From Chloroflexota bacterium (GTDB taxonomy: Bacteria; Chloroflexota; Anaerolineae; Anaerolineales; Villigracilaceae): 56,367 nt of DNA. Below are positions 1 to 56,367 of this stretch, piece after piece (the first letter of the stretch is position 1; every line of letters begins with the position of its first letter). The notes below the pieces were generated by a model. The model was not told where the DNA came from, searched no databases, and was given only the letters and a program-made list of their open reading frames with translations. The position numbers and the translations under genes are program-made. The stretch covers positions 1-56,367 of the forward strand of contig JAIOAQ010000020.1 in the NCBI GenBank assembly GCA_019873735.1, in the 5' to 3' direction.

Positions 1-40
1 CGTCCCCATCCAGCTGTCCTTGCCCTGTCTGGCGTAAGGG

Positions 41-104
41 TATGGAATGATAAGATTGTAAAGGTACAGAATTACAAGATTGTTAGAGGTACGAAATTAT
101 AAGA
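41..104 (+). repeat. AT-rich short repeat, left end
   Basis: About three degenerate 23-24 bp units of the form ggta(t/c)(g/a)gaattataagattg occur in a row. The same sequence in reverse complement is found at 56245-56336 near the other end of the window. The units interrupt a reading frame that continues to the right. Confidence 0.75.
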
Positions 105-365
105 GTCAACACCCGTTATCAGATAACGATCCCGCCCTGGTTCACGAACGGCTTCCTGCTATCTTGGAATGAGGATTTAGAGCCGGTCGAGCATGGTCAG
201 GTCAAATACTCTTATTTTGCCTATTATCCCGCTTTCGAAGGCCGTATTGACCTGCGCGACCTGGGAAGACCCCAAGTATTGAATTTGGTGGAATTCTATA
301 CCAATGACTGCAGCCAGGGTTTCTACGATCGTTGGATCGCAGAAGCAGATACACCAAGGCGATAA
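105..365 (+). pseudogene. C-terminal remnant of an unidentified gene
   Basis: A continuous frame from 105 to the TAA at 363-365 encodes about 86 residues with ordinary protein-like composition, including TIPPWFTNGFLLSW and LNLVEFYTNDCSQGFYDRWI. It has no start codon: its 5' side runs into the AT-rich repeat and then a stop at 84-86. I read it as the tail of a gene cut off by repeat insertion or rearrangement. I do not recognise the family. Confidence 0.4.
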
Positions 366-521
366 ACCCGATACAAATCATTTGTCAGGAAACGGTTCTG
401 ATCCGAGAAAGCGATGCAGGCAAAGCGTTGTTGACCGCTGTCCGGCTACGGCCGCCATCGGCGGTCTTGAACATCCCTTTCCAACAACAACTGCCCGCAT
501 ACGCAGTCTGCGGGCGGCGTG

Positions 522-602
522 ATGATCGGTGGGAACGTCTCCGGGAGCACCATCATCAGCGGGGAGGGAAACACGGTCAACGCGGAGAAGAAGCGACAAT
601 AA
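522..602 (+). pseudogene. 26-codon remnant with an IGGNV motif
   Basis: The short frame starting ATG at 522 reads MIGGNVSGSTIISGEGN and then TVNAEKKRQ before a TAA. The pattern IGGxVxxxxxxSGxxNxV recurs near the N-terminus of the CHAT-STAND protein at 31244 and, more loosely, of the KAP protein at 47317. No enzymatic domain follows, so this is probably what is left of a similar N-terminal region, or a very small standalone peptide. The stretch 366-521 holds nothing else I can support. Confidence 0.35.
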
Positions 603-690
603 GCGTGCGGCGGGGCGTTGTCCCCCTTGGCGCGGGTAGACCTTCAGTCTGCCCTACGTCACGAATGCATCGCAAAAACGCTATCCAGCA

Positions 691-721
691 CAAAAAAAGA
701 CACCTCTGTTGAAGGTGTCTT
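691..721 (-). terminator. Intrinsic terminator of tRNA-Pro
   Basis: Read on the minus strand, AGACACCT and AGGTGTCT form an 8-bp stem with a 7-nt loop, followed by a run of seven T. It lies 10 nt beyond the tRNA 3' end. Confidence 0.85.
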
Positions 722-730
722 CTACCTCTG

Positions 731-804
731 TCGGGGCGCCCGGATTTGAACCGGGGACCTCACGGACCCGAACCGTGCGCTCTACCGGGCTGAGCCACGC
801 CCCG
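731..804 (-). tRNA. tRNA-Pro (anticodon CGG)
   Basis: On the minus strand all arms fold: acceptor CGGGGCG/CGCCCCG, a D arm, an anticodon stem CACGG/CCGTG around loop TTCGGGT, and a T arm CCCGG-TTCAAAT-CCGGG, with discriminator A. The anticodon is CGG, so it reads CCG proline codons. The CCA end is not encoded and must be added by the nucleotidyltransferase. It has its own promoter and terminator. Confidence 0.95.
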
Positions 805-817
805 AATAGCAGACGGC

Positions 818-846
818 ATTATACTGTGCCCCCCTTGATTTGACAA
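818..846 (-). promoter_or_regulatory. Promoter of tRNA-Pro
   Basis: On the minus strand TTGTCA (841-846) and TATAAT (818-823) are separated by exactly 17 nt. The tRNA 5' end at 804 lies 13 nt beyond the -10 box. Confidence 0.75.
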
Positions 847-873
847 GCCTGACTTTTATACTACCCCAAACCG

Positions 874-901
874 TTGGATTTCTTAAATTTGGCGGTATAA
901 T
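874..901 (+). promoter_or_regulatory. Probable promoter of the OmpR-like regulator
   Basis: TTGGAT (874-879) and TATAAT (896-901) are 16 nt apart and precede the regulator gene starting at 1020. The -35 match is only partial. Confidence 0.45.
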
Positions 902-1019
902 CTAAGTAAACCTTAAAGCCGCGGTCAAACCCCTTTTAACATTTCTTGCCATCATTCTCAATTCATTTCCAGCAGGGGGCAAGCAGACCGTACCATACTT
1001 GATTTGGCAACAAATGCAC

Positions 1020-1676
1020 ATGGCAAATGTGATTCTAATTGTCGAGAACAAAAAGACTGAAAGCCCGGCCTTTGCTCCTGATCTGCAAAAAAAAGGCTTT
1101 GATGTTTATGTTGCTGCTAGCGGCAACGAGGCCCTGGAACGCCTGGATGATATTGCTCCCGACCTCGTCGTCGTTAATGCGGCCTCGCTGCGTTCCAGCG
1201 GCAAGCGCATTTGCCAATCGTTCAAGCAACAAGATGCCCGGCTGCCCGTTATCCTTATCCTGAAACAGGATCATGCCTACGTTGACAAAAAGACAGCCGA
1301 TGCAATTCTTCACCTGCCGTTTACCGTTCAGAAGTTGAACAACCGCATTAAGGCCCTGCTGCCCAGTGACGGCCAAAACCTGATTCATGCCGGCCCCATC
1401 CGCCTGGATCGGGAACACGGCCGGGTACGCTGCCTGGGCAAATCCACCCGCCTGACGCCGCGCCTGGTTGCTCTGCTCACCAAACTCATCCAGCATCAGG
1501 GAGAAGTAGTCGAGCGCGAGGCGCTCTTCAAAGAGGTGTGGAATACCGACTACACAGGCGACACGCGCACCCTCGACGTACACATCTCCTGGCTGCGCCG
1601 CGCCATCGAAATTGATCCCTTGCACCCAAAATTCCTGAAAACGGTACGGGGAGTAGGCTACCGGTTAGATGTATAA
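1020..1676 (+). CDS. OmpR/PhoB-type regulator with degenerate receiver
   Basis: A protein of 218 residues with a CheY-like receiver (about 3-115) and a C-terminal OmpR winged helix (about 128-218, ending KTVRGVGYRLDV, the family signature). The receiver keeps the fold pattern, but the phosphoacceptor Asp at the end of strand 3 is Asn (LVVVN, residue 53), the acidic pair at the end of strand 1 is EN, and the conserved Lys of the KPF motif is replaced (ILHLPF). Classical phosphorylation is therefore not expected; the protein is probably constitutive or responds to another signal. No histidine kinase is adjacent. I chose the ATG at 1020 because MANVILIVE aligns with receiver starts; a TTG at 999 is in frame. 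The DNA target is unknown. Confidence 0.85.
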   Translation: MANVILIVENKKTESPAFAPDLQKKGFDVYVAASGNEALERLDDIAPDLVVVNAASLRSSGKRICQSFKQQDARLPVILILKQDHAYVDKKTADAILHLPFTVQKLNNRIKALLPSDGQNLIHAGPIRLDREHGRVRCLGKSTRLTPRLVALLTKLIQHQGEVVEREALFKEVWNTDYTGDTRTLDVHISWLRRAIEIDPLHPKFLKTVRGVGYRLDV

Positions 1677-1705
1677 GAGCGGCCTGCACAGCCGCTCTTA
1701 TTTTT
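1674..1705 (+). terminator. Terminator between convergent genes
   Basis: A perfect 10-bp stem TAAGAGCGGC/GCCGCTCTTA has a 7-nt loop and a T run on the plus strand. The stop codon of the convergent methyltransferase gene (1698-1700) lies inside the 3' arm. Confidence 0.85.
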
Positions 1706-2927
1706 CTAAAACTTGCTGGAACTGCCGCCCATGAAGATCCACAAAGCGGACACAAATTTTCTCCCCCCTATGCACAACAGGTAACCGGCGCGGCAACTCG
1801 CCAGTTCGTTCGGGACGAGCGGCCTGCGCGACGCTGCGAAAGAGACTCCCATCCCAGGCCTGATCCACCTCCCAGTAATCCAAATCCGTTACGGATTCGG
1901 TCGAAATGATTCCCTCCTGCACAGAGACCTGAAAAGGCGCCGGCAAGACCTGCCAGCCGGCAGAATCGGCGCGTTCCAGGGTGAAGGGAACTGCCGCTTT
2001 AACGGCCAGCCGGCTGCGGGTAGTGTGAACCGCCCGCCAGGTGACGTCGCAGGCCAGGAAACGCCGTCCCAAACGGGCGGCCACAACCGCTAACGTCCCC
2101 GAGCCGCAAAAGAAGTCCGCCACCCAATCGCCGGGATTCGAAGAGGCAAGCAAGATGCGTTCCAGTAAGGCCTCTGGCTTTTGCGTGGGATAGCCGGTGC
2201 GTTCATGGTGCAAACGGGCCACAACAGGAAAGTACCACCAGTCTTCGGGGACTTTGCCCCGCGCCAGATTGGGCACTTTCCCAAAACCGGCCTTTGGGGA
2301 AGAGGAAAACGTCTTGACGGTATTGGGGTTGTACGGCTCACGGACGGCATCTGCATTGAAGGTGTACTTTGGCCCTTTAACGTAAACCAGAATCGTGTCA
2401 TGCTTGCGCTTGAAGGCACGGCGGATGGGCGAGGGGCCATGATAGGCCCAAATGATTTCGTTCAGAAAGGCCTGGGGGCCCAAAAGTTCATCGAGGATGA
2501 GTCGGGCATACGCATCGGCATGCCAATCGAGGTGCAGGTAAAGCGTGCCGTTGGGAGCCAGGAGCCGCACCATGAGCGCTAAGCGCTCATAGAGAAACTG
2601 CAGGTAAGCATCCAGACTTGACCAGTCATCGGCGTAGCCATCAGACAAGGCCCACTCTGCCGGCCGGCGGGAATCTTCGTTCCGGCCAACGCGAGCCGCA
2701 AACTTGCGATTGGTAAAAAACGGCGGGTCGGCATAAATAAGCGGCAGGCGGCCTTCAAACTCCGGCAGGAGCGCCGTCATGACCGCCAGGTTGTCACCCA
2801 GAATCAAGCGTCCACCCGCAGGTTGGTGGGGGTAGCCATTCCCTTGCGGGTAGATAACGGCTTCGGGGATCAACGACGCCGGTGTGGTTGCAGGCAGAGA
2901 TTTTCCAGGCCAGGTAAAAACAGGCAT
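1698..2927 (-). CDS. Site-specific DNA methyltransferase, beta class
   Basis: About 409 residues. It would transfer a methyl group from SAM to N6 of adenine or N4 of cytosine in DNA. The catalytic motif IV is LIYADPPFF near residue 70 and the SAM-binding motif I, FFCGSGT, lies towards the C-terminus in NPGDWVADFFCGSGTLAVVA. The order IV before I, with the target-recognition region between, defines the beta group. I chose ATG 2927 (MPVFTW), 2 nt after the stop of the upstream L,D-transpeptidase gene, which implies co-transcription; a longer frame reaching 3029 would overlap that gene by about 100 bp. No restriction endonuclease is next to it, so it is an orphan or regulatory methylase. The target sequence cannot be read from the gene. 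Confidence 0.88.
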   Translation of the reverse strand: MPVFTWPGKSLPATTPASLIPEAVIYPQGNGYPHQPAGGRLILGDNLAVMTALLPEFEGRLPLIYADPPFFTNRKFAARVGRNEDSRRPAEWALSDGYADDWSSLDAYLQFLYERLALMVRLLAPNGTLYLHLDWHADAYARLILDELLGPQAFLNEIIWAYHGPSPIRRAFKRKHDTILVYVKGPKYTFNADAVREPYNPNTVKTFSSSPKAGFGKVPNLARGKVPEDWWYFPVVARLHHERTGYPTQKPEALLERILLASSNPGDWVADFFCGSGTLAVVAARLGRRFLACDVTWRAVHTTRSRLAVKAAVPFTLERADSAGWQVLPAPFQVSVQEGIISTESVTDLDYWEVDQAWDGSLFRSVAQAARPERTGELPRRLPVVHRGEKICVRFVDLHGRQFQQVLEK

Positions 2928-2929
2928 TT

Positions 2930-3985
2930 TTAATAAAAGATTTTCACCAGGGTGCCATAGCCGCGAAAGTAGTACTTCGTGGACAGATCGGCCACAGTGT
3001 GGGGCGGACGCGCCCAGCGAAAGAGCCATTTTGCATCGGGTGTGGGCATGTTAATGCAGCCATGGCTCATCGGCACGCCAAAGTTATCATGCCAATAAGT
3101 GCCATGAAAGGCATGGCCAGCGGGGGTGAAGAAACAGGTCCAGGGGACGCCAGGGAGTTCATAATCATCCGCATCGGCAAACAGGTTACCATCTCCCATG
3201 TGCTTGGAAGGCATTTTCTCTTCAATATGGAATTCGCCGTCAGGGGTCTTGGTAGAAAGTTGTCTGGGGTTGCTGCGGCCTGCAATAATGCCAGAAGAAA
3301 TTTTGGTGGTAAAGACCGGTCTATCGTATTCAAAAGCAGTCAGGGTCTGTGTCGTCAGGCTGACTTCAATGCGTTTATGTTCAAAAGGGATCTCGGGCGA
3401 AATCGGAGCAAGTTCCTCGTGCGGGATAGGGCGCAGATAAGTTGCAGGCACGTAATAAGGCACGGAGACCAACTCATCGAAAACCCGGTACCAGGGCTGT
3501 CCATCCGGCCCTTGATCCAGGCCATCAATCCAATGAACGGATTCGAAATACAGGCGGAAATTGAGCATTTCCCAGCCTCTGGCTTTGGTAAAACGCCAGG
3601 GCTGGGCAAAGGGGACGGTGACTTCCGTCAGGCGCCGTTCGCCTGCCGGAATGGTATTCAAGGGTTGATTGTAAAGCACCTTTACAGGCTGAAGGCGGGC
3701 GCGGTGGACATAACCGCCCCACACACGATACCAGAATGGGTTGTACTCCGGCTTTTCGGCTTTGACCAGATCATAGACGCGCACCAGTTCATCGCGGTAT
3801 AACTGACTGACAATGCGGCTTGAATCATCGGCCTGACTGTGAACGCTGACCGATTTGGTTGCCACACGCACGATTGTAGAGTCGTCAAAATCCTCTAATG
3901 GTGGAAAGGCCGGTGTAAGCGCCAGGCCGGCCAGAGCGGCGGCGCCTAGTTTGAGAAAATCTCGTCGCGAAAGGTTGCGTTTCAT
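2930..3985 (-). CDS. Secreted L,D-transpeptidase (YkuD) with Tat signal
   Basis: 351 residues. The N-terminus MKRNLSRRDFLKLGAAALAG is a twin-arginine signal (RRDFLK) with a hydrophobic core. An SH3-like region follows (about 35-100), and the C-terminal third is a YkuD domain with HGTYWH and the catalytic MSHGCINM motif. Such enzymes make 3-3 cross-links in peptidoglycan or attach proteins to it; Tat export of a folded transpeptidase fits a protein acting outside the membrane. The start is fixed by the signal peptide. A TACAAT -10 box lies only 9 nt upstream of the ATG and there is no Shine-Dalgarno sequence, suggesting a leaderless transcript. It is followed after 2 nt by the methyltransferase gene. 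Confidence 0.92.
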   Translation of the reverse strand: MKRNLSRRDFLKLGAAALAGLALTPAFPPLEDFDDSTIVRVATKSVSVHSQADDSSRIVSQLYRDELVRVYDLVKAEKPEYNPFWYRVWGGYVHRARLQPVKVLYNQPLNTIPAGERRLTEVTVPFAQPWRFTKARGWEMLNFRLYFESVHWIDGLDQGPDGQPWYRVFDELVSVPYYVPATYLRPIPHEELAPISPEIPFEHKRIEVSLTTQTLTAFEYDRPVFTTKISSGIIAGRSNPRQLSTKTPDGEFHIEEKMPSKHMGDGNLFADADDYELPGVPWTCFFTPAGHAFHGTYWHDNFGVPMSHGCINMPTPDAKWLFRWARPPHTVADLSTKYYFRGYGTLVKIFY

Positions 3986-3994
3986 CGTGCCAGC

Positions 3995-4022
3995 ATTGTA
4001 CCCGAAAAAATCAAGCCGTTAA
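3995..4022 (-). promoter_or_regulatory. Promoter abutting the L,D-transpeptidase start
   Basis: On the minus strand TTAACG (4017-4022) and TACAAT (3995-4000) are spaced by 16 nt. The ATG at 3985 begins 9 nt after the -10 box, leaving essentially no room for a 5' leader. Confidence 0.5.
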
Positions 4023-4086
4023 AGTCATAAAAACGTATCTGCGGCAGCATGTGACCAATATCAAAGCCGAGTCGTTCCATCCATCC

Positions 4087-4125
4087 AAAACGCCCCAAAG
4101 GTTTTCAAGCATCCTTTGGGGCGTT
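4087..4125 (-). terminator. Terminator downstream of the SWIM gene
   Basis: A 13-bp stem AACGCCCCAAAGG/CCTTTGGGGCGTT with an 11-nt loop is followed on the minus strand by TTTT. It lies between the SWIM gene (ending 4289) and the L,D-transpeptidase promoter. Confidence 0.75.
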
Positions 4126-4148
4126 AACTGACCACCGGTTCCCGGCTA

Positions 4149-4198
4149 GTCTCCCGCCAGAATGTTAGTGAAAGCAATTTGTCACGAATGCCGCGAAA
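4149..4198 (+). repeat. Short dispersed repeat, copy 1
   Basis: The sequence agtctcccgccagaatgtta and the following gtgaaagcaatttg...cgaatgccgc are closely matched at 16151-16208. No coding potential is seen. Nothing else is recognised between 4126 and 4288. Confidence 0.55.
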
Positions 4199-4288
4199 AA
4201 CTTCAAGAAAATTCGCGGCCAATCTTCCACGCAGCACTTAATCCAATGATACTCAATGGGGAGACGATCGGTTCCTGCAAGTTGCTAC

Positions 4289-4531
4289 CTATGAGGACTG
4301 TGGTTGTTGAAGCATGTCCTTCAGGAGTTCTTCCATCGCCATTGTGTGACTGCAAACACCGCGGCTCTGAAAAAAGTCGCAGTCACAAGACCACGTGCCA
4401 CTTTGAAAGGCAACCCGATGTTGATTATTCTCGCCGTCAACCCGCACAGTAAAGGACTCAAAGTGGAAGCGATGAGGTTCCGCGGCATAACGTTTGGCCT
4501 TCTCAATCTTCCCAATCATCCCATAGTCCAT
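4289..4531 (-). CDS. Small SWIM-type zinc-finger protein
   Basis: 80 residues starting MDYGMIGKIEKAKRYAAEP. The core WSCDCDFFQSRGVCSHTMAME fits the SWIM zinc-finger pattern CxC...CxH, with metal ligands C, C, C and H. SWIM modules bind DNA or protein and are found in bacterial SNF2 helicase systems and as small standalone proteins. I placed the start at the ATG at 4531 because AGAAGGAG lies directly upstream; an upstream in-frame start at 4573 falls inside a terminator hairpin and is unlikely. It is a single-gene unit with a terminator on each side. The partner and role are unknown. Confidence 0.8.
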   Translation of the reverse strand: MDYGMIGKIEKAKRYAAEPHRFHFESFTVRVDGENNQHRVAFQSGTWSCDCDFFQSRGVCSHTMAMEELLKDMLQQPQSS

Positions 4532-4565
4532 TCTTTTTTCTCCTTCTGCCCGCAGGCACAAAGAT

Positions 4566-4593
4566 AAAGGCACGCGTATAGACGCGTGCCTTT
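4566..4593 (-). terminator. Perfect 12-bp hairpin, terminator of the MFS operon
   Basis: AAAGGCACGCGT and ACGCGTGCCTTT pair perfectly around a 4-nt loop. Reading on the minus strand it follows the MFS transporter gene by about 180 bp and is trailed by a T-rich stretch. Confidence 0.7.
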
Positions 4594-4776
4594 GTTAACA
4601 CAAACGCTTATGTGAGTCAAATCCATGCATAGGACACTTACCTGCATTCAGTATAGTGGAAAATGCTTCTATCGTCAACTGCGAGGCGGACAAAGTTTGC
4701 GCTCAAAAGGAGTCGGCAGCGAGGAGCAAGCATCCACAGATTACACAGAATGCGCAGAAGGAAGCCCGCAACAGGC

Positions 4777-6027
4777 TTAATCTGAGGCAACGCCTGCCAG
4801 AATCGGCTCATCTCCATTGTACGTGAGCAGTTGCGGCCACTTACGCAAAATCAAAAGCATACCCAGGATACAGCCTATCCCGCCGCTGACAATGGCAAAC
4901 GGCACGCCAAACAAGGCTGCCACCAGCCCGGCCTCCACCTCGCCCAATTGCGGCCCGCCCTGAAAGAAAATCTGGTTGATGCTGGTCATCCGCCCGCGAA
5001 TATGGTCAGGAGTCTGCAACTGACGGATGGTATTGCGGATAATGGTGCTGAGCGCATCGGCAGCCCCCATCAACATCAAGGCCTGCATCGCCAGAGAGAA
5101 GGAATCCGCCAGCCCAAACAAAATCGTGGCTGCTCCAAAGACCGTCACGGCTGCCAGCAAGAGCGGACCCTGACGGCGTAGTTTGGAGACCTGTGAAACA
5201 ACCAGGCCTGCAATGACCGAGCCGATGGACTGCGCCGAAGCAAGCCAGCCATAACCGATTTCGCTTACTTTAAGCAAGTCTTTTGCCACAATGGGCATCA
5301 TGGTATTGGCCGAGGCAAAGAAAGTGGCCACAAAATCCAGCAGCATGCTGGAAAGGATGATCGGGCGGCTGGCGATAAACCGCATCCCGTCAATTGCCGC
5401 GCGGAGATTGACGCCCGGCGCCTTATGCGCATCCTGGGCCACCGGCCCCATGACGATTAAGGCCAGGATGACCGCAAGGAAAGAAACCGCGTTGAAGAAA
5501 TACGTATATTCCTGACCAAGCGTAGCAATGACAACGCCTGCCAGCGTCGGCCCGACAATGGAGCCGGTATTCATAGCAATGGAGGACATGCTGAAAGCAC
5601 TGGGCAGGTCATTTGCCGGTACCAGATTAGGAACCATAGCCTGACGAGCCGGGCCGTCAAAAGCCACGGCTGCGGCTTGCAAAGCAGTCAGTAAGTATAT
5701 TGACCAAATCGTAATCTGGCCGCTATAGGTCAGGTAGGCCAATGCCAGAGCAGTAAGCGCCATCACACTCTGCGTGACAAACAAAATGCGGCGGCGATTA
5801 AAAGTATCGGCCACCGGCCCGCCCAGAAACGAGAAGACAATAACCGGCAAAATGCGCGCCAGGCCGATCCCGCCCAGAGCCAAGGGATCGGGTTCATCTG
5901 TCAGCACCCGAATATGCCAGTGCAGGGCCGCAATCTGCATCTGGGAGCCGGCAATCGAAACCAGCAATCCCAGCCAGAGGTACAAATAACGGCGATGGCG
6001 CAGCGCAGGTGGAATCTTCAGCCGCAT
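4777..6027 (-). CDS. MFS exporter, EntS/MFS_3-like
   Basis: 416 residues with about 12 predicted membrane segments. The cytoplasmic loop after TM2 carries the MFS signature GGPVADTFNRRR. A sequence of the type FDGPARQAMVPNLVPANDLPSA is typical of the EntS-like/MFS_3 group of efflux proteins. Substrate unknown; the family exports siderophores, drugs or metabolites. It begins 3 nt after the NAD synthetase stop and so is the last gene of a glutaminase-nadE-MFS operon. No functional link to NAD synthesis is evident. Confidence 0.85.
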   Translation of the reverse strand: MRLKIPPALRHRRYLYLWLGLLVSIAGSQMQIAALHWHIRVLTDEPDPLALGGIGLARILPVIVFSFLGGPVADTFNRRRILFVTQSVMALTALALAYLTYSGQITIWSIYLLTALQAAAVAFDGPARQAMVPNLVPANDLPSAFSMSSIAMNTGSIVGPTLAGVVIATLGQEYTYFFNAVSFLAVILALIVMGPVAQDAHKAPGVNLRAAIDGMRFIASRPIILSSMLLDFVATFFASANTMMPIVAKDLLKVSEIGYGWLASAQSIGSVIAGLVVSQVSKLRRQGPLLLAAVTVFGAATILFGLADSFSLAMQALMLMGAADALSTIIRNTIRQLQTPDHIRGRMTSINQIFFQGGPQLGEVEAGLVAALFGVPFAIVSGGIGCILGMLLILRKWPQLLTYNGDEPILAGVASD

Positions 6028-6030
6028 GTT

Positions 6031-6852
6031 TTACGTACCCCAGTCACGCAGATAAAGAAAGTCATACCCAACCGTGCGATTGCTGATTTTGGCAATGGGA
6101 GGCAACATGCGCTTAAACTGAAAGCGGCGAATGCGGTTGATGACGGTTCGAACAAAGCCGGGGTCGAATCCCGCTTCGACGCATTCCTCCGGGCTGTAGC
6201 GCTGATCCACCAACAGGTACAGCAAGCGATCTACTTCTTCATAAGTGAAGCCTAACTCGCCCTCATCGGTTTGATTGGCCCACAAGTCCGCCGAGGGAGC
6301 CTTTTCAATAATCGGCGCAGGGATTTGCATCGCACGCGCCATCTGCCGCACCTGCGTTTTATACAGGTCGCCAATGGGATTGATGGCGCAGGCGGAATCG
6401 CCATACAGCGTCGTATAGCCCAGCAAGATCTCTGTCTTGTTGCCTGTTCCAACCACCAAACCCTTGAAGGCCTCCGATTGGTCGTACAGGACAATCATAC
6501 GGCAGCGGGCCATAATGTTGCCCTTACGCACGTTTGACATATCCGCTTCATGTGCAATCAGTGCATCTGCCATTTCGGTGATCGGAATGGTAAGTGAGCG
6601 GACGCCCAGTTGGTCAATCAGCAATTGGGCATGGGCCAGCGAATCAGGCGAAGACGTCTTATACGGCATGCGAATGGCCAGTACATTCTCGGCGCCAAGG
6701 GCCTCGGCCGCCAACGCACACGAAAGCGCCGAATCAATGCCCCCCGAAAGCCCCAATACAGCCCGTGAGAAACCTGCCCGTCCGATTTCTGAACGAATGA
6801 AGTCGGTCAGGATTTTTCGAGTCAGATCGGTGTTAAGAGAAAGGTCTATCAT
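6031..6852 (-). CDS. nadE: NAD+ synthetase, synthetase subunit
   Basis: 273 residues. It adenylates nicotinate adenine dinucleotide and amidates it to NAD+. The PP-loop ATP-pyrophosphatase motif LGLSGGIDSALS is near residue 30, and GTGNKTEILLGYTTLYGD and the P2-like segment KAPSADLWANQTDEGELGF are both characteristic. I chose ATG 6852 (MIDLSLN), which overlaps the end of the upstream glutaminase gene by 20 bp; a longer frame to 6900 exists but adds an unconserved segment. The glutaminase that normally forms the N-terminal half of the glutamine-dependent enzyme is the separate gene just upstream, so the two proteins probably form a split enzyme. Confidence 0.93.
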   Translation of the reverse strand: MIDLSLNTDLTRKILTDFIRSEIGRAGFSRAVLGLSGGIDSALSCALAAEALGAENVLAIRMPYKTSSPDSLAHAQLLIDQLGVRSLTIPITEMADALIAHEADMSNVRKGNIMARCRMIVLYDQSEAFKGLVVGTGNKTEILLGYTTLYGDSACAINPIGDLYKTQVRQMARAMQIPAPIIEKAPSADLWANQTDEGELGFTYEEVDRLLYLLVDQRYSPEECVEAGFDPGFVRTVINRIRRFQFKRMLPPIAKISNRTVGYDFLYLRDWGT

Positions 6853-7693
6853 CTGATAATATCCGCTGGAGTTCTTTTTGCACCAAATGGGTGCGTTCAT
6901 CGCGCAGAATAGGCAAACGGGCGCGTGTACGGTGAATCTGGTTCAGGTCAATCGAGGTCACCGTCAGCGCCTCCTCGTGGTAGGGACCATGCGCCACCAA
7001 TTCGCCATCCGGGTCATAGATTGTGGCTCCGCCCCAAAAATGCAAACCATCTTCCCAGCCAACGCGATTGGTGTGGGCCACAAAGGTCGTAAACAGTCCG
7101 GCATACGAACGATTGATTTGTTCCACCCAAACAGCCGAGCCCATCTTCTCGCCTTTCAAGCCGCGTCCCGGCGAAGCGGAGGTAAAAAGCAACACATCAG
7201 CCCCGTCCAACCAGAGCAAATAGGGCGCTGAGGCATGCCAGAAATCCTCGCAGATCAGCATCCCCAGGCGTCCAAAACGCGTATCAAAGGCGCGGATGGA
7301 ATCTCCCCAGGCGAAAAAACGGCCCTCATCAAACAGTCCATAGGTGGGCAGGTAAACTTTGTGATGAATGTGCAGCACTTTACCCTGCGACAGGTAAGCA
7401 GAGGCAATGAAAAGCCGCCGTCGCCGGTCCACATCCACAAAGCCGACGATCAAGTCCAGGTCCAGGCTAGAGGCGAGCAAAGGACGAAAAATCGGGTCGT
7501 CTTCGGCAGGATGATGGGCCACAGTCGAAGCCAGATCCTGGAGGGCATAGCCGGTAAGCGAAAGTTCGGGAAAGACCAGCAAGTCGGCATCTTGTCTTTT
7601 GGCCTCCTGGATATAAGCCAGGTGCTTTTCCAGATTGGCCTGCGTATCCCCAAGGGTAGTGTTGATTTGGGCAAGGGCAAGGTTCAATTTCAT
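6833..7693 (-). CDS. Nitrilase-type glutaminase partner of NAD synthetase
   Basis: 286 residues of the carbon-nitrogen hydrolase superfamily. The catalytic triad is visible: Glu43 in FPELSLTG, Lys112 in HHKVYLPTYG and Cys148 in GMLICEDFWH. This is the arrangement of the N-terminal glutaminase of NadE that releases ammonia from glutamine. Here it is a standalone protein whose gene overlaps nadE by 20 bp, so translational coupling and a complex are likely. A less specific amidase is the alternative. TAAGAT lies only 6 nt before the ATG and no Shine-Dalgarno is seen, hinting at a leaderless mRNA. Confidence 0.88.
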   Translation of the reverse strand: MKLNLALAQINTTLGDTQANLEKHLAYIQEAKRQDADLLVFPELSLTGYALQDLASTVAHHPAEDDPIFRPLLASSLDLDLIVGFVDVDRRRRLFIASAYLSQGKVLHIHHKVYLPTYGLFDEGRFFAWGDSIRAFDTRFGRLGMLICEDFWHASAPYLLWLDGADVLLFTSASPGRGLKGEKMGSAVWVEQINRSYAGLFTTFVAHTNRVGWEDGLHFWGGATIYDPDGELVAHGPYHEEALTVTSIDLNQIHRTRARLPILRDERTHLVQKELQRILSDDRPFS

Positions 7694-7757
7694 GTCTCTA
7701 TCTTACCATATACGAAGTAAGCCATCGGGCTTCTTACACAGGCAGTATTACCCGATA

Positions 7758-7790
7758 TAAAAACCCCAAAGGCAATCACCATTGGGGTTT
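7758..7790 (-). terminator. Intrinsic terminator of tRNA-Ser
   Basis: On the minus strand AAACCCCAA and TTGGGGTTT pair across a 12-nt loop, followed by TTTATAT. It lies 4 nt beyond the tRNA end. Confidence 0.85.
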
Positions 7791-7794
7791 AAGG

Positions 7795-7882
7795 CGGAGA
7801 GGGTGGGATTCGAACCCACGGTGGCCACGAGGACCACAGCGGTTTTCGAGACCGCCCCGTTCGACCACTCCGGCACCTCTCC
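7795..7882 (-). tRNA. tRNA-Ser (anticodon CGA)
   Basis: 88 nt on the minus strand: acceptor GGAGAGG/CCTCTCC, anticodon stem GCGGT/ACCGC with loop CTCGAAA, a long variable arm (class II), and T arm with GTTCGAATC. The anticodon CGA reads UCG. CCA is not encoded. A TATAAT at 7897-7902 (minus) is a likely -10 box 14 nt upstream, with only a weak -35. Confidence 0.95.
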
Positions 7883-7939
7883 AAATCAGCGGGCGAATTA
7901 TACAACGTTTTCGCCGATTTGGAGAGTGCCGGCGAAGAA

Positions 7940-8377
7940 TTAAGCATTTAACGTGCCACGCACCCAGTCGCCAACCAGCCAGTATTTGAAGTCTTCCCCT
8001 TTACTGGTCTGTACACCGCCGATGATGCCATAAATAATCGCCACCAGCGGCATGGCAGAAACCAGCAACGCAAGAGGGATGCATAAGATGCCAACAAACA
8101 CCGCCGAGAGCACGCCGGTAATCGTCCAGGTGATGCCTGTCAGCACGCCGCCGCCTACCCACCAGAGCAATTGAAAGACAAATGCCTGCATGGCATGGTA
8201 AGCCACATAGCGAGATCGGTCTTTATAGACCAGATAAATGACAAGCGCCACAACCGGGCCAAGAAAGCCTGTGAACAGGTTGGCCAGCACGCTCAAGTGG
8301 GCCAGCATAGCCCAGGTACGCTCATCAGAGGGGGAAAGCGGCGCAGGAGGGGTAGGTGGAACATAAGATTCGGTCAT
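7940..8377 (-). CDS. DUF4870-type membrane protein
   Basis: 145 residues. A proline-rich start (about 1-15) precedes DERTWAMLAHLSVLANLFTG and three to four membrane segments, with the typical YVAYHAMQAFVFQLLWW after the second. This is the DUF4870/Tic20-like pattern of small bacterial membrane proteins. Function unknown. The gene at 9020 belongs to the same family, so two paralogues flank the gene at 8410. Confidence 0.8.
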   Translation of the reverse strand: MTESYVPPTPPAPLSPSDERTWAMLAHLSVLANLFTGFLGPVVALVIYLVYKDRSRYVAYHAMQAFVFQLLWWVGGGVLTGITWTITGVLSAVFVGILCIPLALLVSAMPLVAIIYGIIGGVQTSKGEDFKYWLVGDWVRGTLNA

Positions 8378-8409
8378 TGTGCAGCAAATCCTTTCAAAAA
8401 AGTGTCCGC

Positions 8410-8913
8410 CTAAGCGGCTTTCTCTGTCTTAGTCCTACGCCGGGCTTTGGAAGGACCGGCTTCAGATGAGGCAGATGTTTCGGGTAAAACAGAAGGGTCA
8501 ACTTCTGTTGCTTGCGCGGCGTTTGCTGCCGCTGCTTCTGTCGGCTGAGATGTATTCAGCAGGGCAAAATATGTCTTGGTCTGCGGATCGTTGTAGAAAA
8601 CCAGCGACAGAATCCCAACCACCATGGAAAAAACATTCAAGACCAAAATAGTGCCAATCTCAAGCACGACAATTGTCGTTGCAGCCTGCACCGGCTGGGG
8701 CGGCGTGGAGAGCAATTTAGAGGCATACACAATTTCGTACACGCCTAAAGCGAATTGGGCAACAAAAACAGGCACCACACACAGCAGGAAAATGCTGCCT
8801 GCCATGCTGATGCCTGCCGTTGCTCCCCAAAAGACATTTAAAATACCGCTCAGCAGCGTCATCGCTGCAATCGCTGTCACTGTACCGGGGCGGGCGTAAG
8901 TTGTTTGATTCAC
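8410..8913 (-). CDS. Four-helix membrane protein of unknown function
   Basis: 167 residues. Four hydrophobic segments (about 13-35, 40-60, 78-100 and 105-125) are followed by a polar tail rich in Ala, Glu, Ser and Lys/Arg ending in a basic KARRRTKTEKAA. It sits between two DUF4870 genes on the same strand with a 32-nt gap to the downstream one. GAAAGGAAC precedes the ATG. I do not recognise the family. Confidence 0.72.
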   Translation of the reverse strand: MNQTTYARPGTVTAIAAMTLLSGILNVFWGATAGISMAGSIFLLCVVPVFVAQFALGVYEIVYASKLLSTPPQPVQAATTIVVLEIGTILVLNVFSMVVGILSLVFYNDPQTKTYFALLNTSQPTEAAAANAAQATEVDPSVLPETSASSEAGPSKARRRTKTEKAA

Positions 8914-8973
8914 GGCGCAAAGTTCCTTTCTTGTCTAACTTACGCCGCGCCGGCAAGAAAGTTGCAAAACAAA

Positions 8974-9001
8974 TAGGCCTGTGCTAACACACACAGGCCT
9001 A
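8974..9001 (-). terminator. Terminator of the small DUF4870 gene
   Basis: A 10-bp stem TAGGCCTGTG/CACAGGCCTA with an 8-nt loop is followed on the minus strand by TTTGTTTTG. It lies 19 nt past the stop at 9020. Confidence 0.75.
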
Positions 9002-9019
9002 AAAACTAACAACAACCTG

Positions 9020-9328
9020 TTAGACCCAACCCTGCTTCTTGATAAAGTCTGTAACCAAGGGGATGGTCACATACTCGCCCTGGTAAGCCTTGATGCCCCA
9101 ATAAATCATGACCAGGAAAAGGATACCGCCGCAGCCCAAGGTAATGGTCGTCAAAATGGTCAGCACCACGGTCACGGCAATTGCCTGCACTGCATGGAAC
9201 TTGATGAATGGGCGGGCCTTCTTGTCTTCCATCAGTAATACAATGATGGCAACGATCGGAACAAGATATGAAAGCAAAGCCCATAACTTATCATCGCTGG
9301 TGATATCAACGTTCATTTGCTCGTTCAT
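9020..9328 (-). CDS. Small DUF4870 membrane protein
   Basis: 102 residues. TSDDKLWALLSYLVPIVAII is followed by FIKFHAVQAIAVTVVLTI, the family signature (KFHAxQA), and a third membrane segment. AGGAGGAAC lies directly before the ATG, a strong ribosome binding site. Role unknown; it is a shorter paralogue of the protein at 7940. Confidence 0.82.
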   Translation of the reverse strand: MNEQMNVDITSDDKLWALLSYLVPIVAIIVLLMEDKKARPFIKFHAVQAIAVTVVLTILTTITLGCGGILFLVMIYWGIKAYQGEYVTIPLVTDFIKKQGWV

Positions 9329-9435
9329 GGGGTTCCTCCTAAAACAATCGAGAATCGAATTTAGATTATTTTACACCAATTTTGACAAAAGGCAATTACT
9401 TTAGGCAGCCGTTGGTACTTTTGTATTACAGGAAA

Positions 9436-9599
9436 GACTCTACTGCAAAAAGGGCGTTTCTAACGCAAGGACGCAAAGCCGCCAAGATTTTTTAAGGTCA
9501 TAATCCGAAACCGAAAAGCGAAGATTTTGCATTGTAAATTGCGTTTTCTTTGCGCCTTGGCGTCTTCGCGTTGAGATTTTCTGTTTTTGCAGTGAAGTC
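9436..9599 (+). mobile_element. MITE copy 1 (164 bp, 6-bp TSD)
   Basis: The terminal inverted repeats are GACTCTACTGCAAAAA on the left and the reverse complement of GACTTCACTGCAAAAA on the right. The element is flanked by the perfect direct repeat AGGAAA (9430-9435 and 9600-9605), which marks transposition. The interior is palindromic and has no gene. Copies lie at 34386-34564 and 51180-51354. Confidence 0.88.
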
Positions 9600-9627
9600 A
9601 GGAAAGGAATATGCTAGAATCGATGAC

Positions 9628-10542
9628 ATGAGAACTCCCCGCATCGTCTTCATGGGATCGCCGGACTTCGCCGTCCCCAGTTTGGAGGCGCTGGCCGGGC
9701 GCTATCCCGTCGTCGGCGTGGTGACTCAGCCCGATCGTCCGGCCGGGCGCGGCGGGACCCTGAAACCGCCCGCCGTCAAAGAAGCGGCGCTCCGCCTGGG
9801 CATCCCCGTCATCCAGCCCGAAAAGTTGCGTCAACCCGAAGCCATGGAGCAACTGCGCGCCTGGCAGCCGGACGTGATCGTCGTCGCTGCCTTCGGGCAG
9901 ATTTTGCGCCCCGCCGTGCTGGAGTTGCCGCCCTTTGGCTGCGTCAACGTGCATGGCTCGCTGCTGCCGCGTTGGCGCGGGGCAGCGCCGATTCAGGCCG
10001 CCATTCTGGCTGGCGACGCCGAGACCGGCATCACCATCATGAAAATGGACGCCGGGGTGGATACCGGCCCGATCTTGAGCCAGCGCGCCATTCCGATCGC
10101 GCCCGACGAGACCGGCGGCTCGCTCTTTGCGAAGATGGCTGCCCTGGGGGCAGACCTGCTGCTCGAAACCCTGCCCCGCTACCTGGCGGGCGAGATTCAG
10201 CCCCGGCCGCAGCCGGAGGAGGGCGTCACCTACGCCCCGATGCTCAAAAAGGAAGACGGCCTGCTCGATTTCAGTCAGCCGGCCGCGGCGCTGGAACGGC
10301 GCGTCCGGGCGATGAATCCCTGGCCGGGGGCGTTCTTCGAGTGGAACGGCGCGCCGCTCAAGGTGCTGCGCGCCTCCGTCAGCGGGGCAAAAAGCCCGGG
10401 CGCGGGCAGCCGGCTCACGGTCGAGGGACGACCCGCCCTCGGCTGCGGGGAGGGGATTCTCATCCTCGAAGAAGTCCAACCGGCGGGCAAAAAGCCCATG
10501 CCGGGCAAGGCCTTCCTCGCCGGGGCAAGAGGCTGGGTTTAA
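9628..10542 (+). CDS. fmt: Methionyl-tRNA formyltransferase
   Basis: 304 residues. It formylates Met-tRNAfMet using 10-formyl-THF. The N-terminal Rossmann domain starts RIVFMGSPDFAVPSLEAL; the folate site and catalytic region NVHGSLLPRWRGAAPIQAAI with MKMDAGVDTGPI follow, then a C-terminal OB-like domain. ATG 9628 fits the family start; TAGAAT ends 8 nt before it and no close Shine-Dalgarno is present. The gene is visibly GC-richer than the sequence to its left and starts 28 nt after a MITE. It is not beside def, where it often lies. Confidence 0.95.
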   Translation: MRTPRIVFMGSPDFAVPSLEALAGRYPVVGVVTQPDRPAGRGGTLKPPAVKEAALRLGIPVIQPEKLRQPEAMEQLRAWQPDVIVVAAFGQILRPAVLELPPFGCVNVHGSLLPRWRGAAPIQAAILAGDAETGITIMKMDAGVDTGPILSQRAIPIAPDETGGSLFAKMAALGADLLLETLPRYLAGEIQPRPQPEEGVTYAPMLKKEDGLLDFSQPAAALERRVRAMNPWPGAFFEWNGAPLKVLRASVSGAKSPGAGSRLTVEGRPALGCGEGILILEEVQPAGKKPMPGKAFLAGARGWV

Positions 10543-10745
10543 ACACAATGGACACAAAGGGGCTCGAAGGTTCACGAAGGTTTACTTAAGAATCCTTTGT
10601 TCTCCTTGGTGTAAACTTCGTGCCCTTCGTGTTAAAAGAGCCTAAACACAACGGACACCAAGGGTCACAAAGGTTCACCAAGTTTTATACATAGAATCCT
10701 TTGTGCCCCTTTACATCACTTCGTGACCTTCGTGTTAAAAAGGAG
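10543..10745 (+). repeat. Two tandem palindromic units
   Basis: Two units of about 90-100 bp each open with aacacaa(t/c)ggacac(a/c)aa and close with cttcgtg(c/a)ccttcgtgtt, so each can fold back on itself. They fill the fmt-glpK gap. The right end, ttaaaaaggagaaagt, supplies the glpK ribosome binding site. Confidence 0.7.
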
Positions 10746-10750
10746 AAAGT

Positions 10751-12229
10751 ATGACAAAATACGTTGCCGCGATTGACCAGGGAACGACCAGCACACGCTG
10801 CATTCTGTTCGACCACGAGGGCCGGGTTGCCGCCGTGGCGCAGAAAGAACACGAACAGATTTACCCCAAGCCGGGCTGGGTGGAACACGACCCGCTCGAA
10901 ATCTGGCGCAATACGCAGGAGGTGGTCAGCCAGGCCACCGCGACGGTCAACGGTCCATCGTCCATCGTCTGCATCGGCATCACCAATCAGCGCGAGACGA
11001 CCGTCGTCTGGGAGCGGGCGACCGGCCGCCCGGTCTATAACGCCATCGTCTGGCAGGATACGCGCACCGACGGCATCTGCGACGAACTGGCGCGGCAGGG
11101 CGGGCAGGACCGTCTGCGCGCCCAAACCGGCCTGCCGCTGGCCACCTATTTCTCCGGCCCGAAAATCCAATGGATTCTGGAGAACGTGCCGGGGGCGCGC
11201 CAGAAGGCCGAGGCGGGCGAATTGCTGTTCGGCAACATGGACACCTGGCTCATCTGGAATCTGACCGGCGCCCACGTCACCGATGTGACCAACGCCAGCC
11301 GCACGCTGTTGATGAACCTGCACACGCTGGACTGGGACGAGCAGATTCTCTCCCTGCTCGGCATCCCCCGCGCCATGCTGCCCAAGATTTGTTCCTCCTC
11401 GGAAGTGTACGGCACGGCGCGCGGCTCGCTGGGCGGGGTGCCGGTGGCCGGCGACCTGGGCGATCAGCAGGCAGCGCTCTTCGGCCAGACCTGCTACAAC
11501 CCCGGCGAGGCCAAGAACACCTACGGCACGGGCTGTTTCATGCTGCTCAACACCGGCAATCAGCCCGTCCCCTCGACCTCCGGCCTGCTGACCACGCTCG
11601 GCTACAAGATCGGCGACCAGCCGGCCGTCTACGCCCTGGAAGGCTCGATTGCCATCACCGGCGCGCTGGTGCAGTGGCTGCGCGATAACCTCGGCCTCAT
11701 CTCCAAATCGGCCGAGGTGGAGGCCCTAGCCCGCACGGTGGAGGACAACGGCGGCATCTACTTCGTCCCGGCCTTCTCCGGCCTGTTCGCGCCCTACTGG
11801 CGGAGCGACGCCCGCGGCGTCATCGTCGGCATGACGCGCTACGTCAACAAGGGTCACCTCGCCCGCGCCGCCCTCGAAGCCACCGCCTATCAGACGCGTG
11901 AAGTGCTCGATGCGATGGAAAAGGACTCGGGCGTGAAACTGACCGCCCTGAAGGTGGACGGCGGGATGGTCTTCAACGAACTGCTGATGCAATTCCAGGC
12001 CGACCTTCTCGGCGTGCCGGTCATCCGCCCGAAGGTGGCCGAGACGACCGCCCTGGGCGCGGCCTACGCCGCCGGCCTGGCGGTGGGCTTCTGGAAGGAT
12101 TACGACGAACTGCGCGCCAACTGGGGCAAGGACAAAGAGTGGACGCCGCAAATGGACCTCGCCCGCCGCGAGCAGTTGTACGCCGGCTGGAAGAAGGCAG
12201 TGACGAGGACGTTTGATTGGATAGATTAA
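10751..12229 (+). CDS. glpK: Glycerol kinase
   Basis: 492 residues, normal family length. It phosphorylates glycerol to sn-glycerol-3-phosphate in the cytoplasm. The FGGY-kinase start [18 protein letters not shown] (phosphate-1 motif), [31 protein letters not shown] and [11 protein letters not shown] are all present, as is the C-terminal [31 protein letters not shown] precedes the ATG. No glpF or glpD is nearby, so it may serve lipid or glycerol salvage alone. Like fmt it is GC-rich and bounded by repeats. Confidence 0.96.
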
Positions 12230-12235
12230 TTTGTG

Positions 12236-12527
12236 TCGTTGCGAGGCGGTGCTCTTCCGCCGAAGCAACCCCCGCGCGCGTGGGAAGAAAATCCATGCTG
12301 GAGATTGCTTCGCTCGCTGAAGAACGCTCGCTCGCAACGACACAATCAAGCAGGTGTCGTTGCGAGGCGGTGCTCTTCCGCCGAAGCAACCCCCGCGCGC
12401 GTGGGGAGAAAATGCCGAAAATGCGGCAAGCGTCCACGTCCCCGTCGCAACCCCCGCGCGCCGTGGGAGAAAATCCATGTTGGAGATTGCTTCGCTCGCT
12501 GAAGAACGCTCGCTCGCAACGACACAT
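12236..12527 (+). repeat. Tandem GTCGTTGCGAGG repeats
   Basis: Two arrays (12236-12346 and 12355-12527) each begin gtcgttgcgaggcggtgctc and end gctcgctcgcaacgacac, so each is bounded by inverted repeats. Internal blocks with cgaagcaacccccgcgcgc recur. A related sequence (gtcattgcgag) occurs at 41281-41362. Repeats of this kind are common in environmental bacterial genomes; their function is unknown. Confidence 0.85.
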
Positions 12528-12538
12528 TTAGGTGTGTT

Positions 12539-12832
12539 ATGGGCAAAGAATACTTTGTCTATATCAAGACCAACAAGTACAATACTGTTCTCTATACAGG
12601 CGTGACCAACGATCTCATGCGTCGTGTATGGGAACACAAACAAGGATTTGGTTCAACATTCACGAGCAGGTATCGAGTAACCAGACTCGTTTATTACGAA
12701 TCCTACGAGAACATCAATCTTGCTATCGCCAGAGAAAAACAAATCAAGGGCGGTTCGCGGCAAAAGAAAATAGACCTCGTAAACAGCCTCAACCCTGAAT
12801 GGAAAGATTTATACGAAGAGATGCTCACATGA
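12539..12832 (+). CDS. GIY-YIG nuclease family protein
   Basis: 97 residues. The fold signature is FVYI...[18 protein letters not shown], corresponding to the GIY and YIG strands and the conserved Arg, and REKQIKGG supplies the conserved Glu. Small standalone members of this family are widespread; activity is rarely tested and a role in DNA repair or as a remnant mobile nuclease are both possible. The base composition is lower in GC than its neighbours. AGGTG lies 8 nt before the ATG. Its stop overlaps the thiolase ATG (ATGA), so the two are co-translated. Confidence 0.88.
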
Positions 12833-14073
12833 ACCGACAAAACATTCCTGCATTATCCCAGGCCGCCCCGGCAGCCGTCATTGTGGATGCCATCCGCACA
12901 CCCATTGGCGCCCTGGGCGGAGTTCTGGCCCCCGTCCGGCCAGACGATCTGGCAGCACATGTGCTCAAAGCCATCATCGAGCGCAATCACCTCGACCCGG
13001 CGCTGGTTGAGGAAGTGTACCTGGGCTGCGCCAACCAGGCCGGAGAAGACAACCGCAACGTTGCGCGCATGGCGCTCTTGCTGGCGGGCTTTCCCGTCTC
13101 GGTGGGCGGGGTGACGATCAACCGTCTATGCGCATCCGGCTTGAATGCCGTCAATCAGGCCGCGCGCGCCATCCGCGCCGGCGAGGGCGAAATTTACATT
13201 GCGGGCGGCGTAGAAAGCATGAGCCGCGCTCCCTACTCGCTGCCAAAAGCCGAAAGCGGCTATCCATTTGGCAACCTGACCGCCTACGATACCGCTTTGG
13301 GCTGGCGTTACCCCAACCCTAAAATGAAAGAGATGTACGGCACCGAGCAGATGGGCGAAACGGCCGAAAACATTGCCGAAATGAAGCCGCACATTACCCG
13401 CCAAAAGCAAGATGAGTTCGCTTTGCGTTCTCACCAGCGCGCCATCGCGGCCATTGATGCGGGCAAATTTGCCCAGGAAATCGTACCGGTGACCATCCCT
13501 CAACGCAAAGGCGAGGTAAAGACGGTGGACACAGACGAACGTCCGCGGCGGGACACGACTTTAGAGAGCCTGGCCAGATTACGCCCCGCCTTTCGGGAAG
13601 GAGGGACGGTTACGGCGGGGAACTCTTCGGGTCTAAACGACGGGGCGGCTGCTCTCCTTATTATGAGCGAATCCAACGCCCAGGCATTGGGACTGTCCCC
13701 CCTGGCACGCATTGTCGCCTCTGCTGCCGCGGGCGTTGAACCGCGCCTGATGGGACTGGGACCCGTACCCGCCACCCAAAAAGCACTCCAGCGCGCCGGC
13801 CTGAGCCTGGAAGATATCGGCCTGGTCGAGTTGAACGAAGCCTTTGCCGTACAATCTCTGGCGGTTATCGAAGACCTGGGACTGAATCCGGAGATTGTCA
13901 ACGTCAACGGCGGGGCCATAGCCCTTGGTCATCCCTTAGGATGTTCGGGAGCGCGTATTCTCACCACCCTGCTGCACGAAATGCGCCGCCGCGGAAACGT
14001 CAAATATGGACTGGCCACGCTGTGCGTTGGCGTAGGACAGGGCGAAGCCACCATTGTGGAATGGCTGAGGTAG
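12829..14073 (+). CDS. Thiolase (acetyl-CoA C-acyltransferase)
   Basis: 414 residues, usual length. Thiolases condense or cleave acyl-CoAs. The nucleophile is Cys101 in [27 protein letters not shown] carries the catalytic His and [10 protein letters not shown] the second Cys. FSVG-type features place it among thiolases II, either degradative (beta-oxidation/beta-ketoadipyl) or biosynthetic. I chose ATG 12829, four bases overlapping the GIY-YIG stop; a frame from 12799 would overlap more. A CoA-transferase pair lies 33 kb away, so no direct pathway can be read from context. Confidence 0.92.
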
Positions 14074-14122
14074 GCGTACCGGCGATATTCAGGATATCTT
14101 GAGAATCGCCGCCCGATCGCCC

Positions 14123-14150
14123 TTGACAATTTGGATAAACTTAGTAGAAT
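14123..14150 (+). promoter_or_regulatory. Promoter of the cysK leader
   Basis: TTGACA (14123-14128, perfect -35) and TAGAAT (14145-14150) are separated by 16 nt. Transcription would start near 14157, about 280 nt before cysK. Confidence 0.75.
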
Positions 14151-14156
14151 ATTGTT

Positions 14157-14435
14157 AAGATATTTCTAGTTTATTTCGTTGGTTTTGGAGTTCCTTCATG
14201 TACGCTTGCTTGTGTCTGAGGCGGGGTTCGTAGCCGCCGCCTCGTTTCCAGAAACAGCCTTCTGACCTTTGAGAACGGCGCGCGAATCCCGCATGTGAAC
14301 CTGTTTCACGTGGCGTTGAAGCGCCGTTCTTTTGTTTTACCTGGTGGCAAGGTCAGAAGGCTGTCTTATTTCCAAAGCGGGTACCAACCCACCCTGAGCA
14401 AAGACATCCCAAATACTGTAATTGAGGTTGAAACA
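14157..14435 (+). ncRNA. Structured leader RNA upstream of cysK
   Basis: Three pairing layers are visible. GAGGCGG/CCGCCTC (14218-14224 with 14237-14243) forms a hairpin. ACAGCCTTCTGACCTT (14254-14269) pairs perfectly over 16 bp with 14349-14364. Nested inside, AGAACGGCGC (14272-14281) pairs with 14321-14330 and is followed by TTTGTTTT, like an intrinsic terminator, and its loop holds CATGTGAA/TTCACGTG. The whole sits between a good promoter and cysK. It matches no riboswitch consensus I can recall, including SAM-I, cobalamin and T-box. A dispersed palindromic element is the alternative. Confidence 0.5.
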
Positions 14436-15368
14436 ATGAAAATCGCATCCAATGTAACCGAACTGATTGGCAACACTCCCCTGGTCCGCCTGAACCGATT
14501 GACGGCCGGTCTGCAGGCGCATGTCGTCGCCAAACTGGAATTCTACAATCCGGCGCACAGCGTCAAAGACCGCATTGGCGCGGCTATGATTGAAGCGGCT
14601 GAAAAGTCCGGCGAACTCACCCCAGAGCGGGTCATCGTTGAGCCGACCAGCGGCAACACCGGCATTGCCCTTGCGATGGTTGCGGCAGCCAAAGGCTACA
14701 AGTGCGTCCTGGTCATGCCCGACACAATGAGCAAAGAACGCCGCATGTTGCTGCGCGCCTACGGCGCCGAGTTAATCCTGACGCCGGGCAGCGAGGGCAT
14801 GGCCGGCGCTATCCGCAAGGCCGAAGAACTGATTGCTTCTGACCCAAAATATTACATGCCGCAACAGTTTAAAAACCCTGCCAACCCTGAGATTCACCGC
14901 CGTACCACCGCCGAAGAAATCTGGCGTGATACAGACGGTCAGATAGATATTCTTGTCGCGGGCATCGGCACCGGCGGGACAATCACCGGAGCAGGTGAAG
15001 TTCTCAAAGCGCGCAAACCCTCCCTAAGAGTCATCGCGGTTGAGCCAGACGCCTCGCCCGTGCTTTCAGGCGGCGAGAAAGGCCCCCATAAGATTCAAGG
15101 CATCGGCGCCGGTTTTGTGCCGGCCGTGCTGAATACCAAAATCTACGACGAAATCATTCGCGTGACCGACGAGGACGCCATGGAAACCGCCCGGCGCCTG
15201 GCCAGAGAAGAAGGCCTCCTGGTGGGAATCTCATCGGGTGCGGCCACCTGGGCCGCGCTGCAAGTCGCTCACCGGGCTGAAAATGCCGGCAAGATGATTG
15301 TGGTGATCATTCCCTCGTTTGGCGAACGTTACCTGAGCACTGCCCTGTTTGCCCATCTGGCAGAATAG
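14436..15368 (+). CDS. cysK: Cysteine synthase A
   Basis: 310 residues. It makes cysteine from O-acetylserine and sulfide with PLP. SVKDRIG holds the PLP lysine, [11 protein letters not shown] the substrate loop and [11 protein letters not shown] the phosphate-binding loop. ATG 14436 is set by GAGGT 7 nt upstream and by family alignment ([19 protein letters not shown]); a frame open to 14295 runs through the leader hairpins and is not credible. cysE follows after 8 nt and a sulfur-carrier module lies further downstream. Confidence 0.96.
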
Positions 15369-15376
15369 GAGTCAAA

Positions 15377-16141
15377 ATGATAAATGAGACCCTGGTCCTC
15401 AATCGAATGACCCGGCCGCTGGGGCGGGCTTTCAGGTATCTGGCCACCATCCGGCAGGACGTGGCTTCGGTGCTGGAACGCGACCCGGCGGCGCGTACCT
15501 GGCTGGAAGTTCTGCTCGTCTATTCGGGCCTGCACGCCATCTGGATCCACCGCATTGCTCACTGGCTTTGGCAGCATAACTTTCGTTTCATTGCCCGCTG
15601 GTTGTCTCAATTTTCCCGCTGGCTGACAGGCATTGAAATTCACCCCGGCGCAAAAATAGGAAAAGGCTTTTTCATTGACCATGGCATGGGCGTCGTCATT
15701 GGCGAGACGGCAGAAATCGGCGAACAGGTTACCATGTATCATGGCGTGACATTGGGCGGCACCAGCCTGGAAAAAGGAAAACGTCATCCCACCATTGGCA
15801 ACCGCGTGGTGATCGGCGCAGGCGCGAAGATACTGGGCGCGATTACAATCGGCGATGACAGCCGTATCGGCGCAAATGCCGTGGTGGTCAAATCTGTCCC
15901 CCCCAACTCGGTGGTTGTGGGCGTGCCGGGTCAAATTGTCCAACGCTCCCGGCCGCATCGTCCCAGTGATGCGCCCGACCTGAATCACACCGCCCTGCCA
16001 GACGTGCTGGGAGTGGCGCTCAAACAACTGCTGGAACGTGTTGAGGTGCTGGAAACGCGGCTGGACGGGCATACCGCCGCCGCTTTACACATCCATGCTC
16101 CAGATAGCGAAGTCTGGCAGGGACAGGATTTTTCCATTTAG
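15377..16141 (+). CDS. cysE: Serine O-acetyltransferase
   Basis: 254 residues. It acetylates serine to O-acetylserine, the substrate of the upstream cysK. An alpha-helical N-terminal part ([27 protein letters not shown]) is followed by left-handed beta-helix hexapeptide repeats ([28 protein letters not shown]) and GVPGQIV. AGGAGTCAAA precedes the ATG. The C-terminal tail of about 50 residues after the helix may bind CysK, as in the cysteine synthase complex. Confidence 0.95.
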
Positions 16142-16150
16142 GGCGCAGGG

Positions 16151-16285
16151 ACAGTCTCCCCCAGGATGTTGCTGAAAGCAATTGGCCCTGCATGAAACGA
16201 ATGCCGCAAAAGATTGTAACCGCCTACCCTCCCGCAGGTTTCAGCCGCGTTCTAACCTGCGGGAGGGTTAAGGGCAGGCAGTTAC
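16151..16285 (+). repeat. Dispersed repeats in the cysE-16441 gap
   Basis: Positions 16151-16208 match the repeat at 4149-4198. Positions 16216-16285 form a second palindromic element: GTAACCGCCTACCCTCCCGC at the left pairs with GCGGGAGGGTTAAGGGCAGG and CAGTTAC at the right. Relatives of the second lie at 22327-22568, 41229-41384 and 56192-56230. Between 16286 and 16440 I see nothing further except a ribosome binding site. Confidence 0.7.
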
Positions 16286-16440
16286 GGCCGATCTCTGAAA
16301 TGGCTCATCAACACGCAACAGGGAACTGCCCAGGCAGACGAGCCGCTACCACTTTGTGTTAGAAACGGTTAAAATAAAGCCGCCGGAAAACATCGATTCC
16401 CCAGACAACCAGAAGCCGCAATTTGCTTTTGGAGGTAAAT

Positions 16441-16746
16441 ATGCCGTTATTCTTTGCCCGTCATCAGCATACCGCCGAGACTTGCCCGGCAAAAGACATT
16501 GAAATGGGACAGATGCTCTTACAGCATGTCAGCCGCGCCAACGCGTTGCGGAATAATGTCCAAATTCGCGGTGAGGCCGTGCTGGATGGGCTGCACACCT
16601 TAATTTTGATTCTTGAGGCTCCAGACCAGTCCACGGCAGAAAAATTCATGCAGCCTTTCGCGGTCACAGGTACGGTTGAAGTGTTGCCTGCGTCAAACTG
16701 CGAAGAGGTGGTAGAACGCGGCGGCTGCGAAAATCCCAAAAAGTGA
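16441..16746 (+). CDS. Small conserved-looking protein in the cysteine operon
   Basis: 101 residues, soluble. The sequence MPLFFARHQHTAETCPAKD has an early His/Cys cluster, and further conserved-looking blocks are RGEAVLDGLHTLILILEAPD and MQPFAVTGTVEVLPASNC, ending with a Cys-rich tail (NCEEVVERGGC). The strand-helix pattern resembles a ferredoxin-like alpha/beta barrel dimer fold, but this is inference. GGAGGTAAAT before the ATG is a strong ribosome binding site. It sits 9 nt before the sulfur carrier gene, which suggests a link with sulfur chemistry. Function not known to me. Confidence 0.75.
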   Translation: MPLFFARHQHTAETCPAKDIEMGQMLLQHVSRANALRNNVQIRGEAVLDGLHTLILILEAPDQSTAEKFMQPFAVTGTVEVLPASNCEEVVERGGCENPKK

Positions 16747-16755
16747 GTAACCGGC

Positions 16756-17028
16756 ATGCCTGTTTTGCGCCTTCCCACTCCTTTGCGCTCTTACGTCAAC
16801 GGTCAAACCGAAGTACACATAGACGGGCAAACCGTTGGAGAAGTGATGCACGGACTTGTGACCTTGTTTCCGGCTATGGAACCACACCTCTACAATCAGC
16901 GCGGCGAATTGCGTCCATTTGTCAACCTCTTCATCGGGGCGACCAATATCCGCGACTTGCAAGGCCTGGATACGCCCGTCGCTCCCGAAGAGACGATTCT
17001 GCTCATCCCGTCTATCGCCGGCGGATAA
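16756..17028 (+). CDS. MoaD/ThiS/CysO-type sulfur carrier protein
   Basis: 90 residues with a ubiquitin-like fold ending in the required double glycine (IPSIAGG). The C-terminal glycine is adenylated and converted to a thiocarboxylate by an E1-like enzyme; the next gene encodes one. Position in a cysK-cysE operon points to a CysO-like role, donating sulfur for cysteine synthesis, rather than molybdopterin or thiamine. MoaD is the alternative; a different MoaD-like gene at 43420 sits with AOR. Confidence 0.85.
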   Translation: MPVLRLPTPLRSYVNGQTEVHIDGQTVGEVMHGLVTLFPAMEPHLYNQRGELRPFVNLFIGATNIRDLQGLDTPVAPEETILLIPSIAGG

Positions 17029-17052
17029 ACTTTTCCACGTCGGTACCCTTTT

Positions 17053-18207
17053 ATGCTACCGCCACTCAGCCACGAAGAAATCCTGCGTTATTCACGCCAC
17101 CTGCTTATTCCTGAAGTCGGGATAGAAGGTCAACAAAAACTCAAAGCCGCCTCGGTGCTGGTCATCGGCACCGGCGGGTTGGGGTCGCCTGTTGCGCTTT
17201 ATCTGGCAGCCGCCGGTATTGGGCGGATTGGGCTGGTGGACTACGATAAAGTGGATGCCAGCAACCTGCAGCGGCAAATCATCCACGGCACAGACCGGGT
17301 AGGGGTGCTCAAAGTGGACTCGGCCCGCAGCCGTATGCTGGATCTCAACCCCTACATTCAGGTAGATACCTACAACGAGCCGTTCACATCGGCCAACGCC
17401 ATGCAAATTGCCGCCGATTATGACATCATTGTGGACGGCACGGATAACTTTGCCACACGTTATCTTTCCAACGACCTGTGCGTTCTGCTTGGCAAACCAA
17501 ACGTTTACGGCTCAATCTACCGTTTTGACGGGCAGGCCAGCGTCTTTGATGCCCGCTACGGCCCGTGTTATCGTTGTCTTTTCCCAGAGCCGCCGCCTCC
17601 CCACCTGGTGCCTTCCTGTGCCGAGGGAGGGGTCTTTGGCGTCTTGCCGGGGGTGATTGGCGCCATCCAGGCCACAGAAACCATCAAATTAATCCTGGGG
17701 ATCGGTTCGCCTTTAATTGGCCGCCTCTTAATCTACGATGCGCTGCACATGTCCTTTGATTACGTTAAACTCAAAAAGAATCCCGAATGCAAAATCTGCG
17801 GCGAACACCCCGAAGTGACCGGCCTGATTGATTACTTTGAGTTTTGCGGCGTGCCGGGCATTGGCCATGAGGAAGGCGCAGTTGAAAAATGGGCCGAAAT
17901 CACCGCGGCTGAACTGGCCGAGCGTCTGAAAAGCGGCCAGCCTGTCTGTCTTCTCGATGTGCGCGAGCCGCATGAACTGGCGATCTCATCTCTGCCAGGG
18001 GCGGTGAATCTGCCCCTCGGTCAGCTGGCAGGCCGCATGTCAGAATTAGACCCGACGCAGGAAATTGTCATTTTCTGTAAAAGCGGCATACGTTCTGCCC
18101 GCGCCCTCGAAATCTTGCTTAGCGCCGGCTTTCGCAAGGTCAGACATCTGAAAGGCGGCATCAATGCCTGGGCAAGCGCAATTGACCCGCGCATGCCCGT
18201 CTACTAA
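17053..18207 (+). CDS. E1-like adenylyltransferase/rhodanese (MoeZ-type)
   Basis: 384 residues. The N-terminal ThiF/MoeB domain (about 1-265) has the nucleotide loop GTGGLGSPVALYLAAAGIG and two zinc CxxC pairs (CYRC and CKIC). The C-terminal rhodanese domain (about 285-384) has the active Cys in IVIFCKSGIRSARA. It should adenylate the C-terminus of the adjacent carrier and transfer sulfur from its rhodanese cysteine, as MoeZ does for CysO. The 24-nt spacing implies one operon. No Mec-type JAMM peptidase, which would complete the CysO route, is in the window. Confidence 0.93.
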   Translation: MLPPLSHEEILRYSRHLLIPEVGIEGQQKLKAASVLVIGTGGLGSPVALYLAAAGIGRIGLVDYDKVDASNLQRQIIHGTDRVGVLKVDSARSRMLDLNPYIQVDTYNEPFTSANAMQIAADYDIIVDGTDNFATRYLSNDLCVLLGKPNVYGSIYRFDGQASVFDARYGPCYRCLFPEPPPPHLVPSCAEGGVFGVLPGVIGAIQATETIKLILGIGSPLIGRLLIYDALHMSFDYVKLKKNPECKICGEHPEVTGLIDYFEFCGVPGIGHEEGAVEKWAEITAAELAERLKSGQPVCLLDVREPHELAISSLPGAVNLPLGQLAGRMSELDPTQEIVIFCKSGIRSARALEILLSAGFRKVRHLKGGINAWASAIDPRMPVY

Positions 18208-18223
18208 TCTCTGGAGAATCTCA

Positions 18224-19057
18224 ATGCCCAAGAAAGTGCGTTCCAAGTCCGCTCCCAAGAAGAAAACCGTCCATCCACTGCTGGCAAAGGCAGTGGGCAT
18301 CTTTGCCGTCATCTTTTTTGCCGGCCTGCCGATTCTGGTGGGACTTTACTACCTGGCGATGGCCCTCGGAGGGTTTCTGTACAACAATCAGGAGAAAATT
18401 GCGGTGCCGCCTCTGATTCGAGGTGTGTATGGTTTTGACATGCCGCCTCAGGCAAAAAGCCTGATCCAGCAGGGCCTGCCAGAGGATGTGATTGCTGCCT
18501 ACAAAGTGTATGGGGATGCTCAGTATGAATTGGGCAGTTCTGTCATGCCGGTAGCCTACGGCAGCCAATCGCAAAAGGTTCGCATTGTGATGGGGAAAGT
18601 GGACGCGGTGCGCGGCGCATGGAAAGGAAGCCAGGCAACCCTGACATTCTCCAGCCCCGGGGCAGCGGTTCAAGGCGGACCTGAGACCCGTACCGAGGAC
18701 TGGAAGGATTCCATCACCGGGCGCGTCCTGCCCGTGTACCCGTGGGCGACTTATCAAGTCACGTTTGACGAAAGCGCGTTACATACCTATTTGGAGGCGG
18801 AGGCTGCGCTGGACGTCACTTACGCCCACCAGCAAGACTCGGGCGAATGGCAACGCGAAACGGTGACCTTTACCCGCCCGCTGCGCTTCTATGTCGTCAC
18901 CCCCGAAGAACTGGAGCAGATTCATACGCAAATGCCGTATCCCGATAACATCCGTTTGCCGTTGGTCAACCCGCTCAATCCGGTCTTCTGGGGTTTGATT
19001 CTGCTTGGCAGCGGAATTTGGATTCTGCGCACGCTGCGGCAGTCACGCGTTGGATGA
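18224..19057 (+). CDS. Membrane-anchored protein of unknown function
   Basis: 277 residues. A very basic N-terminus (MPKKVRSKSAPKKKTVH) leads to one membrane segment (about 22-45); an extracytoplasmic domain of about 200 residues follows, and a second membrane segment lies at about 250-270. The topology puts the middle domain outside. No known motif is seen. GGAGA lies 7 nt before the ATG. It is probably the last gene of the cysteine/sulfur operon (16 nt after moeZ-like). Its end overlaps the convergent cyclase gene by 15 bp. Confidence 0.75.
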   Translation: MPKKVRSKSAPKKKTVHPLLAKAVGIFAVIFFAGLPILVGLYYLAMALGGFLYNNQEKIAVPPLIRGVYGFDMPPQAKSLIQQGLPEDVIAAYKVYGDAQYELGSSVMPVAYGSQSQKVRIVMGKVDAVRGAWKGSQATLTFSSPGAAVQGGPETRTEDWKDSITGRVLPVYPWATYQVTFDESALHTYLEAEAALDVTYAHQQDSGEWQRETVTFTRPLRFYVVTPEELEQIHTQMPYPDNIRLPLVNPLNPVFWGLILLGSGIWILRTLRQSRVG

Positions 19058-20617
19058 ATCGGCCAGTTCGGGGTCAACGACGACGCGGTCTTTGCCCAAC
19101 TCTTTGGCGCGATAGAGCAATCGGTCAACCCGTTGAAGAATGCTTTCGGGTTCTTCACCGGGCAAGGCCTGTGTCAGCCCGCAACTGATTGTGATTTTGA
19201 TTTCTCCCGGCGGGTAACCCTCGATTTGCGTCTCTGCCAGACAGTGGCGCAAGCGTTCTAACGCCTTAACTGCCTGATCCACCGGTGTGTTGGGGAAAAT
19301 GGCCAGGAATTCATCGCCGCCTAGCCGGGCAGCCACATCAGAAGCGCGCAAATTACGCTTCAGTTCCCCGGCGATCTGCTTCAGGCAGGCATCGCCAAAC
19401 GCATGACCAAGGCTGTCGTTATAGGCCTTAAAGTCATCCACGTCAAACATTGCCACCGAAAGCGGAAGGCCATAACGCACGGCGCGATTGTGTTCCCGCT
19501 TCAGGAGTTCATTGGCAAAACGGCGATTGAAAATGCCGGTTAAATCGTCAGTGCTTGCCTGCAAGGACAACTCATATGCCTTGTCCTTCAATTCACGTTC
19601 CATGCGTTTTTGGGCAGTAATATCACGCAGCACTGCCAGATAGCCCACCTGCCGGCCATTCTCGGTAAGTGGATTCATCCGCACTTCAACAAACTGTTGA
19701 GGGTCAGAAAAGAGTTGCACGCTGACATCTGTCTTCGGTTTTTGAATCAAAATAGCCGCCAGCAGAGGGCTTTTCTGCAAGGCAAGGAATGCATCCTCCC
19801 CAAGGGGGGCGTTTTCTAACTGAAGCATCCTCAGCGCCGGGGCATTGATATCCACAATGCGGTTTTTCAAATCCAAAACCAGAGTGCCGTCAAACAGACT
19901 ATCAATCAAAGCCGAGCGTTCAATAGGCGCCAGATCCAAAAGCCGATTAGAAAGGAAGCCCCAGGTCAACAATACCCCCGGAAAGACCAACATCAAAGCA
20001 GTAATTCTCAGGCTTGGCGCGGGACTGAGACCAGCAACCCTGATGAAAACCGATATCAACGGAACGGCAAGTGCCAGCAGTATCAGCCTGACCCGGGCGC
20101 GGTAAACTACCGACGAACTGCGATAATTTTTCAGCAGCATGGCTGCAGCAACAAGGGCGCCAAGGTAAACATAAGCAATATAAACGTAAAAAACAGCCCC
20201 ATATTGAAATACCAACACGTTGTTCTCGGGGTCAAACTCATAACTGCGCCAGATCAACGAATGCCATTCATTCGTCCAGGTTAACCCCAAAGCCACAGCA
20301 GGGAAGAGCCACAATGCCGCCAGCCGCCGCGCCGTCAACCACGCCGTTTGACGCGCAAAGGAAAGGCAAAAGGTAAGGAAAAACGGCATCGCGCTAAAGG
20401 CCCCCAGGTAAGACACCTTGACCCAAAAAACCTTGGCCGCCGGTGTGGTCACCAGGTGGACAATCCCTGCCGCCAGCGACCATTCGGCAAAAGCAATCAG
20501 CAGGCCAACAAGGCTGGAAGCGCCAAAAAGGTAACGCCGCCGCCACACCAGGCTGGCCGCCAGCGTAAGGATCACCGCATTGGTCAACGAAACTGCAACA
20601 ACAAGCGTGGTTTCCAA
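19043..20617 (-). CDS. Membrane diguanylate cyclase (7TM-PAS-GGDEF)
   Basis: About 524 residues. Seven membrane segments (1-205) of the histidine-kinase N-terminal 7TM type are followed by a PAS domain (about 210-330, ending YLAVLRDITAQKRMERELKDKA) and a GGDEF domain with an intact GGDEF active site. The RASD four residues upstream fits the inhibitory I-site. It should make c-di-GMP from GTP under control of a ligand or redox state sensed by the 7TM/PAS part. I prefer the TTG at 20617, with GGAG 12 nt upstream, because the -10 box TATAAT (20645-20650) leaves no room for the TTG at 20644. No effector is encoded nearby. Confidence 0.9.
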   Translation of the reverse strand: METTLVVAVSLTNAVILTLAASLVWRRRYLFGASSLVGLLIAFAEWSLAAGIVHLVTTPAAKVFWVKVSYLGAFSAMPFFLTFCLSFARQTAWLTARRLAALWLFPAVALGLTWTNEWHSLIWRSYEFDPENNVLVFQYGAVFYVYIAYVYLGALVAAAMLLKNYRSSSVVYRARVRLILLALAVPLISVFIRVAGLSPAPSLRITALMLVFPGVLLTWGFLSNRLLDLAPIERSALIDSLFDGTLVLDLKNRIVDINAPALRMLQLENAPLGEDAFLALQKSPLLAAILIQKPKTDVSVQLFSDPQQFVEVRMNPLTENGRQVGYLAVLRDITAQKRMERELKDKAYELSLQASTDDLTGIFNRRFANELLKREHNRAVRYGLPLSVAMFDVDDFKAYNDSLGHAFGDACLKQIAGELKRNLRASDVAARLGGDEFLAIFPNTPVDQAVKALERLRHCLAETQIEGYPPGEIKITISCGLTQALPGEEPESILQRVDRLLYRAKELGKDRVVVDPELADSSNA

Positions 20618-20644
20618 GTGACGAGAGCACTCCTTTTTTGGCAA

Positions 20645-20650
20645 ATTATA
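20645..20650 (-). promoter_or_regulatory. -10 box of the diguanylate cyclase
   Basis: A perfect TATAAT on the minus strand lies about 28 nt upstream of the favoured TTG start. The -35 region (GACAAA, 17 nt further) is poor. Confidence 0.45.
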
Positions 20651-20788
20651 AAAGCAGTCGCGTCCTTTTTGTCTTTCAATTGCTTATCAATTTTTCGCGC
20701 CGGTTTTGGCGCAGCCCCCAAAGTAGAAATTCTGACCAAGAGCATCACTTTGCCAAACACATGGCTTTCGTGAGGTACAATAGGCCGC

Positions 20789-21637
20789 ATGTCTCCCCAT
20801 ACTATTCTGACGGTTCTGGCCCATCCCGATGACGAATCATTTGGCATGGGCGGTACCCTTGCCCTGTACGCCAGCCGCGGCGCAGACGTATACCTGCTGT
20901 GCGCCACCCGCGGCGAAGCCGGCTCTGCCGACGACAGGCATTTACAAGGCTTTGAAAGCATTGGTCAAATGCGTGAAGCCGAGTTGCGCTGTGCAGCCGG
21001 CATTCTTGGCCTCAAAGGCACGTACTTTCTAGGCTACCGCGATTCGGGCATGCCCGGCGCAGACGACAATAGCCACCCCCAGGCCCTCATCCAGCAGCCC
21101 ATCGAAGAAGTTGCCGCCAGGATCGTCCATTACATCCGCACCCTCAAGCCAGATGTAGTGCTGACCTTTGACCCGATTGGCGGTTACCGCCACCCTGACC
21201 ACATTCACATCCACCAGGCGACTGTACTTGCCTTTGAAAAAGCCAGAGACGCTTCCTTCTACCCCGAGGCCGGCCCGCCGTATGCTCCGGCAGCGCTCTA
21301 CTTCCACACCATTTCGCGCACTTTTCTCAAGTTCGCCGTCCAACTCTTGCGCCTGTTTGGGAAAGACCCCAGCCGCTGGGGCCAAAATGGAGACATTGAC
21401 CTGGCCGCCATCGCCGCAGTTGATTTCCCCACCCATGTGCGGATTGACATCCGCTCTGTATTGGACAAGAAAGAAGCCGCCAGCGACTGCCATTCCAGTC
21501 AGGGCGGCGGGCAGATGCGACGCGGGTTGACCGGTAAGATTCTGCGCCTGTTTGGAAACTACGAAACATTTATGCAGGCCTACCCTCCCGTCCAGCCGGG
21601 CAGGCAACGGATAAAGCGCGACTTCTTTGAGTTGTAA
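20789..21637 (+). CDS. PIG-L/LmbE family deacetylase
   Basis: 282 residues. The zinc site is formed by AHPDDE (residues about 10-15) and HPDH. Members deacetylate N-acetylglucosaminyl conjugates, for example in bacillithiol or mycothiol synthesis, or glycolipids. LTVLAHPDDESFGMGGTLALY and TFDPIGGYRHPDHIHIHQAT are typical. Specific substrate not determinable; no thiol biosynthesis glycosyltransferase is nearby. TACAAT (20776-20781) ends 7 nt before the ATG, another leaderless candidate. Confidence 0.9.
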   Translation: MSPHTILTVLAHPDDESFGMGGTLALYASRGADVYLLCATRGEAGSADDRHLQGFESIGQMREAELRCAAGILGLKGTYFLGYRDSGMPGADDNSHPQALIQQPIEEVAARIVHYIRTLKPDVVLTFDPIGGYRHPDHIHIHQATVLAFEKARDASFYPEAGPPYAPAALYFHTISRTFLKFAVQLLRLFGKDPSRWGQNGDIDLAAIAAVDFPTHVRIDIRSVLDKKEAASDCHSSQGGGQMRRGLTGKILRLFGNYETFMQAYPPVQPGRQRIKRDFFEL

Positions 21638-21638
21638 C

Positions 21639-22289
21639 TCAAGCGCGAGAAGACCGCCGCCGTCTGCCTTGCTCCAGGCCCGGCAGCGTAAACGGCGGCC
21701 TTTGATTCAGCCCCATCAACCGGGCTCCGTGTTCCCCGATTCCCAAGACGGTCACCGAACCGGTATCACATGCCAAACGCTGGAAATGATCCAACGGCAG
21801 GCCAAGGTAATGGGCTACTGCCAGTTTAATGGGGTCAGCGTGAAAGACAACCGCCGCCCAATCTTCGGGGCGGCAAGCAGCAAGGATGGCATCCAGCGCG
21901 GCGACCACCCGCACTTGTGTTTCCAGGAAAGACTCGCCCCCCGGAAAGCGAAAGCGCGCCGGCGCAAATTGAATGGTTTTCCAAAGCGGCGACCGAGTCA
22001 TCGTCTTCCAGGGCTTGCCCTGCCACTCGCCGATATCCGTGTCGAGCAAACGGTCATCGGTGCAAACCTCCAGCCCAGCCTGCGCGGCAATCGGTTGCGC
22101 CGTCTCAACAGCCCGTTCAAGCGGACTGGCATACACCGCCGCCAGTGGAACATCGGCCAGAGCAGCGGCCAGCAATTCGGCTTGCTGGCGGCCGTGTTCA
22201 TTGAGATGTACTCCCGGCAAACGCGCATATAGAATCTTCTTTTTTAAGTGATCATTATCACCATGACGAATCAAAAGCAAAACAGGCAT
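21639..22289 (-). CDS. Histidine phosphatase family protein
   Basis: 216 residues. LLLIRHGDND carries the catalytic RHG histidine; GVHLNEHGRQQAELLAAAL and VYASPLERAVETAQPIA are the family hallmarks, and the second His is in AVVFHADPIKLAVAHYLG. Members include phosphoglycerate mutases, cobalamin phosphatase CobC and broad phosphatases. No cobalamin genes are nearby. It is convergent with the LmbE gene with a single-nt gap. GGAG precedes the ATG by 5 nt. Confidence 0.88.
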   Translation of the reverse strand: MPVLLLIRHGDNDHLKKKILYARLPGVHLNEHGRQQAELLAAALADVPLAAVYASPLERAVETAQPIAAQAGLEVCTDDRLLDTDIGEWQGKPWKTMTRSPLWKTIQFAPARFRFPGGESFLETQVRVVAALDAILAACRPEDWAAVVFHADPIKLAVAHYLGLPLDHFQRLACDTGSVTVLGIGEHGARLMGLNQRPPFTLPGLEQGRRRRSSRA

Positions 22290-22326
22290 TCAATCTCCAT
22301 CGCAAATAAAAATTAAACTACCTGGA

Positions 22327-22568
22327 TAACTGCCTACCCTGCGGGAGGGTTAAGAGTGGACAATTACACCTGGCGGCTGAAGGCTTTGCATTCTCCCCTC
22401 AGCCTCAGGTTTGGAATTGCCGCATGGGTGCATTATACCTTCTCTCGTAACTGCCTACCCTCCCGCAGGTTTTGGCGTAATTTCCGAACCGCAAGGCACT
22501 GTCATGATTACTAGCATCGATTGCCGGCCCTGTTCTAACCTGCGGGAGGGTTAAGGGCAGGTAATTAC
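22327..22568 (+). repeat. Two copies of the GTAACTGCC palindromic element
   Basis: A short copy (22327-22368) and a full copy (22447-22568) begin (g)taactgcctaccc and the full copy ends ctaacctgcgggagggttaa followed by gggcaggtaattac. They fill most of the 450-bp gap between the phosphatase and MazG-like genes. Confidence 0.75.
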
Positions 22569-22592
22569 CTTCTCCCGCAATAGAAAATTGTG

Positions 22593-22711
22593 TATAATAA
22601 GCGCATGTCCGCTAACCGGAACCCATCCCCGTGCTTGAAAAAACCTGCCAGGTCTGGATAGGTTCGCTTCGGCATACCCGAACGGCTCCCGACCTGGCGA
22701 GCCGTTTTTAT
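22593..22711 (+). promoter_or_regulatory. Leader with terminator and pseudoknot potential
   Basis: TATAAT at 22593-22598 is a likely -10 box. The leader ends in an 8-bp terminator-like hairpin AACGGCTC/GAGCCGTT (22681-22688 with 22699-22706) followed by TTTATTT. Its 10-nt loop contains GACCTGGC (22691-22698), fully complementary to GCCAGGTC at 22647-22654. Loop pairing would form a pseudoknot or compete with the terminator stem, as in small riboswitches. The ligand is unknown, and I match no described class. Confidence 0.5.
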
Positions 22712-22737
22712 TTATCCACAGGAACGGACAGAGGCAA

Positions 22738-23082
22738 ATGGCAAAAGAGCAATTGACACTCCAGGAATTGACCGAACAAATGCATGCTTTCGTTCGTTCA
22801 AAAGGCTGGTACGAAGCCAACAGCCCGCGTCCACAGGTACCGCGCAACCTAGCAATCTCGTTGGTATTGGAGGCTGCCGAAATCCTGGAACACTTCCAGT
22901 GGAGCGAAAAAGCCAGCGACAAAAATGAACTCGCTGGTGAACTGGCCGATGTTGCACTATACTTGCTGCAACTGGCATCCATTACCGGCATTGACCTGGA
23001 ACAGGCAATTCTGCAAAAACTTGCCGCCAATGCGTCCCGCCAATGGGACATCCAGTCTACAAGCGAGGAAACCGGCCCATGA
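22738..23082 (+). CDS. MazG-like nucleotide pyrophosphohydrolase
   Basis: 114 residues. The metal-binding pattern ExxE...ExxD is visible in LEAAEILEHFQW and ELAGELADVALYLLQLA. This all-alpha NTP pyrophosphatase fold (dCTPase/RS21-C6 group) hydrolyses damaged or excess dNTPs to monophosphates. GAGGCAA precedes the ATG. The stop overlaps the next start as ATGA, so it is translationally coupled to the LOG-family gene. It follows the structured leader described at 22593. Confidence 0.88.
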   Translation: MAKEQLTLQELTEQMHAFVRSKGWYEANSPRPQVPRNLAISLVLEAAEILEHFQWSEKASDKNELAGELADVALYLLQLASITGIDLEQAILQKLAANASRQWDIQSTSEETGP

Positions 23083-23618
23083 ATGTCTCCATATTTGGCG
23101 GTTCTCAACCCAAAGAAGGCGATACAGCCTATACAGAAGCCTACACCCTTGGCCGGCTACTGGCCGAACGCGGCCATGTCGTCCTGACGGGCGGCTACAT
23201 CGGCACCATGGAAGCCGTCAGCCGGGGCGCCAATGAGGCCGGCGGCCATGTGATTGGCGTCACCTGTACAGACATTGAAGCCTGGCGCCCGGTTCAACCC
23301 AATCGCTGGATAAAAGAGGAACGCCGCTGCAAAAGCCTGCAAGAACGCATCACCGCCCTGATTGAAGGCTGTGATGCCGCCCTTGCTCTGCCCGGCGGGC
23401 CCGGCACTTTGACGGAGGTCGCAATGATGTGGAACTTGATGATTGTGGAGTCGCTGCACCGGAGGCCATTGATACTGGTCGGAGACGGCTGGCAGTCTGT
23501 TTTCGACCAGTTTTTCACATCTTTTTCCGGCTACATCCCCGCCAGGCAAAGAGAACTGCTCTCCTTTGCAGCGGATGTAGAAACTGCCGTGACGATTTTA
23601 GAAACATCTCAGGTTTGA
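23079..23618 (+). CDS. LOG/TIGR00725-type nucleotide-binding protein
   Basis: 179 residues with a Rossmann-like fold. VSIFGGSQPKEGD at the N-terminus, TGGYIGTMEAVSRGANEAGG and LPGGPGTLTEVAMMW are the hallmarks of the LOG (lysine decarboxylase-like) family, which splits the N-glycosidic bond of nucleoside monophosphates in characterised plant and bacterial members. Coupling with a MazG-like NTPase suggests a nucleotide-salvage or clean-up pair: pyrophosphohydrolase makes NMP and the LOG enzyme hydrolyses it. That pairing is inference. Confidence 0.87.
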   Translation: MNVSIFGGSQPKEGDTAYTEAYTLGRLLAERGHVVLTGGYIGTMEAVSRGANEAGGHVIGVTCTDIEAWRPVQPNRWIKEERRCKSLQERITALIEGCDAALALPGGPGTLTEVAMMWNLMIVESLHRRPLILVGDGWQSVFDQFFTSFSGYIPARQRELLSFAADVETAVTILETSQV

Positions 23619-23707
23619 ACGCCCCTGCTTTGATTCTTGTCCACCACAAACCCGAAAACCAACCGCCTTCCTGAGAGAAAACCACCCATCACATTCAAGA
23701 GGAAAAA

Positions 23708-25147
23708 ATGGCAGAAGAAAAACTCCCCACCCGTGCAGAAGACTTTGCGGAATGGTATAACCAACTGGTGCTCAAAGCCGACCTGGCCGACTACGCCCCG
23801 GTACGCGGCTGTATGGTTGTCAAACCTTACGGCTGGGCGCTGTGGGAAAACATCACCTCCTGGCTGGATCGTGCGTTCAAAGAAACCGGCCATGTCAATG
23901 CAGCCTTCCCCACGCTGATTCCCATGTCGTTTTTCGAAAAAGAAAAAGAACATGTCGAGGGCTTCTCGCCGGAACTGGCTGTCGTCACACACGGCGGCGG
24001 CGAAAAACTGGAAGAGCCGCTGGTTGTGCGCCCCACATCTGAAACCATTATCGGCCACATGTACGCCAAATGGATCAAATCCTGGCGCGACCTGCCCGTC
24101 CTCATCGTCCAATGGGGTTCCGTCCTGCGCTGGGAAATGCGCACCAAACTCTTCCTGCGCACTGCCGAATTTTACTGGCACGAAGGTCACACCGCCCACG
24201 CCACCACCGAAGATGCAATGGAAGAAATGTACCGCATCCTCGACATTTACGAGAAATTCTGCTACGAACAGGCAGCCATCCCGGTCATCAAAGGCACCAA
24301 AAGTGAAACAGAGCGCTTTGCCGGCGCACAAATCACCACGGCTATCGAAGCCATGATGTGGGACAAACGCGCCCTGCAGGCCGGCACCTCCCACTACTTC
24401 GGCCAAAACTTTGCCAGAGCCTTCGACATTCAATACCTCGACCAGAACAACACCCTTCAGTATTGCGAAACCACCTCCTGGGCCATTTCATCCCGCATCA
24501 TCGGCGCCCTCATCATGGTGCATGGCGACGACCAGGGGCTGCAACTGCCCCCCAACCTCGCGCCCATTCAGACGGTTCTGGTACCCATTTACAAAAACGA
24601 CGCCGAAAAGAGCGCCGTCATGGAAGCCGCCAACCGCATCTTCACCGAACTCAAAGCCGCCGGCATTCGCATCAAAATGGATGCCCGCGAAGAGGTAACC
24701 CCCGGCTTCAAATTCAACGACTGGGAAATGCGCGGCGTTCCCCTGCGCATCGAGATCGGCCCCAAGGATGTGGAGAAAGGCTCGGTCGCGTTGGCCAGGC
24801 GCGACGTCCCGGGACGAGACGGCAAATCCTTTGTCCCGCAGGCGGGTCTCACCGGGACCGTTGAGCGGCTTCTGGCCGATATCCAGGCTTCCATGCTGAA
24901 AAATGCCACCGCCTTCCGCGACAGCAACATCCACGAACCCCAAGACTATGCTCACCTAGCCGAAATCGTCCAAAACGGCTGGGCCTTTGGCTGGTGGTGC
25001 GGCTCGAAAGAATGCGAAGCCAAAGTCAAGGAAGATACCAAAGCCACCACCCGCGTCATCCCCCTCAACCAGCCTGCCGGCAAAGGCAAATGCATTGTCT
25101 GCGGCAGCGAGGCCCATCAGAAAGTCTACTTTGCACGCGCCTACTAA
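23708..25147 (+). CDS. proS: Prolyl-tRNA synthetase, archaeal/eukaryote-like type
   Basis: 479 residues, the short form without the bacterial editing insertion. Class II motifs are visible: RPTSETIIGHMYAKWI, QWGSVLRWEMRTKLFLRTAEF (motif 2) and a motif 3 region before EIGPKDVEKGSVALARRD. The anticodon-binding domain follows and a C-terminal zinc domain has cysteines in WWCGSKECEAK and KCIVCGSEAH. The type occurs in Chloroflexota, Deinococcota and Mycoplasma as well as archaea. AAGAGGAAAAA precedes the ATG. Confidence 0.97.
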   Translation: MAEEKLPTRAEDFAEWYNQLVLKADLADYAPVRGCMVVKPYGWALWENITSWLDRAFKETGHVNAAFPTLIPMSFFEKEKEHVEGFSPELAVVTHGGGEKLEEPLVVRPTSETIIGHMYAKWIKSWRDLPVLIVQWGSVLRWEMRTKLFLRTAEFYWHEGHTAHATTEDAMEEMYRILDIYEKFCYEQAAIPVIKGTKSETERFAGAQITTAIEAMMWDKRALQAGTSHYFGQNFARAFDIQYLDQNNTLQYCETTSWAISSRIIGALIMVHGDDQGLQLPPNLAPIQTVLVPIYKNDAEKSAVMEAANRIFTELKAAGIRIKMDAREEVTPGFKFNDWEMRGVPLRIEIGPKDVEKGSVALARRDVPGRDGKSFVPQAGLTGTVERLLADIQASMLKNATAFRDSNIHEPQDYAHLAEIVQNGWAFGWWCGSKECEAKVKEDTKATTRVIPLNQPAGKGKCIVCGSEAHQKVYFARAY

Positions 25148-25155
25148 CACCGCCT

Positions 25156-25196
25156 CTTTGGGTGTCACGCCGCTAATCCAGGCGTGACACCCAAAG
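25156..25196 (+). terminator. 16-bp perfect hairpin after proS
   Basis: CTTTGGGTGTCACGCC and GGCGTGACACCCAAAG pair perfectly across a 9-nt loop, 9 nt after the proS stop. There is no U tract, so it may stop RNA decay rather than transcription. Confidence 0.6.
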
Positions 25197-25210
25197 GGCA
25201 AACCGCTTCC

Positions 25211-26017
25211 ATGCCCGCCATTGACCTGGCCCGACTAAAAAAACAAGTAATCCGGCTGGCCGATCTCTTTGACCAGCCGCAGGCTTTCTTGCACGAGTTG
25301 CACGACGTGCTGGATTTCTACGTCAACCGCACCCTGCGCAGCCGTCGGCCGGTAGCGCCCGCTTCGGTCCTGGAAACGTATCACACCCCCGCTCTGGTTC
25401 TGCGCCATATCGAAAATGAACTGGCCCCTTTGGCCAGAGCCAATCCCAACCAGGCGCTTGAACTGGCCGATACGCTCTGGCAGGCACGCTACCTGGAAAC
25501 TTGTCTGCTGGCGGCCTTTCTGATTGGCTGTATCCCCCCGCGTGAGGACAGGCTGCTTGTCCGCTTGACAGCCTGGAGCCAGCAAATACGCGACCCCAAC
25601 GTGCGCGCCGTCCTGTTGACCACCAGCCTGTCACGCCTGCGGGCCGAAGCGCCCGACCGCCTGCTTGGCCTGATACGCGAATGGATGCACCCCGCCCGCC
25701 CGCGCTTTTGGTCCAACGGCATTCAGGCGCTTCTCCCATTGCTGGAAGAGACAAAGTACGAAAACCTGCCGCCTATCTTTGAGATTGTGACGCCGGTCAT
25801 CGAATCTTCGCCGGCCATTCTGCAAGAAGACCTAAAACAACTGATCCAGGCCCTGTACCGCGCCTCGCCTATAGAGACCACTTACTTTATCAAGAATCTG
25901 CTCAAAGAATCCGGCAATCCCCAAATGAAAGTAACCCTGCGGCGCATTCTGCCAGACCTTCCGCCCGAATTCCAGGATCAGATTCGTGACCTTGTCCGGC
26001 AGCCGAGGTTGATCTAA
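25211..26017 (+). CDS. Helical protein of unknown function
   Basis: 268 residues, strongly alpha-helical with paired Leu-rich helices (LQLADTLWQARYLETCLLAAFL, and LRAEAPDRLLGLIREWM), compatible with a HEAT- or ARM-like solenoid. No catalytic motif is seen. ATG 25211 lacks a clear ribosome binding site; a GTG at 25184 falls inside the preceding hairpin and is less likely. The stop overlaps the next gene's ATG by one base (TAATG), implying coupled translation with the alpha/beta hydrolase. Confidence 0.7.
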   Translation: MPAIDLARLKKQVIRLADLFDQPQAFLHELHDVLDFYVNRTLRSRRPVAPASVLETYHTPALVLRHIENELAPLARANPNQALELADTLWQARYLETCLLAAFLIGCIPPREDRLLVRLTAWSQQIRDPNVRAVLLTTSLSRLRAEAPDRLLGLIREWMHPARPRFWSNGIQALLPLLEETKYENLPPIFEIVTPVIESSPAILQEDLKQLIQALYRASPIETTYFIKNLLKESGNPQMKVTLRRILPDLPPEFQDQIRDLVRQPRLI

Positions 26018-26496
26018 TGGACCCCAAACGCATCATCTTCATTCATGGATCAGAAAGCAGCGGCCAGACCTACAAGGCCGGCATCTTACGCGCCGTCTTT
26101 CCTGAAATGCTCTCGCCCGATTTCACCGATGACCTGGCGGAACGGCTGGCCCAACTACGCGCCATCACCGGCGAGACAGAGGGCTGGACGCTGGTCGGCT
26201 CATCGCTTGGCGGCCTGACCGCTGCCATTTTTGCCATCCAGTCTCCAAACCAGGTGCGAAAACTGGTCTTGCTGGCTCCTGCCCTGGCATTGGCCGAGTT
26301 TGCCCCCTATCACACCGCCCGAATCGAAACCCCCACCGTCATCATTCACGGCACACGGGATGAAGTCGTCCCTCTGGCGCTGATACGACCGATTGCCGAG
26401 CGCGTCTTCAGCAACGCCAGGTATTTGATTGTGGACGATGATCACCGCCTGCACAAAACGGCAGAGACGCTGGACTGGAAAAACATCCTGGCCTAA
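26017..26496 (+). CDS. Small alpha/beta hydrolase
   Basis: 159 residues, a minimal alpha/beta-hydrolase. IIFIHGSESSGQ forms the oxyanion loop, GSSLGGLTA holds the nucleophile Ser, HGTRDEVVP the Asp and DDHRLHKTA the His. The size and motifs resemble YqiA/RBBP9-type serine hydrolases (esterases). Substrate unknown. It overlaps the previous gene by one nucleotide. Confidence 0.85.
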   Translation: MDPKRIIFIHGSESSGQTYKAGILRAVFPEMLSPDFTDDLAERLAQLRAITGETEGWTLVGSSLGGLTAAIFAIQSPNQVRKLVLLAPALALAEFAPYHTARIETPTVIIHGTRDEVVPLALIRPIAERVFSNARYLIVDDDHRLHKTAETLDWKNILA

Positions 26497-26498
26497 AA

Positions 26499-26577
26499 CA
26501 GGTCACGTGTGAAGCGTGACCCCCTACTCGCTCCCACGGCCAACACGCGCAGGTCACGCTTGAAGCGCGACCTGCTG
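26499..26577 (+). repeat. Two AGGTCACGCTTGAAGCGTGACCT palindromes
   Basis: Imperfect palindromes at 26499-26523 and 26550-26576 occupy the whole gap between two convergent genes, where they could act as bidirectional terminators or REP elements. The same motif is found at 30974-31100 and 34699-34800. Confidence 0.7.
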
Positions 26578-26580
26578 CTA

Positions 26581-27450
26581 CTATCCAACAGCCCGAATGA
26601 GCGCCTCCGGCACCCAAAAAGTACCGTAGCCAAAAAGCGAAAGCAACAGCGAAACCGTCAATAGAAGCACGCCGGCAGCAATCAGGACATAGTCTCGCCG
26701 GCGGTAGGTTAACTGTTCCAACCAGGTGCGCGGGCCAACGCCGAACGCGCGCAAATCCATGGCATCAATGATATCTTCACTGCCGCTAATGGCATGGATG
26801 GTGACCGGCACCATCAACGGGCCGAGTTTACGCACCTGCTCAATCAGGCCGCCGCTGATTTTTTCGAGTTCATAGCCGCGCGCCCGCTGAGCATCCCGCG
26901 TCAGTTGGAAGTCCCGGCCAAAGGTCGGGATGAAACGCATGGTCAAATCCATGGCGTAGGCGATCTTGTCCGGCAATCCCAGGCCGCGGAAGGTAATGCC
27001 ATAATGCGCCGGGTTGAGCGAATAGGGGATGAGGATGGTCATCACAGCCAGGCTGAAAACGCGCATCAATTGGCTGACGGCAAAAAAGGCACGTTCTACG
27101 GTAATATCCAGAGCCGGACGCCAGCCAAAGATTAAAAACGGGGCCTCAAAGCGGCGCACCAGGTGTTCTTGCTCATATACCTCTAGCCCGCCGCGACCGG
27201 TTAGAAATGTGAAAAAGGCAAAGAAGAAGACAAAGCCAATGATAAACAGAAATGCCCGCCGCATCTCATGCCACTTGACGCCCGACGTCAAAAGGACAAA
27301 AACAGCAATGGCCATCAACGGCAAAAGGAAGCGGGCATCCCAGAAAAAGAGGGTGGAGGCAAGATAGCAAATATAGAAGATGATCCAGGCGCGCGGGTCA
27401 AAAGACTGGATGAAGGACTTGCGTTTACGGTATCGCCAGGCTACAAGCAT
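26581..27450 (-). CDS. ECF transporter T component (EcfT)
   Basis: 289 residues with five to six membrane segments and the cytoplasmic coupling helices: TRDAQRARGYELEKISGG contains the first Ala-Arg-Gly signature and SEDIIDAMDLRAFG the second. It transmits ATPase movement to the substrate-binding S component. I chose ATG 27450; the frame is open to 27498 but only through a hairpin. It is the last gene of the SAM hydrolase-EcfAA-EcfS-EcfT cluster. Confidence 0.9.
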   Translation of the reverse strand: MLVAWRYRKRKSFIQSFDPRAWIIFYICYLASTLFFWDARFLLPLMAIAVFVLLTSGVKWHEMRRAFLFIIGFVFFFAFFTFLTGRGGLEVYEQEHLVRRFEAPFLIFGWRPALDITVERAFFAVSQLMRVFSLAVMTILIPYSLNPAHYGITFRGLGLPDKIAYAMDLTMRFIPTFGRDFQLTRDAQRARGYELEKISGGLIEQVRKLGPLMVPVTIHAISGSEDIIDAMDLRAFGVGPRTWLEQLTYRRRDYVLIAAGVLLLTVSLLLSLFGYGTFWVPEALIRAVG

Positions 27451-27486
27451 AGGAATCGGTCGCCCAAAATCCGTGAAGGGAGGTGA

Positions 27487-27523
27487 GGTGGTCAGCAACC
27501 GGCCCTACAGGTCGCTGACCACC
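27487..27523 (-). other. Inverted repeat between EcfS and EcfT genes
   Basis: GGTGGTCAGC and GCTGACCACC form a 10-bp stem with a 17-nt loop. It lies in the only sizeable gap of the ECF cluster and may adjust expression or stability; no U run follows. Confidence 0.5.
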
Positions 27524-27542
27524 CCGGTCAAATTATCTCAAA

Positions 27543-28475
27543 TCAACGCCCAGACTGCTTGCGGTAGGAGCCGTAAGCCACAACCAGCAAGGGGACAAGG
27601 ATGGCGGCAAAAATCAGGTTCGGGCCGGCCGCCGGCAGGAACTCGCCCACAATGGCAGCAGCGGGCGAAAAGCCATTGATCCAGATATCCGAAATGGCGG
27701 CAAAGCCAATCCCCAGGATGTTGCCCAATGCGCCCCAGGTGACGGCGGTAGCAATATCCACGTCTTTGCCAAACAGGAAGCGCGCCAGCACCACCAGCAC
27801 AAAGCCGATCAAGAGGGAAATGCCGGCAATGAGCGAGATGGGGGCATCGCCAAAAATGCCTGCTTCCACATCGTAGAACAGCATGTTGGGCAGCGAGCGG
27901 TTGACAAAGTAAACGGCCACGCCAATCACCGTCAGGATGCCACTGACAATCAGCACGGTATCCAGGCTCTTCTTTTTATCCTTGAAGAGCAGGGGCAGGC
28001 CAGAGATGAAACCCACCAGACCGTTGCCAATGCTCCACTGCGGCGAAAGGCCAAAGCCGGTCAGGGCATCGCCAAACATATTGCCCATCGCGCCGGTGAA
28101 GAAGCCCACTACCGGCCCAAAAGCATAGCCAAAGAACATCGGAATGGCAATGGCCGGGCGCAGGGAGACCTGGCTCAGCGAAGGCACAACGAAGACCGTC
28201 CCGTTGAACAGCCAGGAGAAAACGGCATACAGCGCCGCGCCGATGGCCATCCACACCACCTCACGCGTGCCTACTTCCCAGGCCCGATTCTCCTTGGTTG
28301 CCAGATAAACGGCAAAGGCAATCGCCAGGCCAATCACCACGAACAAAAAGCGCAACGGTACCGTTGCACGGTCCAGCGGAAATTCCAGGTTGGGGTCAAT
28401 CAAGTAAACACCGATGGCAATGACAGCCAGAATGACCACCAGGGCTATCAGGACAGAGACAAATTTCTTATCCAT
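27543..28475 (-). CDS. ECF transporter S component
   Basis: 310 residues, about eight to nine membrane segments. The central part (LRPAIAIPMFFGYAFGPVVG and GAMGNMFGDALTGFG) has the S-component pattern of small residues used to pack against EcfT. It is longer than typical S components (about 200 residues), with extra N-terminal helices. Vitamin specificity is not readable. AAAGGAGA precedes ATG 28475; a longer frame to 28571 would overlap the ATPase gene. The neighbouring SAM hydrolase makes a methionine-, adenosine- or SAM-related ligand worth testing. Confidence 0.85.
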   Translation of the reverse strand: MDKKFVSVLIALVVILAVIAIGVYLIDPNLEFPLDRATVPLRFLFVVIGLAIAFAVYLATKENRAWEVGTREVVWMAIGAALYAVFSWLFNGTVFVVPSLSQVSLRPAIAIPMFFGYAFGPVVGFFTGAMGNMFGDALTGFGLSPQWSIGNGLVGFISGLPLLFKDKKKSLDTVLIVSGILTVIGVAVYFVNRSLPNMLFYDVEAGIFGDAPISLIAGISLLIGFVLVVLARFLFGKDVDIATAVTWGALGNILGIGFAAISDIWINGFSPAAAIVGEFLPAAGPNLIFAAILVPLLVVAYGSYRKQSGR

Positions 28476-28500
28476 TTCTACATTCTCCTTTTCTGAATTT

Positions 28501-30126
28501 TTACGAAACGTGCGCCAGCGCTTCGGCCCGCATGAAGCGCCCACTCTGAGCCAAGTGTTCCAGGTTGGCAACCAGGAGCGAGGTCGGCACGAGCCGGCAG
28601 GCCCGCAACAAATCCAGGTCGGCTAATACCTCCTGCGGGCGGCCGTCGGCGCGGATCTGACCATCGGCCACCAAAATCACCCGATTGGCGTAGATCACCG
28701 CCAGATCCACATCATGGGTGATAAACAGAATCGCCTCAAAGCCGGGCATCTGCAGGATTGAATCCATAAAACCCATATAATTCTTGTAGTCCTGCCCGGC
28801 AGTCGGCTCATCCATCACCAGGATGCGCGAACGCATGGCCAGAATGGCCGCAATGCTGACGCGTTTTTGCTGGCCAAACGACATGGCCAGCGGCGGGTCT
28901 TGCTCACGGTCGGTCAGGTTGACAATTTCAAGCGCCTCTTTCACCTCCTGTTCAATTTGCTGAGGGGAATGATGCAGATTGCGCGGCCCAAAGGACAACT
29001 CCTCGCGCACGGTAGGAGCAAACAGCATGTGACTGGGACTCTGGAAGACGTATCCGAGCGTAGATGCGATCTCTGCCACGCTGGCCTGATGCGTATCGCG
29101 GCCATTCACCAGCACCCGTCCCGAGCGGGGGCGCAGCAGACCGATAGCATGTTTCACAAACGTGGTTTTGCCGGCGCCATTAGGCCCCAGCACGGCAATC
29201 ACATCCCCGCGGCGGATCTCCAGGTTGATCCCATGCAGGACTTCCTGCTCGGCCTCATAGCCAAAGGTGACATTCTCAAAGCGGACCAGCGTTTCCGGTT
29301 CTGCTTCGGACCCTGTGCCTGCCACCGAAGGAAGGACCTTGATCTCCGCCGGAGGAGGATCCGCTTTCGCCCGCGCCATGATCATCGCCGCCGGCAATTT
29401 GACTTCCTGATAGGCGACCGCCGCCGAAAGCCCATCCAGGCCGCCCAGATAGCGGACTTCGCCGTTACTCATAAACATCACCCGGCGGGGATGAATCTTC
29501 ATCACATCCTCCACCCGATGCTCCACCATCAGGATGGTCATGCCCTCGTCGGCCAACCGGCGCACGATCTGAAGCGTCTCCAGGGCCGAGGCAGGGTCCA
29601 GGCTGGCCAGCGGCTCATCTAACAGCAGGATGCTCGGCCGCATGGCCAACACGCCGGCCAACGCCACCTTTTGTTTTTCGCCGCCCGAAAGGTTAAAGGT
29701 ATCGCGATCGCGCAGATGCAGGATATTCAAATAGTCCAGCGCCTGGTCAATGCGCTGGACGATCTCTTCGCGCGGCAAGCCGAGGTTTTCCAGCCCAAAG
29801 GCGATTTCATTGCGCACCTTGGTGCCGAGAATTTGCCGCTCCGGGTCCTGAAGAACCGTGCCGATCTTTTGCGAGATTCGAGCCAGGCTCCAGCCGGTGG
29901 TCTCCTCCCCGTTTACCAGGATACGCCCGCTCAGTTCGCCTTTGTAGGAACGCGGGATTAAGCCGTTAATGCAACGAATCAGGGTGGTCTTGCCGCAGCC
30001 GCTGGCCCCGGCGACCAGCAGAATCTCGCCGCGCTCCATCGAGAAAGAAATGTCATGCACCGCCGCCCCCAGGCGATCGCGATAGCGGAAAGAGAGATTT
30101 TCGACAACCAGAGGCAAATCGGTCAT
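28501..30126 (-). CDS. Fused double ECF ATPase (EcfA-EcfA')
   Basis: 541 residues with two ABC ATPase modules in one chain. Module 1: Walker A GASGCGKTT, signature LSGGEKQKVALA, Walker B ILLLDEPLASLD. Module 2: GPNGAGKTT, MSFGQQKRVSIA (a degenerate signature, FGQQ for SGGQ) and ILVMDEPTAGQD. Fused ATPases are known in YkoD-type ECF systems. The gene overlaps the upstream SAM hydrolase by 4 bp (ATGA). The modified second signature may make the two ATP sites unequal, as in many heterodimeric ABC proteins. Confidence 0.95.
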   Translation of the reverse strand: MTDLPLVVENLSFRYRDRLGAAVHDISFSMERGEILLVAGASGCGKTTLIRCINGLIPRSYKGELSGRILVNGEETTGWSLARISQKIGTVLQDPERQILGTKVRNEIAFGLENLGLPREEIVQRIDQALDYLNILHLRDRDTFNLSGGEKQKVALAGVLAMRPSILLLDEPLASLDPASALETLQIVRRLADEGMTILMVEHRVEDVMKIHPRRVMFMSNGEVRYLGGLDGLSAAVAYQEVKLPAAMIMARAKADPPPAEIKVLPSVAGTGSEAEPETLVRFENVTFGYEAEQEVLHGINLEIRRGDVIAVLGPNGAGKTTFVKHAIGLLRPRSGRVLVNGRDTHQASVAEIASTLGYVFQSPSHMLFAPTVREELSFGPRNLHHSPQQIEQEVKEALEIVNLTDREQDPPLAMSFGQQKRVSIAAILAMRSRILVMDEPTAGQDYKNYMGFMDSILQMPGFEAILFITHDVDLAVIYANRVILVADGQIRADGRPQEVLADLDLLRACRLVPTSLLVANLEHLAQSGRFMRAEALAHVS

Positions 30127-30923
30127 GGAAGCAGGATTTCTAAAGGATCGCCGACTTTAAGATTCAGCCGCGCGGCGGCCGAGCCGTTGACCACGCAAAC
30201 CAGCAGATTACCGGTGCTGCCGAACAAGGCCACCGTTTCGCCCGGCCGGCGCTCGCCAAACGTATTGACCAGGCCGTGAATCTCCAGGCCTCCCACGCGG
30301 ATGGTCACCTTATCTTTATGCTTTAACACTTCGGGCAAATCCTCGATGCGCAAATTGGATGAGGCATTGCCAAAATGGTCAATGTGGATGATTTCGCCGC
30401 GCCAGCCCAAGGGGGTGCGCTCCGGCCGGGGCAACGGGAGCAGGACAGGGTCCGAGAAAGACACGCCCAGCGCTTCCAGTTGGACGCCGGCAGCCAGGTG
30501 TCCGGCCACCGGAGCAAAAATGTCGCGTCCGTGAAAGACATGGCTGACATCTTCCAGCCAGTATTGCGGTTGATTCAAGTGAATACACGTCACCGGCTGA
30601 CCCAAACGTTCGGCGCGTGCCAGGCAAAGCGTCAGGGTGCCGTTGTCTGGGCCGACATAGTACTGGTCGCCAATGCGCGCCGCCATCGGTCGGCGGGCAG
30701 TGCCAACGCCCGGGTCCACGACCGCCACATGGACGGAGAAAGGCGGGAAATAGGGCATGGCGCGGAACAACACCAGCGCCGCTTCAGCAATATTCTGCGG
30801 GCTGATCAGGTGACTCAGGTCGGCAATTTGGGCCTCTGGGCAAATGCGCCAGATGACGCCCTTCATCACGCCGACATTTCCGTCTTTTAGGCCAAAATCG
30901 GTCAGCAGGGAGATAACAGGCAT
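30123..30923 (-). CDS. SAM hydroxide adenosyltransferase (SAM hydrolase, DUF62)
   Basis: 266 residues of the chlorinase/fluorinase fold. Family hallmarks are ISLLTDFGLKDGNVGVMKG, VHVAVVDPGVG and VFHGRDIFAPVAGHLA. Non-halogenating members use water to split SAM into adenosine and methionine. ATG 30923 has AAGGAGAG 5 nt upstream; the frame open to 30980 is not needed. It is the first gene of a four-gene unit with the ECF transporter, overlapping the ATPase gene by 4 bp, which suggests a shared physiological role. Confidence 0.93.
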   Translation of the reverse strand: MPVISLLTDFGLKDGNVGVMKGVIWRICPEAQIADLSHLISPQNIAEAALVLFRAMPYFPPFSVHVAVVDPGVGTARRPMAARIGDQYYVGPDNGTLTLCLARAERLGQPVTCIHLNQPQYWLEDVSHVFHGRDIFAPVAGHLAAGVQLEALGVSFSDPVLLPLPRPERTPLGWRGEIIHIDHFGNASSNLRIEDLPEVLKHKDKVTIRVGGLEIHGLVNTFGERRPGETVALFGSTGNLLVCVVNGSAAARLNLKVGDPLEILLP

Positions 30924-30973
30924 GGTTCTCTCCTTGCTTAATATTATCCCGCCTGCGCGCCTGTACGTCAAGT

Positions 30974-31100
30974 AGGTCACGCTTGAAGTAGTAGGTCACG
31001 CTTGAAGTAGTAGGTCACGCTTCAAGTAGTAGCAGGTCACGCTTGAAGTAGTAGGTCACGCTTCAAGTAGTAGCAGGTCACGCTTGAAGCGTGACCTGCT
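30974..31100 (+). repeat. Tandem array of AGGTCACGCTT units
   Basis: Six copies of aggtcacgctt(g/c)aag begin at 30974, 30993, 31012, 31034, 31053 and 31075, with spacings of 19, 19, 22, 19 and 22 bp. The last copy is a full palindrome (gcaggtcacgctt/aagcgtgacctgc). The array lies upstream of two divergent genes. 31101-31243 contains one more degenerate copy and the CHAT gene ribosome binding site. Confidence 0.85.
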
Positions 31101-31243
31101 TGAGGTTGAAAAACCTGGCGGCTTTGCGCCCTTGCGTTAAGAATATTCCTTGTTCAGTCACGCCTGAAGCCTTGACCTGCTATTGCGCGCCAGGAAAAAA
31201 TGGCGGATAATGGGGGCATCATTCCGGTCGGAACGAGGGAAAG

Positions 31244-34200
31244 ATGCCTGAAGCCAAAAAATCCCAACCAGTTGAGCCTGAAGCCAGCCAAGAACGCAGC
31301 GTCACCATCGGCGGCAATGTGGACGGATCGGTCGTTGTCAGCGGCAATCAGAACGTGATTTACGTCAATGGAATGCCGGTGGCTTTGCCGGCCAGCGAGG
31401 GCGAGGCGTCCCACCCCCTGCGCGTCCTGACCGTGGTGGCGCGCCCCCTGAACACCAGCGAACTGCCGGAGATTGCCGACGCCTGGTCGCTGACCGACGG
31501 TCTGCTGGCGGTGGAGGCGCCCGTAGAGGCGCGTTTCGTCCGCCCGCCGACCGTCCGCCAGTGGGAGGCGGAAATTGACGGCGGCTGCGACATTCTGCAC
31601 TTCGACGGCCACGGCACGGCGGAAGAGGGCGGCTTCCTGCTGTTCGAGACGGAGGACGGCCTGGCCGAGGCGCTGCCCGCCGACGAGTTCATCCGGAAAC
31701 TCCAGAAGGCCGGCCAGCCGCCGAAACTGATCCTCCTCTCGGCCTGCCAGTCGGCCAGGGGAGAGAAGGGCGGCCTGGCCGGGCGCATCGCCCGCGAGGC
31801 GAAAATCCCGGCCGTCATCGGCTTCAGCGAAAGCGTGCCGGTGAACGTGACCATGATTTTCGTCAAGCGCCTGTACGCCGCCCTGGGCGCCGGCCGCCCG
31901 GTGAAGGAGGCCTTCGAGGCCGCCCGCCTCGCCCTGGGCGAGATGACCGTTTCCCTCCCGCCGGAGAAGCAAGGCGCGCCAGCGCGCACCCTGCGCGCCG
32001 CCGACCTGCCCGTCCTGACCGGCAAAGGCATCGGAGAGCCTTTGTGCCAGGCCCAGCGCGGACGCCCGCAGGTGGAGCGCGAGCCGCTGGTGGGCGTGCC
32101 GTCTCCGTCGGAATCCGGGCGCTTCTACGGCGTGTTCGACGCCCGCAGCGACCCGCCGGCCGGACGCAAAGCCCTGCTGGTCAGGGCCGCCCGCGCCCTG
32201 CTCGACGGGCAAAAATTCGTCGTCCTGACCGGCGTGGGCGGCATCGGCAAGACCGCCCTGGCCGCCGCGCTGGCCCGCCGGCTGGCGTGGCGCTTCCCCG
32301 GCGGCGTTTTCTGGGTCAACGGGGCGGACTACATCGAGAGCGGGCTGAGTCTGGATGACGCCCTGGCGCCCTTCGCCGCCGCTTTTGGGCAGGACTTCCT
32401 GAAACTCCCGACGGCCCAGAAACGGCAGGCGGTGCTGACCTATTTCGAGCGCATGGAAGCCCCCGCCCTGTGGGTGGTGGACAACGCCGACGCGGCCGCC
32501 GAGGACGTCTGGCGCATGGCGCGGCAGGTGCCGGGTCGCAGCGCCGCCCTGTTGACCAGCCGCGAACGCCCCGAATACGGCGGATGCGTGATCTCGCTCG
32601 ACGGGATGGCAGAGGCCGAGTCCCTGCTCTTCCTGCTCGAGGAGACAGCGCGGCGCCAGAATCGGCCGCTTGCATGGGACAAAGCGTCCTTTCAGACCTG
32701 GGTCGAGATCGCCTCCCTGCTGGACGGCCATGCCCTGGCGCTGATGCACGCCGCCGCCCTGATCGCGGAGGAAGGGCTGGAGGCGGCCCTGAAGGCGATG
32801 CGCGCCAACCCGGCGCGCGGCGACACCGCCCGCCGTTTCGACTTTTCCTATGGACGATTGACGGCCGACGAGAAGCGATTGCTGCACCGCCTGGCGGTCT
32901 TTGCCGCCGATTTCGACACCCGGGCGGTCGAGGCGGTTTGCACGGTTCCATTGGACGAGCAGGATCAAGACCTGCTCCCCGGCTGGGAGGAAGGCCTGCG
33001 CGCCCTGGCGCGCAAATCGTTCGTCGAAGTGCGGTTCTGGAGCGCCGACCACCGCCGCTACCGCCTGCACCCGGTGCTGCGCGAATACGTGCGCGGGCGA
33101 CCTCACCCCATCTCCCCTCTCCTCATGGGAGAGGGGGCGAGGCCTGCCCCGAGCGAAGTCGAGGGGGTGAGGGACACATGGCGCATGGTGCAGTACTACC
33201 TGGCCCTGGCCGGGGCTGCCCGTGACCTGCTCGGCGATACCGAAAATGCGCTGACTGCCGTGCGGTTCGCCGAAATCGAGCGCCTGAACCTGCTGGCTGC
33301 GCAGGAGACCTGCCTGGTTCAGGGAAAATACCAAGAGGTCCTTCAGTACATGTACACACTCGATGCACTGTTTGACCGAAGCGGCTATTGGCATGACAGG
33401 AATCGAGTATTGGAAACCGGCCTGAAAGCCAGTAAGAACATGGACGACCAACACATCACTGCAAGGATCCTGGGCCAGATTGGAAACGCAGCCTACCAGC
33501 AGGGAAATTACCCGGAGGCCCGTTCACGGTATCAAGAGATTCTAGAGATTTTTCGGAATTCAGATGATAAGGACGGAGAGTCCATCACTTTACATCAACT
33601 AGGCGTGCTGGCGCAGGCTACGGGCGACTATGCCGGGGCGCGCCGCCTGTACGACGAAAGCCTGAACATCAAAGAGCAGTTGGGAGACAAAGCGGGAGTG
33701 GCAAGCACCCTGCATCAACTGGGGAATATTGCCTACTTGCAAGGTGATTACGCCGAGGCGCGCCGCCTGTACACCGAAAGCCTGAACACTCTGGAGCAGT
33801 TGGGGGACAAAGATGGGGTGGCGCGCAGCCTGCATCAACTGGGCATGCTGGCGCAGGCCACGGGCGACTATGCCGAGGCGCGCCGCCTGTACGCCGAAAG
33901 CCTGAACATCGCCGAGCAGTTAGGGAACAAAGCGGCGATGGCGAACAGCCTGCATCAACTGGGGAATGTCGCCTACTTGCAAGACTATACTACCGAGGCG
34001 CGCCGCCTGTACGCCGAAAGCCTGAACATCCTGGAACAGTTGGGGGACAAAGCGGGGGTGGCGCGCAGCCTGCATCAACTGGGCATGCTGGCGCAGGACA
34101 CAGGCGACTATGCCGAGGCGCGCCGCCTGTACGCCGAAAGCCTGAACATCAAAGAGCAGTTGGGGGACAAAGCGGGGGCGGCGCTGAGCAAGGCTCAGTT

Positions 34201-34354
34201 ATCCTTGCTGGAGGAGCAGGAAGGCAACCTCAGCCAGGCGCTGGCTTTGATCCGCGAGGCGGAGGCAGTTTTTGCATCCCTCGGCGCCCCACAGCGCGAG
34301 CAGGCACGCCAGGTTCGAGAGCGAATCGAAGGAAAACTGAATACAAGTAAATGA
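31244..34354 (+). CDS. CHAT protease - STAND NTPase - TPR protein
   Basis: 1036 residues. An N-terminal SVTIGGNVDGSVVVSGNQNV motif precedes a CHAT (caspase-like) domain with catalytic His123 (LHFDGHG) and Cys168 (ILLSACQSA). A STAND/NB-ARC-like NTPase follows (Walker A GVGGIGKT at 330-337, Walker B-like LWVVDNAD near 410, ALLTSRE). After a 24-residue repeat-derived insertion (620-643), at least six near-identical 40-residue TPRs of the type GDYAEARRLYAESLNI run to the C-terminus. The layout is that of a signal-sensing conflict protein: TPRs sense, the NTPase oligomerises, the protease is the effector. No partner substrate gene is adjacent. GAGGGAAAG precedes the ATG. It is GC-richer than its neighbours. 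Confidence 0.92.
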   Translation: MPEAKKSQPVEPEASQERSVTIGGNVDGSVVVSGNQNVIYVNGMPVALPASEGEASHPLRVLTVVARPLNTSELPEIADAWSLTDGLLAVEAPVEARFVRPPTVRQWEAEIDGGCDILHFDGHGTAEEGGFLLFETEDGLAEALPADEFIRKLQKAGQPPKLILLSACQSARGEKGGLAGRIAREAKIPAVIGFSESVPVNVTMIFVKRLYAALGAGRPVKEAFEAARLALGEMTVSLPPEKQGAPARTLRAADLPVLTGKGIGEPLCQAQRGRPQVEREPLVGVPSPSESGRFYGVFDARSDPPAGRKALLVRAARALLDGQKFVVLTGVGGIGKTALAAALARRLAWRFPGGVFWVNGADYIESGLSLDDALAPFAAAFGQDFLKLPTAQKRQAVLTYFERMEAPALWVVDNADAAAEDVWRMARQVPGRSAALLTSRERPEYGGCVISLDGMAEAESLLFLLEETARRQNRPLAWDKASFQTWVEIASLLDGHALALMHAAALIAEEGLEAALKAMRANPARGDTARRFDFSYGRLTADEKRLLHRLAVFAADFDTRAVEAVCTVPLDEQDQDLLPGWEEGLRALARKSFVEVRFWSADHRRYRLHPVLREYVRGRPHPISPLLMGEGARPAPSEVEGVRDTWRMVQYYLALAGAARDLLGDTENALTAVRFAEIERLNLLAAQETCLVQGKYQEVLQYMYTLDALFDRSGYWHDRNRVLETGLKASKNMDDQHITARILGQIGNAAYQQGNYPEARSRYQEILEIFRNSDDKDGESITLHQLGVLAQATGDYAGARRLYDESLNIKEQLGDKAGVASTLHQLGNIAYLQGDYAEARRLYTESLNTLEQLGDKDGVARSLHQLGMLAQATGDYAEARRLYAESLNIAEQLGNKAAMANSLHQLGNVAYLQDYTTEARRLYAESLNILEQLGDKAGVARSLHQLGMLAQDTGDYAEARRLYAESLNIKEQLGDKAGAALSKAQLSLLEEQEGNLSQALALIREAEAVFASLGAPQREQARQVRERIEGKLNTSK
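33101..33172 (+). repeat. In-frame palindromic element inside the CHAT gene
   Basis: 72 bp bounded by CCTCACCCC and GGGGTGAGG, with an inner CTCCCCTCTCC...GGGAGAGGGG palindrome. It adds exactly 24 codons (residues 620-643, containing SPLLMGEGARPAPSEVEG) between the NTPase and the TPR region without breaking the frame. Repeats of this sequence type also occur between genes in related genomes. Confidence 0.8.
33580..34190 (+). repeat. Tandem 120-bp TPR-coding repeats
   Basis: Near-identical 120-bp units encode successive TPRs. They alternate between two versions, one reading LAQATGDY (33600, 33840, 34080) and one reading (I/V)AYLQ (33720, 33960), which gives a 240-bp higher-order period. This points to recent amplification or gene conversion of a two-TPR block. 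Confidence 0.85.
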
Positions 34355-34385
34355 ACCGTCCACGAATTTTCACGAATACACGAAT

Positions 34386-34564
34386 GACTCTACTGCAAAA
34401 ACTTTTTCTAAACACGAAGGCCCCAAAGGATATAAAGGTCACAAAGATTTTTGAAATGATCACACGCCAAACTTCAAGATTCTGAATTTTGCCTTTCGGA
34501 ATTCCTTAGTGTACGTCGTGTGCTTCGTGTGCTTGGTGGTTAAAGGTCTTTTTTCAGTGAACTC
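34386..34564 (+). mobile_element. MITE copy 2 (179 bp, 6-bp TSD)
   Basis: The left end is GACTCTACTGCAAAAA and the right end TTTTTTCAGTGAACTC. The flanking direct repeat ACGAAT (34380-34385 and 34565-34570) is perfect. The interior is a diverged version of copy 1 at 9436. It lies 31 bp after the CHAT gene. Confidence 0.85.
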
Positions 34565-34659
34565 ACGAATGACAAGGCCTCGATTCGGGCATTCGTGGCC
34601 CAATTCGTGGATGGTTTGCCTGGCGGTACACTGGCGAGCATACGTTAGCCCTGAAAAAC

Positions 34660-34800
34660 TTAGCGGCCTTGCGCCTTTGCGTTAAAAATCCACTTTTTGC
34701 GTCACGCTTGAAGCGTGACCTACTTGAAAAACCCTGCGGCTGCGCGCCTTTGCGTTAGAAAAATCCCTTTTTCCGTCGCGCTCAAAGCGTGACCTACCCC
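34660..34800 (+). repeat. Palindromic and GCGCCTTTGCGTTA repeats
   Basis: Two copies of (c/t)gcgcctttgcgtta are each followed by a palindrome related to gtcacgcttgaagcgtgacc (34699-34724 and 34774-34796). Together with the MITE they fill the 546-bp gap before the LacI promoter. No gene is seen from 34355 to 34833. Confidence 0.65.
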
Positions 34801-34833
34801 TGCCTGAAAAGCCCCAACCGGCCAAATTGCATC

Positions 34834-34862
34834 TTGACAAAGCCGCAAAAATTCCCTATACT
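34834..34862 (+). promoter_or_regulatory. Promoter of the LacI regulator
   Basis: TTGACA (34834-34839) and TATACT (34857-34862) have exactly 17 nt between them. The operator at 34867 begins 4 nt later, over the likely start site. Confidence 0.85.
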
Positions 34863-34866
34863 TATA

Positions 34867-34880
34867 GTAACACGTGTTAC
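34867..34880 (+). promoter_or_regulatory. LacI-family operator 1
   Basis: GTAACACGTGTTAC is a perfect 14-bp palindrome with the central CG typical of LacI/GalR sites. It overlaps the start point of the regulator's own promoter, implying autorepression. Its core TAACACGTGTTA recurs at 35948-35961. Confidence 0.88.
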
Positions 34881-34900
34881 TAACGCCAGAGATTCCTGCC

Positions 34901-35926
34901 ATGAGTACCCGCCGCCCGACCAGCCATGATGTAGCCCGCCTTGCCGGCGTCTCGCGCACGACGGTGTCATTCGTGCTCAATAATGTGCCGGGGGTCAGCA
35001 TCAGCGAGGCCACGCGCCAGCGTGTGCAGGAAGCCGCCCGCCAACTGAACTATCACCCCGACTCGGCCGGGCGGAAACTGGCCAGCGGCAAAGCCTGCGC
35101 CATGGGACTGGTGCTGCGTCAAAACCCTGAGCAAGTCTTTGCCGATGCCTTCCTGGTACAGGTTGTTCTGGGGGTGGAGCAAGCCGCTGCCCAACAGGGT
35201 TTTCACGTCCTGCTCAAGCCGGTTGCGCCCGATGACAAAGACGGGTACGCCCGGCTCATCCAGGAAAATCACGTAGACGGCATCATCCTCTCCGGCCCGC
35301 GCCAGGACGATGAGGAAATCCTGCACCTCCACAGTCAGGGCGTTCCGATCGTTCTGATGGGTCAATTGCCCGGCAGCCACATCCCTTATGTGGACATCGA
35401 CGCAGTAGCAGGCGCGGCAACCGCCGTGCGCCACCTGACGGAAAACGGCCACCGGCAGATCGGGTTGATCACCAACGCCCCGCTTTCCTACACGTCCGCC
35501 CAACAGCGGCGGCAAGGATATTTACAGGCCCTGTCGGAAAGCGGCCTGACGCCCGATGAGACCTTGATCCGGCAAGGCAACTATACGCCCGCCAGCGGTT
35601 ATGAGGCCATGCAGGCATTGCTGGCTCGAACCCCGTTGCCTACTGCTGTGTTCGTAGCCAGCGACGTGGTTGCCATGGGCGCCATTCAGGCCATCAAGCA
35701 AGCCGGCATGCGGATTCCAGAGGATATCGCCGTTGTCGGCTTTGACGATATCCCCCTTGCCGCCTATTACGATCCGCCGCTGACCACCATCCGCCTGCCA
35801 GCCTTTGGATTGGGCTGGGCAGCCGGCGAGCGGCTGGCACGTCTGATTCAGGGAGAAAGCCTGCGCCGCCAGGAACTGCTCCTGGAAACACAACTCATCG
35901 TGCGCGCATCCAGCCTCAGGAGATGA
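34901..35926 (+). CDS. LacI-family transcriptional regulator
   Basis: 341 residues. The N-terminal helix-turn-helix reads SHDVARLAGVSRTTVSFVLNN, followed by the hinge helix region ATRQRVQEAARQLNYHPDSAGRKLASGK and a periplasmic-binding-like sugar domain (about 60-335). It should repress its own gene and the aglEFG-treS operon, with release by an alpha-glucoside or maltose-like inducer. The two palindromes at 34867 and 35948 flank the gene and support this. ATG 34901 fits the family start. Confidence 0.95.
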   Translation: MSTRRPTSHDVARLAGVSRTTVSFVLNNVPGVSISEATRQRVQEAARQLNYHPDSAGRKLASGKACAMGLVLRQNPEQVFADAFLVQVVLGVEQAAAQQGFHVLLKPVAPDDKDGYARLIQENHVDGIILSGPRQDDEEILHLHSQGVPIVLMGQLPGSHIPYVDIDAVAGAATAVRHLTENGHRQIGLITNAPLSYTSAQQRRQGYLQALSESGLTPDETLIRQGNYTPASGYEAMQALLARTPLPTAVFVASDVVAMGAIQAIKQAGMRIPEDIAVVGFDDIPLAAYYDPPLTTIRLPAFGLGWAAGERLARLIQGESLRRQELLLETQLIVRASSLRR

Positions 35927-35947
35927 GCGCTTTTTTTTGCGTTGTTA

Positions 35948-35961
35948 CTAACACGTGTTAG
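35948..35961 (+). promoter_or_regulatory. LacI-family operator 2, before aglE
   Basis: CTAACACGTGTTAG is a perfect palindrome with the same 12-bp core as operator 1. It lies 21 nt after the lacI stop and about 100 nt before the binding-protein gene. The two sites are about 1.08 kb apart and could also loop. The promoter itself is not clear from sequence. Confidence 0.85.
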
Positions 35962-36059
35962 TTCAAGGAGGTGATTTGCTCCCCTAAAAAAAACAAGCCC
36001 CCTTTCAAACCCAAGTGTGTTCCTTTTTTTTCAACCTAAAATCACAAGGAGAGAAGACC

Positions 36060-37403
36060 ATGAAAGCCAAGTTCGTTCTGTTCGTGATGATCGTTGGGCT
36101 GCTGCTGGCAGCCTGCGGCCCTCAGCCTGCCGAGACAGTAGTCACCGAAGCCGCCCCGGCAGAACCGGCCGCCACCGAAGCCCCTGCTACCGAAGCGCCT
36201 GCCGAACCGGCCGCCCCGGAAATGTGCATGGGCGCGCAGCCAGGCGATGAGTTGACCGTCATGTACGTCTGGTCTGGCGCGGAGGAAGAAAAACTCAACG
36301 CCATTTTCAAGCCGCTGGTGGATACGTGCGGAATCAAGATTGTGGCCGAGTCCACCCGCGACGCTGCCGTCGTGGATACCCGCGTGCAGAGCGCGCCGCC
36401 TGATATCCTCTTCTGGCCCAGCACCGCGCCCGTAGATCTGTACACCGACAAACTCGTCCCGCTCGACACGGTGGGCGGCATAGCAGAAAACTACGCTTCG
36501 TACTGGCTGGACCTGGGCACCAGAGACGGCAAGTGGCTGGCCGTGCCGGTCAAGGCCGATATCAAGTCTATCGTCTGGTACAGCCCGGCGCAGTTTGAGG
36601 CCTTTGGGTATGAAGTCCCCACCACCTTTGAGGAACTGGACGCCCTGGTTGAAAAGATGGTCGCAGACGGCAATGTGCCATGGAGCATGGGGATGGAAAG
36701 CGGCGCGGCTACCGGCTGGACCGGCTCGGACTTCATCCAGGACATTTTGCTGGCCCAGCAAGGCCCCGAATATGTCTCCAAGATCATCTCCGGCGAAATC
36801 CCTTACAACGATGCAGGCGTGCTGCAGGCCTATCAGACCTACTACAAGTGGGCTTCTGATCCCAAGTACACCGTCGGCGGCGCAGAAGGCACACTGAACA
36901 CCGCCTTCCTGGATGCCATCTACAAACCATTTGCCTCCCCGGCAGAAGCCATGATGGTCAAGCAGTCTGGTTTTGCGGGCGGCGAGATCGTCAAGCAGTT
37001 CCCCAACCTGGTCTATGGCACCGACTTTGACTTCTTCCCCTTCCCGGGTGCCAAGGGCATGCAGGGCGGCGCCGACTTCATGATGGTCTTTGGCACATCC
37101 AATGCCACCAAGGCGATGGTTGCCTACCTGACCGGGCCGGAAGGCGCGGCGAATTGGGCGCAGGCCGGCTTTGACCTCTCGCCCAACAAACTGGCGGCCG
37201 GCAAGTACACAGACGCCCAACTGGCCAAGAAGGGTGAAGCCCTGGCGAATGCTGCCGGTTTCACGCCGGATATCGGCGATACCATCCCGGCGCCGTTCGG
37301 CGAGGCCGAGTGGAAGGCCATCATCGAGGTCTTGCAGGGCGGTGACATTCAGGCCGCACTGGATAAGGCCGCTCAGGCCCAGGCCGAAGCCTTGAAGAAA
37401 TAA
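36060..37403 (+). CDS. aglE: Alpha-glucoside ABC transporter binding lipoprotein (AglE-like)
   Basis: 447 residues. The lipoprotein signal MKAKFVLFVMIVGLLLAAC ends in a lipobox (LAAC), so the mature protein is lipid-anchored. A low-complexity Ala/Pro/Glu/Thr linker (about 22-60) follows, then a family 1 solute-binding fold. The sugar specificity is inferred from the downstream AglF- and AglG-type permeases and treS. AAGGAGAGAAG precedes ATG 36060. Confidence 0.88.
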   Translation: MKAKFVLFVMIVGLLLAACGPQPAETVVTEAAPAEPAATEAPATEAPAEPAAPEMCMGAQPGDELTVMYVWSGAEEEKLNAIFKPLVDTCGIKIVAESTRDAAVVDTRVQSAPPDILFWPSTAPVDLYTDKLVPLDTVGGIAENYASYWLDLGTRDGKWLAVPVKADIKSIVWYSPAQFEAFGYEVPTTFEELDALVEKMVADGNVPWSMGMESGAATGWTGSDFIQDILLAQQGPEYVSKIISGEIPYNDAGVLQAYQTYYKWASDPKYTVGGAEGTLNTAFLDAIYKPFASPAEAMMVKQSGFAGGEIVKQFPNLVYGTDFDFFPFPGAKGMQGGADFMMVFGTSNATKAMVAYLTGPEGAANWAQAGFDLSPNKLAAGKYTDAQLAKKGEALANAAGFTPDIGDTIPAPFGEAEWKAIIEVLQGGDIQAALDKAAQAQAEALKK

Positions 37404-37421
37404 GAGCATTCTCTACTCTCC

Positions 37422-37459
37422 GGAATGGCAGGACGCAACTCAGGCGCTCCTGCCATTCC
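37422..37459 (+). other. Hairpin between aglE and aglF
   Basis: GGAATGGCAGGA and TCCTGCCATTCC pair perfectly over 12 bp with a 14-nt loop, 18 nt after the aglE stop. Such hairpins after binding-protein genes usually protect the upstream mRNA so the binding protein is made in excess. A T run occurs about 14 nt later, so partial termination is also possible. Confidence 0.65.
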
Positions 37460-37495
37460 CCCTGACCTACTGTTTTTTCCTGATAAGGAGGGCAT

Positions 37496-38407
37496 ATGCT
37501 CCCAACGATTACAAGGCAGGGACGGCTGATTCCCTGGTTATATCTGGCACCTGCATTGGTCATTATGCTTATATTCGTTGTTTTTCCCGTTTTCAATACC
37601 ATCAGTCTCAGCCTGAAAGATAAAACCAGCACGCGCTCTGCAGAGGTAAGTTGCGTGGCAGGCGAACCCTGCTGGGGGAAACTTGAAAATTACCGCTATG
37701 CCCTGACCAACCCGGAAATGACGCAGGCCCTGCGCAACAATGCCCGCTGGCTCATCCTGATGGTGCCCGGAACGGTCATTGTGGGCCTGCTGTTTGCCCT
37801 GCTGGCAGATCGGGTCCCTTATGAAAGCCTGGCAAAGTCCATTATTTTCATGCCCATGGCCATTTCGTTTGTCGGAGCAGGCGTCATCTGGCGCTTCGTC
37901 TATCACATCGAAAGCGGCGGTGGGGAACAAATTGGCCTGCTCAATGCCCTGCTGGTAAGGCTGGGCGCCAGTCCGGTTGCTTTCTTGAGCAATCCGGCCA
38001 TCAATAACTATGCGCTTATGGTCGTGGGGGTGTGGTTGTGGGCGGGTTTCTGTATGACGGTGCTCTCGGCTGCCATCAAAGGTCTGCCCAGCGAGGTACT
38101 GGAAGCCGCACGCGTGGACGGCACCAACGAGTGGCAACTTTTCTGGCGCATCATGCTGCCGATGATCGCTCCTACGCTTCTGGTCGTCACCACCACGATG
38201 GTCATCAACGTACTCAAAATCTTCGATATCGTCTTCGTCATGACCGGCGGAAACTTCGGCACGGAAGTGATCGCCAACCGCATGTTCAAACTCATTGTCA
38301 CCGACACCGGCCGTTCCATGGCGATTGCCGTCCTGCTGATTGTCCTCACCATTCCACTGGTGCTCTTCAATGTATACCGCTTCCGCCTGCAGGAGAGAGA
38401 AGAATGA
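37496..38407 (+). CDS. aglF: Alpha-glucoside ABC permease (AglF-like)
   Basis: 303 residues with six membrane segments. The EAA loop that contacts the ATPase reads EVLEAARVDGTNEWQLFWRI. The first extracytoplasmic loop has two closely spaced Cys (SCVAGEPCWG), possibly a disulfide. AAGGAGGGCAT gives a strong ribosome binding site. It overlaps the next permease gene as ATGA. No ATPase of the MsmX/AglK type is encoded in the cluster, so one must be shared from elsewhere. Confidence 0.92.
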   Translation: MLPTITRQGRLIPWLYLAPALVIMLIFVVFPVFNTISLSLKDKTSTRSAEVSCVAGEPCWGKLENYRYALTNPEMTQALRNNARWLILMVPGTVIVGLLFALLADRVPYESLAKSIIFMPMAISFVGAGVIWRFVYHIESGGGEQIGLLNALLVRLGASPVAFLSNPAINNYALMVVGVWLWAGFCMTVLSAAIKGLPSEVLEAARVDGTNEWQLFWRIMLPMIAPTLLVVTTTMVINVLKIFDIVFVMTGGNFGTEVIANRMFKLIVTDTGRSMAIAVLLIVLTIPLVLFNVYRFRLQEREE

Positions 38408-39618
38408 AACCCTTCAGCCGCCTCAATCACATCCTGCGCAACCTGCCGGTTCACCTGGCTTTGATCATCATGTGCCTGTTGTGGATTCTGCCAACCCTGG
38501 GCCTGTTCGTCACCTCCTTCCGCTCGCGCGAAGCGGTACGCGCTTCGGGATGGTGGACCATCCTTCAACGGGAGCAGCAACCAGGTCAGGCCGGATACGA
38601 AACCTATTGCGCCTCCTGCCATGGTCCGCGCGGCGACGCGTTGGCCGAGGCCGATCTGTCTGACCCGGCTCTGATTGCAAAATACCCGCGCGCCAACCGT
38701 TTGCTGCCCGTCCTGAAACAGGAAATCAACGGCATGCCGCATCTATCTGACCCTGCCTTGCCCGAAAACCCCAAAGACGCCCTGGACACGCTCACGCCGA
38801 TCGTAACGTATCTGCAAACCCTTTCCGGCGAAAGCGATCAAACCGCCCGCCTGACCCTGCGCAACTATGCCGATGCCCTGGTAGGATACAAAGGCACGCA
38901 GGACTACATCACCGACTGCCAACAAGGCACGGCCAGCGCCCTGGCTAAATTCCGCTGCGACGCAAGCGATCTGCTCAACCCGGAGGGCATGGGGCGCGCC
39001 TTTATTAACACCCTGATTGTAGCCATCCCTTCAACCATTCTGCCGGTCTTTTTTGCCGCGCTGGCGGCTTATGCCTTTGCCTGGATGGATTTCAAAGGCC
39101 GTCAGTGGTTGTTTGCCATCCTGGTTGGGCTTCAAATCGTCCCGCTGCAAATGACGCTGGTACCAATTGCCCGCTTATATGTTTCGCTGGGCATGGCCGA
39201 TACGTTTTTGGGCATCTGGCTCTTCCATACCGGCTTTGGCCTGCCTTACGCCATTTACCTAATGCGCAACTTTATCGGCGGCCTGCCGCGCGAAATGTTC
39301 GAATCGGCTTACATAGACGGCGCCAATCACTGGCTGGTCTTCCTGCGCATGGTCTTGCCGCTCTCGCTGCCGGCCATCGCCTCGCTTGGCATTTTCCAGT
39401 TCTTGTGGGTCTGGAACGATTTCCTGGTGGCAAAGGTCTTCCTGGCCACGCATCCCGTCCTGACCGTTCAGGTGACCAACCTGATTGACCCGCGCGGCGG
39501 CAACTGGCATATCCTGACCGGCGCGGCCTTCCTTTCATTCATCATCCCCATGATTGTCTTCTTTGCATTCCAACGCTACTTCGTGCGCGGCCTGCTGGCC
39601 GGCTCGGTGAAAGGATGA
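38404..39618 (+). CDS. aglG: AglG-type ABC permease with inserted cytochrome c domain
   Basis: 404 residues. TM1 (about 17-38) is followed by a loop of about 140 residues, then five membrane segments with the EAA motif [20 protein letters not shown] and the AglG ending [14 protein letters not shown]. AglG proteins have a large loop here; in this one it contains [15 protein letters not shown], a heme c attachment motif (Cys69, Cys72, His73), and NGMPHLSD with a possible axial Met111, closing with a helix [11 protein letters not shown], as in class I cytochromes c. [10 protein letters not shown] then rejoins the usual permease sequence. The frame is continuous across the insertion. The loop should lie outside, where heme c is attached. 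A second Cys pair (DCQQ, FRCD) follows. Confidence 0.9.
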
Positions 39619-39619
39619 T

Positions 39620-41227
39620 ATGCCCTGGTACAAAAATGCTGTCTTTTACGAAATCTACCTGCGGGCATTCTACGACAGTAACGGCGACGGCCATGGCGAT
39701 CTACGCGGTTTGATACAAAAACTGGACTATCTGCAAGAACTGGGCGTAGATTGTCTCTGGCTGATGCCCACCTATCCATCTCCGCTGAAGGATGACGGCT
39801 ACGATATCGCGGATTATCGCAGCATTCATCCAGACTATGGCAACTTAGACGATTTCAAAGCCCTTCTCGAGGCGGCACACGCCCGGAACCTGCGCCTGAT
39901 TCTCGACCTGGTCATCAACCACACCTCCGACCAACACCCCTGGTTCCAGTCTGCCCGCGCCGACCGCAATTCGCCCTTCCGCGATTACTATGTCTGGAGT
40001 GACGACCCGCAGCGTTACAAACGGGCGCGCATCATCTTTTGTGATACAGAGACTTCGAATTGGACCTGGGACGAGCAGGCCGGTCAGTACTACTGGCACC
40101 GCTTCTATGCCTGCCAGCCCGACCTGAATTACGATAACCCGGCCGTGCAGGACGAAATCCTGGATGTGATGCGCTTCTGGCTCGACCTCGGGGTGGATGG
40201 CTTTCGCGTGGACGCCGTCCCTTACCTGTTCGAACGCGAGGGCACCAACTGCGAAAACCTGCCCGAAACTCACGCCTTCCTGCAAAGAATGCGCCGCTTC
40301 GTGGATGAGCACTATCCGGACCGGCTTTTGCTTTGCGAGGCCAATCAGTGGCCGCAAGACGTACGGGCCTATTTCGGTGATACAGAGGGCAAAGAGTTTC
40401 ATATGGCCTTCCACTTCCCGCTCATGCCGCGCTTGTTCATGGCGCTGGCCAAAGCCGATTACACCCCCATCCGCTGGGTATTCGAGCAAACCCCGCCCAT
40501 CCCCGATGACTGCCAATGGTGCACCTTCTTGCGCAATCACGATGAATTGACTCTGGAAATGGTCACGCCAGAAGAGCGCGAATGGATGTGGAAGACCTAT
40601 GCTCCACAACGGCGCATGCGTCTTAACCTCGGCATCCGCCGCCGGCTGGCGCCGCTGCTGGACAACAATCGGCGCAAGATCGAATTGCTCAACTCCCTGC
40701 TTTTTACGCTGCCCGGCGCACCAATCCTCTACTATGGCGACGAAATCGGCATGGGAGATGATCTGAATCTGTCCGACCGCAACGGCCTGCGTACGCCCAT
40801 GCAGTGGGACGCCAGCCCTCAGGCCGGGTTCTCCACGGCCAAACGTCCGTATGCCTCGCCCGTCCCTACCCCCGGCTACCGCCCGCAGGAGGTCAACGTC
40901 GCCGCGCAAATGGCCGACCCGCAATCCCTCTGGCATGCCATCCGGCGGATGATACGCGCCCGCAAGCAATACCCCAGCCTGCAATGCGGCACGCTCCGCT
41001 GGCTGGAGGGCAACGATCCATCTATTGCTGCCTTTGAGCGCGCCTGCAACGGTCAGAGGATGCTGCTCATCCATAACCTGAGCAGCCAAACGCGGCCCTG
41101 CGCCGTGAAAATCACCAACGCAAAAAAGTTGACCAATGCCCTCACCGGGCAGGAATTCATCCACCCCCTGGAATTGCAAAACTATCGCCTGGCGCCCTGG
41201 GAATATCTCTGGCTCTTGTTATCCTGA
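39620..41227 (+). CDS. treS: Trehalose synthase (maltose alpha-D-glucosyltransferase)
   Basis: 535 residues, GH13. It interconverts maltose and trehalose. Catalytic residues: Asp in [10 protein letters not shown], Glu in LLLCEANQW and Asp in [12 protein letters not shown]. The segment [17 protein letters not shown], the stretch [11 protein letters not shown] and [12 protein letters not shown] are specific for TreS rather than plain alpha-glucosidase. No maltokinase domain is fused. The ATG lies 1 nt after the aglG stop. With the transporter it would turn imported alpha-glucosides into trehalose or the reverse. An oligo-1,6-glucosidase is the alternative. Confidence 0.9.
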
Positions 41228-41228
41228 G

Positions 41229-41384
41229 CGCGCGTAACTGCCTGCCAACAGCCAAAAAGGGGAAGAAAGATACCGCTATGTGTCATTGCGAGGGCGCAGC
41301 CCGAAGCAATCTCCGGCCTTTGCGGGGAGACTGCCACGCTCGCTGCGCTCGCTCGCAGCGACAGGTAAGTAGTTACGAGCGCGC
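41229..41384 (+). repeat. Composite repeat: GTAACTGCC ends around GTCATTGCGAG
   Basis: Outer ends gcgcgcgtaactgcctgcc and cagg...gttacgagcgcgc are inverted copies of the GTAACTGCC element. Inside, 41281-41362 is a gtcattgcgagg...gcagcgacag repeat of the type seen at 12236. The nesting suggests one element inserted in the other. From 41385 to 41756 the sequence is AT-rich with no gene or convincing promoter. Confidence 0.65.
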
Positions 41385-41756
41385 TGCCATTTTCTAATCA
41401 GCGACATGGCCTCTGCCCGATACAGAGGCCATGTCGTTTTTGGCGGCGTTGAAAAAATGAGCAGTTTCCCCACTGCATGAACCATTTCTTTGAATATCGG
41501 CACAAATTTCACGAAGGGACACGAATTTTCCTGACGTTTTTTGCAAAATTCGTTTCATTCGTGGCAAATTGTTTTCAGCAACACCGCAGAGGAAGACTGT
41601 CAAAAAATGAATCCGGTCAAAACGCTAAAGCAAACAAATTTATTCAACCATTTTTCATGATATTTATCTAAATTATGTTAGAATATACCTATCCATTATT
41701 GACCCCAAAACACCATTTTGCTACACTTCAAAAAATACCGGTAAAAGGAGCACGCT

Positions 41757-43328
41757 ATGTCTGATTTCAAACTCACCTACGCCACCATGTTCAACCCCCC
41801 GCCCGAATTGCACACGCGCTACGAAGAGGCGCTGGCGCGCGTCAAGGCTGCGCTTGGGCGGGAACATGCCATGCTGATTGACGGCCAGGATGTTTTCGCC
41901 GACGAGAAGTATCAGGATTTTTCTCCCATCAATACGGACCTGGTGCTTGCCACGCTGCAAAAGGGCAACGAAAACCACGCGCATCAGGCGCTGGACGCCG
42001 CCCGCAAGGCCTTTCCGGCCTGGAGCCGCACCCCGTGGCAGGAGCGGGTAAAAGTCATGCGCCGGGTGGCGGCGCTGATCGAAGAACGCCTTTTCGACCT
42101 TTCGGCGGCACTCTCGCTGGAGGTGGGAAAGAACCGCATGGAAGCCCTGGGCGACGTGCAGGAAACCGCCGACCTGATCAATTACGCCTGCGACCAGATG
42201 GAAAAAAATAACGGCTACATTGTGGAAATGGGCAAAGACCCGCTGATCGGCTATGAGGCACAAAACGTTTCGGTGCTCAAACCTTACGGCGTCTGGCTGG
42301 TCATCAGCCCGTTTAACTTTCCGGTGGCGTTGACCGGCGGCCCTGCCGGCGCGGCGCTGGTGACCGGCAATACGGTCATCGTCAAACCGGCCAGTGATAC
42401 GGCCTGGGTGGTGCGTCTGCTGGCGGAGGTCTTCCGCGATGCGGGGCTGCCGAAGGGCGTTTTCAATTACGTCACCGGGCCGGGCAGCACGCTGGGGCAG
42501 GCATTGATCACCTGCGCCGTAGATGGAGTCACATTCACCGGCTCTTACGATGTCGGCGCGAAGATTTTCCGCGATTTTTCCAACTGCAATTGGGTGCGCC
42601 CGATTGTGCTGGAACTGGGCGGTAAGAATGCCACCATCGTCTCGCGTCATGCTGACCTGGAACGCGCCGCCCTGGGCATTGTCCGCTCGGCTTTTGGGTT
42701 GCAAGGACAGAAGTGCTCCGCCGCCTCGCGCGTTTTTGTGGAGGAGCAGGTATATGACGAACTGGTTGCCCGCCTGAAAGAACTAACAGAAAAGTTGACC
42801 ATCGGCGACCCGACCGACCGCTCGGTTTATCTGGGGCCGGTGATCAATGCGGGTGCCTACAAAGATTATCAGGCCTACATCCAAGAAATCGCCCAGGCGG
42901 GCGGCAAGTTCCTGACCGGCGGCAAGGTCAAAACCGGTGGCATGTACGATAAGGGCTATTACTGTGAGCCGACCCTGGTCACCGACCTGCCCTATCACAA
43001 CCGTCTGTGGAAGCATGAAATGTTCCTGCCGATTACCACCATCGGCAAGGTGAAGAACCTGGAAGAAGCCATGCAGTATGCCAACGAAGTCCATTATGGC
43101 CTCACCGCCGGCTTTTACGGCAGCGAAGAGGAAGCCAGGTGGTTCTTTGATCATATCGAGGCGGGCGTGGCCTACGCCAACCGTCCACAGGGTGCGACCA
43201 CAGGCGCCTGGCCCGGCTATCAGCCTTTTGGCGGATGGAAGGCCTCTGGCTCCAGCGGCAAGAACGCCGGCGGGCATTATTACCTGCCGTTGTACATGCA
43301 CGAACAGATACATACGATTATCCGATAG
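41757..43328 (+). CDS. pruA: 1-pyrroline-5-carboxylate dehydrogenase
   Basis: 523 residues, standalone form. It oxidises glutamate semialdehyde to glutamate with NAD. The aldehyde dehydrogenase signature includes ISPFNFPVALTGGPAGAALV, LELGGKNA (general base Glu) and GLQGQKCSAASR (nucleophile Cys). The C-terminal GATTGAWPGYQPFGGWKASG matches the P5CDH subgroup. AAAGGAGCACGCT precedes the ATG. No proline dehydrogenase is nearby, so arginine or proline degradation cannot be distinguished. Confidence 0.93.
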   Translation: MSDFKLTYATMFNPPPELHTRYEEALARVKAALGREHAMLIDGQDVFADEKYQDFSPINTDLVLATLQKGNENHAHQALDAARKAFPAWSRTPWQERVKVMRRVAALIEERLFDLSAALSLEVGKNRMEALGDVQETADLINYACDQMEKNNGYIVEMGKDPLIGYEAQNVSVLKPYGVWLVISPFNFPVALTGGPAGAALVTGNTVIVKPASDTAWVVRLLAEVFRDAGLPKGVFNYVTGPGSTLGQALITCAVDGVTFTGSYDVGAKIFRDFSNCNWVRPIVLELGGKNATIVSRHADLERAALGIVRSAFGLQGQKCSAASRVFVEEQVYDELVARLKELTEKLTIGDPTDRSVYLGPVINAGAYKDYQAYIQEIAQAGGKFLTGGKVKTGGMYDKGYYCEPTLVTDLPYHNRLWKHEMFLPITTIGKVKNLEEAMQYANEVHYGLTAGFYGSEEEARWFFDHIEAGVAYANRPQGATTGAWPGYQPFGGWKASGSSGKNAGGHYYLPLYMHEQIHTIIR

Positions 43329-43360
43329 AGAAAAGCCGCGTCGGTGTGAATGCTTGAAAA

Positions 43361-43398
43361 CAAAAGATGCCCGCTCTATAGGTGCCGGGCATCTTTTG
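43361..43398 (+). terminator. Bidirectional terminator
   Basis: CAAAAGATGCCCG and CGGGCATCTTTTG pair over 13 bp with a 12-nt loop between the convergent pruA and MoaD-like genes. T-rich tails are present on both strands. Confidence 0.85.
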
Positions 43399-43419
43399 TT
43401 CATTGCAAGAAGCGTTTTG

Positions 43420-43644
43420 CTATCCGCCGCCAACTACAGCCAGGACGCGCACTGTATCCCCATCCTGGATGACGTAGTCCTTTGTCTCCATGGCTCCATT
43501 CACCGAAACCATTGCAACCGTCTCTGGCACGATGCCCAGAGCAAGCAATTGTTCCCGCACCGTATGGCCGGCCTCGACGACATATTCATCCTTGCCGCCG
43601 ACCACATCCTTGAGTGAGCCGCTGAGACGAAAGATGGCAGGCAT
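43420..43644 (-). CDS. MoaD/ThiS-like protein of the AOR operon
   Basis: 74 residues, ubiquitin-like with a C-terminal triple glycine (VLAVVGGG). Carriers with this ending transfer sulfur as a thiocarboxylate in molybdopterin synthesis. It follows the AOR gene by 12 nt and is probably dedicated to making the tungstopterin of that enzyme. ThiS is the alternative. GGAAGAAGACGT precedes the ATG. Confidence 0.88.
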   Translation of the reverse strand: MPAIFRLSGSLKDVVGGKDEYVVEAGHTVREQLLALGIVPETVAMVSVNGAMETKDYVIQDGDTVRVLAVVGGG

Positions 43645-43656
43645 ACGTCTTCTTCC

Positions 43657-45483
43657 TTAAGCCACCAGTTCCTGAGGAATGCCGAGTTTTTGCAAAGTCT
43701 CCGGCTTGGGCAGGCCGTTGGAATCCCAGCCGCGCTGTTCGTAGTACATATCCAGCAGTTTGTTGACGTCTTCCAGTTTGGTGTACTGGCCTTTGGTCAC
43801 ACCGGTCTTAGGCGGATCCTCATAGAAGCGCGGGGCGGGCATGTCCCAGGCGCGGCCAAAGTCGGCATTCTCACGCGCCCAGTACAGGCGGGTCAGATTC
43901 CAGATGCGCTCGCCCACCTTCTCGATGTCTTCCCAGGTGCGGTGAATGCCGGTGATGGCTTCCAGCAGCGGCACGTACAGGTCGCGGTCAATGCCCAGTT
44001 CCACCCACTGCAGGCGGCAGGCGCCCAACACATCGAACATCGGGCGGAAGTGCTGCAGCCAGATGACACGGGCAACCTTCTCAGGGACGACCTTCTCACG
44101 GCCAACCTGGATGTCATAGGTGATGGCCCAGGCGCGGTTGTGATGCGCGCCCACGTCGCAGGTCATGTAGGCCAGCAACATTGCCGTGGCGTTGTGCGTC
44201 TGATAGGCAGATTGCTCCATGCCCTTGACGTGAATGGCGAATTTCTCTGTGCCTTTGCCGATTTCCTGCGAGGCCTTCTTGACGCCGTCGGCCAGCAAGG
44301 CACCCAGGCCTTCCTTTTTGGTGATCATCTCAATCATCTTGAAGACGGCATCGGCATTCCCAAACTTGAGTTCAATGCCGCCGGTATCTTGCTTGGTGAA
44401 GATACCCTTTTCGTAGCACTCCATTGCCCAGGCAATCACATTCCCGGCCGAGATGGTATCAATGCCCATCTCATCGCACAGCAGGTTCGCCTGCGCCACC
44501 GCTTCGATATCATCAATGCCCACGTTCGAACCGAGCAAGCCAATCGTCTCGTACTCGGGGCCTTCAACGTAGGAATTGTACTTCTTGGTCTTGCTGTATT
44601 TGCCGCACGGGCAGGGGCAGCCAAAACAACCCTTATCGGTGACAACGATTTTCTCGCGCATGGTCTGGCCGTAAATGCCCTGTGCGCCCTCAAAGGAACC
44701 GGCGCTAAAGTTGCGGGTGGGCAGTGCGCCGACCTCATTGCACCACGAAGTGACAATGGTGGTGCCGTAGCGCGTCCACTCTTTCAGGCCTTCGGCATCC
44801 TTGCAGGCCTTGTAAAGGGCCATGCCGGCCTTGCGGTAGGCCTCCAGGTCCGCCACAGGGACCGATTTGGTGCCGCGCACAACAATGGCCTTAACCTTCT
44901 TGGAACCCATGACTGCGCCCACGCCGCCGCGTCCGGCCTGGCGGCCAAAGTCGTGGTTGATATGCGCAAAGGAGACCATATTTTCGCCGGCCGGGCCGAT
45001 AACGGCGCACTGGAATTCTTCGCCGAACTTGTCCTTCATCATCTTTTCGACAGTCATCGAACCCTTGCCCCAATATTCGGAGGCATCGCGCAGTTCGATT
45101 TTGTCATCGTCAATGAAGAGGTACACCGGCTTGGGGCTAATGCCTTCCAGGATGATGCTATCCAGGCCTGCATATTTCAGTTCAGCCGTGAAGTGGCCGC
45201 CCATAGAAGCCGAAGCGTAGCCGCCGGTCAGAGGGGCCTTACAAGTCCAGTCGCATTTACCGCCGCCGGCCACCAGCAAGCCCGACAAAGGACCAGAGGA
45301 AATAATGAGTTTATTCTCCGGCCCAAGCGGATCGGCGCCCTTGGGGACTTCCTTGAGCAGGAAATAGATGCCAAATCCGCGTCCGCCGAGGTAATCACGC
45401 GCCAGGTCGGCTGGCGTAGGTTCTTTCTTGACCTGACCGGTCGTCAGATTCACACGCAGAATGTGTCCACCATAACCGTTCAT
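43657..45483 (-). CDS. aor: Aldehyde ferredoxin oxidoreductase, tungsten-dependent
   Basis: 608 residues, usual AOR length. It oxidises aldehydes to acids with ferredoxin, or reduces acids, using a bis-pterin tungsten cofactor. MNGYGGHILRVNLTTGQV and LGGRGFGIYFLLKEV are the AOR start. The [4Fe-4S] site includes GCFGCPCPCGKYS, and a distal Cys lies in LGACRLQW. ATAAGGAGGCAAAG sets the start at 45483; the frame open to 45519 overlaps the ferredoxin gene. It belongs to a ferredoxin-AOR-MoaD operon. Confidence 0.95.
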   Translation of the reverse strand: MNGYGGHILRVNLTTGQVKKEPTPADLARDYLGGRGFGIYFLLKEVPKGADPLGPENKLIISSGPLSGLLVAGGGKCDWTCKAPLTGGYASASMGGHFTAELKYAGLDSIILEGISPKPVYLFIDDDKIELRDASEYWGKGSMTVEKMMKDKFGEEFQCAVIGPAGENMVSFAHINHDFGRQAGRGGVGAVMGSKKVKAIVVRGTKSVPVADLEAYRKAGMALYKACKDAEGLKEWTRYGTTIVTSWCNEVGALPTRNFSAGSFEGAQGIYGQTMREKIVVTDKGCFGCPCPCGKYSKTKKYNSYVEGPEYETIGLLGSNVGIDDIEAVAQANLLCDEMGIDTISAGNVIAWAMECYEKGIFTKQDTGGIELKFGNADAVFKMIEMITKKEGLGALLADGVKKASQEIGKGTEKFAIHVKGMEQSAYQTHNATAMLLAYMTCDVGAHHNRAWAITYDIQVGREKVVPEKVARVIWLQHFRPMFDVLGACRLQWVELGIDRDLYVPLLEAITGIHRTWEDIEKVGERIWNLTRLYWARENADFGRAWDMPAPRFYEDPPKTGVTKGQYTKLEDVNKLLDMYYEQRGWDSNGLPKPETLQKLGIPQELVA

Positions 45484-45493
45484 CTTTGCCTCC

Positions 45494-45901
45494 TTATGCA
45501 GCCACTGCTTCTTTTTCACCCAGCCAGAGGGCGCTGGTGCCGCATACGGCTACGCAGTCGCCGCAGGCTGTACACTTCCAGGCAGTATCTGCCAGTTCCG
45601 GGCGAACAAACATGACTTCCTCCGGGCATTCTGGAACGCAGGCCTCGCACAGGTTGCATTCAGAGAATTCCACATAATACGCGCCCTGAGCATCTTGTTT
45701 GATGGCCTCTGTCGGGCAGACTGCCGCGCAGTCACCGCACTGGGTGCACACACGCACTTTGTAAACCCCAGGCGCCGGGAAATGGGGCTCAATAACCAAT
45801 GAAGCCTTTTTAGGGTTGTTCTCGCCAAAGACGCTCAGCGAGCAAGCCACCCGGCAGGCATTACAACCCGAACATCTGGAACTATCTACATATAGACGCA
45901 T
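45494..45901 (-). CDS. Polyferredoxin partner of AOR (four 4Fe-4S clusters)
   Basis: 135 residues with 16 motif cysteines in four CxxCxxCxxxC blocks: CSGCNACRVAC, CTQCGDCAAVC, CNLCEACVPEC and CTACGDCVAVC. It resembles the AorB-type electron transfer subunit, passing electrons between AOR and a soluble carrier. AAAGGAGTTCGTC precedes the ATG. It is the first gene of the operon, 10 nt before aor. Confidence 0.93.
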   Translation of the reverse strand: MRLYVDSSRCSGCNACRVACSLSVFGENNPKKASLVIEPHFPAPGVYKVRVCTQCGDCAAVCPTEAIKQDAQGAYYVEFSECNLCEACVPECPEEVMFVRPELADTAWKCTACGDCVAVCGTSALWLGEKEAVAA

Positions 45902-46043
45902 GACGAACTCCTTTCCTCAGGTTCGAAGGTTCTTGAGGATAGTTTAATTTAACAGCAATGCAAAACATAGAGACATCCTTCCTCTTTTCTTAAGCGGGGA
46001 TTCCTCTTCTCACCCCAAGCCGGAATCATCATATAATTAAGGC

Positions 46044-46382
46044 ATGGACGAAGGCCTCATTCCCCGCATAGGAACGTTTTTCATTCTCATCGGCACCGGA
46101 ATGGCCATTCTTTTTTTTGCCTCGCTGCTGATTCTCATGGAACCCAACGCCCCGCGTGCCGAAGCCGGCCCTGCCCGCCAACAAGCCCTTGCCAACCCTC
46201 AGACCTCCCCCAACTATCAGGACATATCTTTTATGTATCTGGGAGGAGCAGTCATCCTGCTTGGGCTTGGCGCGCTCATGCGCCGCAAGGCTGCACCGCC
46301 GCCTCCCAGCGGGCGCTTCAGCGGGTTTAAGAACTTACTTGCACGCCGTAATAAAAAAGGTGATTCATCCAAGAAGAAATGA
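46044..46382 (+). CDS. Small two-helix membrane protein
   Basis: 112 residues with two hydrophobic segments (about 8-30 and 65-83), an external Ala/Pro-rich loop between, and a basic Lys-rich tail inside. Function unknown. TATAAT at 46032-46037 ends 6 nt before the ATG and no Shine-Dalgarno is seen, so the transcript may be leaderless. Its stop overlaps the CoA-transferase start as ATGA. Confidence 0.7.
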   Translation: MDEGLIPRIGTFFILIGTGMAILFFASLLILMEPNAPRAEAGPARQQALANPQTSPNYQDISFMYLGGAVILLGLGALMRRKAAPPPPSGRFSGFKNLLARRNKKGDSSKKK

Positions 46383-47287
46383 CCATGACCAAACTTATTC
46401 CTCTTTCCGAAGCCATTGCTCAACATGTTCATGATGGGGATACCGTCTACGCGGCCGGATTCACCCATCTCATCCCGTTTGCTGCCGGTCACGAGATCAT
46501 TCGCCGGGGCTTACGGGACCTCGTTCTTGCCCGCGCCACCCCAGACCTGATCTACGACCAGATGGTGGCTGCCGGATGCGCCCGCAAGGTCATCTTCTCT
46601 TACATGGGCAACCCCGGCGTTGGCTCCCTGCGCATTGTGCGCGCAGAAATCGAAGCCGGCCGCCTGGAGTGGGAGGAATACTCCCATTTTGGCATGATTT
46701 CGCGCCTGCAGGCCGGGGCAGCAGGTCTGCCCTTCATGCCCATGAATCCCACCGCCGCGACCGACCTGGAACGCGCCAACCCGCTCATCCGGCGGGTAAA
46801 AGACCCATACTCCGGCAGAGAAGTGATTACCGTGCCGGCGCTCAACCCCGATGTGGCCATTGTCCACGTTCAGCGGGCCGACGTTAACGGCAATGCTCAT
46901 TTGTGGGGCATCATCGGCGAACAGAAGGAAGTCGCCTTTGCCGCTCAACGGGTGATCTTGACCGCCGAGGAAATCGTGGACGAGGCCGTCATCCGCTCTG
47001 ACCCCAATCGCACCCTCATCCCCGGCTTTATTGTGGACGCAGTCTGTCACGTCCCCTATGCTGCTCATCCATCCTATGCACAAGGCTATTACGACCGCGA
47101 CAATGATTTTTACCTGAAATGGGACAAAATCAGCGAATCTACCGAATCGGTCAGGTCTTACTTGGATGAATGGGTGTACGGCGTCAAAGACCGCGACGAA
47201 TACTGGCAAAAACTGGGCGCCGAGACGCATGCGCGCCTGCAAGTGCCGCCGCGCCTGAGCGCGACCGTGAACTATGGGGAGTATTAG
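46379..47287 (+). CDS. CoA-transferase subunit alpha (family I, GctA-like)
   Basis: 302 residues. It forms one half of a heterodimeric class I CoA-transferase that moves CoA between acids. AAGFTHLIPFAAGHEIIRRG and YMGNPGVGSLRIVRAEIEAG are typical of glutaconate/3-oxoacid-type alpha subunits, and VQRADVNGNAHLWG is the conserved loop. The partner beta subunit is not next but about 4.1 kb downstream at 51403, with a KAP fusion gene, a hydrolase gene and a MITE between. Starts at 46379 or 46385 are both possible. Confidence 0.88.
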   Translation: MTMTKLIPLSEAIAQHVHDGDTVYAAGFTHLIPFAAGHEIIRRGLRDLVLARATPDLIYDQMVAAGCARKVIFSYMGNPGVGSLRIVRAEIEAGRLEWEEYSHFGMISRLQAGAAGLPFMPMNPTAATDLERANPLIRRVKDPYSGREVITVPALNPDVAIVHVQRADVNGNAHLWGIIGEQKEVAFAAQRVILTAEEIVDEAVIRSDPNRTLIPGFIVDAVCHVPYAAHPSYAQGYYDRDNDFYLKWDKISESTESVRSYLDEWVYGVKDRDEYWQKLGAETHARLQVPPRLSATVNYGEY

Positions 47288-47316
47288 CCAGTTGTTGGAC
47301 CAAGCGAGGTAAGCAG

Positions 47317-50300
47317 ATGAAAAAGCCGGTTAACCCGCAGCAGGCAAACCCACCCTGGGAACCCGCCCAGGGAGTGAAAATAGGCGGCTCTATCCAAGAA
47401 GTCTATGCAAACATCAACCTGGGCAACGACGCCATCACCGGCGGCACGCCGATTGCCGAAGGCATCAATGAGATGCTTCACTCCGTTACAAAGAAAAAGC
47501 GCAGCAGCCGCGCTAGCGGCACGGCCGGCAGTTCGCTCTGTCCGCAGGGGAAGAGCGTTTTTATCTCCAATCCGGCCGAAATCAGCGCAGAGGAGGCACA
47601 ACGGCTTGCCGAGCAGGTCAAACAGGGCCGCATCCAGCACGTCTTCATCAAGTTTGCTGAGGGTACCCGCAGAAAAGCGCCCTACAGAACTTTAGGAGGC
47701 CTGGTCAGAAAACTCAAAGATGCAGGCGCACAGGTATGGGGCTGGCAGCAATTGACCGCCGAGAGCGGCACCCCGCAGGCAAGCGTTGCCGCGGATACAA
47801 TCGGGCGGCTGGAATTGAGCGGGTATCTGGCTCAAATCAGCGGAGAGTATAAAACCGGCAACCTGGAGAGCAATGTACGCTCTCTGTTCACCTACCTGCG
47901 CGAACATGCGCCCCAGAAACCGCTGGGGGCCATGAGTTATCATTACCCATCCTATCACCGCGAAATCCCCTGGAATATCATTCTGCGGCATGTGGATTTC
48001 ATTGCGCCGCAGGTATTCTGGGAGAAGGCGCACAACCCTGGCGCTCAACTATCCCGCTCGGTGTTCGAATTCCAGCAACTGAAGCCCAATCGCCCTGTCA
48101 TTCCGGTAGGAGCGGCCTACGAGGCAGGGGGATGGCAGCCAAGCGAGAGCGATTTAATCGAATTTGTGCAGACTGCGCAAAAGTTGAAACTGCCGGGAGC
48201 GGGCTTTTATCACTGGGATTGGCTGGGCAAGCCAGAAAACCAGTCTCTGGTAGAAGTCGTTTTTTCGGGCGCATGGGGAGGATCTGCTCCAGAGACAGGA
48301 AAAGCCCAAGAAACCGCCGAGCAGCCTCGGGTCCAGCCTGAACCGATAGAGGAGGCTGCACCCCAGCGCGTCATTCCGCCGGCCGAGTTTGAGCGCCGCT
48401 TCATCCAGGTCATCCGCAACGATGACGTGCGCGGCGTGGAAGACCAACTCGGCTTCGACGCCTACGCCGAGACCTTCGTCCAAATGGTGCTGGACGAACG
48501 CACACGCCCGCCGCTTACGGTGGGGATTTCAGGAGCCTGGGGGGCAGGCAAGTCTTTCCTGCTTGAAAGCATCCAGCGCAGATTGGAAAAGCGCAGCAAC
48601 CGTTCGCCCAAAGGCGCCAGGCAGGCAGAGAAGCGCGTTCACATTGTGCGCTTCAATGCCTGGGATTACAACGCCTACGCTGCCATCTGGCCCGGCCTGG
48701 TGCGGCAACTGGTTGAGACGCTGGAGCAAAGTTTGCACCCGCGCGATCTGACCTGGGCCCGGCTGAAGCGGAATCTAAGGCGACAGTACAAGTCCATCCG
48801 CGATAAACTGATTCCGTGGGGGTTGATTGCAATCGCAACGCTGGTGGCATTGATCATTGCTGCCGGCGGAGACTGGGAACAACGACTGGCCTCCTTAAGC
48901 GCCATCGGTGCAGCCGGCCTGCTGGCCAACCTGATCAAGACGGCCAATGAGCCGGTAGCCGCCTGGATGACGGCTTTGTTTAGCCAAGAGCGCGGCTATG
49001 GCAGTGTGCCGGATCACATGAGCGAGATTCGAGACGACATTGACACACTGAAGAAAAGCCTGCCCAAAGGACAAAAGATCGTTGTCATCATTGATGACCT
49101 GGATCGCTGCACTGCCGATAAAATCGCCGGCACGCTGGAGGCCATCAAACTCCTGCTCACCTACGACATTTTCTTCGTCTTCATGGCCATTGACACCAGC
49201 GTGGTGGCGCGGGCAATCGAACAACATTACAAAGACCTGCTGGCCGAAGCCGGGCGTTCGGGCTATGTTTACCTGGATAAAATCATCCAAATCCCCTTCC
49301 GCATCCCGGAACCCAGCCCGGCCAGAGTTCAGAACTATCTGGGCAGCCTGCTGAAAAGCGCCGATGAGACGCCGCAGGAGACTCTTTCCCTGGCCGATGC
49401 CAAATTGCTTATGCCGGCCCTAAAGGTACGTCCGGCATTTCTGCAAGCCAAATGCGAGGCCTTTTTGAGCGTGCTGCCCAACAACCCGACCGAAGTCCTG
49501 CTCACCACCAACAACATCGCTCAAAATTTCAGCCTGCCAGACGATCTCTTCTGGGTAGCAGCCATCTGGGGTTTGCTGGCGCGCTGGTGGCCGGTCAGCA
49601 CGTACTTAATGCATGAGAGCCTGCGCCAGATGCCAGCCGACAAAGACAATGAGAATATCCTGCCCGTGCTGTTTGAGAGTGTGCGCGCCCAATCGGATGC
49701 AGATATCCAGACCCGCCGCCTGCGGGAGCAAGTAGAAGCCGCCCCCGACCTGCTGCACAAGGCCATTCAAGCCGTGCCTCCGGTACGCGCGGCGGATTTG
49801 ATTCAGGTATTGAGTCAGTGGCACATCCCCTACACGCTGACTCTCGGCTTTGACCCCAAAGAAACCGAGGCCTTCTATCTGCTATCGAAATATCTATACA
49901 AGAATCCGCGTCACATTAAGCGGCTGGTCAACACTTTCAGCCTGATACGCATGCTCGTCTCGCATTCCGGCCGCCTGGAGGACGCGCTGGTGCTCAATGC
50001 CCCTGAAACTATGCTCAAGTGGCTCATTCTGACCAGTCAGTGGCCGTTGACAGCACAGGTGATGCTCTATGAATTTGAAAACGAAGTCCAGGCCAATCCA
50101 CATCAGCCTCTGCCGGACGACGATGACGCCCTCACCCGCCTGTATGAGAAGGCCATGCGCCGGCTGGCATCTAATGCCGATCTGCGTAAAGAGCGTGACC
50201 GCCTGGACTATGACCCGGACATGCTTGAAAATCTGATTCGTGATGGCATGACCATCATGACCTCGCGTCAGTTGAACCTGCTGCGCACCTTTGCCATCAA

Positions 50301-50370
50301 CTTCAACCCGGCGGAGAACAGCGCGCCGATTATGCCGCTACGCAGCCTGCAGCCGGTAGCCGCCGCATGA
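47317..50370 (+). CDS. TIM-barrel domain fused to a KAP-family P-loop NTPase
   Basis: 1017 residues. GVKIGGSIQEVYANINLGND near the start resembles the IGG motif of the CHAT protein. Residues about 79-318 look like a (beta/alpha)8 barrel of glycoside-hydrolase type (VFISNPAEIS, HVFIKFAEG, VWGWQQL, FIAPQVFW, GAGFYHWDW). A KAP NTPase follows: Walker A GAWGAGKS (406-413), FNAWDYNAY, two inserted membrane helices (about 499-516 and 523-541) and Walker B IVVIIDDLDRC (588-598). KAP proteins include PifA, which blocks phage T7. This may be a membrane-anchored defence or stress NTPase. Enzyme activity of the barrel is unproven. GAGGTAAGCAG precedes the ATG. Confidence 0.85.
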   Translation: MKKPVNPQQANPPWEPAQGVKIGGSIQEVYANINLGNDAITGGTPIAEGINEMLHSVTKKKRSSRASGTAGSSLCPQGKSVFISNPAEISAEEAQRLAEQVKQGRIQHVFIKFAEGTRRKAPYRTLGGLVRKLKDAGAQVWGWQQLTAESGTPQASVAADTIGRLELSGYLAQISGEYKTGNLESNVRSLFTYLREHAPQKPLGAMSYHYPSYHREIPWNIILRHVDFIAPQVFWEKAHNPGAQLSRSVFEFQQLKPNRPVIPVGAAYEAGGWQPSESDLIEFVQTAQKLKLPGAGFYHWDWLGKPENQSLVEVVFSGAWGGSAPETGKAQETAEQPRVQPEPIEEAAPQRVIPPAEFERRFIQVIRNDDVRGVEDQLGFDAYAETFVQMVLDERTRPPLTVGISGAWGAGKSFLLESIQRRLEKRSNRSPKGARQAEKRVHIVRFNAWDYNAYAAIWPGLVRQLVETLEQSLHPRDLTWARLKRNLRRQYKSIRDKLIPWGLIAIATLVALIIAAGGDWEQRLASLSAIGAAGLLANLIKTANEPVAAWMTALFSQERGYGSVPDHMSEIRDDIDTLKKSLPKGQKIVVIIDDLDRCTADKIAGTLEAIKLLLTYDIFFVFMAIDTSVVARAIEQHYKDLLAEAGRSGYVYLDKIIQIPFRIPEPSPARVQNYLGSLLKSADETPQETLSLADAKLLMPALKVRPAFLQAKCEAFLSVLPNNPTEVLLTTNNIAQNFSLPDDLFWVAAIWGLLARWWPVSTYLMHESLRQMPADKDNENILPVLFESVRAQSDADIQTRRLREQVEAAPDLLHKAIQAVPPVRAADLIQVLSQWHIPYTLTLGFDPKETEAFYLLSKYLYKNPRHIKRLVNTFSLIRMLVSHSGRLEDALVLNAPETMLKWLILTSQWPLTAQVMLYEFENEVQANPHQPLPDDDDALTRLYEKAMRRLASNADLRKERDRLDYDPDMLENLIRDGMTIMTSRQLNLLRTFAINFNPAENSAPIMPLRSLQPVAAA

Positions 50371-51278
50371 TACCCGTTGACGACTTTGGCGGGAACGGCC
50401 CGCCGCTCTATTTTGCCCATGCCAACGGTTACCCGCCGGCTTGCTACCTTCCTCTGCTGCAACGGCTGTCGGAAAAGTATCACGTCCTTGCCCTGCGGCA
50501 GCGGCCACTCTGGCCCGGGACACGTCCAGAAGAACTGCACGACTGGAGACCGTTGGCCGAAGACCTGAGCAATTTTCTGGCGGCTCAACCCGGACCTGTG
50601 GCCTGCGTCGGGCATTCGATGGGAGCAGTAGCCACCCTCAGGGCCGCGCTCTGGCATCCAGAGTACTTCAAAGCCATCGTCCTGCTCGACCCGGTGCTGT
50701 TTCCGCCAGAAATCTGCCTGGCCTGGGACATCATCTACCGCCTGGGGCTGGCTTACCGCCTCAACCTGCTTGCACCGGCCGCACTGCGGCGGCGGCAGGT
50801 CTTTGAAAGCCCGGCCACAATGTTCGAAAGTTACCGGCGCAAGGCCATCTTCCGCTACTTCAGCGATGAGAGCCTGCTTGCCCTGGTAAACGGCTTGACC
50901 CAACCGGCAGCAAACGGCACGCTGAGGCTGGTCTACCCGCCCGAATGGGAGGCCCGCATCTACGTCACCGCCATGCGCCGCGATCTGGAACTCTGGCGCG
51001 GCCTGCCGCGTTTGCAAGTGCCGGCGCTGATCATGCGCGGTGAACAAACCGATACCTTCCTGGAACGCACTGCCCGCCTGGTGAGCAGACGCGCCCCAAA
51101 CATCCGCATCCTGACATTGCCGGCCTGTACCCATCTCCTGCCGCTGGAAAAGCCGCAGGAAGTGGCTCAAAATATCTTTGACTTCACTGCAAAAACAGAA
51201 AATCTCAACGCGAAGACGCCAGGCCGCAAAGAAAATGCAATTTCCAATCCAAAATCTTCGTTTTTCGGATTTGGATAA
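50367..51278 (+). CDS. Alpha/beta hydrolase with repeat-derived C-terminus
   Basis: 303 residues. FAHANGYPPACY forms the oxyanion region, CVGHSMGAVATLRA holds the nucleophile Ser, and THLLPLEKPQEVA the His. It resembles MhpC-like hydrolases. Its ATG overlaps the KAP stop (ATGA), so the two are translationally coupled and may act together. From about residue 272 (FTAKTENLNAKTPGRKENA) the protein is encoded by a MITE at 51180, which supplies the stop codon; the original end has been lost. Confidence 0.87.
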   Translation: MIPVDDFGGNGPPLYFAHANGYPPACYLPLLQRLSEKYHVLALRQRPLWPGTRPEELHDWRPLAEDLSNFLAAQPGPVACVGHSMGAVATLRAALWHPEYFKAIVLLDPVLFPPEICLAWDIIYRLGLAYRLNLLAPAALRRRQVFESPATMFESYRRKAIFRYFSDESLLALVNGLTQPAANGTLRLVYPPEWEARIYVTAMRRDLELWRGLPRLQVPALIMRGEQTDTFLERTARLVSRRAPNIRILTLPACTHLLPLEKPQEVAQNIFDFTAKTENLNAKTPGRKENAISNPKSSFFGFG

Positions 51279-51354
51279 TAAAAAAGAAATAGACCTTAAA
51301 AAATCTTGGCACCCTTGCGCCCTTGCGTTAGAAACACCCTTTTGCAGTAGAGTC
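51180..51354 (-). mobile_element. MITE copy 3 (175 bp, 6-bp TSD)
   Basis: The ends GACTTCACTGCAAAAA and TTTTGCAGTAGAGTC are those of copy 1 in opposite orientation. The flanking direct repeat ATCTTT (51174-51179 and 51355-51360) is perfect. It inserted into the 3' part of the hydrolase gene. Confidence 0.9.
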
Positions 51355-51402
51355 ATCTTTGACTTTTTCAAACAAACAGGAGTCTAACCCTTCGGAGAAA
51401 TT

Positions 51403-52179
51403 ATGTCACAACCCGCCTACTCTTCTGCCGAACTGATGATTGTCAATGCCGCCCGTCTGCTGCGGGATGGCGACGTGGTCTTTGTGGGCGTTGGTCAACC
51501 CAACCTTGCCTGCAACCTGGCAAAACGGACACACGCCCCCAACCTGGTGATGATTTACGAAGCCGGAGTCATCGGCGCTGAACCGGCGCGGCTGCCGCTT
51601 TCCATCGGCGACCCGACCCTGGTCAGCGGCGCGCTTTCGGTAGTCAGCATGTATGACATCTTTGCCAATTACCTGCAGCGCGGCAACGTGGATGTGGGTT
51701 TCATGGGCGGCGCCCAAATTGACAAATACGGCAACATCAATGCCACCGTCATAGGCGACGACTATGCGCATCCAAAAGTGCGTCTGCCCGGCTCAGGCGG
51801 ATCCCAGGAGATTGCCGCCTGGGCCAACCGCTGTTACCTGATGACCCCCCATCAAAAACGCCGCTTCCCCGAAAAAGTGGACTTCATGACCTCTGCCGGC
51901 TTTCTGGATGGACGCGCTTCCCGCCTGGCAACAGGCGTGCGCGGCGGCGGCATGCTTGCCGTTGTCACCGACATCGGCATCCTTGAACCGGATGAGCATG
52001 GCGAACTGATTCTCACAGCCTTACACCCCGGCCGAACCGCACAGGAAGCCATTGAAAATACCGGCTGGGCGCTCAAAACGGCTCCAAACCTGCGGATAAC
52101 CGAGCCGGTGACCGAAAACGAACTCCGTATCCTGCGCCAGGAACTGGATCCCGGCGGAATTTATCTAAAAGGCGGTTAA
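51403..52179 (+). CDS. CoA-transferase subunit beta (family I, GctB-like)
   Basis: 258 residues. It supplies the catalytic Glu of the class I CoA-transferase; MIYEAGVIGAEPARLPLSIGD is the expected site, and GFMGGAQIDKYGNINATVIGD and LPGSGGSQEIAAWANR follow. Its alpha partner lies at 46379. The separation by a KAP-hydrolase block is unusual since the two subunits are normally adjacent. TTCGGAGAAATT precedes the ATG. Confidence 0.9.
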   Translation: MSQPAYSSAELMIVNAARLLRDGDVVFVGVGQPNLACNLAKRTHAPNLVMIYEAGVIGAEPARLPLSIGDPTLVSGALSVVSMYDIFANYLQRGNVDVGFMGGAQIDKYGNINATVIGDDYAHPKVRLPGSGGSQEIAAWANRCYLMTPHQKRRFPEKVDFMTSAGFLDGRASRLATGVRGGGMLAVVTDIGILEPDEHGELILTALHPGRTAQEAIENTGWALKTAPNLRITEPVTENELRILRQELDPGGIYLKGG

Positions 52180-52249
52180 CGTCCACTTTCAGTGTATACT
52201 AATTTGAAATTGAGGACGCCAGCGTGCAAGCGTAGGAAGTCATCCTGTC

Positions 52250-53191
52250 ATGGCTATTTTCTTTCGCCAACTACAAGGGCATACCTTCAACGGCAACCTG
52301 GCCGATTTGCTCGCCGAACAGCAGCGTTTTCGCGCGCAGCAATTCAGCGGCTTGATGGAAATTGAAAACAGCAATTCCATCTGCATTGTCGTTGTCCTGG
52401 CCAAAGGCGAAACCGTCAATGCGTACCTCCTGCAGGAAGAGGCCCGCCTCCCCACCGTCTTGCTGGAGAACCTGCAGCGTTGGGAAGACGCCACCTTTTC
52501 TGTGCGCAGCCTGCCGCTTTCTGATGTAGCCACGCGGCTGCTCTGGCTGGCGCTGGATTCGCAACCGGGTCCCTGCTTTGAGATTCGGGGGGCAAAAGAT
52601 TGGCAAGATTGGCTGAATGCCTGCCAAGACGAACACGTCACCGGCGTGGTTGAAATTCACTCCGAAGCCTGTGACGGGTTCTTTTACCTGCACAACGGAC
52701 AAAGGCTGGAAAACGAGAGCATCTTTGCCCTTCAGGAAAACCTTTACAGTCAGGTTCCCTTTCAGGCCGAAAGCAGCCCCTGGAAAGTCAGGTTAAATAC
52801 CCCTCGGCCGGAGACATTAGCCTGGCAATCTCTCCACTTACGGGTGGGAGCCGGACAGTGGTTCTGGCACACCCTGAACCGTTACCAGAGGATAGCAGGG
52901 CAGCGCCTGACCCAAATCCTCACCCATCACCTGCTGCCGACGATCCGTGAATGGGACTGGGAAATCGGCCCCTCAAGCAACACCCTTGAAGACCGGCATT
53001 TCTTTGCACGCCCCAGCCTGGCAGCCGAAGCCTATCGGGCGCTGTTCATGAAAGTTGGCGAGCAAATGGGAATTGTGCTCGGCAGCCAACTGGCACAACG
53101 CTTTCTCAGTCAGGCCTTTGAGCAAATTCCTCCCGGCGAACGCAGCGTACTCACTTCTCACCGGCTACTTCCGGCCGCTTTTGTTGATTGA
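52250..53191 (+). CDS. Protein of unknown function, DUF4388-like N-terminus
   Basis: 313 residues, soluble. The start MAIFFRQLQGHTFNGNLADLLAEQQRF with SGLMEIEN resembles the DUF4388/PATAN type of domain found with signalling systems, and FTGVVEIHSEACDGFFYLHNGQ-like sequence near residue 130 suggests a second copy. The C-terminal third is helical. Assignment is tentative. Preceding sequence has no strong ribosome binding site. Confidence 0.65.
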   Translation: MAIFFRQLQGHTFNGNLADLLAEQQRFRAQQFSGLMEIENSNSICIVVVLAKGETVNAYLLQEEARLPTVLLENLQRWEDATFSVRSLPLSDVATRLLWLALDSQPGPCFEIRGAKDWQDWLNACQDEHVTGVVEIHSEACDGFFYLHNGQRLENESIFALQENLYSQVPFQAESSPWKVRLNTPRPETLAWQSLHLRVGAGQWFWHTLNRYQRIAGQRLTQILTHHLLPTIREWDWEIGPSSNTLEDRHFFARPSLAAEAYRALFMKVGEQMGIVLGSQLAQRFLSQAFEQIPPGERSVLTSHRLLPAAFVD

Positions 53192-53200
53192 GGCAAAAGA

Positions 53201-54049
53201 ATGCAACCTTCTCGTTCCACCTACATAAAGTGGGGCAGCGCCGCAATCTCCCTGATATGGCTGGCGGTTTACGTCTGGTTTTACCGCGCCAATCCCTTTG
53301 GCGGCCCCGCTTACGATTATGCAGACAATTGGGGGATAGACCTGCTCACCTTTGTTCCCGCCCTGGCCGCAGCCGGCATGGCGACGCTGGTTGCGCTTCA
53401 ATACCAACCCGGCGAGATTCCCCGCCGCATCTGGCTGACCTTTGCCATAGGATGGTGGTGCTGGGTAGGCGGCGAAATTGCCGGCATGGTTTACGATTAC
53501 TTTTACTGGGACACAGCCTATCCGGAATTGACGCTCATCGACCTGTGCTGGTCGGCAGGTTACATCTTGTTTGGGCTGGCGCTTTTCTACCAGTTCCGCG
53601 CCATCTATGCCGAAGAAGAAAAGAACAGCACCTACCTTTATCTCACGTTATGCGCGGCGGCTCTCATCCTGACCCTTGGCCTGACCTACCTTGCCCGGCG
53701 CAGCGGGCTGGGCGAGGACGTATCCGCTTTTGCTCTCTACCTGGCGATTCTCTACCCCGTCTTTGACTTAGTTGAAGGCGGCGCAGCGTTGTGGCTCTTT
53801 TTGCTGTTCAGGCGCGGAAAATGGGGCCGCCCATGGTGGGGATTGATTGCCTTTGCCATCGCAGACAGCATCAGCATCTATTTCTGGATAGGCGGAGACG
53901 AGGCTCTCTCGCAAAAAACTGTTGACATCTTATACCTGTTCTCAGATACAACCTATGTTGGCGCATACCTGATTGTTGCCCTGGCATTCCTTTCTCACTA
54001 CTACATGCTCCAATGGCCGCCCGCATCCCCTAAACCCAACCGGCCATGA
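53201..54049 (+). CDS. Polytopic membrane protein of unknown function
   Basis: 282 residues with about eight membrane segments and short polar loops. DYADNWGIDLLTFVPALAAAG and EIAGMVYDYFYW are conserved-looking. The topology resembles membrane sensor regions of signalling proteins but no output domain follows. It starts 9 nt after the previous gene, in the same operon. Confidence 0.7.
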   Translation: MQPSRSTYIKWGSAAISLIWLAVYVWFYRANPFGGPAYDYADNWGIDLLTFVPALAAAGMATLVALQYQPGEIPRRIWLTFAIGWWCWVGGEIAGMVYDYFYWDTAYPELTLIDLCWSAGYILFGLALFYQFRAIYAEEEKNSTYLYLTLCAAALILTLGLTYLARRSGLGEDVSAFALYLAILYPVFDLVEGGAALWLFLLFRRGKWGRPWWGLIAFAIADSISIYFWIGGDEALSQKTVDILYLFSDTTYVGAYLIVALAFLSHYYMLQWPPASPKPNRP

Positions 54050-54116
54050 ACCGGCAAAACTTTCCCATTGGATATGCGTATGTTGTGATGAGAATACCCC
54101 ATGCGAGGCAATTGTC

Positions 54117-54311
54117 ATGACCACACAACGCACCTACCTGCGCCGTTCCCGCCAAAACCGCATGATCGCCGGTGTCTGCGGCGGGTTGGCTGAGTTTTTT
54201 GGCCTGAGCGCTTTCTGGTTCAGGCTGGCATTTTTGATCGCCCTGATTCCCGGCGGCGTGCCGGGGCTGGGACTGTACTTGCTGTGCTGGTTGATCATCC
54301 CCAAGGCTTAA
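54117..54311 (+). CDS. PspC-domain protein
   Basis: 64 residues, essentially one PspC domain: LRRSRQNRMIAGVCGGLAEF followed by FGLSAFWFRLAFLIALIPGG and a terminal membrane segment ending CWLIIPKA. PspC proteins act in membrane stress response in some bacteria. ATG 54117 is fixed by GAGG upstream and by domain alignment. Longer in-frame starts lie in the preceding gene. Confidence 0.9.
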   Translation: MTTQRTYLRRSRQNRMIAGVCGGLAEFFGLSAFWFRLAFLIALIPGGVPGLGLYLLCWLIIPKA

Positions 54312-54318
54312 ACACACC

Positions 54319-55245
54319 ATGATTGAAACCCACCCTCCTCAACGTCCCTTTTTGAAGCGGGTATTTATTTCCCCGCACGAAAACCGCCTGCGCTCCGGCT
54401 GGCGCTTGCTCATCCAAACCGCCCTGCTGATCTTTTTTAGCATCCTCTTCGGCCTGCCGCTGGCCTTGCTGGGTCTGGTCCTGCCGGAATTTGAATTGGA
54501 CCTGACCATCAGCCAACTGGTTGAAACGCTGGCGGTGACCCTGTCTGTCTTTCTGGCGCGCTGGCTGCTCGACCGGCGTTCCATTGTCAGTTTGGGTCTG
54601 CGCCTGGGCTGGCATGCTCTGCGCGATATCTTTGTCGGCATCCTGCTGATCTTCGTGGTTTTCGTCTTCGTCTATGCCACCATGTCCCTCGCCGGCTGGA
54701 TTCGCTTTGGGGGGTTTGCCTGGCAAAGCACGCCGCTCTCCCAGGTGGCAAAAGAAATGCTGTTGGCGTTGCTCCTGTTTACCGTCGTCGGCTGGAATGA
54801 GGAACTTCTCAGCCGCGGCTATCATCTGCAAACCTTTGCCAGCGGCCTCAATCTGAAATGGGGCGTCATACTCTCCTCTGCCATTTTCGGCTTACTCCAT
54901 CTCGGCAATCCCAATGCCACCTGGGCCAGCGCAGCAGGGATTTTCTTTGCCGGTCTCTTTCTGGCATACGGCTATATCCGCAGCAAACAACTCTGGCTGC
55001 CGATCGGCCTGCACATCGGCTGGAACTTCTTTGAAGGGCCGGTCTTTGGCTTCCCTGTCAGCGGACTGGACACCTTCCGCCTGACGAAAATCACCGTCTC
55101 CGGGCCGGAATTATGGACAGGAGGCGCTTTCGGCCCAGAAGCAGGTCTGGTCATATTACCTGCTCTGGCGTTAGGCGCCATCTTGATTTACCTGTACACC
55201 CGTCTGCTCTCCGAAGAAAAACCAAAGGACGAGATTGTCTCTTGA
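54319..55245 (+). CDS. CPBP intramembrane metalloprotease
   Basis: 308 residues with about eight membrane segments. The CPBP/Abi motifs are present: [11 protein letters not shown] (EExxxR), [10 protein letters not shown] (FxxxH) and GLHIGWNFF. These metalloproteases process peptides or membrane proteins; some confer bacteriocin self-immunity. The gene starts 7 nt after the PspC gene, suggesting a membrane-homeostasis operon. Confidence 0.9.
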
Positions 55246-55256
55246 AAGGGGCGGCC

Positions 55257-56156
55257 TTGTCTGCAGCACTCTTTGGCGGCATCGAAGGCGGCGGCACAAA
55301 ATTCGTGTGCGCCGTTGGAACAGCAGATGGCCAGATCCTGTCTGAAACCCGTTTCCCAACCACCTCGCCCGGGGAGACACTGGGACGCGTCATCTCTTTC
55401 TTTGAAGAACAAATGCGGCGCCACGGCCCGCTTCAGGCCATTGGCATTGCTTCGTTCGGCCCCCTCGACCCCCGGCCCGATTCCGTCAATTTTGGGCGTA
55501 TCCTCTCCACCCCAAAAGTCGGCTGGACCGGCGCCGATATCGTCGGCCCAATCCGCGCCGCCTTTGGGTTGCCGGTCTCCTTCGACACCGACGTGAACGG
55601 CGCGGCCCTGGGAGAGTGGAGATGGGGCGCCGCCCAGGGCCTGGACACTTTCATCTACCTGACCATTGGCACCGGCATTGGCGGCGGCGGTATGCTCGCC
55701 GGAAAATTGCTGCACGGCCTGCTCCACCCCGAAATGGGACACATCCCCCTGCCCCACGATCGCGCGCGCGACCCATTCGCGGGCAACTGCCCCTTCCATG
55801 GCGATTGTTTTGAGGGCCTGGCCTGTGGCCCGGCCATCGAAAAGCGCTGGAACACCAAAGCCGAGAACCTGCCGCCCGACCATCCCGCCTGGGAACTGGA
55901 AGCCGATTACATCAGCCTGGCCTTATGGAGTTTGGCCTGCGCCCTCGCCCCCCAGCGAATCATCCTCGGCGGCGGCGTGATGCAGCAACCCGGCTTGATG
56001 CCGCTCATCCGCCAGAAAACACGAGCCCACTTAAACGGCTACCTTCAATCACCGGCCATCCTGGAAAACATCGAAACCTATATCGTCCCGCCAGGCCTGG
56101 GCAGCCGCGCAGGTGTACTCGGAGCCATTGTCCTGGCGCAGCAAACGCTTGCCTGA
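55257..56156 (+). CDS. ROK-family sugar kinase (fructokinase-like)
   Basis: 299 residues from a TTG at 55257 (AAAGGGG 8 nt upstream); a TTG at 55242 overlapping the CPBP stop is also possible. The phosphate loop [37 protein letters not shown] and the ROK zinc motif with [12 protein letters not shown] are clear. The ROK subgroup with this motif includes fructokinase/mannokinase. It is translationally linked to the CPBP gene. It could phosphorylate fructose, glucose or mannose. Confidence 0.9.
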
Positions 56157-56191
56157 AAAGTCATTTTTTTTGCCGGCATCCGCTGCCAGCC

Positions 56192-56230
56192 CTGTTCTAA
56201 CCTGCGGGAGGGTTAAGCGCAGGCAGTTAC
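56192..56230 (+). repeat. Half copy of the GTAACTGCC element
   Basis: The sequence ctgttctaacctgcgggagg followed by gttaagcgcaggcagttac matches the right half of the elements at 16216 and 22447. The left half is missing. Confidence 0.75.
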
Positions 56231-56244
56231 CAGCAGCGTTATAA

Positions 56245-56336
56245 TTTACAAAAGGATGTAAGGTCTTGTAATTCTATACCTCTTGCTGTTCTGTAATTCT
56301 GTACCTTTACAATCCAATAATTCCATACCCCCTGCT
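56245..56336 (-). repeat. AT-rich short repeat, right end
   Basis: On the minus strand this reads ggtatggaattattggattg, then taaaggtacagaattacag and agaggtatagaattacaag, matching the units at 41-104 in inverted orientation. Degenerate tandem units of about 23-24 bp are visible. No gene is seen from 56157 to the end. Confidence 0.75.
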
Positions 56337-56367
56337 ATCCTCTTGCCAAGGTGAAAGTTTTTGCTCG

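Follow-up and report, generated by a model that had tools for sequence, protein, structure and literature searches.

A predicted cytochrome c domain is conserved in the outer loop of AglG-type sugar permeases of Chloroflexota

Introduction

What would a cytochrome c domain do inside a sugar permease? ABC sugar importers are not, to our knowledge, heme proteins. In the window (the whole stretch of 56,367 nucleotides of contig JAIOAQ010000020.1 analysed here, from a Villigracilaceae member of the Chloroflexota), a sequence-only reading had placed a heme c motif, CASCH at residues 69-73, in the TM1-TM2 loop of an AglG-type permease; the motif is present there, in one continuous open frame. The locus raises the questions of whether the fusion is genuine, whether the domain is likely to hold heme and what it might do on an importer. 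Among the matches listed by a full-text literature search, none was, by its title or the start of its abstract, concerned with cytochrome c in an ABC permease; domain databases may list the cytochrome-permease architecture automatically.

Genomic context

The fusion gene belongs to the following set of features in the window.

34834-34862, ahead of the LacI-type gene: promoter-like site (the number of such sites is not above chance)
34874..35926, + strand: LacI-type transcription regulator, an open frame upstream of the operon, its name read from sequence
36060..37403, + strand: solute-binding lipoprotein, AglE-like (NCBIfam sugar-binding protein matches, below cut-off)
37496..38407, + strand: first permease, AglF-like (BPD_transp_1, E 1.1e-14)
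38404..39618, + strand: second permease, AglG-like, whose TM1-TM2 loop holds the cytochrome domain (404 aa, frame open throughout)
39620..41227, + strand: GH13 alpha-amylase-family enzyme, alpha-glucosidase-like (Pfam Alpha-amylase, E 5.8e-103)

A binding protein, a partner permease and an alpha-glucosidase-type enzyme are thus all present. The AglG-type start shares the stop of the upstream AglF-like gene in an ATGA overlap (38404-38407), and the GH13 start lies one base past the AglG-type stop; the earlier impression of a functional-looking operon and start was borne out, gene and operon both being intact. Relatives of these genes recur at 66 loci recovered by scanning a species-genome collection with one pattern, [YW]xD[AS][LM][VM]GY[RK]G, which lies in the loop outside the cytochrome domain. 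An AglF-like permease was found at 65/66 loci, an AglE-like binding protein at 63/66, a GH13 enzyme at 54/66 (some loci end before the GH13 position) and a LacI-type regulator at 49/66 (downstream in one). Some operons carry an MGH1-like/trehalase-like glycosidase gene between permease and GH13 (L061:9429-10934, L062:9261-11057).

Elsewhere in the window, positions 31244-34354 encode a large protein with C-terminal tetratricopeptide-like repeats, read from the translation only, and an in-frame low-complexity stretch (PHPISPLLMGEGARPAPSEVEG) that resembles a dispersed repeat read as protein. On the - strand, an aldehyde ferredoxin oxidoreductase-like gene (43657-45519) adjoins a gene (45494-45901) that is ferredoxin-like and contains several Cys clusters, both named from their sequence.

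The permease

The second permease comprises the following parts, with conservation given for a 61-member alignment of the window and 60 of the 63 scan loci that carry CxxCH (left out were L038, L054, whose alignment ends at residue 365, and L071, a near copy of L068).

38449..38514, + strand: TM1, residues 16-37, a helix in the full-length model
38557..38841, + strand: cytochrome c domain, residues 52-146, flanked by the invariant GWW (49-51) and a TLRNY stretch
38608..38622, + strand: heme c attachment motif CASCH, residues 69-73, an invariant CxxCH with His73 as predicted proximal ligand
38740..38742, + strand: His113, proposed distal heme ligand (His in 59/61)
38917..38958, + strand: Cys172 to Cys185, a probable disulfide in the remainder of the outer loop (both Cys invariant in 61/61)
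39052..39591, + strand: permease core, residues 217-396, with a putative EAA-type loop ESAYIDGA at 300-307 (PF00528, BPD_transp_1, E 6.4e-12)

Within the core, E300, Y303, D305, G306, A307 and P319 are invariant, and we take ESAYIDGA to correspond to the EAA consensus. Its nearest NCBIfam models are GlcU, MalG and UgpE, all with scores far below their cut-offs; the named-equivalog thresholds were not reached for MalG (87 of 261 bits) or GlcU (146 of 340). The permease is 42 % identical to that of Sinorhizobium and shares its gene order, including an adjoining alpha-glucosidase, so the label 'AglG-type' appears fair. As judged from the sequence, the AglG/MalG assignment extends to the wider family and no further, and alpha-glucosides are the putative substrate.

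A full-length structural model (mean pLDDT 77) displayed a MalG/SugB-like fold outside the insert, and its top 18 PDB matches were chains of maltose, trehalose (LpqY-SugABC) or alginate importers. The joints of the domain were of low confidence in this model, with pLDDT of 58-65 around residues 41-60 and 141-150.

Cys172 and Cys185 are also present in eight members of the same clade that have no cytochrome, and are absent from the seven short-loop relatives compared through the loop (L119, L120, L122, L124, L128, L129 and L130). The first outer loop of the AglF-like partner (37496-38407) contains Cys53 and Cys59, both conserved at 65/65 loci. The Cys pairs in both outer loops are probable disulfides and, since the Cys are found in cytochrome-free members too, would not depend on heme.

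The cytochrome c domain

Pfam identified both Cytochrome_CBB3 and BPD_transp_1 in the one continuous protein. Cytochrome_CBB3 (PF13442) matched residues 58-124 with E 2.8e-6 and 28 bits against a cut-off of 27, rising to 31.7 bits (same cut-off) when the domain was taken in isolation, whilst the PF00034 match of the window protein fell below its own cut-off. Taken alone, the domains of all 61 aligned members matched PF13442 at E 0.01 or better, and C69, C72, H73, G74, W50, W51 and L100 are invariant in 61/61.

A structure prediction without a cytochrome c fold would have counted against the sequence-only reading; the predictions point instead to such a fold. A model of residues 48-146 was confident (mean pLDDT 89.8, pTM 0.79), with helices before CxxCH, at residues 97-105 and, C-terminally, at 123-140. 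Searching the PDB with this model in Foldseek, at E up to 10, returned 25 matches, all c-type cytochromes or their complexes (where a chain was named by its complex alone, we took it to be the cytochrome); these matches were weak, the best at E 0.12 and 0/25 at E 0.001. The single loop, used as a sequence query against the PDB, found nothing better than E 0.053, and a profile search of the PDB recovered CcoP-type chains at E 3.3e-7 and 6.9e-7. The top four entries of that profile search, with some others, were repeat beta-propeller proteins matched via many tiny pieces, and were discounted.

Selection on the domain was estimated from non-overlapping pairs with a core dS of 0.05-1.2 and a domain dS below 2. 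In 13/15 pairs dN/dS was 0.08-0.29 for the domain vs 0.02-0.20 for the rest of the protein, values that indicate purifying selection on the domain, weaker than that on the permease. The two outlying pairs, L055-L092 (1.10, rest 0.47) and L043-L093 (0.48, rest 0.36), are probably misestimated, given that the rest of the protein is high in both.

The proposed sixth heme ligand

The sequence-only reading had also proposed Met111 as axial ligand, within NGMPHL. This string does read as claimed at residues 109-114 of the window protein, but Met111 (38734-38736) occurs in 1/61 members, namely the window sequence itself, and NGMPHL was therefore rejected as a conserved heme-ligand motif. Elsewhere column 111 holds Q (31), K (10), S (6) or G (4), and also R/E/H/T/A. 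What is kept instead is His113, invariant also in the 26 class-sample sequences (the window and 25 others); the two exceptions in the 61-member alignment, L055 and L092, carry a His at column 111.

His113 follows the 97-105 helix and precedes the C-terminal one, in the region where class I cytochromes have their sixth ligand. Its conservation and placement lead us to propose His73/His113, and hence His/His, ligation. Some c-type cytochromes do ligate heme by His/His, so the missing Met bars only the common class I form. A bis-His heme of this kind would probably be of low potential.

Distribution of the fusion

A search of the class (396 genomes) gave, among the matches listed, 25 other sequences that span the loop, defined within those listed matches by a start at residue 11 or earlier, and that run to residue 404. 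All 25, at 53-78 % identity, keep CxxCH at the same place. The 66 loci of the species-genome scan are all labelled as Chloroflexota or lineages within it, and 63/66 have CxxCH, the exceptions being L100, L102 and L103. The two sets overlap, 16/25 class-sample rows being identical in the tree columns to a species-genome row. In a phylum sample of 400 genomes, 12 had a match at E <= 1e-100 (10 of these matches full-length), and all 12 fall within the family and order of the window. CxxCH is lacking in more distant AglG relatives, which align over the whole length at 39-43 % identity. The fusion sought across the AglG family is found in dozens of genomes and is absent from these more distant relatives. 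No viral relatives were confirmed.

The scan loci include Levilinea saccharolytica strain KIBI-1, where the same gene stands near either end of contig NZ_LGCM01000045.1 (L038 and L039, equal in gene length and in identity); a duplication or an overlap in the assembly may account for the pair.

A profile of the domain run over 298 class genomes matched 22 places in 22 genomes, each of which was an AglG gene by its coordinates, and no protein other than an AglG-type permease passed E 1e-7 in those genomes. Across the 298 genomes the cytochrome domain is accordingly single-copy per carrier and confined to AglG.

An assembly join in the loop, against which the sequence-only reading had cautioned, or an artefact of gene calling is so improbable as to be set aside, the same fusion site recurring in dozens of assemblies that include Levilinea saccharolytica strain KIBI-1, with CxxCH kept in 25/25 class matches and 63/66 loci. 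The fusion is real and general, beyond chance.

Other AglG relatives carry different material at the same point of the loop. Eight of them (L115, L116 and L132-L137) have unrelated stretches of roughly 75-120 residues, and L131 (G201:C109:19515-21153) has about 300 unrelated residues, probably beta-rich, between GWW and the NY stretch. The AglG outer loop thus appears, on sequence comparison, to be a place where different domains sit.

Phylogeny, gain and loss

We built a tree from the permease without its loop, comprising 116 rows of which 100 were different; the truncated sequences L118 and L126 were left out. One clade (SH-aLRT 99) holds all 88 cytochrome-bearing rows together with eight that lack the domain, and short-loop and other-loop AglG proteins fall outside it. 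On the best tree the label needs four changes, most simply one gain and three losses, whilst the starred branches force only two. Grouping the bearing rows as one exclusive clade was rejected (p-AU 0.0038), as expected if losses occurred; several separate gains are less parsimonious than one gain and three losses. In the eight clade members without a cytochrome a short linker replaces it and the permease is otherwise present, and their persistence indicates that the permease does not need the domain to persist.

L118 (G357:C10:38738-40400) is a truncated permease copy without TM1 and most of the loop; a second AglG-like permease adjoins it, and the genome gave no Cytochrome_CBB3 match.

Cytochromes and heme assembly in host genomes

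The window's own genome was searched for the cytochrome c maturation genes that the fusion would call for, and such genes were found: two Cytochrom_C_asm (PF01578) matches exceed the cut-off, one with a stop codon inside the matched stretch. It also has a COX1 match and eight further Cytochrome_CBB3 matches in seven proteins, 6/8 over cut-off; these other proteins fit the domain profile only around CxxCH. Amongst class-sample carriers PF01578 was present in 25/26, the exception (G054) being 73 % complete, and it is so common in the class (357/396 genomes) that its presence in carriers says little.

We then compared carriers with seven loss genomes; the eighth cytochrome-free member, L117, is on a plasmid record and stands outside this count. 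Two of the seven are 83 and 90 % complete, and three have no completeness given. The 34 tested carriers were the window's genome, 25 from the class sample and eight behind species-genome loci. Cytochrome_CBB3 matches were found in 0/7 loss genomes vs 33/33 tested carriers, but the permease itself counts as such a match, so the fair count is of carriers with a further one: 31/34, the window's genome included. In carriers G075, G013 and G012 the single PF13442 match is presumably the permease, and 67/396 class genomes have no PF13442 match. COX1 was found in 0/7 loss genomes vs 22/34 tested carriers, 12/34 being without it. PF01578 is kept in 5/7 loss genomes; a rule of no domain without assembly genes was rejected on this count, and an absence of assembly genes is not by itself enough to account for the losses. 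Independent contrasts of loss against cytochrome content number two on starred branches and three on all (sign test p 0.5). That domain loss tracks the absence of other cytochromes is suggestive and, with two or three contrasts, not significant.

Possible roles of the domain

Conservation of the fusion across dozens of Chloroflexota genomes suggests that sugar uptake is linked to the state of electron transport, and the domain most likely serves an alpha-glucoside importer as a redox-responsive module. In the fuller form of this proposal, to which we give an even chance, the importer is AglEFG-like and a bis-His heme c in the AglG loop exchanges electrons and reports redox state to the importer. 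The domain would be exported together with the outer loop of the permease, receive covalent heme c from the cell's own assembly machinery and hold it by His73 and His113. It may be dispensable for transport as such, as inferred from three losses, on the best tree, from permeases that stayed whole. The heme would exchange electrons with respiratory-chain cytochromes on the outer face, and its redox state could, by the simplest route, affect docking of the solute-binding protein, or of the partner permease, by the loop. Sugar uptake would in this way be matched to the supply of electron acceptor. A more specific version, which we hold tentatively and with less confidence, is that the heme senses how oxidised the outer-face cytochrome pool is and raises or lowers alpha-glucoside import accordingly, Anaerolineae with cytochromes keeping the domain and those without them shedding it. 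Both redox gating and an electron relay fit the pattern of domain loss.

In such a relay the heme would leave transport unregulated and, with the transporter as an anchor near the sugar, would carry electrons between the respiratory chain and a redox enzyme at the cell surface, or an external donor or acceptor. A small single-heme domain of a CcoP-like Pfam family, kept mainly where cytochromes are plentiful, would suit that purpose. We nonetheless consider it unlikely: the genes that recur alongside are the LacI-type regulator, the binding protein, AglF and glycoside hydrolases, the neighbour genes tested included no redox enzyme, and in the 298 genomes the domain profile matched the AglG permease and no free protein.

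Just as doubtful is a structural role, with the heme as scaffold of a stabilised mini-domain that helps to dock the binding protein. The unrelated stretches at the same loop position in L131, L115, L116 and L132-L137 speak for such a role, and it is at odds with the finding that loss accompanies the absence of other Cytochrome_CBB3 proteins even though 5/7 loss genomes keep PF01578. A cytochrome fold retained without heme is less probable still; heme attachment is not visible in sequence and the domain diverges faster than the permease, yet C69, C72 and H73 are invariant in 61/61, each member has a distal His, and all class-sample carriers except the incomplete G054 have PF01578. The redox-responsive module remains our preferred reading.

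Comparison with known systems

The AglG/MalG-type permeases (AglEFG of Sinorhizobium, MalG and SugB) are alike in the permease core and in the GWW and NY flanks, and the AglEFG system is also alike in gene order, with a binding protein, two permeases and an alpha-glucosidase. The Sinorhizobium permease differs in having no CxxCH and an unrelated stretch in the loop. We know of no cytochrome in MalG or SugB, nor of a heme in Bce-type ABC transporters. With CcoP-type and class I c-type cytochromes (PF13442) the domain shares CxxCH, the Pfam match, helix layout and PDB matches, and it differs from them in its insertion in an ABC importer and in a His instead of the conserved Met ligand.

An extract of PMC10916295 describes the X183 cytochrome domains of Teredinibacter turnerae as parts of extracellular multidomain redox proteins with His/Met ligands. 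On that account they are likewise small c-type domains tied to carbohydrate use outside the cell, and an X183 structure (8q1v) was among the PDB matches of our domain; they differ in not being transporters and in having His/Met rather than the proposed His/His ligands. Bce-type ABC transporters, according to an extract of PMC3023708, have a large outer loop and work with a signalling system. By analogy, the likeness may lie in that loop and in signalling, with antibiotic sensing and resistance in the place of sugar.

Significance

If the proposal is true, sugar uptake in these bacteria would be wired to respiration at the transporter itself, and a redox-gated ABC importer that is a heme protein would be of a kind not known before. 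The conserved single-copy cytochrome in the loop would make this permease a direct test case for redox control of ABC importers, with the sister proteins that lost the domain as ready-made controls.
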